Positions 1 through 64,000 of a stretch of 64,000 bases of DNA are shown one piece after another. The stretch comes from Owenia fusiformis (Eukaryota > Annelida > Polychaeta > Sabellida > Oweniidae): NCBI GenBank assembly GCA_903813345.2, contig CAIIXF020000001.1:44099885-44163884 (forward strand), given 5' to 3'. Under the pieces are notes generated by a model. It was not told where the DNA came from and searched no databases. It was given only the letters and a program-made list of their open reading frames with translations. Numbering within the stretch: position 1 is the first letter of the stretch; each line of letters begins with the position of its first letter. The translations under genes and the position numbers were made by a program.

Positions 1-174
1 GGATTTTACTTCTCCCATCAAATATGATTATATGTCTCACTATGATAGCTTAAGACATAGATGAATAAATATATGGCAATAGAAGTTGAAGTTGGGTCTG
101 TATGCTATTCCTTTATATGGAGAAACTGACAAAAGTTACATTTTTTCTTACTTTTTGATCAAATATTTCCAATA

Positions 175-1274
175 GTACCCCGGACAGGTTGTATGATGCA
201 GTCATTTTTTTACTCTATATTTGCAATAGAAAAACCATTCTTATTAAAATTTTCATATTTTATTCTGGAGACAATTTCCAACATGGAAAAAAATATTTTA
301 TCGAAATTCCCAATTTTATGATTTTGACGGGCTTTTTTCAAAAACACTACACTGTCAATAAAATACAGGTTTTTGCTTGAACAATTGAACTTTTAACGTC
401 ATTTCAAATGTTGTCTGGCTATTGAATTTCCAGCCGCCTTAAGTCTTTCCAGATATATCTGTTGCCATATTAATAATTATGGCTGAATATTGTTATTCAC
501 TTGAGTCATATTCAATATTATTACAGTGCATTAGGCCAATAAAAACTTGTTGCTCTGGGTCTCGTTTTGTGAAGCGTTCCCTACATTGAGCCCAGATAGA
601 GGAGGTCAATCTTCTTGTCCACGGACATGAGTTCAACCCGATCGAACTGTTCAATATTGTCCAAAATGAAGTAAAACATTACGAATCTCCAATTTCAAGT
701 ATTCTTGGCATTAGATCCTTCAGAGATGTTATTATAGCTGTGTCAAATTTCATCATGAAATTGTCAGGGAGACCTGACATTTTAAAAGCAGGGTACTATT
801 TACGTGCCACAGGCTTGCATGCTGAATGACGGAGGCGGAAAAACCCAGTGGAGAAAAAGGTGCGTTTTCAGAGGAAACGTGACCCAGAGTGACAAGTTTT
901 TCATTGGCCTAATGCACTGTAATAATATTAGGCCTATTGAATATGACAAAAATGAATAACAATAATCGGCCATAATTAATATGGCATCAAATATATCTGG
1001 AAAGACTTTAGGCGGCCAAAAATTCAATAACTAGACAATCTTTAAAATGACGTTAAAAGTTTACTTGTTAAAGCAAAACCTGTATTTTATTGACAGTGGA
1101 GTGTTTTTGAAAAAAGCCTATCAAAATCATAAAATTAAGAATTTCGTTAAAATATTTTTTTTCCATGTTGGAAATTGTCTCCAGAATAAAATAAGAAAAT
1201 TTTAATAAGAATGGTTGTTCTATTGCAAATATAGAGTAAAAAAATGACTGCATCATACAACCTGTCCGGGGTAC
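175..1274. mobile_element. Long-TIR foldback element (TA target) in KDM4 intron
   Basis: The left arm (175 to about 578) is repeated in inverted orientation at about 870 to 1274. Both ends start GTACCCCGGACAGGTTG and each is flanked by TA, suggesting a TA target duplication as in Tc1/mariner-type elements. The arms are about 400 bp, diverged by scattered substitutions and small indels; the roughly 290-bp spacer has no recognisable gene. It is a non-autonomous DNA element of the MITE or foldback kind. The superfamily is inferred only from the TA flanks. Confidence 0.7.
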
Positions 1275-1692
1275 TAAGATTATTGGGCATTCAACTAGAT
1301 GATCTTGTTGACATGCAGATTGCGAATTAACTTTACAATTGTGATCGTTAAAATAGTAAATCAACTTTTGAAATTTTTGAAACTTAAAAACCAATAGCGA
1401 CTCAAGAAAATAATTGAAAATAAAAGCTCTACCTGTCGATAATAATAAAAATTCAAATATGCCAAATATCAAATATGTTCAAACAAGTCCTTAGTAGGCA
1501 AAAATGTATTATATCTTTGAATGTATGATGACATAGACTTTGTCCTCTAATCCACAATATATTTGTACGTGTATGGTAACAGTGCTTGTATCAGGCGTGA
1601 ATCATAGAATCTATATGCTTGATCAGAAAATAAATCTAAGAAGAGTGAAGTCATAGAGTCAATGAGGCATGCGGTATACACTATCAGCTTAC

Positions 1693-2961
1693 CATATTCC
1701 TCTCCTATGACATCAAGAATGCTGCCTAATTTTTGAATGTTCCAGCTTTCTTGATCATCATCTGTTAATGAGCCAGATATGTCTGCGCCATATATACCAG
1801 GGTTAAATGTGATGTTTTTCCAATACTTTCTCTCAAGCTCTTCATAGTCTTCATGGAAGGGGGTGTTGTACCTAATAACACAAAAACAAATATATTAAAG
1901 AGACTCTGTATGTATATCTGATCATAGACTGAACTAAAATATTGCATTTAGAAATAATAAAAGGTGCATGCACCCTTATAGCTTGTCACATCACTTATTG
2001 AGTGAATACTTGTTTGATATTTGATATTTTTAAGGAAGGATGCTTTGTACCAAAAATTAATGATGGCGGTCAAAACTCAGGGGTTTTCAGATCCAGAGCC
2101 CTTTTTAAATGAAGGAATTCATCCAAGATATTGCGACCCTACTAACCGTTGATACTGTTTTAACTCAACCTTTTCAACTTTGGACATTCTTCACAAACAA
2201 TAGGAAGATGAGAATTTAATATCAACTTGAGAAAAAATCCGGAGAACACAGATGATATACCAATGTTATATATTCATTTTACCTGTCAGAGTTAGCGAGT
2301 TTCTCAAATTCTTTGCAATGTATTGGTTTCCTTTGTATATTATACTGCTGGAAGAGACCTTGACAGCCATGCACAGTTTGCTGTATAGGAGCTGGTATCA
2401 TAATATCTAGATCATCGTAGCCCTTTTTCCTAGGGACCCATTCTTTAGGTGGAATAATCTACAGCAAAATATTCAAAAGATTTATTACAAGTTAATATTT
2501 GTAATACAAAGATCATATACTGTACATTTCATCCATGTATGCTCTAAAGTGAAATTGTTCAAAAATTTAATTTTCTCAAATTGGGATTTTTGTCTTTATA
2601 TTCATTAATTGAGTCATTTCCAAATTGCTTTCACACAAATTATCAACATATCTACCCATTTTTTCTAAAATCGATGAACTAAATTGCTTATTAGCTAGGT
2701 AAAGACAGATTTCCTAACTTACAATATTGTAGGACTTCACATGAGAGCATACCTGGAGAGAAAACACGATTTCTCATATAAGTTTAGCAAAATAAATTAG
2801 GAATATTGCAAATAACTGGATCAAACCTTTGCAATTCCAGCTTTGTGGGCACCCTTTGATTCCATGTACGCCACAAACTTGTTGAAGTCCTTGAATTCCT
2901 CCCAAGTTGGACGAAACACCATGATCTTTGGGATGTTGTGACCACCACTGGATGACTCCAT
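1693..2961 (-). CDS. KDM4: KDM4-type histone lysine demethylase, N-terminal exons (partial)
   Basis: Three coding exons on the minus strand: 2827-2961, 2283-2458 and 1693-1871, with GT-AG borders and matching phases. They give the first 163 residues; the rest lies left of the window. Residues 13-45 form the JmjN domain ([20 protein letters not shown], then ESKGAHKAG), followed by the KDM4 linker ([22 protein letters not shown]) and the start of the JmjC region ([18 protein letters not shown], whose Tyr matches the 2-oxoglutarate-contacting Tyr of KDM4 enzymes). The family removes methyl groups from histone H3 K9 and K36 using Fe(II) and 2-oxoglutarate in the nucleus. The iron-binding His/Asp residues are not in the window. 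An AG immediately before the ATG context (2963-2964) suggests an upstream noncoding exon. The vertebrate paralogue cannot be assigned. Confidence 0.9.
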
Positions 2962-4418
2962 CCTGCAACTTAAGTCAGGGTAAAGTTACATTATGTCATT
3001 TTTTGACAATGGGTACTGAAAGGGACCTCCAAGAAAGACTATGGTTCTGGGTCACAAATCAAATCTGGAAAACTGAGTTACAAATGACATTTTTCAATAG
3101 CTCAAAAATATATAAACCCAAGTCCAAAGGAGTTAGCAAACTTTGATCAAACATTCTGTGAAGAGTAATCCTCACACAGGTGATGACATGTGGATTTTTC
3201 AAATTCCTGACAGTAGCACTTGCATGATTAGTAACAAAATAATTTAGCCCTAATGTTTATACAATTGTGTACAATCATAAACTAGTTGTAAATATTTTAT
3301 CACATGACCATATTTGTAAACAGATATGGATATGGATAAATAGGTCAATTTTACAATGAATGCATTACTGAATCTAAGATCCACAATATAGGCTTATTAA
3401 CCTGGTTTCAAAATAATTACATAATAGAAAAACAAAACAATGCCATATAAGCATCAATTATCAAACCCAATAAGGAACAAATATGTTGTTTCACAAAGTG
3501 TGAATATGCGTGCAGAATGGCACACGACCTCAATCCTCATTAACATATTCATAAAACAAACATGGCGGATTAGATCACCAAAATGTTAGGACTTCATGAT
3601 ACAATTTCATGACCATGCATCATTAAAAGACATTAACAACCATTTCCTTATCATATCATGTAATCAGTGAGTCCAAACCGATGTAGGCATGTAATGATAG
3701 ATGATATTCGAAGTTATATTTTGACCCACAAAAAATTCTAAAAATCATGAGGTTGAAAATTATTCCATGATTCAAGGCCTAGATTCCAGATATTTCAAGG
3801 TCGATACTATGTTGTTTAATTCTAATGTTCTAGTAACTATGATATACATACCTCAATTTCTAGCAAGCGCTAGTATATCACCGGGGAATGATGTTTATTG
3901 AAATATTATTCGGGAAAACCATAGGCAATATTTGCTTCCTCACTCACAAGGTGCCCGTAAAAATTTCTAAAGGATGTAGTTCCACATTTGATTTCTTTGA
4001 ATCTTATTCAAACGTCTATATATATGATCAAACAATTGAGAATATAAGATAGCATACTGTGATCTTGATTGATTTTTGTTGTATTGAAAGGAAAGAGTGG
4101 ATTTTATTTCTTATGAGGCTCAGGTCAGCGGATTGATATTTCATGGAAATTTCTTTTAGGGATCGACTACTCTGTACCAAAAGCATAATAAACATTCAAA
4201 TTGCAAACATTTTTCTCACTAAGAAAGTGTAATTATAAAAAAACATTACAAAACATTTATGAGAAGTCAAGAGAACGCTATCTCATTTGAATGGATCTAT
4301 TTCTCACAAACTGTAATCATAAAGTGCCACTTCTATTTTCATTGAATCAAAATGACATTATATGTGGTGAGTCGTGACCTACATCTTGAGCTGACACGAC
4401 AACCATCAACTGATCAAC
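2962..4418. promoter_or_regulatory. KDM4/TXNDC12 divergent intergenic region
   Basis: The two start codons face away from each other about 1.46 kb apart, so promoters of both genes probably lie here. The 5' noncoding exon of KDM4 inferred from the acceptor at 2963-2964 should also be here, but I cannot place it. I see no TATA box at a sensible distance from either gene and no CpG-dense stretch. Several short open frames look like chance. Confidence 0.4.
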
Positions 4419-7400
4419 ATGGTGCAAATCGACTTAGCAATTTTTACATTTATTTCACTCATAATCTTCCAGTTAACATCAGCCAATGATCTTGCAAGGG
4501 GTAAGTGTGCTTATACTAGCCATTAGTTGTACATTTGAGAGACTGCCTGCGGCAATTTTTGGAACAGGCAACATCTTACAATATGATCTGTATAAAATTA
4601 GAAGAGACGAATGTCTCAGTCTGTCACCTGAGACTTGATGGTGTCAGGTGTCTTGATGGTCTCAGGTGCCACACAGTCACAGTGTGTAGTAGGGCTGTGC
4701 CGGAACCGGTTCGGACGGTTCGGAATCGGAACCGGAACTTGGTCTCACGGAATCGGAACTTTCGGAACCCCTTTTGGTTCACAAATGAAAATAATTATGT
4801 ATGAGTGAGTTCGACGGCGATCATGACGATATCGTCGTCCAAGTTTGTCAGGTTAACACTTACCTTTCCTGTCAAGCAAGTTTGAATGTTTTTACGAAAG
4901 AAATAGACTCTAAAATCTGTAAAAAGAGAGAAAATTCGATCTTTTTTCTACTTGTTTTCACTTCCGGCTGCTCTGACCATAATGCGCATGCGTAATTGAA
5001 AAAAATCAATTAATCTGATATTGTAAGAGTTAAAATGTAATTAATTAACGCTGTTAGATTGTAAGACGTCATGGAAAAGTAAATTTATTCATTTATCTAT
5101 GAGTATTTTCGCCCCGTCGATTCCTACTTCCAATGAAATCCGAAGGTCAAAGTTCGTAAAACAAAACTTGATTTCTGTTGATTTCTCCGCTATTTATTTT
5201 GTTTATGCGAGTAATACACATGCAAATTGGATGTAGTTTGAAGGAAAACATCACTGGAGGAACAATGGTCACGGATATTAACGATTCAAAGCAAGTACTA
5301 AGGTAAGGGTCCGATATTGTTCCGAAACCCTTCGGAACATGATATTAAAATTCCGAATTCCGGTATTTTAACAAAAGTCCGCGGTTCGGACCGATTCCGG
5401 TCGAATGGCACGGCCCTAGTGTGTAGCCTAGCCTAAATGATCAACATTCAAGTTGAACCTGAAACAGTCAGTCTGCTTTATAATATCTACAGTATTGGCC
5501 GCTAGAAAATCGTGAATGTTGAAACTGAAATAGACTACATGTAGCTCTAGTCTACTGAAATCAGTTGCTAATCTTTAGATCTTTATCTCAAAAATGTTGA
5601 AAGCCCATGGTTACAAACATCACAATCATCCGTATCGAAAGTCTGTAGAGTTTATCAGCTGCTTAATATGTGTCAATCATTACTTTCCTTTCTCAACAAG
5701 TCGACATTTTGTAGCGAGAAATCAAATTAGGCGTTTGGCAGAACTTTAAGAAATAGCGTTCGAAATCTTTCTTAAGGTGCCATGGAAGTTAACAGGAAAT
5801 GACAAAACAGGAAGTGACAATTTTTTTGCATTTTTAGAAATTTTTTGAACAAAGATAACAGGGTTCTGTTTTGATCTCCAGTCAATTCAACCAGTTCCAA
5901 ATACCATTTACAGGTCCAGGATCACAATGTTCATAGTCAGAATGACCCTAAACATGATGAAATAACCTTTTCAGCCCTATGAAAATGTGACTGAAAAATA
6001 GCTAAAAGTAGGAGGTAGGAAAGGTCGCTAAACAGAATCTTTTGAATTTTTCAGAAAATGTGCCCAATTTATTGCTCTAAATGATACACATGCTATCTAT
6101 TGCAAGACTTACGCCTGCCACAACCGTCACCATGTTAATCAGTGTTTTTTAAGTAGCGCAAGGATCCTGCCATGACCGTGGTAGTGTTATCGTGTAAGCC
6201 TGGTATAACCGTGACAGGCTGGTATAACCGTCACAATGCTGTATTCTATTGCAAGGCCTGTCATGACCCTGGAAGTGTTATCGTGGAAGCCTGGCGCGAC
6301 CGTAGCCTTTATTGTGGTTTATAAGCGAATGTGAATATTAATGTATAGTAGTAATTTTGATTTTGACATGATTAAGGTAGTTAAACACCATGATCATAGT
6401 ATTAAACTGTTTAATTGTAATGAGGATCACTTAAAATTGTTAAGGATATTCCTGGCATTAATGTCATACATATTTACTAGTCATTGCAATACATTATAAC
6501 GGTCATAGTAGAACTAAGCCTAAATCTCTACATTACCACCCTCATACCTGGCCTTGCAATACTATATTACATTGTCACGGTCATACCAGGCTTTGCGATC
6601 CCATAATACATTGTCATGGTCATGCCAGGTTTTCAAATACACATTGTCACGGTCAATTATAACAATCATAAATTTCTACATCACCACTCTCATACCCGAA
6701 CTTGGAATACTATATCACATTGCCATGGCGGTCATACCAAGCCTTGCAATACTATATCACATTGCCATGGCGGTCATACCAAGCCTTGCAATACTATATT
6801 ACATTGCCATGGCGGTCATACCAAGCCTTGCAATAATATATTACATTGCCATGGTCATGCCAGGCTTTGCAATACACATTGTCACGGTTATAGCAGTCCT
6901 AATCGTAAATTTCTACATCACCACTAAAATACCTGAACTTGCAATACTATATTACATTGTCACGGTCATGCCAGGCTTTGCAGTACTATATTACATTTTA
7001 CGGTCATACCAAGCCTTGCAGAACTATATTACATTGTCACGGTCATGGCACGCATTGCAATATAATACAGCATTGTCGCGGTTATACCAGGCTTTCACGA
7101 TAACATTACCACGGTCATGGCAGGATCCTTGCGCTACTTAAAAAACACTGAAAAACATGGTGACGGTTACGCCAGGCGTTAGTCTTGCAACAGATAGGGT
7201 CTCAAATGATACAATCTTTGAAAATTTGATATCATTCATAGATAAAGAAAAAGATGAAAAAACATGATTTGAAAAGTGATCTATTTTCCTTTTTATGACC
7301 GTAATTTTTGTTTAAGACAATTTTCTAAAATTTCAAAAATTTTATCAGTTAGAGCATTACATTATTGGGCACATTTTCTGAAAATTTCAAAAGATTCTGT

Positions 7401-10400
7401 TCAGTGACCTTCCCTAGCTCCTACTTTTAGCTATTTTTCAGTCACATTTTCCTAGGGCTGAAAAGGTCATTTCACCATGTTTAGGGTCATTCTGACCATG
7501 AACATTGTGATCCTGGACCTGTAAATGGTATTTGGAACTAGTTGAATTGACTGGAGATCAAAACAGAACTCTGTTATCTTTGTTCAAAAATGTCTAAAAT
7601 TATGCAAAAAAAATTGTCACTTCCTGTTTTGTCATTTCTTGTTAACTTCCATAGCACCTTAAATTTAGTAATCTCTGGAGATTTTGAACATTAGTGTATA
7701 TGCTACTTCATGAATGTTCCCTTCATCTGTATCCTACATTTCCAAAAATTTGTAAGTTATCAGCTGCTTTTGTGGCGATCAGGACTTCTCTTTATCCTCA
7801 AGTAGATATTTATTACCGATAAACCAAAATGGCTGTTTTGACGGAAATTCATGAAGTAGCGTTCAAAGTTTCCTGAGATATCTAAATGAACTTTATAAAA
7901 ATTCCTGAATTTCGGGTGCCTTATTTAGAAATCTCCCTCTAGCTCTGCCCACGCCATTCAAGATGGTATCTTCAGAAAATTTGTAATTTTTTGCTTCAAG
8001 CCATGTGAATGTGGAACCATATCAAAACAAAATCATAATTATTCATGACACACTTTTATTACTCGCTTTTCTCATATTTGAGATGATAACTTTTCGAAAT
8101 TACTTCTCTCCTGAACGACACTGTGTGCCAATTGAATCCCTATGAAATAAATACTTATGATTTCAGTTTGAAATATGTCTTCACATTTAGACTACTGGAA
8201 TAAACTAGAAGTAACCTTTAGTGAATCTGATGCGCCACAATGGAAATATTTTAAATTCAAGCTAGTATCTTATAATAAATTAGTCAAACTTCTGCAATGT
8301 AACTCATAAAATGATTTCATGATAAGCTTATTCTATTGATCATATTCAATATTTTAAGATTATCCTATTGAATATGCAGGTTTCTTAATTTAAACTACTT
8401 TTGGAGTTTGACATACTCTTACAATTTGACCTACTTTTGCAACTTGACCTACTTTTGCAACTTGACCTAATTATAAATACAATGAGTATAAGGACTCACC
8501 ATTATGAGCCCACATAATGGTGCCATCTTTTCTTTATATCATTTTTAACAACTTGCATGAGACACACAATCATCACAGTATTTTTGTTTTAATTTCTTAA
8601 AAGTAAACATTTTCTATGAACTGATGAACTTCCTTGATAAAGTGACTATAAAATGGACATTTTATTGCAAGATACAGTAAAACCTGTCTTAGTGAACACC
8701 TCTCTATAGTGAACTGTGTTTATTGAGCACCACTTCAAGACACAATTACATTGACTCCTGTATAAAAAAAACTCTTTTGTGAACACCTACCTACAGTGAA
8801 CACCTTTTGTGGCTAAACAGGTGATCACTATATACAGGTAATGTACACAGACAGATGAGGGATCCACACCCTTTTAACAAGTAAATTTATACTCAACTTT
8901 AGTATGCAATAAGTCACTGATACTTGACAGTTCAGTCAATATTCAACATTAGTTTATCAATGGTTGTCTAACTTTTCACAAAAAGCTGTGTAAACATTTT
9001 AAAACTAAGCCTTTGAGGTAAAATGCATGAGATACATTCAAGTGCTGTCAAGAGAAAATTTGATAAATGACTAGCTCTTCTCATCTTCAAACTCGATGAA
9101 TTTTATTGATTTGACAAACCATTCAATAAACACCAATTAATATTAAGTGCTTTTAGCTGTCGAATTTCAATTGAAATAAGACCATTTGTTTTTTGCTACT
9201 TCCATCAAATGTAATAAACTAGGCCATGCTATTGTGTAATTATCATACTATCGAGTTTAATTCATTTTTGCAGTTACATTTTATATTCACAGACTTGCCA
9301 ACCTAAAATGAAAATTTTTCGGGAGATTTAAAAAAAATTGCGGTAATTTTACGGGAGTTATTTTACAAATCCGGGAGTTTTTGCGGGAGTTTTTTTGAAA
9401 AAAAGCGGGAGTTTTTACGGGAGATTTTTAAAAAAACGGCAGTTTTTACGGGAGATTTAAAAAAACGGGAGTTTTTGCGGTAAATTTTGAAAAAAACGGG
9501 AGTTTTTACGGGAGATTTTGAAAAAACGTGAGATATTTTAAAAAAGGTATTTTTCGCGCTAAATTTCAAAAAACGTGACTTTTTTTACTGAAGATTCCAG
9601 AAAAAAAACGGGAGTTTTTGCGTAGGTTCTGAAAAAACGGGAATTTTTACGGTAGACTTTGAAAAAACGGGTTTTTTTGCGGTAGATTTTTAAAAAAACG
9701 GGAGTTTTTACGGTAGATTTCTGAAAAAACGGTAGTTTTTACGGTCGATTTCTGAAAAAACAGGAGTTTTTACGGTAGATTCTGAAAAAACGGGAGTTTT
9801 TACGGTCGATTTCGGAAAAAACAGGAGTTTTTACGGTAGATTTCGGAAAAAAACTGGAGTTTTTACGGTAGATTTCGGAAAAAACTGGAGTTTTTACGGC
9901 AGATTTTTGAAAAAAACGGTAGTTTTTACTTTAGATTTTGAAAGTTAATAAATTAGTTAGAACTTATAATCTAAGATAGATGTCACTTACGTTCATTATT
10001 TCACAGCAGTCCCTACCCATAATGCGCCTTATATTGCGGGAATATTTTGTTTAGCGCCATATAAAAACAAAATCTATTCTCCCGACAGAAGTATGACAGA
10101 ATATGAACTGACCCCCGTTTGTGGACATTTGGTGTGGAAACTTATACCGAACTGATCGCAGAAAAGCAATTTGAATCATGGGAATGAAGTACTTTTAAGT
10201 TATTTATGAAAGTATCGATAGTGAACCATGGGAGCCAATCCTTGGAGTAAAAGAAAGAAGCATGCCTACAATAATCAAGGTCACAAATTTGTCAAATTCC
10301 TTTTAAATACGGTAGATTTCGACAGCAAAAAACGGAGATTTTACGGGAGTTATACCAAGAATACGGGAGATTTTACGGGAGTTATACCAGAAAACAGGAG

Positions 10401-13400
10401 ATTTTACGGGAGTTATACCAAGAATACGGGAGATTTTACAGGAGTTATACCAGAATACGGGAGATTTTACGGGAGATTTCAGCAAAAATACGGGAGATTT
10501 TACGGCCATATTTTTAAAAAAATTACGGGAGATTTTAGTAGAAATACGGTACGGGAGTTTACGGTAGTTTTTACGGGAGAAAACGGTACGGGAGTTTGGT
10601 ATTTTTTACGGAAAAACAAAACATTTACGGGAGATTCCCGTAAAAAAACGGGAGGTTGGCAAGTCTGTATTCATTATTTTCTTTGAATTTTTCTGTAATT
10701 TTAGTTTTAAGTTAGTGTTTAGTTTTCAACCAAACTTGTTTTAAAAAACCATCACTAAACAAAGGTTTCATTTTGAGCTAGCAAGTGAATACTTCAATTA
10801 ATTTACACTTTTGTCTGAATATTTGAGAGGCTAAAATTTAAGTTGAAATTGGACTTTTACATCAATAAAACTTTTAAAATGTGTTTAGTATCAGTTACCA
10901 TATTAGAGGTTTTATAGTTGATTAGCTGTTAGTTAACTTACAAATGCTATTCAGGCCGTTGACTTTTGCAAAGTTTAAAACTTGGTCCAAAACTGCCCAC
11001 TGTGCAAAAGGAATTTTGCATTCAGCCAACCATGACCCCATGTGAATTAATGACATATCATTAAAAGAGGGGAAATATGTCATGATGCAAGTAAATGAAA
11101 TTGATGGCGTCATCACTGGTTTTGTGGTTAAAGATTTATTTGCTCGTTGCATTTTTTTATATCCACTGTATAGAATTGATTTGATTTTATATTTTCAGCC
11201 TATGGTTAATATTCTGGTACTCATCACATTTTACTTTTTGCAAATGATATGGATCATCACAATGTTAACATTTTGTTTGTTCTTTGTTGCAGGTTGGGGA
11301 GATGGTATAGCATGGATGTCTTTTAAAGATGGTTTAGAAGCTTCAAAAGAAAGGTAAAAGTTTAATTACAAATGACGAGTACTATACATTTTAAAATTAA
11401 GGAACTTAAATTTCATTCCAGTACAGTAAATATTCATGTACTGTACATGGTTAACTACATTTTTCATCAAAATCCGATAGAAATTGAAAAAGTGAGTTTT
11501 CGTTGAAATACTTATAATGGGATAGATATTATTTAAGCCTTTTATCAGCAAGCAGCATCACTTATATATTCAAGTGATTACTAAAGAAACCAATATTTGA
11601 AATACAATATACTCCCACTTTCAAAATTTCAATCTTCACCTATTACGTGTACAAGGTTAACATTTACAAAACTTGTGACACCCTGCCATTCAACTCATAT
11701 ATCCAAAAGAGAAGTGACTATTGGACTTTGAGATTATTCCAGATTCCATGTACTAGATCTGGTAGATGTAAAACCATAACCACCTTTTGTCAGGGAGAGA
11801 TCAATTTCTAAACTGGACTCATTTATTTTACTACCATACTTATATTGACTATATGTACCGTATTGTTCATAGTTTTATATTGTGTTTTCATTCATTTTTA
11901 GTGGGAAACCACTGATGCTAATCATACACAAGACCTGGTGCGGTGCTTGTAAATGTAAGTTAATGGAAAATATTTTTCATCCTCAACAGTTCTCCAGACA
12001 TCATCTACTCTGTTTCTTCCTTCCTTAAAGGAGGTATGAGTTTTGGAAGCCTGTGTTGGGAGGATAACATTTTTCAAAAAGTAAATTGGATACCATAAAT
12101 CAAAAGATTTCTTGATACGAAAAATAAAAGCTCAAAGTGCTTTCTTTGATAAAATAACTAACTAGAAATTTTTGTCAGTGAAAATGAGACTTGATAGATT
12201 CATAGCAATTTATGACTTATTTATTGGTTATCTTATGTGTAAAGTAGATCTAATTGTTAATCCCAAAATCAGTTGCTACAGTTGCCACCGGGTGCCTGTT
12301 CCTTGTCTGTCTCAAATATACCAGGAGAGTTTTAGAGAAAAATAGATTAACTTAAGGAAATTTGTTGGTCTTTTAATGTAGAATGCTGATGTGAACTGAT
12401 AAGATATCAATTTATGCATATGCCATACAACAAGTATTACCCATGATATAATGTGATTATGCTACAGAAACTCCATAGCTCATTCATTACATAGCAAGAT
12501 CACCTTAATTTGGCCATCTTGCCATCACATCTTGCAAATTCCATGATCATGAAATAACCTATAATTCTTGTTGCAGCATTAAAGCCCAAGTTTGGTGCAC
12601 ACAAGGGTATAGAAGAGCTTAGTGAAAACTTCATCATGGTCAATACAGAAGATGATGAGGAACCTGAAGGAGAAACTTACAAACCCGATGGTGGTTACAT
12701 TCCTAGAATTCTATTTTTAAGTAAGTTCTTCATTTTAATAAGTAGAAATGCTGCCAATATACTTACTCTTTTTGTAAATCTATAAAATAAACTTTTTGTT
12801 AAAGAATGAAAAGCATGTGACCTCATGCTTATTGAACAATAGGTATTATTTCCTAGGCTGCCTATTCATTGTATAGAAAATGTCAGGGCAGTATTCACAA
12901 TACTGAACTGATACAAAGTTAAAGGGAGAATCGGATCCATAGGGAGTGACAAAATTGCAAGCAACATGTACAGTTAATCTACCAATGCAATATATTCCTT
13001 ACAATCTCAAATATTATATCTTCAAAAGATCACCAATATGTTATAAATCGGTGAAGTTATTAACGATTCAAAGTTCCAAAATGGGTAAAAACTAATTTTG
13101 CCTTTAAAAACTAAAAAGTTTTACTTTTGAGATTTTAGCCAAGAATCGCATACAAAATGCTTTTGTCCATGTTTTTCTTTACTAACTTGATTATACAGAG
13201 CAAGATTTAAACTGAATGAAATTATAAAAATAAGTAATAGTTTGTCATTCTTTGATTTATTTAGACTACAAACACACATATATCTTACATTTTAGGGATT
13301 TTGGATAGTACACTTATAATATTAATTACTCTAATTCTCAGTTTTAACATCTGTCACTCTAATGATCATATTTCCATTGCAGAAACAGATACATTAGAAC

Positions 13401-14074
13401 AGATAGAGATGTGGTACCTTTGATGAATATCTCTGTTTTAAGAGTATGCCACGAATATTTCATTAATCAGTGATGTTCTATGCATTTTAGATTCTGCTGG
13501 TGAGGTGCAGACAGATATCATCAATGAAGGTGGCAATCCTAGTTATAAATATTACTACCCAGATCCTGCTAATAGTAAGTTAATCCTCATCCTTAAAATA
13601 ATATCATGGCAAATAGATTTAAAATGGAATAGATGATAGCAAGTTAATTCTCATCCTAAAATCGGAATACAATGAAGATAATAAACACAATAATTTATAC
13701 TGCAATTTGTGTGTAAAAGTTCTATAAACTATATATTTTATTTATTAAATAAAGAAATCAGTAAATATTCAAAAAGTGCTTATGCTCATGTGATCATAGT
13801 CTAGCTACAAGCCTTTGTGCCCTCCACTATACCTCCCCTATGTGAGAAGTTTTCTTACCTGTGTAGTCAAGTAATGGGAGGAGGGTCACAGGGGCTAGTA
13901 GTTAGACTAATGTGATCCTTAAAAAATTGACATTTGACTAATTTTCTTCCAGTTCATAAGACCATGAGTAAAGCTAAAGATTCAATAAAAGCTGTAGCTG
14001 CTGACAGTGAAACTGTTAAGGAAGAAGAACCTATAGCAAGTGATGGTGGTAGAGATCCTGAGGGTGAACTTTAG
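4419..14074 (+). CDS. TXNDC12: Thioredoxin domain-containing protein 12 (ERp18/ERp19-like)
   Basis: Six exons: 4419-4500, 11293-11353, 11902-11954, 12577-12720, 13491-13574 and 13953-14074. All introns are GT-AG and the total is 546 nt, giving 181 aa. Residues 1 to about 23 are a signal peptide ([19 protein letters not shown]). The thioredoxin-like fold follows with [20 protein letters not shown] and the redox motif WCGAC (Cys61 and Cys64). The family signatures ENFIMVN, DDEEPEG and [12 protein letters not shown] also match. The tail is acidic and ends EGEL, a KDEL-like ER retrieval signal (human ends EDEL). The family are ER-lumen thiol-disulfide oxidoreductases related to AGR2/AGR3. The 6.8 kb first intron contains three transposons. 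The C-terminal 35 residues are more diverged than the rest. Confidence 0.95.
4690..5418. mobile_element. hAT-type MITE in TXNDC12 intron 1
   Basis: The element starts TAGGGCTGTGCCGG and ends with the inverted form ATGGCACGGCCCTA. It is flanked on both sides by the identical 8-bp sequence GTGTGTAG (4682-4689 and 5419-5426). TAGGG-type ends with 8-bp target duplications are the hAT signature. The subterminal regions are rich in CGGAAC/GTTCCG motifs. It is 729 bp with no transposase frame, so it is non-autonomous. Confidence 0.85.
5776..7658. mobile_element. TTAA-flanked long-TIR element with internal minisatellite
   Basis: The ends GGTGCCATGGAAGTTAAC and GTTAACTTCCATAGCACC are inverted copies bounded by TTAA (5772-5775 and 7659-7662). 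Inverted arms run about 500 bp inward (to roughly 6300, and from roughly 7060). A TTAA target is used by piggyBac and Kolobok transposons. The centre is a tandem repeat (separate entry). There is no transposase frame. A smaller element at 62758-63161 has similar ends and the same target. Confidence 0.75.
6540..7080. repeat. ~40-bp minisatellite inside the TTAA element
   Basis: Imperfect tandem copies of a roughly 40-bp unit built around CATTGCCATGGCGGTCATAC and AAGCCTTGCAATACTATAT. Three units (about 6715-6835) are nearly identical; the outer ones are diverged. Related CATGACCGTG and TATAACCGTGAC motifs continue into both inverted arms. The open frames of 195 and 103 aa here are by-products of the repeat. 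Confidence 0.8.
8675..8870. repeat. CAGTAAAACCTGTC-family dispersed repeat
   Basis: Begins CAGTAAAACCTGTCTTAGTG and continues with several GTGAACACC motifs. The same head occurs in the same orientation at 14099 (just after the TXNDC12 stop), 19089 and 47492. This looks like a dispersed non-autonomous element. I could not define matching 3' ends, so the right border is approximate. Confidence 0.5.
9290..10667. mobile_element. CAGACTTGCCAACC-TIR element filled with minisatellites
   Basis: The terminal inverted repeats CAGACTTGCCAACCT and AGGTTGGCAAGTCTG are flanked by the direct repeat TATTCA (9284-9289 and 10668-10673). The left interior (about 9330-9935) is a minisatellite of roughly 30 bp with GGGAGTTTTTACGG cores separated by GAAAAAAC. 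The right interior (about 10305-10660) is a related tandem repeat with GGGAGATTTTACGGGAG. About 370 bp of non-repeat sequence separates them. No coding frame is credible. The superfamily is unresolved because a 6-bp duplication does not fit hAT (8 bp). Confidence 0.75.
13798..13908. repeat. Short GTCTAGCTACAAG MITE-like element in TXNDC12 intron 5
   Basis: The ends GTCTAGCTACAAGCC and GGGGCTAGTAGTTAGAC are imperfect inverted repeats around a short G/C-biased centre. A related copy lies at about 16490-16607 (ends CTAGTCTAGCAG and CTCGTAGCTAAGAC). It is probably a small non-autonomous element. Confidence 0.5.
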
Positions 14075-17000
14075 AAAATTATATCATCAAAATATGCTCA
14101 GTAAAACCTGTCCATGTTAACACCTCTCAGTGTTAATTTCAATAGAATCTGATTCAAGATTGAATGTACAGTGTAATATACTCCTGCTTGCCAAGCATAA
14201 GAGGAATATCATTGTTTTTTGTCTCCTTTACTGACAAACATACCTTTTCTGTGATATGACGATGTGCATTATGAGTGTTAACATAGATATGTTTTACTGT
14301 GGCCTCATCTCCATCTAAACATTTGTGTTGTTATGACAACTCCCACATTAATCACCCATACTTTACCAGGACACAAATAGTACTTACCTCTGTCTTAAAG
14401 AACAAATGATATTTGGAATATTTGAATAATTAATATTAATATTTGGGGTATTTGAACAATTAATATGTTGTCAGTTTGTCAATTTTATTTAACATGTGGA
14501 CACCTGTGGATTACCATTTGCATTCATTTGACTTAGCTTCTTAAAAGAAAGTTTTGTCTGCCTTAGTTAAAGAACTAGACTCTTTGCTCAGGGTATCTTT
14601 GGTTGGTTTTTAGGCTAACTAGATTTATCATTGATCGCGTCATGTTGTTGCATGTTGATAAATGTAGTTGAATAGTCTGGTCCTGAAATTAAATGAAGGA
14701 CTTTGTCTCAATATAAACCTATGCATTATTATCTGATATATAGTAAGTTGATAGATTCCCATGTTTGTCTAAATATGGTAAAGTGACATCTATTATGCAC
14801 TAAAAATATTTATACAGAAAGACAATTCTGACATGTTATTGATGTTCTTACATGAAATGTAAATACAGCTTGACAATGTTCAAAACAAGTCATTAAAACA
14901 ATAAATATATTGTCAAATCCTACATGATGTATCATGTTTATTTATTCCAATGTGTCACCACAATGTCATAAATTAGAGTATTGACATATATTAGTGGACT
15001 GATATACTTCTTATTAGGGAAATATGTTGTGAAATATTTCAGATTTTGAACAAATTTGTTTGTTGGGATTTGTCAATTTGGCACTGCCATTTTTGAGTTA
15101 TAATATATACTCCTCAAAAAAAGTTGAAGACCAGTGGTTTTCCTCATAGGTTTTCATGTTAACCCCCATATTTGTTTGAATGGCTATTTTCTAGGCTTGG
15201 AACAAAAGAAAATCTGATAAAGTTAATAAATCTGTATCTTGATTCTATTCTCTATAAGGTCTGCAAAATTCAATGTTATATCTCCATTACAATGGATCAA
15301 AATTTGATGTCAAAATTGATGAATTTCATGAAATTAAGAAAAAATGGCCCCATGTAAACCAATAGGAAATGGTTGGGTTGCCATAAGTCATATGAGGAAC
15401 GTTCCATCCATCAGATTGCTTTCAAAATTCAATTCAATTTTCTAAATTGTCCACTGGAACAAAAATATGATTTAATTTTCCAGGTTTTAATGATCCTCTT
15501 ATTGAAATAACACAGGTGGTCAAAATTACTTTAAAGCTCTGTATCGCTAATTTTAACAATATAAGCAAGACATTTAGCATGTAAAACATTTCGATTTTCT
15601 ACTCAGAGAGTATTTTTAACAATGTTTTATTGAATAGATATTCCAAAATTTGAGTTGCCCCTAAGTCACCATTCCCCATTTGTTTAACATGGGATCTGCC
15701 ATTTTTGTTAAACATTAAATTCATCAATTTTGACATCAAAATATATGCATCTAAATATTTTCAACATTTCTCAGCAGTAATACCATCTTGGTTACTTAGG
15801 TCAAAAGCCTTCTCTATATTCCGGCTTTGAGTGATTGTTACAGCAGCCGTGGTATTCAGTATTTGTAAATCATGGTGACACACACATTGTTACGGCATAA
15901 TTATATGAAACATACCTTTACGCATACATTTGCAGAATATCAGCTCATATCCCCGTCTCAATCGATTTTCATATGGGATTTAATTTAGCTAAGTGAAATT
16001 TTGTTTAAAAATGGCCTCAAATTTTCTGCTGAGTGAGCTGTATAAATGGTGGATCTGTTGAGTTTGAAGTTCTTTCCGAAAAGAAATTTTGAAATATCTA
16101 AATTCAAACAATCAATGGGATGAGCTCAATATAATAAATATTCTCACAAATACTTATAAAAAATATTAAATAGGAGTTCTAGGTACTTGTGACACTTTTT
16201 CTAGAGTACATATGAAATCAATGAACAACAACAGACAAAAGACTTAACAATAGACGTGGTATTCAACCCATGGAGTGACATTACCAATAGATACATTAAA
16301 ACAAACAAATATTTATATTCTAATTAGTTTTTATTGCAAAAACTGCTAGCTGCAAAGCAATATAAAGAAGCTCTTACAAATACATGCAGTCACATTAACT
16401 GAGTCAAATAGTATCAAATACTTCTATGTTTAAAAATGCTGCACATTAAGTGACAATCAATAATGCAGGATAAAAGTCTCCGACTAAAACCCTAGTCTAG
16501 CAGTATCCTGTAACCCCCCTCCCACTTCTTGACTACACACCTTCTCACACAGGTGGGGAGGTGTGTAATGGGGGGGGGGGTTCTCACAAGGGCTCGTAGC
16601 TAAGACTACAAAAACCCATCACAGACTGTTTACATATGAACCTTAATATCAGAATGATTATTTGAATACTAGTAATAAATATATAAACTGAAGGCCAGAC
16701 CCTAAAAGAAGCTGTCAGAGATTTTCCGTTTCTGAAATTAATGAAGACCAAAGAATGTTTCACAATGAGAGTGTAAGTGAAGCTCTCCTTGAGAGACACA
16801 AAGGGTAATGTGGCAATGTTGTCCTTGTAGCTAATTGTAGGGCACTCAGTGTATGCAGTAGTCATTTGTCCAGCAACTACCTACATGGATGACATTCCCT
16901 CCCTGTACTCTATATAAACTATGATTTTACTCTTCAAAGGACAGTATATGGAGGATTGAAGTCAAGTTTCACAAATGTGCATGATACAAAAAATCATGTT

Positions 17001-17117
17001 GATATATAACACATCATATTGAACTTAAGTCTACAAAGTTAAAATATTTTGCGAAAAAATATCTACATTGTACATTCTAAAGACTTCACCCAATTACACA
17101 TAAATGTATATTATATA
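14075..17117. other. TXNDC12 3' UTR and intergenic DNA
   Basis: The first part is the TXNDC12 3' UTR with candidate polyadenylation signal AATAAA at 14900-14905. Beyond it are a CAGTAAAACCTGTC repeat head (14099), a short sequence CTCCTCAAAAAAAGTTGAAG (about 15110) that resembles a transposon terminus but has no visible partner, and the second GTCTAGC MITE copy with a poly-G run (about 16490-16607). The open frames here show no domain or splice context. Confidence 0.5.
14900..14905 (+). terminator. Candidate polyadenylation signal of TXNDC12
   Basis: A canonical AATAAA lies about 825 nt downstream of the TXNDC12 stop and is followed by a T/G-containing stretch. Transcript data would be needed to choose between this and other A-rich sites. 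Confidence 0.35.
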
Positions 17118-18116
17118 CAGGGTGGTCCAAAAAAAAGTGAACCCCTGCAACAGGCTACAATTTTCTTAATACATGCATGAATTGGCTCATATTATCACAT
17201 GTTGTAGAGAAAGGTCTAAAATTTTGGTTGATGCCATAATTTATTCTCAGTCTTAAATTTTGAAGAAATTACAAGCGTTTAACAAACATGCCTGGAAATT
17301 AGATATTGTACAAAATCTTACAAATGTGATTCACGGAAATTGTTGAAACACATTGGATGATCTTAAACAGCTTTCAGTTAGAGATACAAGTTTAAAACCC
17401 TACCATATGACAAAAGGGACACTATTCAAGCAGAAAACACATTTCACACTTTCATTGATCATTTTGAAGCATTTTTAACTGTTCAACAGTTCAGGGGTAT
17501 GTTACCTACACCAACAGTTCGAGGGGGGCCTCTTATGGAAGGAAGTTGCCCCCTGTGACCAGGAATCTGATAACCCCTTCATCAAATATCTTTAAAAAAT
17601 CAAAAGAAAATCCAATATTCAATGTTTTGAGCCATATATCATTAGAATTGGTCCATTATTTATGAAGATATTGATATTTCAAGATCATATAGGGGTATGT
17701 TCATGATTTCACTGGAAAATGTTTTCGTCTGTGGAAGCTTAGCACATCTCTTTGGATCACAATAACTTTGCAACTAGCAAATGTAGGATGCTAGTTTTAA
17801 GCCATAATGTGCAAGATTTAAAATTGAACAAAGTCAGAAAATATTAGTTCTTTAAGACTGCAGCTTAAAAAATTCTCAGGGGAAAGGTGTTAAAGGGTTG
17901 AAGAATTGCAGATATTGAAAATCATAATTTGTCCATTTTCAGTAATGTTTGGTTAGGGCTTATAATTTCTGCAAATTTCAAGACTAAGAAAAATGTATGG
18001 TACCAACATAAATTTTAGACCTTCATCTACAACATGTGAAAATAAAAAATAATTCCTGCAAGTAATAAGGGAAATATAGCCAGTTGCAGGGGTTCACTTT
18101 TTTTTGGACCACCCTG
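17118..18116. mobile_element. mariner/Tc1-type long-TIR MITE
   Basis: The ends CAGGGTGGTCCAAAAAAAAG and CTTTTTTTTGGACCACCCTG are inverted copies flanked by TA. Similarity between the arms continues inward for more than 150 bp (GTGAACCCCTGCAAC, then TCACATGTTGTAGA). The TA target and CAGGGTGG-type ends fit the mariner group. There is no transposase frame. Confidence 0.85.
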
Positions 18117-19254
18117 TATATTAAAAGTATATTTAAAATATAACATGCACATAGGAATACTGTTGCATGTGTAATTTGACAACATCAACTAAAATCCTTT
18201 AAAAATTATATAAAATACGATAGGCAATCTTTTACTGACTGTTTACATAGATGAAGCAATACAAAAGAGAATGACAATGTATTCACATCATGTGTATGTG
18301 TATAGTTATCTCCATAGCATTTAAGAGGAAACCCTGTTGAAAATATGTTTATATCCTGTAAAGCAGTATGAAATGTTGACCAAAACAATTAAAATTAGGA
18401 CTCTGTTTTGAAAAAACCTGGGAAGATCACTTAAGTCCATGATGTGAACAACTACAATAACAATGAATAATATGATACATCAAGAAATGTACTCTGAATA
18501 GAACCCAACTTCAATCAGAAAAATGGGTTCAGAATGAGCAGTTTATGATCATATGGCAGGTTATGAATGTGGCAGTATTATTATAAGGAGGTATAATTAA
18601 AACTAGTGCACTGCTTAGAGCCATAGCTACTACAAAAGCAACAAACATCAACTACAGTTACTACACCTAAGGTACAATAATAATATTCAAATTATAGACA
18701 ACTTATACTTCATTGGAAAACAATTTAAATCTTGAATTTCTATCTTAATGAAGATAGACCTGAGATTCCATTAAATGTTTTAAATTTTAATTGTTTCACC
18801 TGTTTTTAATAACTATTCCACATAATTTTTCAATGACTGATGTAGAATATAAAATCTACACTAAAGAACTATTAAAATTACAGAATATATACAGGATAGT
18901 CAATATACATGTACAAGGGTTGTTCAAAAAGTTTTGCACAAATATATGTAGTATTATTAATCAAGTCACAATCACTGAATGGCATTGTAGATAACTTCAT
19001 ACAGAGAACAATGATCGCATGGGAGAAAATGATATTTACACTGAGGAATGTTTATGAATGAACAAATGCAACTGCATTATTTTGATTACAGTAAAACCTG
19101 TAAAAATGAACATTTGTGTTATTCTAACATAATATCATTTATTCTCTTCCATAAAACCTTAGATCAAGTTGTGAACATCCACCTATTGTTCAAATCAGTC
19201 TAAGTAACAGTGAAATGTAACAGCTTTTACATAAGAGCCTTATACATGCACTTG

Positions 19255-19417
19255 TTTTGATAATGTATAGAAAAGGAAGAATCTAGGATTCCATCTTTTA
19301 CAGAATTGAATCTGAACAAGTTTTATAGGAAACTTTATGCCAGGCATAAATTTTGTTCAGATTCAATTCTGTAAAAGATGGAACACTATATTCTTCCCAT
19401 TTGATACATTATCAAAA
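19255..19417. repeat. Near-perfect intergenic hairpin
   Basis: The 31 bases at 19289-19319 are the exact reverse complement of 19353-19383. Pairing resumes near the tip (TTTATGCC, A, GGCATAAA) and continues outward through GATAATGTAT / ATACATTATC. The left arm has one unpaired insert of about 14 nt. It could be a degenerate foldback element, or a transcribed long-hairpin RNA if expressed. Confidence 0.8.
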
Positions 19418-20046
19418 TAGATATAAGGCTGTTTAGTGTTACATGATTTATCTTTCAATAACGCCTATGTTGTTGTTTCAGTAGTATATAATTACATACA
19501 TATTACATATGTATGCATACTTTTTTGGACAGGAACATTAAATATGTCAAACTATAGCTAGCCATAGACAAGTCACTATACAGAACAAGTACAAGTATAA
19601 AAAAAACATGATTTATATTGTATTCTATACACTGAAATGCATAAACACAAAATTGTTATATGGAACAGGAAAATGGCTGAATGACATATCTTGTAATTGT
19701 GACTTAACTCAATTTACCTGTAGTCTCTTGATTTATAAAAATATATTACAAAATGTTGATTACCATCAGTCATTTTGGTGATTCTGGGTTACAACTCATA
19801 TTTGAGGTATGAATTATCATAGTTTTCAGAGTGAATCTTCTACTGTTTTATACTATTTACAGCCATTCTGCACCAAGGTTTGCCATCTACAAAAATTGGA
19901 ATGTACCTTGCGTGGAATTCAGTCCTATGATACTTGTCCATCTACTTACTTGAATGTACTTTGGAAGGACTTTGGTGGTCTAGGAATGTTCCATGATTTG
20001 GAATTCATTGGAATGCTTATTATGGACTTTCAACTCGCAGTTGGAC

Positions 20047-23000
20047 TTACAAACAGACCCTGCGTCTTATGGCAAACACAATCAGTATGATTCCTGCGAC
20101 TAGTAATAGTCCAGGCCAGATCATCACATTTATGGCAACGGCATCAGTCACTTTGTAGATTACAACTTTGTTGAAATCCTCAGGGTTGTAGTAACAGGGA
20201 TATTCTGAGCCTCGAATACCGTATTCATCTTGCCACTCTTTAATCTTGTCTGTATTCACTTCTTTGTTTGCGTCACACCAGTGCCAGGCACACTGAAAAA
20301 ACATAATAAAAATGACATGTAAAACTTACAAAGGACCCCCATTATGTAAGTGCAATGGCAAATGACTTGAAGTAAGACAAGTAAAAGACAGAAATACATG
20401 TGAGCATCAAATTGCCATCAATGTGTCATTGTGGGATCCATACCCTGTACTATCCTTTGAATTCCCTTTCAAGCATATGACGAAGGGGGCTGTTTGGATA
20501 TGAGATAGATGCTAGTATAATACTACAATATAGCCATAAAGAACCACTCATAACTGTCAAAATCAAAGTTTGTGACAAATAGCCAAAAGTTTCTATGAGA
20601 GCTAAGCTCATTCATGCATTTAAGTTACACTGACACCAGGCAGCATTCACTGTAACACCACTGTAGTTCCAAAGTAGTAAAACTGTACCTGATTTTCTGA
20701 TTATGACAATTTATCCCAAATGCTTCTATTTGAGCTCATTCATGCACTCAAGTTACTATGACACCAGTTAGAATTCACTATAAAACTGTAGTACACGTAG
20801 TTCCAAAGTGGAGCAACCGTACTTACTTTTATGATTCTACTGCTACAATTTTGTCACCAGGCAACACTTTCTCAGTCTGATTTTCTTGTAATGTCATGAA
20901 TTTGAAGAGAGTGTTACCTCAACATAATTTATGTACAACTTTTTAAGACATTTAAGAGACATATTGAATAAATTGAAGAAGGAATGTAGCATTCCCTTAT
21001 GTAAAGAATATTATGGGCATTGTATAGATTATTCTGAAAGACAAATAGCTTCAACAGGGTTCGTACACCTTTTTCAAAATGAAATTCCCTGACATTTCCC
21101 TGACATTTCCAGGCAAGAAAGAAAATTTCCAGATCAAATGCATGCACGGCCTCATAAAAAGTCTCAAACAACTGTAATATTTAAAAGACAAGACTTATTA
21201 TGAAACATTGTGGGTTCTCCTTGAGCACCATTTCTCATGACTTAATTTATTTCTTATTCACCAATTTATTTCCTGATACACACTATTTTTAATGTTTTAC
21301 ATTCCATAAGGCCAAAGGTAAAAATACATCACGTACAGGGGCGTAGCCAGCAAATGTCAAGGGTGTGCAATTCTTTGGGTTTGGATCACTGCAAGAAAAA
21401 GTAACCAAAAAGGGGGTACGGGGGTTCACCCCCAGAAATTTATTACAATTTTCATTGTATTTGGTGCATTCTAAGCATTTCAAACTATAATTTGTTAAGT
21501 TTTGTAATAAATCCAAATGACAACTGAAACTTAAAAATTTTGATCTAATATCATTCTAGAAAAATAACAACTCCGTTGAGGGGAAATTCCCATGCACCCA
21601 ATGAAACATATTTTATCAAATACTGATCATTGTGAACATAATATGATAGCAATAACCTGGTTTTACTATTGTCTTCTTCCTTTTGGGAAAATCTAAACCA
21701 AAACATGATACCTTTATTAGAAATTCCTTCTCAAGTAGCCTCACAAAAAGGCACAGGCCTATGATACAAAATCAAATAATATTTGTGTTATCAGGAATCT
21801 TATTTCTTATTTTCAAAAAGTTCATAAAAAATGGTGGCTATTTGAATTCAGAGACCATCTTAAATATTTCTTCTTGAGCAGGTCCTTTGTCCCTGAGGTA
21901 TTGCCATATAAAATTTGAGACAAAGTAAAACTCTAGGTTCATCTTTACATGAAGAAAGGTTCTAAATTCTTTTGATTCTGGGTTGTTTCCTCCCCTTCCC
22001 TTGAAATTTGGACCAAATCTAAAAACAGTTCATAATGTTTTCAAAATTAATTTTTTTCATGAAAAATGGCAAAAGTATGTTCTTGAGCAGAGGCCCTATA
22101 TAACCAAAGCATCGGAATATAAAATTTGAACCAAATCTGTCAACTGATATTTGAGTTATCGCCATGACAAATGGACAGATGAATAGACTGATGTACCACA
22201 GGACTGTCTAACAGACAGCTTCTTAATATAAATACAGTTTTACATTGAAAAGAGTTCCCGGAATTATTTTTGTTTTTCACCTAGCTCCCACCCCCCTCAA
22301 CAAAACATATACCGTTAATTAACTTTGAATGGCCCAAGACTAACTTATGGAGAAGCATAATTGCATTGAACCATTTGTACATTATATGTATATTCTTTAT
22401 TGCTTGGTTTCAGTATAATGTTCAAACTGTTCTTACAAATAGACAATATACCAGATTAAATGTCATTCAATCAACCCTAATGAAAAGATTTCAATTTTGT
22501 GGAAACAACTAAATGTTAGATTTTGGATTTTATTGGTATCCTGTCATAGCCCTAAAACATATTTTGCTGGAACATAATTTTTTCAACAATGATACAAAAT
22601 TCCCTGACATTTCCCTGACATATCTACGGTTTCAAAATTCCCTGACATTTTTGGCCCTTTTTGACCCAATTTCAAAATTCCCTGACATTTCCAGCACCTG
22701 GAAAAATAAATCAATTTCCCTGACATTTCCAGGTGTGTACGAACCCTGTTCAAGTATATGGGTTAAACTGGTAAAGAAAATAGAAAATACAGGAGACATC
22801 CCGATGATCGTCGAACACTAGTAACTTGATTTAGAGACAGAATATATTTTTATAAAAATCTTTCTTCAAATAAAGTATACACTTTGGGGATTTTTAAAAA
22901 ATATATATGATAAGGAATGATATCAGACAAAAATATTAAATGGAAACGATTTAACCTTGCTCACTAAATCTGATTCTCGCTTAAGTCTAGCCATTTATAC

Positions 23001-24187
23001 ATGTATTTTAAGGTCATTAGCAGGTACATTGGAATACATCTTAAATGGTATGTTTTGGACAATGTTGACCTTATAATGCATTTTGGTACATGCATTAACC
23101 CATTTATTTTTGCTATAATTCAGGTGAAAATAAAAACACAAATATTTCAACAAGTATTGTAAGTCATTATAAATTCATCAATGCATCACCTTCAATGATT
23201 TTAAACAAGATGAGATAAATGTCATTGTAACCTTCACTACAGTCATTTACTCATTTATATTTATCTTATGTTCATTTTGGAGTTTAATATTCAGTATTAA
23301 CTCATTTATAAAGTATCTTATGTTCATTTTGGGGTTCAATATTCAGTGATAAGCGATATGAGTATCAGTGCCAGGAGCCATCTCATTGGCAAGCAAAAGA
23401 GAATGTTCATGTATGTTAGCTCACACTGAGGCCTTGTTGCCATTGTATTATTCCATAGATAGTCATGACTAGGGGAAGGGGAAGTTACAAAATGGGGAAT
23501 TGGACTCAAATACTTCAGATGAAATTAAATTGTTGACTCAGAAATTAGTTTGTTGATACAGAGGGGGTAGCATATTGCATGGAAGTTGGAAAATCATTTA
23601 TTCACCCTGATCAGTTCTATTCATATAAATGCAATTTCATCTAAATAGTAAATACTTACATTGTAGTGAAAGGTCCCTGAGCCTCCCGGTGCCTGCTTTT
23701 TACTATCATACATGTGTTCATAGTCATGGTACAGCTCTGCAGCATATCGTGGTTGGTTGTAACGATCATTATAATCTACATGAACCTCCAAACAGGGGTA
23801 ATAACCTCTACAGTCAATCCCTGGGCACCCACAGGTAATGTCAAGAGCTGTGAATTTACTGTCAACAACTCTGCATGTTGTGCCCCAATACAGCCTCGTG
23901 GGCCAATGTTTGGATGTATATACCACACCAAAGACAATTAACATGGCCACGGCAGCTACTGTACAACATATTCCCACAATGAGCATTATTTTCTCACGTT
24001 TGTAAAATGCATTTGGCTTATTGTATTTTTCAGTTTCATCAAATCTATCCATTTGGTCCATTGAATGGCGGCGTCTCTCATCACTAAAACTTATTTTATC
24101 TACAGATCCGCGTCCACTCTCATCATCATATTCCACCTTCTCCATAGACCCACGACGCCTATTTTCATATACCATTTGCTCTCCCAT
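20047..24187 (-). CDS. KCNMB: BK (slowpoke) channel beta-subunit-like membrane protein
   Basis: Two coding exons, 23660-24187 and 20047-20292, joined in phase 0 by GT-AG, give 257 aa. The start chosen (24187) sits in CCACCATGG. Order: cytosolic N-terminus; membrane segment 1 (about 67-90, MLIVGICCTVAAVAMLIVF); Cys-rich extracellular loop (about 91-227) with TTCRVVD, ITCGCPGIDC, YYPCLEVHVDY and YPCYYNPEDF; membrane segment 2 (about 228-251, IWPGLLLVAGIILIVFAI); short tail RRRVCL. The topology, the YPCL-V-V and PC-Y/F-Y-x-P loop motifs and the WP-x-LLL-x-G pattern of helix 2 match KCNMB proteins, which modulate Ca- and voltage-gated BK channels. Residues 10-54 hold three imperfect copies of an R-x-S-[MV]-[ED]-[KQ] repeat. 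The subtype is not assigned. Channel partnership is inferred from the family. Confidence 0.82.
20609..20850. repeat. Local tandem duplication in KCNMB-like intron
   Basis: Two diverged copies of a roughly 120-bp segment share GAGCT..CTCATTCATGCA, TCAAGTTAC..TGACACCAG, ATTCACT and GTAGTTCCAAAGT. No element ends are visible. Confidence 0.55.
21055..22748. mobile_element. CAGGGTTCGTACACC-TIR element in KCNMB-like intron
   Basis: The ends CAGGGTTCGTACACC and GTGTGTACGAACCCTG are inverted and bounded by the direct repeat TTCAA (21050-21054 and 22749-22753). Both subterminal zones hold repeated TTCCCTGACATTTCC motifs. At about 21336 lies the head of another element (CAGGGGCGTAGCCAG), probably nested. 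At about 21540-22230 is a dispersed repeat shared with 54680-55430. No transposase frame is visible. The CAGGG ends resemble hAT, but the duplication I see is 5 bp. Confidence 0.65.
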
Positions 24188-27100
24188 GGTGGAATGAAAG
24201 ACTTCAGCACACCAGGTAGAAATCAAACAACCTACTTATGATCTGAAATATAAAGATGAAACAAAAACTTGAACAGGAGATTTTTTCCGAAATTATGTTA
24301 CGAAGATTTTAGAAAGTAAGGGTACAAAGGAGATTATGCCAACACATGGATTCAATGTAACATATTTATAGAATTACTCACTTTATCTACCAAAAATTAA
24401 TTAAATATCAGACCCTTGTTTTTGCAATGCTTCATTTTCTTACATGCAGACATGTTGGTGAAGGCAATATGTTTTTCCGAATATATATTCTAGTTTTACA
24501 TAAATCATAAGAGCCCTAGTGAATTATCAAATGTCTATCCTAATTTTCACTTCTGTCACCCTCCCTCCCCTTAAGGACATGGGCACATAGGCACAATAAG
24601 CCTTCAATTAAATAAAGTCATAATTTACTTAACAAGATCTCAGATATTTCACCATCTAACTGAAATGACTAAATATCTTAACCAATCAAAACCTGAAATT
24701 TCCATTTCAGTACCCATCAATTCAAATAGATTTTAATGAAATACTGGACATCCAATAGAGTACATGTAATTCATTAGACTTATCCAAATATGACACTTAA
24801 ATTGATGCACACAGACTACTTTTGATCTCAGTTGACATTTGTTTTTAAAAATCTGCTGATTCAGTTCGTAACAAAGGCCAAGATTTCAAATCAGATATCA
24901 AGAAAAAGAAATCAAAAAAATAATATTCAAGACCTCGCCAAAACACTGTCATTTGAACTATATGGATACATGTGAGGCTCTCAAAATTTCACACAGTAGA
25001 ATTATGACTGGCCATTTGTGTTGGATTACTGAACACAGCTGGCTCAAAAGCCAGCTGAGGGAACGTTCAAATATACCATCTTGTGAAGTGGTTTTCTCCA
25101 ACTTCCAGCAGGCACACTGGAATAAGTTAACGGTATTTAAGAAAATAATTGAATGTAACTAGCCCTTTTCATGATGCGTGGTGACAATAAGTCCTACTTG
25201 TTGTGTAACTTGCAGTTAACGTGGAGAAATTCCAGATCTGGCGCACCATTTTATTACTTTTTGCGCATGCGTGCACATGCGCATTGTACTTTACATGCGC
25301 ATGGGCATTGCCGCTAAAAGATCATATTTACCTAACGCAAGTTATTTTGTTGCAAATCTTTACTTTCGAAAGTCAAGAGATCTCGGGAGACCTAAAATGG
25401 CTGCAATCTAAATTCAAGTTTTGTTGTCTAATAGAACATTGATTTACTACAACAGCAGACTGTTGAAGGATCAAAATAAGGTAACAACAAATAAATTATG
25501 TATTGATTCAAATATATAGCGTATTATGAACGCTACTCAGCACAGCGTTTAGTCAAAATGGGCTCAATTTTTTCTCTTCAAGAATTTTCAATCCAGCTTC
25601 CCAGAGCTGACACAGAGTAAGTGTTGGAGTATAAAGTTGAGCTAAACTAAAACAATTGGACCCATCTCACTGGACCCCACCTTGAGTAAGTAAGAGGCTC
25701 CTAAAGCAGTATTTAATTCTTCATTAGTCATCAGCGGGGTCATCAGGCATTGAACACCCGGAAATGTTCGTTGACTCATTCTGAATCTTTCAAAAATCAT
25801 GTTTACCTGTAGGCTATTGTTTACAATTACAAGTTCGTTTTCGCCATGAAAAAATATGTAACGCGGTGAAACTATTCCTCAAACGCAGCTACGAGTAAGG
25901 ATCTATAAGGGAAATCATAAAAATACATAAAAAGATGACAAATGTGGATATTAGCACCAAGTTCACTTACCTTTAAATTTTTACCTGCCAATATTATGAA
26001 ATCTAGGTCATGACCATCCACATAGAGTTATTTGCTGCTGCAAATATACGAACGTCAAATAGGTCCAGTCAAATACATGTTCGCCTTTCTAAGGGCAACT
26101 GTAGGCTTATTGGCAACCCATTGAGCACTACCAATCATCATTATTCAGTTATCAGTTGTTAAAATCACATTGTTCCCGCTCTCTGATTTTCCGAAGAATG
26201 TTCCGTCGGTCGCCCAGAACGTCCTCCATACGTAATTCGCGCTTAGTTCACTTGAATTTGTTCCACTGACTGGCAGACCAAATTGTTTTGAAATAGATAC
26301 TGGTTGGCGGAATTGTTTGGCTGATGTTGGAGCAAAGCTTCAAATAATCGTCAGTACTCACCTTTTTGACACCAATTACATCGCAAGACATGATTTACCA
26401 AACTCTCCTCCCAATATTCCAGTTTGACAATACTTCAAGACCTCTTCAAAAAGCTAATTGTACTAATATCCGATATGAAGCATCATTCTAAAATGGTCAG
26501 TTTTGTTTAAATTGGAAAAAGACCATCTAATCCCTGCTAATCGTCTTGGAACAGTAGATAAAATCTTAGTGTTGTCATCACATAAAAGATACCATGCGCG
26601 CAGAGTATAATAAGAAACTACTGACATGACTGAAGACGAAGCTCTCTTTTAAGAAGTGAAGTCGAACAAATGCAAAAGGTATATAAAAAGGTGAAAGGAT
26701 AAGCCCCCGGTGGTAAGCCTCAAATAGTTGTTTTTCGTCTCCAGAGTAACTTCTTATGAAATGGATATTCCGATAATCTGAATTTTGACTTGACCAGCTA
26801 TGATTGCTTTCAAGGTGGGCGGGAGCCCAGCGGTCGAAATATGTTACTATGAGGACCATTGAATTGATCAATCAATTAACTAAAGATACATGTAATATAT
26901 TATGATATTTGGGTTCAAGAGCTTACATAACAAGAATAGTAAAATAGTAAATAGTAAAATAGTAAAACTGGGATGAAGAAAAGCATGAAATACTAGTAAA
27001 TAAAGTATTTTCTCATTGGAATGCGAGACAGGCTATTCAAATGAACGGGGAATCCTCAGTGATCTCAGAAGTCTAAATACATATTTAGCAATCCCTGGAT

Positions 27101-27351
27101 GTATTTTTATACATTTAGATTATTTTTAGAATATAATCAAGGATGTACTCCACATTTTTGTTTACAATTTCGCAACGAGAACCAAAATTATCTTTTTTCT
27201 TTAGAAGTGCGTCATCCTAAATCATTAAAAGTAAGTTCATCATATTAAAATAAAATAACTAAAATAACTGAAGATAAAGAAATATTTTATTCTATTTCAA
27301 AATGAATGCAAGGGTTAACATTTAACCAAGTAGATTAAATGCCATCTGTCC
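24188..27351. other. Divergent intergenic region between KCNMB-like and secreted-protein genes
   Basis: No gene is supported here. It should hold the KCNMB-like promoter and any 5' noncoding exon. A GCGCATGCG cluster at 25262-25312 is the best promoter candidate (separate entry). A short perfect hairpin, CAGCTGGCT..AGCCAGCTG, is at about 25037. A simple AAAATAGTA repeat is at about 26937-26970. The 97-aa minus frame at 26578-26871 has no supporting features. Confidence 0.4.
25262..25312. promoter_or_regulatory. Cluster of NRF1-like (GCGCATGC) sites
   Basis: Three near-matches to the palindromic NRF1 core lie within about 50 bp: TTGCGCATGCGTGC, CACATGCGCATTG and ACATGCGCATGGGC. Such sites usually mark TATA-less promoters. 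The cluster lies about 1.1 kb upstream of the KCNMB-like start codon, so it may be that gene's promoter. Function is inferred. Confidence 0.35.
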
Positions 27352-27360
27352 TATATAAAG
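27352..27360 (+). promoter_or_regulatory. TATA box of the secreted-protein gene
   Basis: TATATAAAG is followed about 30-38 bp later by TTCTCAGTGAAAC, an initiator-like TCAGT (about 27389-27393). A start there gives a 5' UTR of roughly 75 nt with no upstream ATG before the start codon at 27465. Confidence 0.65.
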
Positions 27361-27464
27361 AAATCAGCCCACTAATTGCTCAATTGTTCTCAGTGAAACT
27401 TTGCTGAGAACGCCTGAAAATTTGCTTGAGCTGTTGAACTATCTCTGGAAGTAAAATTCATAGA

Positions 27465-28533
27465 ATGGTAAGTGCTCATTTAAAACTTTCATTATTTGTT
27501 TTCATAGTTTTTAATCCTTCTCAAATGTTATCAATTTAATTTCCTCTCGGATCATCAAAGGCCGTAGAAGACGCTATTCAGCTTTGGGGAACAACTTTTT
27601 GAATAAGAATATAACAAGAAAACTCCTTTTAAGGATCCATAGTAACTCACAAAAGTTGTGATTAATACATGAAGCCATGTAATGTAATCACCCGTTTATT
27701 TGAATATTACAGATTTTTCATGGCTAAGCACATTTCTAATTTTGCACTTCTATTTTTATAGTGTGACTTTTTTTTAGACGGATTCGTTTTTGCTCATTTA
27801 TCCATAAATACATCAATTTTTGTTATGTTAAGTCACTAGCAATGCTATTACCAGGTACCAATCAAGGCAAATATTCCAGATTCAAATGTTTCAGCACTAA
27901 AATTTGACGGCGCGAAACGCCGTCGAAATCCGGTGGGACTGAATAGACGTGTGAATACCTGGTGCAATAGGAGGGTTGGTGTAACCAAATTTTTAAAACG
28001 AGAATTTAACGTTTTCCCTGGAATTTTCAACATTGTCATCATCTTATTTTCAGAACAAAGTTTTCCTGCTGCATTTAGCCATCGTTACTTCCCTTTGCGT
28101 TATTGGTAATGGAGCACCAACGGCCTCGGCTAAACCAGTTAGCGTAACAAAATCAATCAGCGTCACGACAGACGAACCCATCAAAGAATACACAAAAGAT
28201 GATAAAGCCAAAGGTGAACCAGCTTCCCCGCTTCAATCCGCTTATTTTGCAGAGATACAAAAGTCAATGCGCGCTCTCCCGAATGAAAATAACATTAAAT
28301 TAGCGATGGGGTACTGCTTCTTGCGTCAATGCAGCCATTTATTAAAATGCAGCAACATGATTCTTGGGTACGAAATTTGGAAAGCTCAGAATATTCGTCC
28401 TGTCACTTTGCTTACGAGTGTAGGGCCCTTGACAGCGTATTGCTCAAATGGAGATTGTTCGACGGTCATTGAAGATTACGAGCGTTGGCGCGAGGAAAAC
28501 GGATACGGAGTGGATGGGGGAAGATGGGGATGA
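27465..28533 (+). CDS. Secreted Cys-containing protein of unknown family
   Basis: The first coding exon is only the start codon (27465-27467, ATG then GTAAGT). The second is 28054-28533 after TTATTTTCAG. The product is 160 aa. MNKVFLLHLAIVTSLCVIGN is a clear signal peptide, probably cleaved near residue 21. Residues 22-60 are a Thr/Ser/Lys-rich, likely disordered stretch. Residues 60-160 form a more compact region with five Cys (89, 94, 100, 131, 136; spacing C-x4-C-x5-C-x30-C-x4-C), many aromatics and the C-terminus GGRWG. Within exon 2 the first Met is residue 73, so the one-codon exon is needed to make the signal peptide. I do not recognise the family. An odd Cys count would allow a disulfide-linked dimer. 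Confidence 0.78.
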
Positions 28534-28950
28534 AAGGCACCGACCGCTTGGACAACAATCAAATTATCATTACTAATTACCAGAAAATTCATATTTATGG
28601 ATAAAATAATGATTTAGTTCAAAATTCAAAAACATCCATTATTACAACCGTATTACAGACATTAATTTTCGTAATAACAGTAGTCAGTATTAGAATGACA
28701 ATAGCTTTAGATTGGTGATCTATTTTGAAGTTAGGAACCTTTTATGTAAAATATTAATTAAATGATGTATCATTTTACAAAATCGGTCAACTTTTACCCT
28801 GGGCGGAAAATTTTGATTTAAAATAACGAAGGGAGCTGTTTTTAAGTCAGAACTGCAAAACGAATGCTTAAACTCTGGCCTCTAAGCTCAGGGTAAATGT
28901 TTGCCGATTTACGGGTATCATTGTGTAAACATTAAAAAAAGTTCTTACAA

Positions 28951-30400
28951 CAAGGCATTAACATGACAAAATGTCACCACCTAAAACAATTTGGTGAATT
29001 TAAAGCAAGTTGGAAAATACTTTGACCTTGAGAAGGTCATTGAAGGTCAAAGGTCAAATCTAAAGTCAGATTTGAACTTCTGAGAACTTGTAAAGTCAAA
29101 TTTGAACTTTTGAAAAGATGTAGATGATTTTGAAAAAAAAATTTGGTCAATTTGAAGCAAGTTGAAAACAGACCTTTTTGACCTTTTTTGACCTTGAGAA
29201 GGTCATTAAAGGTCAAATGTCAAATCTAAAGTCAGATTTGAATTTCTGAGAACATGTAGATGATTTTGAAAAAAAAAATTAGTCAATTTGAAGCAAGTTG
29301 AAAAAGACCTTTTTGACCTTTTTTGACCTTGAGAAGGTCATTGAAGGTCAAATGTCAAATTTAAAGTCATATTTGAATTTCTGAGAACATGTAGATGATT
29401 CTGAAAAAAATTTTTAGTCAATTTGAAGCAAGATGAAAAAATACCTTTTTGACATTGAGAAGGTCATTGAAGGTCAAATGTCAAATCTAAAGTCAGATTT
29501 GAATTTCTGAGAACATGTAAATGATTTTGAAAAAAGAATTTAGTCAATTTGAAGCAAGTTGAAAAAAGACCTTTTTGACCTTTTTTGACTTTGAGAAGGT
29601 CATTGAAGGTCAAATGTCAAATCTAAAGTCAGATTTGAATTTCTGAGAACATGTAGATGATTTTGAAAAAAAAATTTAGTCAATTTGAAGCAAGTTGAAA
29701 AAAGACCTTTTTGACCTTTTTTGACTTTGAGAAGGTCATTGAAGGTCAAATGTCAAATCTTAAGTCAAATCTAAAGTCAGATTTGAATTTCTGAGAACAC
29801 GTAGATGATTTTGAAAAATTTTTTTAGTCAATTTGAAGCAAGTTGAAAACAGACCTTTTTGACCTTTTTTGACCTTGAGAAGGTCAAATGTCAAATCTTA
29901 AGTCAGATTTGAATTTCTGAGAACACGTAGATTTTGAAAAAAAAATTTAGTCAATTTGAAGCATGTTGAAAACAGACCTTTTTTGACCTTGAGAAGGTCA
30001 TTGTAGGTCAAATGTCAAATCTAAAGTCAGATTTGAAGGTCAAATGTCAAATCTAAAGTCAAATCTAAAGTCAGATTTGAATTTCTGAGAACATGTAGAT
30101 GATTTTGAAAAAAAATTTAGTCAATGTGAAGCAAGTTGAAAAAAGACCTTTTTGACCTTGAGAAGGTCATTGAAGGTCAAATGTCAAATCTAAAGTCAGA
30201 TTTGAACTTCTGAGAACATGTAGATGATTTAGAAAAAAATTGAAGTCAGTCTAAACAGTATTTGTTAAGTTATAGGAAGTTGTAAGAAATTGTTACAGAC
30301 GCCGGACGCCGGACGCCAACCTCCAACCTCCAACCACCAACCGCCGTCGCAAAAAAACGGAGACCATAACAATATGTCACCACTTTTGGTGGTGACATAA
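28951..30400. mobile_element. Satellite-bearing non-autonomous element (copy A of ATGTCACCAC family)
   Basis: The left end is GGCATTAACATGACAAAATG followed by TCACCACC. The right end is ACCATAACAATATGTCACCA followed by the hairpin partner TTTTGGTGGTGACATAA. Between them is a tandem array of a roughly 136-bp unit, about nine copies (28985 to about 30240), then a GACGCCGGACGCC tract. The same ends occur in copies at 38521, 41178, 44374, 45079 and 57523. One inverted subterminal motif, a 3' hairpin and internal tandem repeats resemble non-autonomous Helentron/DINE-type elements. That assignment is inferred. Confidence 0.72.
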
Positions 30401-30626
30401 AAAGGATGATCCATTTCATTATTCAAAGTATTGGTTTTCAAAATATATAAAACGTCAAACATCAACATTGTGGTTAATGAAAACACAGAATGAAATTCTA
30501 CGCTAATGGCTCCAAAATGCAAACTATGTAATTAATTTGAAATTGGATAAGTTACATTCAATATTTCGGCTATGGATTTTGAAATTGTAATTTTTTAGAT
30601 ATTCCTCTCTAAAGAACATTCCAAAT

Positions 30627-30759
30627 GCCGCAGTCACATTTGATCTACGGCAACCGTTGATTCACAAAAATCGAGATAGATATGCAGCATAAATAAGAAT
30701 ACGCTTACAATGTCGATTTTTATAAGTTACGGCCGTCGTAGAGCAAATGTGACTGAGGC
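30627..30759. mobile_element. Short foldback MITE
   Basis: GCCGCAGTCACATTTG at the left and CAAATGTGACTGAGGC at the right are inverted copies, and further pairing (CACAAAAATCGA / TCGATTTTTAT) runs inward. About 133 bp with no coding capacity. The target duplication is not clear. Confidence 0.65.
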
Positions 30760-31979
30760 TTAAACGAGCGATTCGACGAAACAATTCTTATTTCTCTATC
30801 GTTAAAAGTGAGACCTTTAATATCCCATTTGAAGACAAAAAGTATATTTGTGTTAAAGCTATTGTCATTGTATTACTGAAGCTTGTCCTTCACAATAAAT
30901 AATATACAACAATAACATATCAAATAAGAATAAAAAGACTAGTAGTGAAGATAATATTGGAATGAAATGGCACTTAAACCTGAATCTTTTGATAGAAAAC
31001 TATAAAGCAAAACAGAAGGTATGACATTTGTTAAATATCTATCAAATGACTTTTGTAAAAGAAATTATATTTCAAATCGGTAATATTGAAAGAAAGTTTT
31101 TCAAGCTTCACCCTCCAATGGAGGTTGCTTTGTAAATATATTTTAACTGTATGTACAGTATCTACACTGGTTGTATGATAGTTTACACACAGTACTGGGC
31201 AAAACACAAATGGCAGATAATATCAACAGAAACTACATTTTCATTTTTAAAAATAATTATTATTACATACAGCAATAAATTGTAAATCATATATATGTAC
31301 AGGGTATTTAGTTACATATTTTTAAAAATAATATCACATCATACTGTAGTGTAACAACTTCACAATTGTAAATATTTTAGACATTTTTTTCATGGACGGA
31401 ATTATAATAAAAATGCATTGATGAAAAAGCATCACAGAGTGCATTTTTATATTCTTGGACGAAAATATAATAAAATGCATGGATACAATAACATTGTAGA
31501 GAGGACGGATATTTATAAAATGCTTTTTACAACATTTGTAATGTTAGCAGAAATTTGATATTAAATATAAATAATTAAATGTATAGGAATAGCCCTATAT
31601 TCAGTTCTATAAAGGCTGCTTTTGTCAAAATATTTGTTAAATTAATTAAACAAAATATTTTAACATATTATAGAAATGAGATATTTCCTTCAATAATGTA
31701 GGACAAGCACAACAAATATTCTCACTTATTAACTTTTTACACACAGGCTTCCATACTGACATTATGGTTAAAGACAGGTACAAAAGTGATCCCACTTCAA
31801 AACATAAATTCCAAAACAGGAAAAAATCTCTATTCTACATGACTTGCTTAATAATATATCACAGTTCAGATATTTTTTACTTTACTGAGCAGCTTTTTCA
31901 TTTTCAACGTTTCATAAATATGTCCAATCATTTTGGGGGTTATTTTGTTAGCTACTGTTCAGTGTCTCTTGGTCTTATA
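30760..31979. other. Intergenic DNA and SPEF2 3' UTR
   Basis: AT-rich sequence between the copy-A element and the SPEF2 stop codon. The right part must hold the SPEF2 3' UTR. A partial duplication around 31390-31500 repeats ATGCAT and GGACG-AAT-ATAATAAAA motifs. I see no gene. Confidence 0.4.
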
Positions 31980-34900
31980 TTATTCTCCTGTCTTATGGCT
32001 TGTAGCATCAACATTTTCTGTGTTCTGTTTAATGATAGAATTCACATCCTGAAATGATAATAACAAACAATGTAAAAAGACTCAAGTGTAATACAAATAG
32101 CAATTCAAATATCCACCTAATAAATATCAGTTCTGGAGAAAATCAATACAAAGTTGCCTTGTATGAATATATGAATTTTATTTAATTTTTTAACTTTGAT
32201 ACATGTCAAGAACAATAGTTAACTTACAGGCAGCTTATAGCGGGCACAGTTTGCAACAATATCTTGTATTATAGGGTGCTCTAGGAGTGTTGTATAGCAT
32301 ACAGGTTCTAGATTGTCCTGGCCCAACTCCTGGTATACCCCAGCAAGGCGATCATAAGACAGCACATCATCAGGATCAGACGACACTGTAAACCTACTAC
32401 TCTCACTCTTTTTCATGTCCCCATGATGGAGGGCCTGAAAATTAACAAAAATGAACAAGATATTTTAGATCTACTATGGGTCACATACATGTATAATATA
32501 AACCTTGACATTAAATTAGAAATCATTCCGGCAACAATTTTTTTTATACATGATATTAAGACAAAATATTCAATTTTAATACAGAATTTCATTCATGAAT
32601 TAATTACCGACATTAAATTGCCATAATTTAAAAAAAACAATGATTTGTATCTTGCTCCAAAAAAGCTTTATTTTGTTATATTTATATTAATATGAACAAA
32701 TAACATAAATTAGATTGCTACAATTTTATTTTTGATGTGAGTTGTATTTATATTAGGCAATTTAAGCAGGAATCTTACTTTGACAAGTGCTATAAGTGGA
32801 ACCTTTTCCTTGATAGCGCCAGGGGGTATGTCTATGGGGAGGTCAAGCTGGGGTGGTATCTTTGGTGCTGGTGGCTTCTCCACAGGTTCTCCATCTTCAC
32901 CAACAAGCTCACTGAAATACACATTCAAAAACTATGGGTTTCTATTGGTTGAATTATTGACATGCCTGTGGCTTTATCTTCTGACTTATCAGGAGAATGC
33001 AAAAAGTACTTATCATTAATTGAACAAACAACTTATACAGTTTTTCATTTTAATATAGTTAATCATTTTTATTATCATCATAGACATACTAATTGTATCA
33101 AAAAGAATTTTAAGAATCTAAAAAATCTGCATTTTTGAAAATCCTATTTCTCTGCGATGAAAAGGATGTGGTGAACATTTTGAATTACACAAATAAACTC
33201 AATTCATGCCCTTAAAATTGCAATATTATCATTTCAAAATGATCAACATTGAACATCTACTGATCTAAAAATTATGACGTTTACATTTTTTGGCAAATAA
33301 AGTAATTACATACTAAAAAAGGTTAACAGAACAGGAAAAATCATAATTTTTAGCTGAGGACTAATTTCATTGTTCAAGCGAATAAATGATCTTTGCTTTG
33401 CTTTGAATTGATCCAGGCCAACCAGGATTCAGATTTACATTTAAGTCCCTGGCTGAATCATTCACACTGGGATAAAAATCATTTTCAGATAAATATTGAG
33501 TTGAATCAAAGTGCTGTCAATGAAAATATAAGAGTTTTTTTAAGAACCAATTAATTCAAGATGAACTGATCTTGTAAGTTATTTTAGTTCAAAAAACTGC
33601 GATAAATTCAATTATTTGACATGTTGAGTTCAAGTAGGTACAGGACAACTTAGAGACTTTGTTACAAGTTACACAATTCTCCCGATCGTGCAATGAGATA
33701 AGTCATGAATCAAAGCTAGAAAATGACCCTATTGCAATACTGATTCCTGTGTGTCGTGCAGACAATCACTTCCAGCTTACTTTATTTTGTATTTTGCAAT
33801 TGGGGGCTGGCTTGACCTCTTATATATTTATACTCGCAATATCTTTCATCTTAACCTCAGCAGTAGATAAGGCAGTCTGGTTAATACGATGGTACCGTTT
33901 TCAAGACATTGATTTTGCAGGTCTAAAAGAGAACTGCATCTACATTCTTCAAACAATTTGATCTAGTCTAGTGGATACTGCACCCATATTTGAATATTAC
34001 CTGCTGATACTAGGTCTTCTTGGGATCATTTTCTCCACACGAGGCATGTGATGCCCCGAGGCAATACTGAGGCAGCGTAAGAATCCTTCATATTCATCAG
34101 GTGCAGCAGCGAAATACATCAACTGAAATAATATTATGCAATGAAATACATCAACTGAAATAAAATTATTCAATGAAATACATAAACTTCACTCATCCTC
34201 AAAACTCAATTTCATCCACTTTGCAGAATAGTATTGGTCAGACCGTGGGCATTCTATTGAAAGTCAGATAACCTGAGAGATTAAGAGCTGAAATTTGTTT
34301 GTTTTTCATAATTGCTTTTATCATTGTTACAGTATCGTAACATTGTAAAATAAACATTGTAAAAGCCAATTGAATTGTACAAATTGTAATTTACTTTGTT
34401 TTAGATGACTTCTTTATGAGTCTCATACTAAAACAATCCCCTGAGGCGATATGATAACATGAACCAAACCACGTACAACAAATGAGTCTTTAATCTATAT
34501 TGGCATCTTTGCCAACAAAGCCTTAATTTGCTGAGAAAAGAAGTTCAACATTTTTCTGGGATACTCCCAAGTATTTGTAATTTGCCAACAGATGCATTTG
34601 TTTTTGACATAAAAATCTCAATACTACATATATTTTCAGTTAACTTTGACCTGGGGGTAAATATCGGATACAGGGAGTGAAGACAAAATTATATTTGCCC
34701 TGCCTTAGAAGGCTGCATGTATTTCAAGGGCAAATATATGATTTAAATGACAGACTGTCTATGTCATGCACTCTGTTAACTTAGGACCCATGCAGCAAGA
34801 TTTGACCCTGGATCTTGACCATGTTTACACCACAACTGCACTTGACTTGAACCTGAGTATTATAATGTCAAGGTATTGAGTTCATAAAAAATGAAACACT

Positions 34901-37900
34901 GTTGTTAAAAATACAGTATGCACACATGTACAGTGCAAATGTGGTGGTTTTGACAACAGGCTGCAATATTTATGGTGGTTCTGCTATCGTTAACTTATCA
35001 TTAAGAGCAATGCAGTTTTGCTGCATCATTGCTTATACTTTTGATATTTAAATCAATGTATTATAGAGAAGCTGTTACCTCACTCAGAACTCTGCAATAT
35101 TTTCAATTAAGCATTAAATTACACCCATGATATACATGTACAATTGTACATAGCATCACATAATACATACCATATTAACATAGTCCAGCTGGGGTGGCTC
35201 ACTGTCGTGCTCAGCAAAAATGTCAAAGAATGCAGCCTTAAGGTAAAAAAGTCTGTCATAGGCCGGCTCAGTGTCAGACCTTGCAGCATCTTTGCTACCA
35301 AACCACAATGGAACCTGAAAAATGACATACATGTAACAAAAAAATGTTCATGCTCTGCAGTACATATTGTTCCCAGGATGAGGGAGCATTTATACTACAG
35401 TATGTTTTTGACTGAATGTTAAAAAATATATACAGTATACTGCACTAATATATGTTTATCATCATGAACAAGAATATTCATCCTCCAATCACAGGGCTTA
35501 AATATCCAGAATATATTCTTTCTTTTTACCCCCTGCGATAAGCAGTTACCATTTCCCCGATTAAGAACTCGCAATCTGATTGGCTGTTGCTACACTGTGA
35601 CAGAAATCATGTACAAGTCATCGCGCATAATTAGATCACATCACATGATTCAGTTAAATCGGGCGCTTCCAAATTGTTTATAGCAGGGGAAAGAAGGAGG
35701 TACAGATTCTGAACACAGTACCTGCTTAGGAGGATGAAGAATATTATGATCTAAAATAATCTTGAACAATAAGTGCATTTCTCCTACCTCATTGTACTGT
35801 TCCCTGGTGATGTATCCAGTCTCCCTCTGGTCCATCTCCTGACACTTGGCGAGAGCATCTAGCAGGTCAGTCTGTGTGGCAGTGGGCCATGGCTGGGCAC
35901 ATGCTAGCAACAACTTCCTCCAGTCTATGTATTCACCATCTAAAATACGTTTTATGTAACTGATTATATCTTAATGATATCAAATGGATCTTTCATGTGG
36001 GTTTCAAAGTAAAATGAAACAGTTTCATAGGATATAGCATTGATGAAAGAACTTAATTTAAAGAGTGTGGGCAAACTGGCTCAGTGGTAGAAAATCAGGA
36101 ATTTTAGTATTGCATCAAGACTCTTGAACTCTCCCAAACATATACCTCACATCATCGAGAAAAGCTGAAGTATATTTAGGAGGGGGGGGGGGGGGGGTTA
36201 CAAGGGCTTGATGAGGGCTTGTAATTCACCAAAATTTTGAGAATTATAACCTATCCATTTACCTGTTGATAGGACGGTAGCAAGATCTGACATCTGTTGG
36301 GTAGAGATTCCCTTCCAGACCTCAGGTAGTGTCTCCAGCCCATGGGTCAGGGCAGTCATATCCTGGATGGTGTCTATGAAACCCTTGGTGGATATAACGC
36401 CACTCGGTGCTATCTCCATGAACTGAAATGTTAAAAGACATGTCTTGAAATACATTGGTTGAAATGTTGGAGGAAATAGTGAATCCATTAATTAGAAGAA
36501 ACAGGGATTTCATCACTTGTATTGGACTGCATTTTTTAGCATGATTAATAGCAAAATCGTCAGACTTTGGAGAGTACAATGTAGCATGCCTCACTGAATA
36601 CATTATTTAATAAATATAGCTGCTTTGTTATTCAACCAAATCAATTAATTTTCCACAACTGTAGATGTTTCAAAACGTTCCCATAGAAATGAGTGAATTA
36701 TTGCCTCACCTGTGTAAACATGTTGACTAACTATTGTCTGACCTGTGTAAACATGTTGACTAACTATTGTCTTAACTGTGTAAACATGTTGACTAATTAT
36801 TGTCTCACCTGTGTAAACATGTTGACTAACTATTGTCTCACCTGTGTAAACGTGTTGACTAACTATTGTCTCACCTGTGTAAACGTGTTGACTGACTATT
36901 GCCTCACCTGTGTAAACGTGTTGACTGACTATTGTCTCATTTGTGTAAACATGTTGACTAACTATTGTCTCCCCTGTGTAAACGTGTTGACTAACTATTG
37001 TCTCACCTGTGTAAACGAGTTGACTAACTATTGTCTCATTTGTGTAAACGTGTTGACTAACTATTGTCTCACCTGTGTAAACGTGTTGACTAACTATTGT
37101 CTCATTTGTGTAAACGTGTTGACTAACTATTGTCTCACTTGTGTAAACATGTTGACTAACTATTGTCTCACCTGTGTAAACATGTTGACTAACTATTGTC
37201 TTAACTGTGTAAACATGTTGACTAGCTATTGTCTCATCTGTATAAACATGTTGACTAACTATTGTCTCAACTGTGTAAACGTGTTGACTAACTTTTGTTT
37301 CACTTGTTTAAACCTGTTAACTAACTATTGTCTCAACTGTGTAAACATGTTGACTAACTATTGTCTCACCTGTGTAAACATGTTGACTAACTATTGTCTC
37401 ACCTGTGTAAACATGTTGACTAACTAGTGTAAACATGTTGACTAGCTATTGTCTCACCTGAGTAAACATGTTGACTAGCTATTGTCTCATCTATGTAAAC
37501 ATGTTGACTAACTATTGTCTCAACTGTGTAAACATGTTGACTAACTATTGTCTCACCTGTGTAAACATGTTGACTAACTATTGTCTCACCTGTGTAAACA
37601 TGTTGACTAGCTATTGTCTTACCTGAGTAAACATGTTGACTAACTATTGTCTCAACTGTGTAAACATGTTGACTAACTATTGTCTGACCTGAGTAAATGT
37701 GTTGACTAACTATTGTCTCATTTGTGTAAACATGTTGATTAACTATTGTATAACCTGTATAAACATGTCGACTAACTATTGTCTTAACTATGTATTGTAA
37801 ACATGTTGACCAACTATTGTCTTACCTGTGTAAACATGTTCACTAACTGGTTGATAGTGAAGTATTCACTGGTGACAGCCTCTACAGGGGAAGGTGGTGG

Positions 37901-37933
37901 GCTTGGCGTCCTATTGGCCACAACTGCAACATC
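31980..37933 (-). CDS. SPEF2: SPEF2 exons 35-42: C-terminal EF-hand-like region and end
   Basis: Exons 37826-37933, 36263-36422, 35788-35939, 35171-35314, 34001-34122, 32779-32911, 32228-32434 and 31980-32048. They encode FMEIAPSGVISTKGFIDTIQ, EYIDWRKLLLACAQPWP, an EF-hand-like DQRETGYITREQYNE (loop degenerate, so Ca binding is doubtful), DSEPPQLDYVNMLMYFAAAP, and the SPEF2 tail motif YQELGQDNLEPVCYTTLLEH followed by PIIQDIV. The last exon adds 22 residues before TAA. The donor of exon 35 is the source of the 33-bp array in the following intron. Confidence 0.95.
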
Positions 37934-40900
37934 CTGCACAGCAAATATACAGTATTTACAACAATATAATAGAGAAGAATTAGAATCATAATGACACTGG
38001 GTGTCAGAGTTTGATTATCTGAGATGTTTCATGTTTGAAGTATTGTATCAAGGTCTGGAAATAATTGTTTTACTTTTAAAAGGTGAATGGTAATAAAAGC
38101 ATTTATCTTGAAACAATGTATTACACTATTCTGTAAAGAGATCACAGGTTTTTTGTTATATTGTTTAATGTTTATAAATAAAATCAAACCCTACTTTTAT
38201 TTTATCCCACTTTTATGAATTAATATTTTCCTCAAACCAAATTAGAACTTCATTATTACAATTTGACCTCAAGGCAGTTAGACTAAAATGTTTTCAGGAA
38301 AGCATTAAACATAAAATATATAATAATTATTTATTATACAAGTATTAAATAAGTAAAAGTATATATACATATAATTATGTGTGTACATTTTGGAATTATT
38401 ATTAAGTACATGTATTTCCAAACATTGCAACTTTAGGGATATAAAAAGTGTCAAAGAATACAAGGTTTTTATACACCGAGGACTAGCTAGGGGAAATTGT
38501 GTCAAATTGAAAACCAAAAACAACATGCAAAATGTCACCACCTGCTATTTGTTACAGATGCTGAACACCACACTTGTGGTGGTGACATAATAATATTTTT
38601 TTCATTAACTTTTGAACTTTTTTTGCCTATTTTTGTTTTGATTTCTTGCTCAACTCATGTTACCCTTCACATCTTTCTGTTTTGCAACTAGCACGATGCT
38701 CTGATGGAAGGAGTTACAAATGTCATACATTGTGATTGTTAGCATATGTCTACATAATTGGCCAAGATACCCAGACACTAATTTAATGACTCGAAATTAC
38801 ATGAAGCATAGACTGAGACGAAAAAATCTCAATTTTGGTGAATTCTGAGACGCAGCTAGATTGATAAACAAGATATGTCATAGCATCTTAGGACTGAAAA
38901 GGGAGTTGATGAAATGGTTTATTATGATGAGGGGGTGAAAACTGTTAGTAAACCTAGTACCAGTTGGTTTAATCTATAAGGCATTAATGGTGCTCCATCT
39001 TGCGCTATCTGAAATGCAAGCGGTAATGTGTGTATGGCGGCAAATCTGAACAATGACTTGAAACATATACTATATTTTACCCACCAACAATGTGGATTCA
39101 AAACTAAAACACAAATATGTGTAAAAGGTGCACTAAAATATAGTACATAGCTCAAGACATTAATTCCTCTCTAATTGTGATGAAATTCTACTATGATCAA
39201 CAATAATCTGTGAAGAAGTGAACTGACTCTTAAATGTTGTGCAAAGTTTCCATGCTTTTTATGTACCTCCTCCTCCTCATAAAAGATAATGTCCTGTAAA
39301 ATAATATATCACAACATTGTTAACATATCTCTATATTGTTAACATATCACTATTTTGGTAACATATCATGATACATATCTCTATATTGTTAGCCAGGGTC
39401 ACATAACATATCAAAATATATCACACACCATATATAACATAACATATCACAATATTGTATCCATACATCACAAATATAATATCACAATATTGTTATAGCT
39501 AGTCACATATATAACACATAAGAATCCTGTAAAATAACATATTGTTAACACAAATATTGTTACAAATCACATATCACAATATTGTATCCATACATCACAA
39601 ATATAATATCACAATATTGTTAGCTAGTCACATACATATCACAATATTCCTTGCATATTAATGTTAACATCTCAACAACACACATGCAAAAAGAGAGGCT
39701 GTGTCTATTTCAAAGGAATTTTCCCTAATTTAGGTTCTGCCAGTACTTTGGTTTAAGCCTCTGTTACAATACATGTGTGAGATCATGTGCAATGTAACAA
39801 ACAGGGGCCTGGAAAATACTCATGTTAGTTTTGTATTCTCATATACATGTTCTGATAAGTTCTATTATACTTGTGAAATATATACAGTGTATCATACCTC
39901 ATTGAGTAGGAAATCACTCTGGAATATTTGCAGTTCATTCCTGATCTTATCCTGTGTCTCTATAGCATTTCTCATCACCTCAGACATAGTATCAATACTG
40001 AAACATTAGGAATATATATGATTAATGAGGAATGTATATGATTAGTCAGGAATGTATATGATTAATCAGAAATGTATATGATTAATCAGGAATGCATATG
40101 ATTATTCAGGAATGTATATTATTAATCAGGAATGTATATGATTATTCAGGAATGTATATGATTAATCAGGAATGTATATGATTATTCAGGAATGTATATG
40201 ATTAATGAGGAATTTATATGATTAATCAACACAAAAGTATGAAAGAACCAGCTGAAGCATGTGCTACAACTCGAAATATGAACGAACTTATGGAAATGCA
40301 ATATCAACCAATCAAATCACACAAAATAAATGGCAACATTTGCAGAAAACATATATAGAGATTATCCTATATGAGGTTCAGGATATTGGGATTATCCCGA
40401 GGCTAATATAATATATTTGCCCGAGGGCCGCAGGTCCCGAGGGAAAATATATTATATTGGCCAAGGGATAATCCCAATATCCTGAACCGACTATAGGATA
40501 ATATGTTTATCCCATACCAATCTTGGTCATCTGGTTCACATTGTTCAATCGTGGAAATATTTTAGAATATTCATGTCCAGTTTTGTTTTCTTGGCCGTGG
40601 GCGGATTTTCCTGTTCTCTCAAATATTCCCACATTTATTTTCTCAAATTATTTGATTGATTAAGTGGATGCTCCTTCCCTTTTTTAAACCATCAAACAGA
40701 TCCCGATAGTCTGTGTTTTCTCCATTGTCGTTTACAGTCATTACGCGAACGTTACAAATTATGAACAAATATGCGAGCGGCGATTATGACGTAGCGGGCA
40801 GATATACTATATCTGCCCGCTCGGAGCGGGACGTAAAGCTATATCTGCCCGCTGATAAAAATATAAGATTTTACAAACCGGCTTTATGTACCTGTAACAC

Positions 40901-43900
40901 GTCCAAGTATGGGATAAATACCTATATATACCTATATATACCTACCTATACTTGAGAAGTGTAATTTAGCCAAAGAAATAGATTATAATGACTAGAACTC
41001 ACCTTTCCATTTCCTTTAGGAATCTTTGTCCTAACCAGTCATTCATTGTCTTATATGCATTGTCTGCCCTGTTCTTTAGGTCAGCCAGTACTCCCATAGC
41101 ACGTATCTTAGTCAGTGTCATACGCACCTTGCAAGCTTCCTCTGCAATAACGACATTTCCAATACATGTACTATCGAGGCATTAACATGCAAAATGTCAT
41201 AACATGCCATTTGTTACATATACTATTTGTTACAGACACCATTTGTCAAACACCAACCACCGTAAACAACAAAAGTTAGAGGCTATAGCAATAACAAGTG
41301 GTGACATAATCAAACTGAAGAATTCATTTGGGTTCAATCATGAAACTTATTTCATGGCTCTCTGTAGTTAATATAATAGGATGGTTCCATATGAAAATCC
41401 CTGTTGCCTGCTGCAAACAAAACCTCTAGATGTACTTGTATCAATATTGTACTTACGTTCCTCATGTATAGCAAAGAAGTACTCTTTACGTGCATTCTCT
41501 TTGAGCCTCTTCTTCTCCAGCTCCTCCTCACTCACCTCCTCTGATGCTGTAAGAAAAGTCAATTCATTAATATTCATTTTTTTAATTTTCCAAGTCGCAA
41601 AAATACAACTGGATTCACATCCTTGGTCTGCCATTTCTCGATACATGTGTTTTCAAAAATGTTGTGCCTAAATAGAGATGAGATACTATTTAAATTAAGA
41701 TCTAGAAGAAGCGTTTAAATTAACTTATAAATATTATCTTTAGCCAACAATTGTATGTTCTAAAGATTATGTTATCATTTTTAGTGACATAGATAGAAAA
41801 AGGAAACAAGTAAATAATTACGTGGTTCAGGAGTAGGTTCGGGTTCACCAGCGCCATCTTTAGGCTTCCCTTTCTTAGGTGATGGACTCCTACTCTTCTT
41901 GCCTTTGCCCTTTTTCTTAGCAGCTAGAGCCAAGCGTTCCTTCTCTCTTTCCTTTTCTCTCTCCTTCTCTCTCTCTGCTTCCTCCTCAGCTTCCCTGGCT
42001 GCCTCCTCTGCAGCAATCTACAACAGTAATTACACATCAAGCTCAATATTTAATCAATTTTGATAACTGCTAGACCATCCACCCACTTTTGTTAATGAAA
42101 AATGGTGCATTTGAAAATGATTTTGTATGCTTTTTAGTTACGCTCCCACTAATTGAAAATAGATAGTGTTATGACAAAGGACATAAGAGGACCAGCAGAT
42201 CTTATCATATGAGACCTAACCTTTTCAGTAAACATTATTTTAACCAACCTTGTTTCAGTATCCAAGAACAATTAGAAAGAAGAAAATACACTTCCAAAAT
42301 AATTTTCCTACAATATTTACACTCTGAATAGCTGAAAAAGTTAGGTCCCCAAAGATCATGATCTATAGCAGGTCATATAGATTAGCATGCATAAATACAC
42401 TTAAATTCTATTGACATGTGTTACAAAGTTCACATGCTAAGTTGTAGAATATATGTCAATCATTTCAAACTTCTAAAACGGGACATTTTAATATGTGCTG
42501 TGGCATATTTGGTATAAAGGAGAGCACATATATACTATACTAGTAATATGCAAAACTGGAATCCTGGAACAACTAACACAAAACACGAAATATTTTGCCT
42601 AATCTATGAAATAATAATGAATGCTGTAACATGCCAAATAATAAGTCCACACAAAATGAAATAAAATATACAATGCAAATCATCTTGTATCTAGCCTCTA
42701 ATAGCCTCATACTTTAATAAACTTTGTGTATAAGGAGTGACCAGTGACTATTTTTCGATTATTGGGTTGAATTCTAAAAGTTTGTTTAACGACTTTGAAT
42801 GACTTGAATGAAAACAAATGATGTTTTCATTTCTTCCATTGTTAATATTATTTTAAAATATAGCTTTTTGAATTTGCATATGTCATATAGTGTTTCCATC
42901 AAAATTATGTCATATCAATAATCATTCGCTGAGACACTGGTTTCATGTGAATCTCTAAATAAAAAAAGTTGTAATGAAACGTATAAGTAAAAGTAGAAAT
43001 GTTACACAAACTTTTGAAATTCGAGCAAATTGCTGTGAAATAGTGACTGGTCAATCCTAAAACACAATTTGTTTGAAAAAACAAAGTCAAAATGATGCCA
43101 AACAAGGTAATGCTTGTTTCACACTTCATTTTTTCTCAATGTTTTCAATCCAAATATTTTTAAGTAGAACTCCTAGAGCTCTTGGCATTTCTATACAATA
43201 TAGATTGAGGTTCCTTTCTATCCAATATAGATTGAGGTTCCTTTCTATAAAATATAGATTGAGGTTCCTTTCTATACAATATAGATTGAGGTTCCTTGTT
43301 AATGTTGCTCTATATTTCAGTGAAACAATCAGAACACTGTATGACATTTATAGACTGGTAAATCACATTTGGAAAATGACAGGTGGCTGATTAACAGATG
43401 TCTTCAACTTCGCATTTTCCAAATGTGACTTGCCATTTACTTGCAAATAAAATAATTTATTTCAACTATCCATAATTCTACTGATCACAGATTGTCATAT
43501 GGGCTTCTTCATTTTGCATATACATAATATATTAATCTACAGAAGCGCTTATCATGCTTATATCTTATATACTTTATACCTCTTCTAGCTCATCAACCTG
43601 GATAGAAAGAAGCAACATGGTACATGACTGAGGCTTTGGAACAATACTTTGGAACAATATTTTTAATAATAAAGTACAATGTACTTTCATCAATGTTCCT
43701 GTGATGTTGAGTATTAGTATTATGCTGATAATATACACATAAGACCTAGTTTGGATGATATGGCACATATGATACTGAGTATCGGTAATTATGTAGAATT
43801 CAAATTGATGAAGAATTCTATCTCTTTAACTAAATATAGAAAGTGAATATGAGCCCAATATGTGGGCCTAGTATTGGTTATAAACAGAAAATTATGAATG

Positions 43901-46900
43901 GGTAGATAGAAATGGAAAATGAGTACATTTTGGAGAAGAAAAGAATAGAACTTATGACATGTGCAAAAAGCAAAAATTTTCTGAAATTATCTTGAAATAA
44001 TAATAACTTTAAAATAACATTATTGGATACATGTTATTTTAAAGCAATTAAAACAAGTTCGCACACTTTGACAGAATAATTTAAATATAATAAATGTAAA
44101 TTATACCAAGATGCCTATTCATAAAGATTCTGGAATTTAAATAATGTTTGAGTTTTAAATGTATATGTGCATGTATATGGTATTCCAGCATCTTTCTAAA
44201 TGAGACATATAGGTATAATGTAGTGCTGAAGTAGCCTAATATATAATATAAGACTACTTCATGATAGATACTATCATATAAGCTAACTTTAAATGACAAA
44301 TCACAGTAATACACACCCCTTTCTTCACCTGTACACCAAATAGAATAAATACCATTAATGTGATATTAAAACAACGCAATAACATGAGAAAATGTCACCA
44401 CCTGCAAATGATGGTAACAATAGTGTTACTATTGCTACAGACAACGACCCAAATCCCGAAGCCAAATGTCAGTGAAAAAATGGTGGCTTTAGGTTTTTAG
44501 AATAAATATATCCAACTGAATATCAAACGTAATCCAAATTTTTCTTTGAATCATGATATTTTGAATGCTGCAGTACACAATGGAACATAAGACTTACAAT
44601 TTCAGCAATTGCTTTGTTTGCAGCAATGTATGCATCAAAGATGAGTTTATCATCAGGATCCATTGGTGGTTGAGGAGTCTCAGCTTTATCTTCATTTGCA
44701 TGAGATGCAGACTGTTTGCGCTCCTTCTTTCCTTTCTTCTCTTTCTTCTCCTTAGCAGGAGCAGGTTTGCTCTCCTTCTCTGGATCTGGTGACACTGGTC
44801 TCCTTGGGACTAGAGGGATCCTGAAATAACAAGCAATTAATGGCCAATGAAAACAATCTAAGAAATAATAAGCAATGGCAGATGACAGGAGTCTCTGAAA
44901 TATTGAAATGGTAATTCAAATGAAAAGGTTTAATCCTTAAAATAATTGATGAAAGTAAGGTGGTCAATGCATGTCAAAAGTCTATGAAAATAGCAAATTG
45001 GAAATGAAAATGACTGGAGAAAACATCAATGAAGGTATAGTTGATAATGAATGAATGCAAAACAAGACTTTTAATAAACAAGGCATTAACATGACAAAAT
45101 GTCACCACCTAGTTGCTCAAAATATTATGAGTTCAATCTTAAGTCAGATTTGAATGTCTGAGAACTGGTAGATTATTTTGAAAAAATAAATTGGTCAATA
45201 AGAAGCAAGTTGAAAAATATGTGAAATCTCAAATCTAAAGTCAGATTTGAACTTATGATAACTTGAAGATGATTTTGAAAAAAGAATTGGTCAATTTGAA
45301 CCAAGATGAAAAAATACCTTTTTGACCTTGAGAATGTCATTCAAGTTCAAATCTATGGTCAGATTTGAACTGTTGTGAACTTGTAGATGATTTTGAAAAA
45401 AAAATTGGTCAATTTGAAGCAAGTTGAAAAAATACCTTTTTGAACTTTTTTGACTTTGAGAAAGTCATTGAAGGTCAAATTTCAAATCTAAAGTCAGATT
45501 TGAACTTCCGATAACTTGTAGATGATTTTGAAAAAAAGAAATTGGTCAATTTGAAGCAAGTTGAAAAAGACCTTTTTGACCTTTTTTGACCTTGACTGCC
45601 GTCAAAGAAAAAATGGAGACCATAACAATACGTCACCACTTTTTGGTGGTGACATTATATATATAAATCAAAATAAAGGAAAATGGTTCATAGAAATACC
45701 AGTAATCAATGAATGTTGATGCATGCATGAATCTGTCACAGAATTTTAATAAAACATAATTATGAAAATAGCAAATGGAAATAATAAAAAGACATTAAAA
45801 TTTCATCAGATATTTGACAGAAGAACTGCAAAATCTTAGAATTCTCTTTTTACTTTGTTTTAATATCCAAGGGGTCTGCAGGTGGGGCTGCGGGTGGTGG
45901 TGTAGGGGTCTTTCCAATATGATCATCACTCTTGCCCTTCTTCCTTCTCCCAGATGGTGTGCTGGATTTGCTCTTTTTGGGCTCAGGGGGAGGGGGCTCT
46001 GGGGCCTTAACTTCCTCTGCTGCGGGTCCTGCTTGGTCTCCCTCACTCCCAACTGCACTCTTGCCCGATCCTGGCCTTTCTGTTGGTGGCAACTACAAAA
46101 TGGAATAATTTCATTAACACTGTTTACATATAAAGTATAAATTGTAACATGATGGGTATCTTTATCAACACTGGCAGGTGTAATTTGAAATAAATCAAAT
46201 ATGCTAACAAAAACAAGCCAAGATACACCAAATATAAAGTAATGTGAACAGAATGTAGGTTCCAACTTGAGCATCTGCATCTATTAAATCCAAAGCCTTT
46301 CTTGCACCAAGCCTAGGAGAGAGAATGGGAGAGTTTAACACAGGGGCTTAATGAAGGACTTACTCAAGACACTGACACAACAGACACCCCTGTACATCAT
46401 TCAACACAATATCCAACCCCCATGGTTTAACTTTAGGTTGTTCACTTACCTCCACAAGAGCTATCCTGGCATACTCTATGCTCAGTTCATCAGGAATGTG
46501 GCCTTCCATGCCTTTATAGTAGTCCTTCAACAGTCTCACTGTGTCTTGGAATCTATCAGTCTCAGCCTACAAACACAATGAAGCAAGTTACTTGTTAGGT
46601 GAGACCTGCTGCTGCGGATGGCAATATAGATGTCCTTACATAGAGATGATATAACGCTGGGCCTCTTTTGAAGGAAAAGTGTTTATATTTGAAATTGAAA
46701 CCCAATTTGATGGAAACAATGTTGAAAAGGGCAGGTTACCTGCATAAGTGTGGTATAAGTGATAATTTTAATTTACCTGCATAAGTGTAATGTAATGATT
46801 ACTGAGGACGCCTAGATGATCATCTAGCCAGCTGTCAGTCATGATTGTTGTACGTTCTGACTCTGCTTGTTCCTTCCTCTCATCACATATACTCCATAGT

Positions 46901-49900
46901 CTTTCACGTATGTCATCTACACGTTGATGCAGCTCTGAGACTGTCTCTTCATCACCTCTCATGTCATCTGGGACCTGATTGTACTCCTGGGAAAATGGTT
47001 AATAATTAAAGAGGAGTATACCATACATGTTTACACTTAGAGATGGACATGTCCAAGGATCTGTTGCATCTAAAACGACTGTACTATAGGAAGAGTTATA
47101 CTTTATATCATACATGATGAAAGTTAAACCAAGAAATTTTTTGGTTCACAGTTGTTCATGCTCTAATAACATTTCTAAAAAGGCTCAATAAAGGGAGTAT
47201 CGAAAATATCAAGTCAACTGAATTCTTACCTCTTGCCATTGATCCACAAACTCTTGTTTATGATCCGGCCTTCTGAGGTAAGCCATATAGTCCTTCTTGA
47301 TTTGATAGAAAAATTTGAAGATTTTCTCTCGTTCTTCCCTGACATTGCGGAAAACAACCTTGGTGTGATCTATGTAGTTTGTCTCCACTGCCTCCCAGTG
47401 TGGCGCTAATACGTTTGCAAGCTCCTGTAATACAATGTTTGGACTGTGTGAGGTCTTGAAAGAATACTAGTTCAATTAATATTTATAAATACAGTAAAAC
47501 CTGTCTAAGTGGAACAAGTTTTGGTACTTCTAAAAAGTGTTTCACTAATAGAGCTTCATTTAACATTAAGTTAGTTGTCTTGGGACTCTGGAAAGTTGAG
47601 AGGTGTACACAAAAAGTTTAAATATTTGATCAAATTAAGATTATATGTGTGTTAAGTTGATGCCTCAGCATTTATATCCCCTTAATAGAGGAAGTTAAGA
47701 TTTAGAATGTATCCGTTCTCAATGATTTGAAAGTCTGAACATTTAAGATCTTAAATTCATAAATATTTGACATTATCGAATGAAGTATAAATAACTTTAA
47801 GCCCTATAGCTTCTTCTTACCTCATCAATGGGCTGATCCACATATTCCCACTCCTCAGATCCAGGCTCAGGTGGTGGGGTTCCTGGGGGTTCTTCTGGCT
47901 CAGGTTCAGGTTCTGGCTCTGGTGTCTTAGCTTTCTTCCCTGATCCCTTGCCCTTCTTTGGGCTTTTTGGTGAGGCTCCTGCAAACAACACCAGAAAGTG
48001 CATTAACATTTATATGTACATAATAGCAGGCCAGTAGCCAGGATTTGCCGAGGGGGGGTTCAGTTTTCAAAAATTTACAGGGGGGGGTTAACATTTGACA
48101 ATTTTGGTCCAAATATGACTGAGATCACTTGAGAGGTGCTCAAAATTGTGAAAAACTGCATGATTTTGAAAGAATTTCTGGCCAGAGGGTGTTCGCCCGA
48201 ACCCTGCGAACCCCCCCTGGCTACAAGCCTGTAAAAGTGTTGATTTTTGTCCAATATGGCTTGTTTGAGCCAGGTCTGTACAGTGTGAATATAAAACATG
48301 AATTTTAGATTGAGGAACAAGAAACATGAAAAACATTAAACATCTCTTATCGAATTCCTTACCCTTCTTTGAAATTTTTGACGAGGATTCTACAAACAGT
48401 GAGATGTGCAAAGACAGTTAAAATATCTGTGAACAAATATTTTTTCTTTGGGAACAAACATTTATATGTTTATGTGAGTGTACACTGTACAACATGATAT
48501 ACTTATTTACAGAAACAAGAGAAACATTTTAGTTGTCTATCCTGTTTTCTTAAACTTTCTTGGACAATTTGAAAATGAAGGCTATTTTTATAGTTTTTAT
48601 GGTTCCTTTATTTAAACAGTATTAATATACAACATAAACAGGGCCTAAGCCAAAGCATTATTGGCCCTGTGGGTAACAGAATTTGAATTTACATAAAAGA
48701 TGGCTCTCCTGTTTGGAGAAATGAACTGATTGTTTTTGACTCATCATAAATACATGTTATTTTAGACAATTTCTATTATCTTACAAAGAAAATCTGTGAA
48801 AGATTTAAAAACTAGACCTTTAATAGCATTATTCAATAAAATGTCACCAAACAGGAGAGTATTTGTCTTGTGTTCTAAAGAGCATCTTGGTGAAAAAAAA
48901 GAAATCAAGTTCAGGCATTATCCTAAGTTCCCCCCCAAAGTTCTTCTCTTTCTCTTAATAATAGCGGGCAGTTGAAGATGAGGTGCTTAGTAGTTTGGTC
49001 TCTGTAGCCACATAAACAATTTGTACCGTCAACATTTCTAAAATTGTGCAGGAAAAAGTGGCCTGTAAAAATAAAATAAAATCACATCTAATGCGATTTA
49101 GAAGGATTTCACTTTTTGTGATAATTCTAGCTTAGATGTAGGTAATGGTAAATCTTTGTCTCGGAAATGTTTTTTAACATTCCTTTTAAAACTAAATTTT
49201 TTTTGTTTTCTTTTAGGTAATTTGGGAGCTTTTCCCATTCGTGCATTGCTTTTATTATTGGCGATTTAGAAAAGGAGCCAGGTGATCTTGGAATATTAAA
49301 TTCTCTGACATTTCTTAGGTTTACATCTCGAACAGGATTTCTGTGTTGGTCAAAAATTCGTTGGAGATAAGAAGGGACAGTTTCATTTTTTTCGACTTTG
49401 TGCATAAGATTTAAGTATTTTTCATTTCTTCTGGTCAAAAGATCATTCCAGTTTAGGGATTTAAATAATTTAATTTTTGAAGTTCCCTGAATGCATCCAC
49501 TTACTAGTAATGCAGCTCTGTAATGTACTTGGTCAAGTTTTGCAAGATCATATTTGGTGGCTTTTTCGAATAAAATACTTCCGTATTCAAGTTTAGGAAG
49601 TATAAAGGACAAGTACATATTTTCAAGATGTTTGGATCTAACTTTGTTCTTTAAAGCCTTGAAAGGATTCAACATTGTATTACATTTATCAATTATTTCA
49701 TGTATATGTGAGCTAAAATTTAAGGCTATTAGTGAACAGTACATAAAATAATTTATCTTAATTTCTTTATTGGGTGAATAACTGAATAGAAATTGGAAGA
49801 GAGTGAATAACACAAGATAAGACTGTATATATAAATAATCCCTCACCTCTGCTAGCTTTACTTTTCTTTCCCCCTTCGCTGGCCTCATCACTCTTGACAC

Positions 49901-52900
49901 TCTTGCTTCTCTTGGGGGACTCTGCACTCTTACCTCGCTTGGTGGATTTGCCCTCCTTTGATGAGGCAGACCCTGATCTCTTACCAGAACCTATCAACAT
50001 TCACGAAATATCCATTTAAGAGGGTCAGTGAAAAGTTTGAGTTTTTATTATCAATAAGTATTACTTGCATATGAATTAATTTCACATTAATAAATAATCA
50101 TTATAAAAACTTATGTTTAAGTAAGACATTTTGGTGAAAAACAGTGCCCATGTACAACAGTTTACCAGTTTAAATCAGGCTCATTGTGATATTATAATAT
50201 AGATAGAACATAACTGTGATAAGCTTAAACAAGCATTTATTAAATAAATAAACATCTACAACCTAACAAAACATTGTTTAAGGTCAAAAGGTATGACCCC
50301 TATATAGTCCATTTAAAAACCCGTGGTATTGTTCTAAATAACGCCATAGTTTGCTTCTAGGGTACCTAGTATGCCACTTTTTGGTATCAAAATAAAGAGG
50401 AGGAGTTCAACTTTCATTTGAATTACGAAAATAGCGATGTAGGTCAAAAATAGTTCCGACGTGAGTATGTTTACTACGCGTTTGCCTGTCATATCAGAAT
50501 TGAGGAAGTGGTAGCAAACTCGAGTTACAATAAATGGACGCTGATATCTCAAAAAGTAACCTGACTCCCTATAATTTGATGTAGATCAATCGAACCCCTA
50601 TATGAACAGGTACATTTTGATATATAACTATGGGGGTAAGCGTTTTATAGTTGGTCACGAACGCCATATGTGCAAAGTATTGTTATGAATTTTCGAATTT
50701 GGTGTTGGATTACGGTACTCATACCTTAAATTCGTAAAGTAATTAATAATTATCCCTGAAATTCATTCTTCAATTGTTAAACTTCAAACATGGATGTTAA
50801 ACAACTTCAATCATTCTGGTATGTAGTCTACCCCTGTTCAACTGACCTGCTCTGGAGCCAGCTCTGGATCCTTTCCTTGAGGGGGACTCCTCTACAGGAG
50901 GTGGAGGGGTGGCAGGTTTGGGGGGTTCCTCAGGAGGTTTCACCTCTGGCTCTACAGGTTTCTCCTCCTTCACTTCAGTGGGTGCTGATTCAGACTCTTC
51001 CTTGTCTTTACCTTGCAGCTGAAAATGTGAAAGACCAAACTTAGCAGGAATATTTATTTGAACTATACAGTGCACTGATTGAATTACCTTTTCAAAAAAC
51101 AATTTCATTCCTACTAGGCATACATTTATTATGTAATTAATTGAAAATATTCATATTCAGACTAAAAAGTTGTGATATATGTATTTTGTAATTCTAAAAT
51201 GAGTAAATAATAAAACCACTTACTTTTTTAAGAGTATCCTCAAGAATTGTTTCCATCTCTAGGAACACTGTCTCTTCACTTTGGGAGCCATCAACCTTCT
51301 TGAGGGTACCAAACTTTGTAAACCATTTCTCCATCTTTGGCCAGGCATCTAAGAAACCAGTGATTCTGAAACATAAATGAAATGAGTCATTCTTTCCAAT
51401 AAACATGTATATCTTTGACAGTATGTTAGTTCAATTATATAAATAATCGTAGTCATTAAATGGTCCATTTTACATTGTGTAGTAACTCTCTACACAGAAT
51501 ACCTAGTAATCTGGCTATAACTACTAAAGGTGTGAAATGCTGGGGTATGTTGCTCAGAAAATAAAGTTTTACTTCATGGAAAACCAAGCCATTAAAATTA
51601 CAAGATGTCAGTTCCCAGTTATGTCATTGAAAACAGTTAAAGTGAAACAATATGGTACAGAAACTGACAACTACTGGCCCGTAGCGCCCCTGGCCAATAA
51701 TTCAAAATCATGCAGTTTTCATTGTTCTTAGCACTTTTCAAGTGAGTGATTTACAATCTTTGAGCCAAAGTGAACCCCCCCTGGAATGTTTTAAAAAGTG
51801 ACCCCTTGGTACATCCTAGCTATGGGTCTGACTACCACAGAATGCCCATCATTAAAAGTGAGCATAACTATGTCACCGCCAAGAAAAAAACAATACACAT
51901 GTATAGTAAATATACAAAAACATATGAAAATATACAAAAATGTAAAAAAGTAGTCCTACCTGTGCTGAATCTGTTCTTGATCATGTGCCGGATCTTGGAC
52001 TGGGACTACTTTCTCTTGTTTCCCTACACCAGTAGCACTGCCCTCTGGTGGAGGTTTAAACTCCTGATGGTACTCCTCTTCACCTTGGAGAGCACCTACG
52101 TAAACAAACAAAACATGTTTCAATATTCTCACTTTGAGGAATTGCAATGTTCGTCCTCCTATGCACAATTTAGTTTAATACAAGATAAAATGGAAACTGA
52201 TGAATCATGTTCTATCCTGTGTCACATTCTCATATTAATGATATCCAATGCCTTACAATTCAAACAACAGAGTCAATGTACCAGTTTCATCCTACACACT
52301 TTTGTTCCTGTTTGAATATTCTTAACAGGTTTTGCTATTTCTTACTTTGCTATTTTCCACTTTCCAACTCTAATTGGTCAATAAACACCATATAGTTTTC
52401 TACAAAATGCAATGCATACTATTTTGATCGGAAATCAACTTCCTGGAAAGAAACTCCGAAAGAAAATTTCATTTCTTTTAGAAATAGAATATCCTTCGTT
52501 TATTTAGCGGATTTTGACCAAATAAGAGACTGAAGGTAAGATCTTTATCAATGCATTCATCCAGAGTTGATTTTTTTTATATGACCTGCATTGCGTCCAA
52601 GTGACCCCTCATTTTCATTGTTTGGGGTCCCTATAGTAAAAATCGGGTCCTCTACATTATGGGACGGCATTAATGAAAGCACAGCAATGTATGTGGCTTA
52701 AACCCACAACTTGATTAACAAATCTTTAACTTACAAGTTCTACCAGCAGAGCGCTTCAGGCATATCTCATTATTGACATCAATGAGTATTACAACATCTA
52801 TGCCACTGTTCTGTACTGTAGTTGTGTCTGATGGTTTAGGCTCTGGGGCCAACTTGGATTTCCTCTTGTCCTTACTGCTGGCTGAAATATTAAAATAGTA

Positions 52901-55900
52901 ATTGGTTTATCACAATTTTTCATATTCTGAGTTTGGGCTTTTCATGAGATATTGGGTTTATTTGATTTTTTCTAGGAAATCATATTTTTTTCTAGGTTGC
53001 AAGAAAATATTTAGCTTAGTAGTAATGAGTAACAATAGGATGTTTACAAATTAAGATCTTTCACCAGGAATCAATTTTACTCTGTAATTATGGTTGCAAG
53101 AAAAAAATGATAAAAGAAAAAATATTTCTGTGTTCATTAATGTCTGAAAACACTCATTCTGATACATGTTGTTTACTCTTACATTTTTCTTTGCCAGATA
53201 CAGCCGTATTCTCCCTGCTGAGGGAGGTCTCAAAACCACTTAGTGCTCTCTCCAATGCCTTAGCCTGCACATAGGTGGTAGGGAACCCATCTAGGACCCA
53301 ACCTCTTCCCTCATCTAAACGCCTAAATCAAAGAACAAACAAATCTTTCAGCATTTTATTTTTAAGGATGCTAATTGGTTGATGTTGACAATCATGAACA
53401 ATAAGCCTCATTTTCATAGAGATATACCAGAGTGCTAACAATTTGTTTGTAATTTTACTCCAAAATGTAAAAGGAGAAAAACATAATCTGTTTTTATGTG
53501 GTATTGGTTGACATTATAGTATGGTATGATAATAAGTACTATGATTTGATCGTTTTGATATGCTTGTAACTCTATGGTCAATAGAACTTTTGCCCAATGT
53601 GAGTAACAATGCACAAGGAAAATAGTTAGAATACATATAAACAAATTGTGAGGGGTCAAAATATTACATGTTCATGTTCAAGTTCTAAATATGGCACCTC
53701 AAGCAAGTCATCTTCGACTTCCAAGGTGTTATAAGTAGGGGTCCCACGATACAGTATCTTCAATTTCGATACGAGCAACGATATTTACCTCACGATACGA
53801 TACAAACGATACGAGCAATGTAAGTGCGTAACAAGAGGATGACCGAAATAATCCCAAACTTTGGACTTTCTACTACGTTCTCGAGAAATTTGAATTTCTT
53901 TCTTTTTCTCCATTTTTTACCGGAAACCGGATATACATTCTACGCCGGACTACGCTAGGCGGATAACAAAATGGAAACGGGACAATGGGTAGATACAATC
54001 GTATTTAAGCTGCTTTGGAGCATGATTTTGCTGTTTTGGGGAGTTAAAAACGATACAATTTTTTAACAGATATTCAAGGTGAGTATCGATACGCTCGTAT
54101 CGTGGCGTATTGCTCGAGCGCTCGAGCAAATCCAAGCAATTGCGGGACCCCTAGTTATAAGCAACTGAAACCTTGTGAATCAGGATGTTTACAAGTACCA
54201 GTGCTCGGAATAAACACAGCAACATACCTGATTGCTTCAATAATGACATCAACAATAATCACATCTTCTACTGGTTTTCCTTTCTTTAAGAACTTCAGAG
54301 CTTTTCCTCCAAGTTTAGCACGGAGTGTGGGCTGTAAAAAATAATATTTATTTATGGTTTGCAGTGCCAAGTCAATTAAAAGTAAGTGTCTCGATATGTT
54401 CATTGTGGTTTATAATATATTTCAATATTCTACAGTGATTTATATTAAAATTAAAAAGCACAATATCTTTACAATTAAAATGGAATCTGATTGCTTCACA
54501 AAGATAAAGGTATTAATAAATTGTCAAGACCGAGACATAAATCAAACTCTGCAATACTATCCTTTATATAATGAAGAAATCAACTTACATAATCTACATG
54601 TTATAACAATAAAACATGTAGTATTAATAACAACTGACACAGATACAATAAATATTAAATATAAATACTAGAAAAACAGCAACTCCATGGGGTAGCAGAT
54701 CCCACTAAACAAAACATATTTTATTAAATCACTCATCTTTTTTCAAAATGAGAAATGCTACGGCCTGTTCACAAACTCTTATTGGGAAGAAGTCCTTTAT
54801 TCATGAGGCATTAACCTTACAAATTCGAACTAAATCAAATACATGTAAATGGTTTCTGAGTTATCATGAGTTATATTTCTCCTAAGAAAATGGGCCACTA
54901 AATTGAGCAGCCATATTGGAGTTTTTTTCTCAAGCAAGGTCCCATTTCCAAAAGATATTAGCCTATAAAAGTTGAACAAAGTGCAAAGATAATATTTTTT
55001 ATGAAAAATGCCGACCATTTTGATTTGAGCAGCTATACTGGAAAATTTTCAGCAGAAATCCAATTCCCGTAAGACATCAGATCATAAAATTTGGACCAAA
55101 TCTGATACATATATTTAAGTTATCAAAACTTAAATTACATTACTCAAAAAATAGCAGCCATTTTGAAAATCAGCAGTCATCTTGAAAAGTCCTCCTTTGA
55201 CAGATTTTTTTAAAACTTTGTTAAGATATTCTATGTCCCTAGGCTGGTATTTGAGTTATCTATGATTTTTATGAAAGTGTTGGCCATTTTGAACTGAGTG
55301 GCCATATGAGAAATTCTTTCTCGAGCAGAGGTCCCGCACTCATAAAGTTTGAATCAAATCCATGGACATATGAACGGAAAAAACCAAATGACTTCTATAT
55401 CCCTCATAAAGTACGTTCAGCGGGATAATAAAGCAACACATATTTATAAACAACCTATTCTATACATAGTTATAAGCAAATGCATTATTTGATAAATCAA
55501 AATAGAAGTGGATAAAGATGGTGAATATCATACGTGTGAAATTTAAAGAAAATATGAATATGAAATAACATATGAAAATATTGTAAAAAAAATATGGAAA
55601 TATAGAATTGTGCTCAAATGAATTTTAAAAAGGATGATTGCAATATGCATCTTTTATTTGGACAACCTTGAGATAATGAACCATCTGATTGATAACAAAT
55701 ATCAGCAAGAGTGAGGGAGGCAAAAGTTAATTCCATGTTTTTATCAAACTTTATATTCATCAAAATAAATTATCTGAGCTACATTCCAAAGAATAGTTGG
55801 TGCGAAATTCAAATGTACTAATTACGATGTGTATGTAGAAGCCTATGCAGCAGATAAATGTACTTTGTTGGTCATAAATGTGTCTGAAAATGATTTTACG

Positions 55901-58900
55901 AAAATATAACACTTATCTCTATATCAAAAATATCACAATAATAGTGATTTTACAACATTATGTTTTGAATGCCCCTTTTAAAAATCTGTATATATAATAA
56001 AATAACATAATATACATGGATAATACAAATTGAACTAGTCTACAATAGCTAAGCCAAGCAAATTGTGCGAACTACATGCACTAACTATGCAGCTATATTT
56101 ATACTGTAAGAAAACCTCACCTCTTCCACAGTTCAATGTTATATGTAAAGCCCTCATATAATCTTGAAATAACCTCAAATTTTCTTTAACAGTACATGTA
56201 CATGTGGTTGATGAAAGTGAAATGTTGGTATGAAAAGATTCAATGTTATCAAGATATTAGAGTAATGTACAGGTACATGCATATTATACATCATTGTTAG
56301 CTTTCTCAAATCAAATCCACAATATTAGAATTAATTTTGTATAATCAATTATTAGGAAAAGAAATAAAAAGAATAGTTCATTTGATCTGATGAGATGAAT
56401 TGAGGGATAAGTGGAACCATTGCTACCTGTGGCTTAGAGGGGACTTTTTCCTTTGCGCGAGACATTTTTCGTGCCGGCTGTGAGGAGGCTTTACTAGTGG
56501 ATGATTTCACCTTCTCAGAGGGTTCAGTCTCTTGTTTCTCCTCTGCTACTTCATCAACAGGTTTCTCAGCATCACCTGGCATTCAGACAACATGGATAAT
56601 GTCAATATTCAAACTTGTTTTGCAATCAATAATTAACAATTACAGTGGTTAAAATATAGTATATACATATATAGGTATTAAAAAAGTAAAAATATTGAAT
56701 GATCGATGTAGCTCTTTCAATATGGAGGGGATTTTGGTATCTATACCCAGAAAATGGTGTTTACTTGAACTCATGATTATTTGCAGTTTAGACCATTCCA
56801 CCTTAATTTGTAATCATTACACAACCATTTTTGATACCATGTATTTTTTAATGCATACATGTGATAGCCATGCACCCAAAATGCAAGTGTCCATTTGATA
56901 CATATATGCCAAATCAAAGAGTCTATTATCAAATTTACCTTTCTCCTGCCCTTCCTCCAGGACTGGCATATTGTTGTTTTCTTCAGCCTCCTTATTGCTG
57001 TCGATAGGTGTCTCCTTACCCGGGGGCTCAGTGCTTGCCTTGCGGGAGTTAGGTTCTCCAGGAGCTGTGGCAATACTAACCTTACGTGATGGCAACTCTG
57101 AATCTAACATACTCTCTTCCATTATGTCATCCTCCTATAATAGTTTTTAAACTTGTCATTTAACAAAATAAACATTTATGTGTAAATATGTATCAATTTA
57201 TGTGTAAATATGATCAACTTGAAAAGATGACTGAATTTTAATGATTGCAAATCAGGAATTACATTTCACAATGTTTAAAAATAAACTTCGATGAACAAAA
57301 AACTGATATTTACATTTTTTACAATTAAGCACTTACCAGTGATACCTCGACCTCTCCATTCCTGTGTGCCTCTACTGCTTCAGCCACAAGTTCATCAGCA
57401 TTCAAAATACTCACTCGATGATCTAAACAGAAAACATAGCAAATGAAATAACAATATGTCAATTTGGTATGGTTTGGATTATCATTTTGCTTTGGTTGGA
57501 ACGTGAGGGTTCCACTGTCACATGATTAACATGCAAAATGTCACCACCTGCCATTTGTTACAGATGCTGAACGCCGAAATCTCAATGCCACCCTCCAGAT
57601 GCTGCCCACAAAAAGTAGGAGACCATAACAATATGTCAGAAGGGTACAAATAAACAACTCAAAAATTGTACTCACGTTCCAGGAGTTTTTTGACAGCTGT
57701 TGTCTTGCCACTGAAAATTTTTCCCAGTATACAAGCCTTGATAGGAAACGGTGGGAATTCTGGGGGTGGTGGAGGAGGCTGAAAATCATATGTATTATGA
57801 TTTGTATCTTACATGTAATGTGAAGACTTCTAAATAAAAATATATATGCCAAACTTGAAAACTTTTTGGGGATAATTGATGAGAACAAATACATGAAGTA
57901 AATAATTCTACAGTATATGCTGAGAACCTTTCAAAAATTATTATTAAAAACTGTTAGTATGTCCAAAATATATCATTCGTGTACGTTTCAAAAACTTAAG
58001 TATATACTATGTTAATAAATATGAATAAAAAAAGATGGACTGTACATTGATTAAAAGTCTTGAAATTCATATATCTTTTATCACATTGCCATATACAGAT
58101 GTCGTTATCATGAAAGATCACTGAAAACCAGTAATCGTAACTAACATAATAATATTTTCAAAACACATTCTATGGTTGAGTAATGGGGAATGAAGGCAAT
58201 GTGAGGATCAAAAGATTTACAGGTTGAGATGTCTAAGGCCTGGGGTATCTATCTACAGCATAATGAGAATATTATATGTGAACAAGGATTAATACTGTGT
58301 GACAGCTCTACTAAACTTACTGTCTCCACTTCCACCTATTAATGTCAATCAACATATAAAATAATTTATGAAAAACTCACATTATTGATTTTTAATACAG
58401 CACATTAGTTTTAATCCTAGCGAAAAAAATATGGTACTGATATAATTTCATTATTGAGGACATACACTGTATACTGTATACTGTTATTTGTTGAAGTAAT
58501 ATTTGTTGAAGTAATAGAACAAGTTGTTAAGATGCAGTCATTGATCTCATTCTATCATAAAATTGAAGATTCAAAAGATGAATGATTCTAATTTCTTGCG
58601 CTTGGTCTCAAAGCCCCCATTTTGGAAGACAAAAATTATTTTCATCCACATGGGGAGTTGAATTTGTAGAGCAAATACTCACACTAGGCGGATGCACAAT
58701 ATTGAATAGTCTGTGAACAATGTGTCCAACAATAGGATTGTTTCTTGGGGGCCCTGCTATATCCCCACTCTCTGGAGGAATCCACTCCCCAACCATCTCC
58801 TAAAACACCAAATGTATCACAAAATTAAAATATTTTCAGCTAGCTTTCTAAAAAAATAAGTGGTTTGTATAATTTACATATGAATTAACAGAGACTAGGT

Positions 58901-61900
58901 TAATATCAAGATGTTGTCAGGTACTCTCCGCCAATTCTTTTAAAAAAATGATGAGTGTGCTACCAAAGACTTCTTACATATTTACATTCACTGTTTTTTC
59001 ATATACAGTATGTTTATTAACCACAAATGAGATTCTTAGTCTTTCCATACATTTTTTAATAATATGCTCTAATTAATTTAATAATTCCATTCTATAGTAT
59101 TTATCAAAACCTATAACCGCTCTAAACCTTCTGCAAAGACAAAAATCCTGACCTTGTACTCCATGAAATCTCCCTCATCAAGTAGGGCCTGTCTCTCCTC
59201 TTCAAGGACCTCTTTAGGAGTTGGTTCTTCCTCATCTCCTTGTATCTCATCATCTTGTATTTCATAGAGAGGCTTCCCTTCCACAAACAGCGACTTCCAC
59301 TCACGGTGGAGCTTGGCAGGTACAAGACTGGAACACAATTATGGGTTAGAGAAATAATTGTATCAATAAAAAGTAGAACTGATTTTAGAGAAATAAATTT
59401 TCTTTGTATGACTAACAAATGTTCCACTTTTTGGACCACCTTGTATATTCATAGGATTTTTCATCAACAAATAATGACTATTACCAATGTTAAAGTTAGC
59501 ATGAGGATGGAACACACTTGTAATGGATTTGAAAATTCTAAATTGCTTTGTGCTTTCTAATGTTTTAAGTGCTATCATATGTTTATGTGGCAATTGCTCT
59601 TTTAATTCCTTATAGAGCCTCTATCTAAAAATGTACCCTGGTTTGAATTCACAAAACCATAAAATGTTAACTTACCCTTCAGTGAGTTCTCTGTACTCTC
59701 CCACCTTAGAGGCCATGTTAACAATCTGATGCATGATCTCCATACAAACACCATAGTGTTTCTCATACTTTGCCTTGGCTCTTTCTGCAGCTATCTGGTC
59801 ATGTAACTCCTTGTCTTTCTTGGTCTGATCAATATATTCAAGCTTAGCCAGTCTAGCCATTTCCTGCAATGAAATTAATATAAATGTGTGAGTTTCCTGA
59901 CCAGTGTCATATACTTACTAAAATGTGTCACCGGGATTTCATTGTTTATTATACAAAGGCAATTAAATTGAGCATTATGCAGTGCATGGCTCTAGAATGC
60001 AATCTGAAAACATCATTTTCAATACATTAAGATAGCCAACAGGAATTACCTACACTTCAGTTTTCAACTAAATCTACTTACAGCTTCCCGATTGAGCGCA
60101 TCCTCAAACTCCCTCAGACGTCTCTCCTCGTATTGCTTTTCTCGTAGGATTCTGTTCTTGCGAATCACCTCCTTCTCGTGCCTTGCCTGTAGTAGTTGGA
60201 CAGCAATACGGCGTTCTTGTTGGGATTGACGCATTAACCGATTTACTAACATTTCTTCTCTACGGGCCTCCTACAATCAATGTTCAAGGCACAAATTATT
60301 AATAAATTTTTAGGATATTTCAACAAAAAATTTTTTTGAAATGTATCAGAATACATGTAAGTGATTTGCATATTTCATTTAGCTAATTAGCAATTACTTA
60401 ATTAGAGAATAATAACACACATGATAATACCAAATACCAAATATATTAGTATTTTTATGATAAATTATCAAAACAAATCCAGTGCAATCACTGAATCAAT
60501 CAATAGTTTATTGCATAAATGAGTCATAAGCATTTTGGGAGTTTACCTCTTGTGCTTCATGAGCCTTTAATTGATCAACCAGAACTTTCCTTCGACGTTT
60601 CTCCCTTTCTAAACGAGCAGCAGAATCCTCATTCAACCTTTTCCTGATCTTGTGTATGTATTCATCATTGCTGGAGGGTGTTATTAGAGCCACTGGGTCT
60701 ATCTGGATGTCAGTATCTTCTCTGGCTAGAAGGGATGCCATGTCTTCCTCACTGCAAACGTGTTTGCATCAATAATATTATAGGTATTCAATGCAGTAAA
60801 TGTGTACATGTGCTAATAATTACTAGAACTTATCTTTTTGCAGAGGCCATGAGACACCATGTATGACTTCTACATGTATGGGAAGCTGCAAGCTATTGAA
60901 CACTTAACATTTTATTAAAGGCTTTGCATGAGAGTCAAATTTTATCATATTTTTTACATGCATGTACTGTACATTTCACAATCTCTCTCCTTTGTTGCCA
61001 CTTAATTATTATCAACTTTCTTCAGATTCTTATACATATGTCAGGCTTGAGCCAGGGGGGTTTGCAGGGTTTGGGCGAACCCCCCTGGCTAAAAATTCTT
61101 TCAAAATCATGCAGTTTTTCACCATTTTGGGGACTTCTCAAGTGATTTTAGCCATATTAGGGCCAAAATTGTCAAATGTGAACCCCCTGGAAATTTTTGA
61201 AAACTGAACCCCCCCCCCCTTGGCAAGTACTGGCTACGGGCCTGGATGTCTTATTAATTATTAAGAGCTTGGACAATATTGTTACATCTATAAATGCTCC
61301 TAAATGTCTCAGATGTTCTTACCCATTCTCATCAAATGGTTTAGTTGGTGGAAGAGTCTTCTTCAATCTGTCTTCAAACATTTCAATATCTTGGCTCATG
61401 TCCTAAAATAACAACAGTACAAAGTTAATTTTGTATGTCATTTTGCCACACTCATAGGTTTCAAGTGCCACTGTTGTAATTAGTGAGAGCAAATGATAAT
61501 TAAAATAAAAAAAAATAGTTTCTTGGTATCATGACATCATTTTATGCAATTCGATAGATGTTTCTGAGAAATCATGTCATCTTTTGATTCATCAGAGAAA
61601 CAATAATACATATTGGCTAGATTGATGATGTCATTGGTTGTAGGTAGCCAATTACTTGTCTAATACATGTTTATTCTATTTTGTGGATGTGCTTACCAGA
61701 GTTTCTCAGTTACAATGTTGCCCTTTTCTAATTTTTATCTTTCAATTGAAAGCAAGGCAAGTATGCTTTTCTTTAAAATATATGCTCCAGCATGAATATT
61801 TTTGAAAGTGCTTTCAAAATAAGGTGTGTGTGTGTGAGAAAATATTTTGATTTTTTATTAATTTTCAACAAAATATTACATACATTGGCTTCTTTGGTCT

Positions 61901-64000
61901 TTCTAGCTTCTCTCTGCATATGGAGGGCTTCCAAGGTGCGGTTGGGTGGAGGCTTGGGGATATGTACTGTGGCAGCTCTAAATCAACATGTAAGCTCACT
62001 ATGTCACTTTTATGTACTTATACATATATAAATTTGAAACATACAGATATTTAACTCTCTTATGTAATTAGGTGACCATACATTGCCCATGCACTTGACA
62101 CCTTGAGCAAGTAATGTTTTTGCTTCAATTAAACAATGTCACCCAAATTAATTAATTCCTGCTCAAAGTTGGTTTTCAAAAAAATCATTTCAATAAGCAA
62201 ATAGATGAGTGACATTGGAAAATGGAAAAGTATACAAATTAGGCACATCACTACATATACGGTATTAATTTACTTATTAACATCATCATTTAAGTCATGG
62301 TGCTCAGCTCAGTTTTCAGATTGATATGAACTAACTGCTCGTCTTGAAACAAGTCTCTGGTCACCTGAATCTTTTATTCTTACCCATCCTGTATAAGGGA
62401 GGATGGATGGAGGGGGTGGTGGTTACTGGTTAGGGGCTCGATGCGAGGCTCATTACATGTAAAAAAACTTACTTTATTTTTGCAATCATCTCTGACTGTT
62501 TCTGCTTAGCTTCCTTAGATTTCTGCAGCAGATTCTGTCTCTCTGTCTGGAACTGGTTCTTAAGTCTCTCTTGTTCCTCAAACCTGTCTTTGAATGCTTT
62601 CTTTTCCAGTTCTATTTGTTTCTGGTGGAAGCGGCCAGCAAGTTTCTCCAAATTCAGGTCTGTCTGCCGTGGAGTCAAATGCTTCAGTCTCTGAATATGA
62701 AAAAATATATTTTTATGAATTTTGTACACCAATTCATCCAAAAGGGTACTATCTTAAGGTACAGCTGGAAAGTGACATTTTGGTAAAAAATTGCTATACC
62801 AGCACATGTTATTTTCTGGTACAAAATAAAGTATGAAGACATGTGTCAATTGCCTTGCTTTTTTCAGCAAAGTATCATTACATTGTCTTCTTTTAGAATA
62901 TCTAGTAGAAGTTCAATGGGAACTCAAGGAAATTCTGATATTTCACACTTTCTATTTTTCCAAATTTTCTTTTAAAGTTTCCAGACAACACAGGAGCTAC
63001 CATTGACCCGTTTCCAGGTTTACTAAAAGTAGACAGTGTAATGATACTTTCCTGAAAAAACCAAGGAAATACACACATGTCTTCATACTTAATTTTGTAC
63101 CAGAAAATAACATGTGCAGGTATAGCAATTTTTTACCAAAATGTTACTTTCCAGCTGAACCTTAAACCTGCACATCGCTCCAAAACGCAATATGTTGACA
63201 TATATTGTTTTTACATTTTCAAGCTCTATATAAAGTTTATGTAAATAAAAATTGTTTTTTTCTGCGTAATATCAAAGAACAATCATTTAGTTAAAAAAAT
63301 AAAAAGGCGAAAGCGGGATTCGAACCCGAGCCTCCCGCGTGCTAAGCGAGGATTCTACCGCTACACCACCGTGTTCTTATGAATAATGGAAGTAATTAAA
63401 CGCTACTTATTTTGAATGCTATGATTCGGAAGTGACGTCACATTCTTCATTTAGAAACCTTTCCAAAATCATATTGCCGGCTCCGATCGAAGCAAATTTA
63501 ATGAAAAATCTTTGAAATGACACATTTATCGTAAGTTTTTCTACACAAGATTTGCCCCATTTGTTCATCATTCTATAATCTTTCATTAAGCTCAAAATTA
63601 TAAAGTTCACCCCGAAACAACCCAAGATTGCGTTTCGGAGCGAAGTCCAGCTTTAATGAGAAACATACATGATGTACCTAAAAGAGATTTCAAACTAAAT
63701 TTGTATTCTTCGAAGTTTAAATATACTCAACATGGGCAAATTGTTTGCAATACATTTCCATGCTAACAGGATTACAGGTATAAAAATTCTTCAATACCAA
63801 AAATTCTTGTCATGAACCCAATAATATGTCACCAGAAAATAACCAATATTTACCTCTTTGTACATGAGACTCTCCACACCTTCTAGCTTTACAGGAGCAG
63901 CTGGTCTCATCGTCTCCATGGCAACACCTGTCAGATTAGCCTTGGTCTTCTTATTGAGAGCGATGAACATCTGATAGACCACCCTTGTAGCCTCCCCTGG
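31980..64000 (-). CDS. SPEF2: Sperm flagellar protein 2 (SPEF2/KPL2), 42 exons, 5' end beyond window
   Basis: I traced 42 coding exons from >64000 down to the TAA at 31980-31982. Every intron is GT-AG, phases match throughout, and the sum of 5,781 nt divides by three (1,926 aa plus stop). Order: end of the N-terminal CH-like domain; long coiled coil (RLMRQSQQERRIAVQL, YEERRLREFEDAL); an adenylate-kinase-like unit with P-loop GKIFSGKTT and GWVLDGFPTTYVQAKALE; low-complexity Lys/Pro/Glu linkers; PGSEEWEYVDQP; LHQRVDDIRERLW; and a C-terminal EF-hand-like region. The order and motifs match vertebrate SPEF2 along the whole length. SPEF2 is a central-apparatus (C1b projection) protein of motile cilia and sperm flagella. 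Upstream exons lie past 64000. The introns carry most of the repeats listed here. Exon coordinates are in the block entries. Confidence 0.95.
35472..35745. mobile_element. Foldback MITE beside SPEF2 exon 37
   Basis: GAATATTCATCCTCC at the left pairs with GGAGGATGAAGAATATT at the right, with further inner pairing (TTACCCCCTGC / GCAGGGGAAAG). About 275 bp. It ends roughly 40 bp from the exon-37 donor. Confidence 0.6.
36690..37849 (-). repeat. 33-bp minisatellite made of a SPEF2 exon end plus its 5' splice site
   Basis: About 34-35 head-to-tail units of 33 bp. In SPEF2 sense each unit reads AGTTAGT..ATGTTTACACAG|GTGAGACAAT. This is the last 23 nt of exon 35 (AGTTAGTGAACATGTTTACA then CAG) plus the first 10 nt of its intron. 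The first unit, at the exon, is the real donor (CAG|GTAAGA). About half of the downstream units keep CAG|GT; others read CAGTTGAG, CAAATGAG or CAGATGAG. The 244-aa open frame on the plus strand is a by-product of a period divisible by three. Confidence 0.93.
38521..38590. mobile_element. ATGTCACCAC-family element, copy C (short)
   Basis: A copy of about 70 bp: ACATGCAAAATGTCACCACC at the left, GTGGTGGTGACATAA at the right and TGTTACAGATGCTGAACACC between. It lacks the satellite of copies A and B. Confidence 0.65.
39267..43597 (-). CDS. SPEF2: SPEF2 exons 29-34, including 18- and 27-nt microexons
   Basis: Exons 43580-43597, 41822-42017, 41457-41546, 41003-41141, 39898-39997 and 39267-39293. 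Exon 29 (VDELEE) and exon 34 (DIIFYEEEE) are microexons in phase 0. Exon 30 has an EREKEREKEREKER helix and a GKGKKSRSPSPKKGK tail. Exons 31-33 match the human segment with LGQRFLKEM (human LGERYLNEM). Microexon 29 uses donor GTATAA, weaker than the others. Confidence 0.88.
39290..39650. repeat. Degenerate AT-rich tandem repeat in SPEF2 intron
   Basis: Repeated AACATATCACAATATTGTTA-like motifs, including two longer near-identical segments with TATCCATACATCACAAATA. It is simple-sequence in character and starts directly upstream of the microexon acceptor at 39294-39295. Confidence 0.6.
40008..40228. repeat. 20-bp minisatellite in SPEF2 intron
   Basis: About eleven tandem copies of ATTAATCAGGAATGTATATG, with TTAATGAGG, TTATTCAGG and TTAGTCAGG variants. 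It starts next to the acceptor of exon 33 (39898-39997). Confidence 0.9.
40361..40918. mobile_element. Composite foldback with nested palindromes
   Basis: 40361-40502 is one large hairpin: ATTATCCTATA..GGTTCAGGATATTGGGATTA pairs with its inverse across a GGGCCGCAGGTCCCG centre. 40793-40821 is a second perfect hairpin (AGCGGGCAGATATA / TATATCTGCCCGCT), with a third half-copy at about 40838. The outer motifs TTTATCCCATA (40506-40516) and TATGGGATAAA (40908-40918) are also inverted. No coding frame is credible. It looks like two foldback units, one perhaps inserted beside the other. Confidence 0.65.
41178..41310. mobile_element. ATGTCACCAC-family element, copy D
   Basis: It begins GCATTAACATGCAAAATGTC, carries TTTGTTACAGACACC and ends AAGTGGTGACATAAT. 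The 5' CACCAC motif is mutated (CATAAC). No satellite is present. Confidence 0.6.
43185..43296. repeat. ~27-bp tandem repeat in SPEF2 intron
   Basis: Four copies of a unit with AATATAGATTGAGGTTCC and TTTCTAT. It is followed at about 43360-43430 by an inverted pair, CACATTTGGAAAATG and CATTTTCCAAATGTG. Confidence 0.75.
44374..44490. mobile_element. ATGTCACCAC-family element, copy E (decayed)
   Basis: The left end GCAATAACATGAGAAAATGT then CACCACC is clear, and GCTACAGACAACGACCC follows as in the other copies. The right hairpin is reduced to AATGGTGGC, so the right border is approximate. Confidence 0.5.
44598..52095 (-). CDS. SPEF2: SPEF2 exons 18-28: central helices and charged linkers
   Basis: Exons 51960-52095, 51224-51365, 50847-51018, 49847-49990, 48363-48389, 47821-47978, 47230-47424, 46777-46986, 46450-46566, 45854-46092 and 44598-44820. 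Conserved stretches are QIQHRITGFLDAWPKMEKWF, PGSEEWEYVDQPIDE, YLRRPDHKQEFVDQWQE, LHQRVDDIRERLWSICDERK and DRFQDTVRLLKDYYKGMEG. Exons 20-23 and 27-28 are low-complexity Lys/Ser/Pro/Glu linkers (for example EPEPEPEPEEPP) that diverge fast. Exon 22 is a 27-nt microexon (SSSKISKK). Exon 25 has a duplicated donor (see findings). Confidence 0.94.
45079..45656. mobile_element. ATGTCACCAC-family element with satellite, copy B
   Basis: Same left end as copy A (AAGGCATTAACATGACAAAA) and the same right end (GAGACCATAACAATACGTCA then the TTTTTGGTGGTGACAT hairpin). Inside are about four diverged copies of the same roughly 136-bp satellite unit found in copy A. It lies in a SPEF2 intron. Confidence 0.75.
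47492..47720. repeat. CAGTAAAACCTGTC-family repeat in SPEF2 intron
   Basis: The head CAGTAAAACCTGTCTAAGTG matches the copies at 8675, 14099 and 19089. The right border is a guess based on where resemblance fades. Confidence 0.45.
48027..48231. mobile_element. CAGGC..GCCTG MITE, copy 1
   Basis: About 205 bp, starting CAGGCCAGTAGCCAGG and ending CCTGGCTACAAGCCTG. A second copy lies inverted at 61042-61244, matching through the interior (for example TTTTGAAAGAATTT and GGTTCGCCC-like motifs). The ends recall hAT MITEs, but I see no clean 8-bp duplication. Confidence 0.75.
48880..49770 (-). mobile_element. LINE 3' fragment (reverse transcriptase C-terminus)
   Basis: The minus strand encodes the region after the RT core of a non-LTR retrotransposon: SSHIHEIIDKCNTMLNPFKA, YLSFILPKLEYGSILFEKAT, LDQVHYRAALLVSGCI and LFKSLNWNDLLTRRNEKYL, then (after an intervening stop at about 49127) a terminal C-x-C..H..C finger (NCLCGYRDQTTKHLIFNCPL) at about 48960-49030. 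The 5' part and RT catalytic domain are missing, as in a truncated copy. It is in the same sense as SPEF2. The clade (CR1, Jockey or other) is unresolved. Confidence 0.8.
52735..57778 (-). CDS. SPEF2: SPEF2 exons 11-17: adenylate-kinase-like domain
   Basis: Exons 57676-57778, 57337-57422, 56939-57134, 56427-56575, 54228-54331, 53183-53322 and 52735-52881. The first has PPPPPPEFPPFPIKACILGK followed by IFSGKTT, a Walker A P-loop. A Ser/Glu/Lys-rich insert follows (exons 13-14). Then come LRAKLGGKALKFLKKGKPVE and GWVLDGFPTTYVQAKALE, typical of adenylate kinases, and VVILIDVNNEICLKR. The folded motifs are kept although the insert separates them. Whether it binds or turns over nucleotides is not shown. 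Confidence 0.93.
53736..54153. mobile_element. hAT-type MITE in SPEF2 intron
   Basis: The ends TAGGGGTCCCACGATAC and TTGCGGGACCCCTA are inverted and flanked by the perfect 8-bp duplication GTTATAAG (53728-53735 and 54154-54161). Subterminal CGATAC/GTATCG motifs are dense. 418 bp with no transposase frame. Confidence 0.88.
54680..55430. repeat. Dispersed repeat shared with 21540-22230
   Basis: Contains repeated phrases of the type CATTTTGA..TGAGCAG, GGAC(C)AAATCTG and CATAAAATTTGGACCAAATC, with successive short imperfect copies. The same phrases occur in the KCNMB-like intron at about 21540-22230. No ends or coding frame identify the family. Confidence 0.5.
55431..56426. other. SPEF2 intron, no recognisable content
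   Basis: AT-rich intronic sequence between the repeat at 54680-55430 and exon 14. I see no gene, element ends or tandem array here. Confidence 0.4.
57523..57640. mobile_element. ATGTCACCAC-family element, copy F
   Basis: Left end GATTAACATGCAAAATGTCA then CCACC, middle TTTGTTACAGATGCTGAACG, and right part GGAGACCATAACAATATGTC, truncated before the last hairpin arm. It lies about 35 bp from the donor of exon 11. Confidence 0.65.
58321..59863 (-). CDS. SPEF2: SPEF2 exons 7-10, with a predicted 15-nt microexon
   Basis: Exons 59676-59863, 59153-59327, 58683-58799 and 58321-58335. They encode YEKHYGVCMEIMHQIVNMAS, LVPAKLHREWKSLF and VGEWIPPESG with ILGHIL-like IVGHIVHRL. The last exon is only 15 nt (VEVET) between TAATAG and GTAAGT. 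It keeps phase 0 and would be an optional insert before the proline run. Its acceptor is weak in pyrimidines, so it is less certain than its neighbours. Confidence 0.85.
60082..62690 (-). CDS. SPEF2: SPEF2 exons 2-6: coiled-coil region
   Basis: Exons 62473-62690, 61884-61977, 61323-61402, 60547-60751 and 60082-60270. They encode charged helical sequence: HLTPRQTDLNLEKLAGRF, IPKPPPNRTLEALHMQRE, DEYIHKIRKRLNEDSAARLE, KRRRKVLVDQLKAHEAQE and RLMRQSQQERRIAVQL. The last two are almost unchanged from human SPEF2, so this is probably a structurally constrained axonemal rod. Confidence 0.95.
61042..61244. mobile_element. CAGGC..GCCTG MITE, copy 2
   Basis: Inverted relative to the copy at 48027-48231. 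It starts CAGGCTTGAGCCAGGGGGG and ends TACTGGCTACGGGCCTG, with long C and G runs near both ends. Confidence 0.75.
62758..63161. mobile_element. TTAA-flanked long-TIR MITE
   Basis: GGTACAGCTGGAAAGTGACA at the left pairs with the inverse of GTTACTTTCCAGCTGAACC at the right, flanked by TTAA (62754-62757 and 63162-63165). The arms are about 100 bp and include ACATGTTATTTTCTGGTACA. 404 bp with no coding capacity. The ends resemble the larger element at 5776-7658. Confidence 0.85.
63306..63375 (-). tRNA. tRNA-like sequence, anticodon AGC, probable pseudogene
   Basis: On the minus strand there are a B-box GGTTCGAATCC, a good anticodon stem CTCGC/GCGGG around loop TTAGCAC (anticodon AGC, alanine by the code), a D-arm-like GTGTAGCGGTAGAAT and a T-rich terminator just after. 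The acceptor stem does not pair (5' AACACGG against 3' TTTCGCC), and the D stem has a mismatch. The body resembles tRNA-Gly more than tRNA-Ala. I read it as a tRNA-derived relic. Confidence 0.45.
63854..64000 (-). CDS. SPEF2: SPEF2 exon 1 of window: end of CH-like domain
   Basis: This exon runs off the right edge and encodes 49 residues beginning PGEATRVVYQMFIALNKKTK and ending ESLMYKE, in phase 0 with donor GAG|GTAAAT. The pattern aligns with the LLYQLYIALQKKKK..LTGVEMQTM segment of human SPEF2, which closes the N-terminal calponin-homology-like domain expected to act in microtubule or axoneme binding. Confidence 0.93.

Follow-up and report, generated by a model that had tools for sequence, protein, structure and literature searches.

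Recursive-splicing (ratchet) sites are joined AG|GT signals and are known mainly from long introns. For the tandem repeats at exon-intron boundaries that have been termed mirages in amphioxus, Canestro et al. (2002) is reportedly the source, and Borensztajn (2006) is said to be the source on the repeats in intron 7 of human factor VII. Mirages are tandem repeats of exon-intron boundaries and have been described in the amphioxus genes Adh3, globin, troponin C, and PGBD5 (PMC3087553, PMC3902484). According to these accounts, they seemingly leave regular splicing undisturbed, are variable in length, and could be a source of new introns (PMC3087553; also PMC3902484); the unit of the Adh3 mirage is given as 10 to 72 bp long (PMC3087553). 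In intron 7 of the human factor VII gene (F7), the first of a series of 37-bp repeats is described as holding the real donor, with further donors in the homologous repeats, and normally only the most upstream donor is reported to be used, by oriented scanning (PMC6627357).

The array examined here lies in an intron of SPEF2 within a 64,000-nucleotide stretch of the genome of the annelid Owenia fusiformis (the window, that is, the whole stretch of DNA analysed). The joined C-terminal piece of the translated gene matches both the Pfam family SPEF2_C (PF24082, E = 4.4e−36) and the PDB chain 9ijj_4M, sperm flagellar protein 2 (E = 3.5e−21). In the latter comparison, the protein alignment continues ungapped over the splice junction (TINQLVNMFTQ|FMEIAPSGVI here, TIEQLDNLRDQ|FLDMAPKGII in the solved SPEF2); the next exon begins with TTCATGGAG, whose translation is FMEIAPSG. 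Because there is no gap over the junction, the exonic bases of the repeat unit represent an old stretch of coding sequence, and splicing from 37826 yields the right protein.

Tandem Repeats Finder places the array at 36699-37848, with a period of 33, 35.0 copies, 88% matches, and a score of 1723. When the units are aligned on the minus strand, from 37847 to 36699, they resolve into 34 full 33-bp units, counting the one at the exon end, plus a 22-bp unit at 37446. The repeat unit is made up of the last 22-23 nt of the SPEF2 exon and 10-11 nt of the intron, and the array extends in the intron direction only. The positions of these features, and of the homology-supported exons at the comparable arrays discussed below, are given in Table 1.

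Table 1. Features of the SPEF2 locus (positions in the window) and homology-supported exons at other exon-anchored arrays in the genome
Feature	Position	Strand	Evidence or description
SPEF2 exon, 108 nt, 36 codons, phase 0-0	37826..37933	minus	Encodes DVAVVANRTPSPPPSPVEAVTSEYFTINQLVNMFTQ; AG acceptor directly upstream
Authentic donor CAG|GTAAGACA (CAG|GTAAGA)	37818..37828	minus	Last exon base 37826; U1 pairing −11.0 kcal/mol
First repeat unit: 22-23 nt of exon and 11 nt of intron	37815..37848	minus	22/23 exon bases equal to array consensus
Intronic minisatellite: 33 more 33-bp units of full length, with a single 22-bp one	36699..37814	minus	Consensus GTTAGTCAACATGTTTACACAG|GTGAGACAATA
Five exon-adjoining units without a donor as strong as the authentic one	37645..37814	minus	U1 pairing, unit alignment
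Host intron, 1403 bp, ~80% array	36423..37825	minus	Ends CATTTCAG; sequence and protein alignment over junction
Rieske_4 exon, exon-anchored array			Pfam 3.4e−8
Peptidase_M24 exon, exon-anchored array			Pfam 2.7e−7; PDB Xaa-Pro aminopeptidase 3, 2.7e−16
DHC_N1 exon, exon-anchored array			Pfam 5e−5, below Pfam's own cut-off
Kringle exon, exon-anchored array			Pfam 6.6e−6, below Pfam's own cut-off
Il2rg exon, exon-anchored array			Pfam 6.1e−8
B56 exon, exon-anchored array			Pfam 4.7e−11; PDB 1.6e−16
KIAA0895-like exon, exon-anchored array			PDB 5.2e−7

To locate possible copies of the unit, we searched the 498-Mb genome. All 16 matches of a 99-nt query fall inside the array itself, as do all six matches of the exact 18-mer ATGTTTACACAG|GTGAGA. 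A mismatch-tolerant word search returned one word with a single mismatch on C12 and many words with two mismatches elsewhere. Its totals were 27 on the forward strand and 60 on the reverse strand (the SPEF2 array being within the 60), compared with 34 and 37 for a reversed control, and words outside the SPEF2 array are therefore at control level. Dispersed copies of the 33-bp unit elsewhere in the genome were not found in the 99-nt, 18-mer, and mismatch-word searches, made with a tool that may skip simple or very common words. An origin from a dispersed repeat or introner was accordingly rejected, as these searches place the unit at a single locus and show no copies at other loci. Since the array was found at one place and the coding sequence at the exon end is old, we conclude that it grew from this donor into the intron.

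These results agree with an earlier note, made from the DNA letters, in its assignment of the gene to SPEF2, its description of about 34 units of 33 bp that combine the exon end with the intron start, and its placement of the array's start at the real donor, after 37826. They also bear out its derivation of the array from this exon: the coding sequence at the exon end is conserved, the real donor sits in the first unit, and the genome search located the 33-mer array at this locus only, next to its exon. The same note overstated the uniformity of the units when it had each unit that keeps CAG|GT read ATGTTTACACAG|GTGAGA, since the exact 18-mer occurs 6 times and other units have ACG, ACTC, GTCAGA, and the like.

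Several other repeats lie in the window. Two arrays of one repeat family (AATCTAAAGTCAGATTTGAA...) are found 15 kb apart, at 29091-30206 and 45135-45595, and ACGGGAG-type minisatellites, with similar-looking words elsewhere (e.g., at C1:2468160), occupy 9315-10617. IQNIFFLFTPCDKQL, translated from 35468-35680 on the plus strand and also from downstream of the array at locus L063, belongs to a dispersed repeat. On the minus strand, an open frame at 49130-49990 resembles, by eye, the end of a non-LTR reverse transcriptase.

We measured donor strength as pairing with the 5′ tail of U1, using the same 11 bases as at the U1 locus L054. Twenty of the 34 units retain GT and 18 retain AGGT. Of the array's 121 GTs, 14 equal the authentic donor in U1 pairing (−11.0 kcal/mol), the first of them 203 nt downstream of it. 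Splicing from any of the 14 would bring in a stop in frame with the exon, and a stop in that frame is present in 32 of the 33 donor-to-donor segments. The earlier note's estimate that about half of the units keep CAG|GT is thus roughly right, and the TAG that it had noticed in frame past the exon is borne out by the stops in these segments. In the 300 nt at the array's exon end, the predicted fold has a z score of −1.98, with 4 of 200 shuffles equally good, which is suggestive of an array RNA that may fold somewhat better than shuffles. In many units, an AACATGTT palindrome adjoins the donor and, in the predicted structure, enables pairing between neighbouring units around it; in about 10 units, the palindrome's T is replaced by C or G. 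As for U1 itself, its snRNA genes form a tandem array at C9:23745153-23771556, with a spacing of mostly ~750 bp, and further U1 genes are located elsewhere.

Other donor-bearing arrays were sought in the genome by searching for three CAGGTRAG words at intervals of 10-40 bases. The pattern gave 688 raw matches, a count inflated by long arrays, compared with 86 for the reversed word. When matches were grouped by hand into distinct loci, leaving out 12 loci of one dispersed element, there were at least 39 loci (SPEF2 included) versus 14 in the complete set for the reversed word. CAGGTRAG as a single word occurs 1.51 times as often as its reverse, and after correction for word frequency the locus excess is ~1.8-fold (binomial P = 0.03) as a lower bound. 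The enrichment of donor-bearing arrays is therefore modest. The raw counts of the 9-mer CAGGTAAGT alone are little different (72 versus 56), and an acceptor-type triple pattern gave 666 versus 353 matches. The dispersed element carries triplets of CAGGTAAG words at its 12 loci (including C1:38277824, C3:7460327, and C4:3454491), with spans of 71 and 79 bp that are ~1 kb apart where both occur; three of these loci were recognized by sequence letters, and the remaining nine were grouped by span length.

Eighteen of the other 38 loci were fetched, these being all the non-element loci among the matches listed, and none was picked by its flanks. In 12 of the 18 (L057, L059, L061-L064, L067-L070, L072, and L074), the start of the array is the donor of a putative exon, of which 6-37 nt can be aligned to the unit (just 6 matching exon bases at L057). 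Homology supports the exon in seven of these 12, six through Pfam and one through PDB. The exons at L059, L061, L063, L068, and L074 are putative, each called from an open frame, an acceptor, and a donor; a sub-threshold MBG_3 match (0.0087) is present at L061 and a weak fem-1 match (0.022) at L063. In the remaining six of the 18 arrays, a start at a recognisable donor was not identified, which counts against the mirage-type reading proposed below. A tRNA-synt_2d exon (Pfam 4.5e−4) is located ~50 bases before the array at L060, a Methyltransf_11 exon (Pfam 3.6e−6) ~90 bases before that at L071, and a putative exon without homology support ~130 bases before that at L058; inspection of the flanks of L065, L066, and L073 revealed no recognisable exon. 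At the kringle locus L069, the array (3456-6490 of the reverse-complemented locus) appears to occupy almost all of the intron that separates two kringle exons, and CRNPDNEP can be seen by eye soon after it.

As a frame-blind control, we took the longest open frame from 150 bases of flank and 30 bases of array on each side of all 19 arrays. At a Pfam threshold of E ≤ 1e−3, 4 of the 19 upstream sides had a match (L060, L064, L069, and L072) and none of the 19 downstream sides did; L060 is not among the exon-anchored arrays, and no match came from the SPEF2 exon itself. If the word's excess over the reversed word is used as a rough expectation of the share of true donors (~34%), the 12 exon-anchored arrays among 18 exceed it (P = 0.004), and the seven homology-supported ones among 18 show no excess over it (P = 0.40). 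We conclude that several donor-anchored arrays firmly exist in this genome, while the notion of donors as hotspots is not firm.

Within the 12 other exon-anchored arrays, a decoy equal to or stronger than the putative real donor is found about one unit downstream in eight (L057, L059, L061, L063, L068, L069, L070, and L074). The U1 pairing of the putative real donor versus the array donor is −10.6 versus −12.2 kcal/mol at L059, −8.3 versus −11.5 kcal/mol at L063, and −10.3 versus −13.2 kcal/mol at L074, three loci whose exons are all without homology support. Under the assumed frames, nearly all decoys within 1 kcal/mol of the real donor would lead to a stop in 12 of the 13 arrays (SPEF2 and the 12 others); the exception is L068, where four of five such decoys stay open.

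We propose that the SPEF2 array is, very probably, a mirage-type minisatellite: a near-neutral by-product of duplication that is spliced out with the intron while the 5′-most donor is used. We favor this reading because the unit contains old coding sequence, was found at one locus, and extends only into the intron, and because the same architecture with unrelated units is found elsewhere. The four upstream versus zero downstream matches of the frame-blind control, the stops that nearly all near-equal decoys would add in 12 of 13 arrays, and the accounts of amphioxus and F7, which describe this structure together with normal splicing, also speak for it. Some array donors pair with U1 as well as the real one does. 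The array may have begun with a short tandem duplication over the exon-intron boundary of SPEF2, in which the upstream donor stayed intact. With the first donor in place, the transcript would be unchanged, and the extra copies, being intronic, would be free to expand and could have been amplified and shuffled through slippage or unequal exchange. If the spliceosome keeps to the exon's 5′-most donor, the array would be removed with the intron and would remain near neutral. Both the duplication mechanism and the sole use of the upstream donor in this animal are what we infer here.

Could the competing donors instead have been silenced by selection, through mutation of the near-exon units and of the donor columns? 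The nine donor columns of the SPEF2 array are 10.8% variable, compared with 3.8% for the remaining columns, and the first decoy of equal strength does not appear before +203. The higher variability could hint at selection against decoys, which we do not claim: counted as distinct changes, the difference (11 of 27 in donor columns versus 15 of 72 in the rest) is not significant (Fisher test, P = 0.07). Moreover, donor-column variability is above that of the rest in five and below it in seven of the other 12 exon-anchored arrays, and eight of these 12 have an equal or stronger decoy one unit away, although arrays found through their intact donors are a sample biased towards donor retention. Edge units of minisatellites also often diverge, as they are not homogenised, which is stated for mirages in PMC3087553. 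We therefore regard selection against decoys as unlikely, if not negligibly so.

A regulatory role would be more improbable still. If transcripts spliced at array donors gained a stop and were degraded, the array would be a source of poison extensions, and its length could tune the level of SPEF2. The 14 sites that match the authentic donor in U1 pairing, all adding a stop, and the in-frame stops in 32 of 33 segments are what such a role would draw on. The five units nearest to the exon, however, contain no donor of equal strength, and the precedents, as described, report normal splicing (PMC3087553, PMC3902484, PMC6627357). The same architecture in unrelated genes also looks like a by-product.

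Stepwise removal of the intron, with each unit acting as a recursive-splicing point (a joined 3′/5′ splice site), appears very improbable to us. Many units do hold ACACAG|GT, and the pyrimidine tract of the unit (8/14, longest run 3) equals that of the SPEF2 exon's own acceptor (8/14, run 3). Yet the unit's tract is at the weak end of nine exon acceptors (8-12 of 14, runs 3-10), among which two have 8/14 pyrimidines and one of these, the SPEF2 exon's own, has a run of 3. The weak tract remarked on in the earlier note is thus indeed modest, but the acceptor of the SPEF2 exon is no better. The intron is just 1.4 kb long, and the presence of such tandem arrays in unrelated genes suggests a by-product. 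As to the functional ideas of that note as a whole, its account of the array's origin stands, whereas a decoy cluster, a U1 sink, alternative ends, and recursive splicing have gained no positive support; the sequence does not contradict them. All 14 equal donors would give a premature stop, and the precedents report undisturbed splicing. Finally, that the array predates the exon end, or is a dispersed repeat from which the exon took its boundary, is hardly credible: unit and exon do have 22 of 23 bases in common, but the solved SPEF2 chain shares the conserved exon end, and the repeat was not found at any other place in the genome searches.

The mirage-type reading thus places the SPEF2 array in a class of structure that is already known from lancelets, and the array is a further case of the mirage kind. 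The part worth following is the recurrence of donor-anchored arrays in this genome. We tentatively raise the possibility, which at present we would rather doubt than assert, that 5′ splice sites are recurrent nurseries of minisatellites and a standing source of intron growth, and that the arrays show the 5′-most position, and not U1 strength, to decide which donor is used. If this were true, the arrays, in which as many as dozens of donors match or surpass the real one, would be a natural experiment on donor choice. Engineered constructs are the usual means of studying how a spliceosome chooses among adjacent donors of equal strength; this genome has comparable arrangements of its own in ordinary genes, among them SPEF2, B56, the Xaa-Pro aminopeptidase, the kringle gene, a dynein heavy chain, and others. 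Because U1 pairing is clearly stronger for their first array donor than for the putative real one, L059, L063, and L074 could separate "strongest wins" from "first wins," their exons being putative. The arrays also offer a concrete route for the lengthening of introns, and they show, at many loci within a single genome, a structure that had been described gene by gene in lancelets.

The known systems differ in how closely they resemble the SPEF2 array. With ratchet sites it shares the joined AG|GT, but it has many tandem copies, a modest pyrimidine tract, and a short intron, and is a candidate from sequence only. The F7 repeats are alike in that the first repeat contains the authentic donor. 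They differ in gene and lineage and in the 37-bp unit, and donor use is described as tested in F7, whereas the SPEF2 array is known from its DNA (PMC6627357). Mirages, as described, come closest: both consist of short units over an exon-intron boundary, carry many AG/GT signals, and lie inside normal genes. As in mirages, the first SPEF2 unit holds the exon end and the donor, many but not all units keep a splice signal (GT in 20 of 34), and the 33-bp unit is within the range of 10-72 bp given for Adh3 (PMC3087553). Mirages are known at both ends of introns, whereas donor-side cases were examined here, and the amphioxus accounts describe them for single genes, whereas many candidate loci can be named in this genome.
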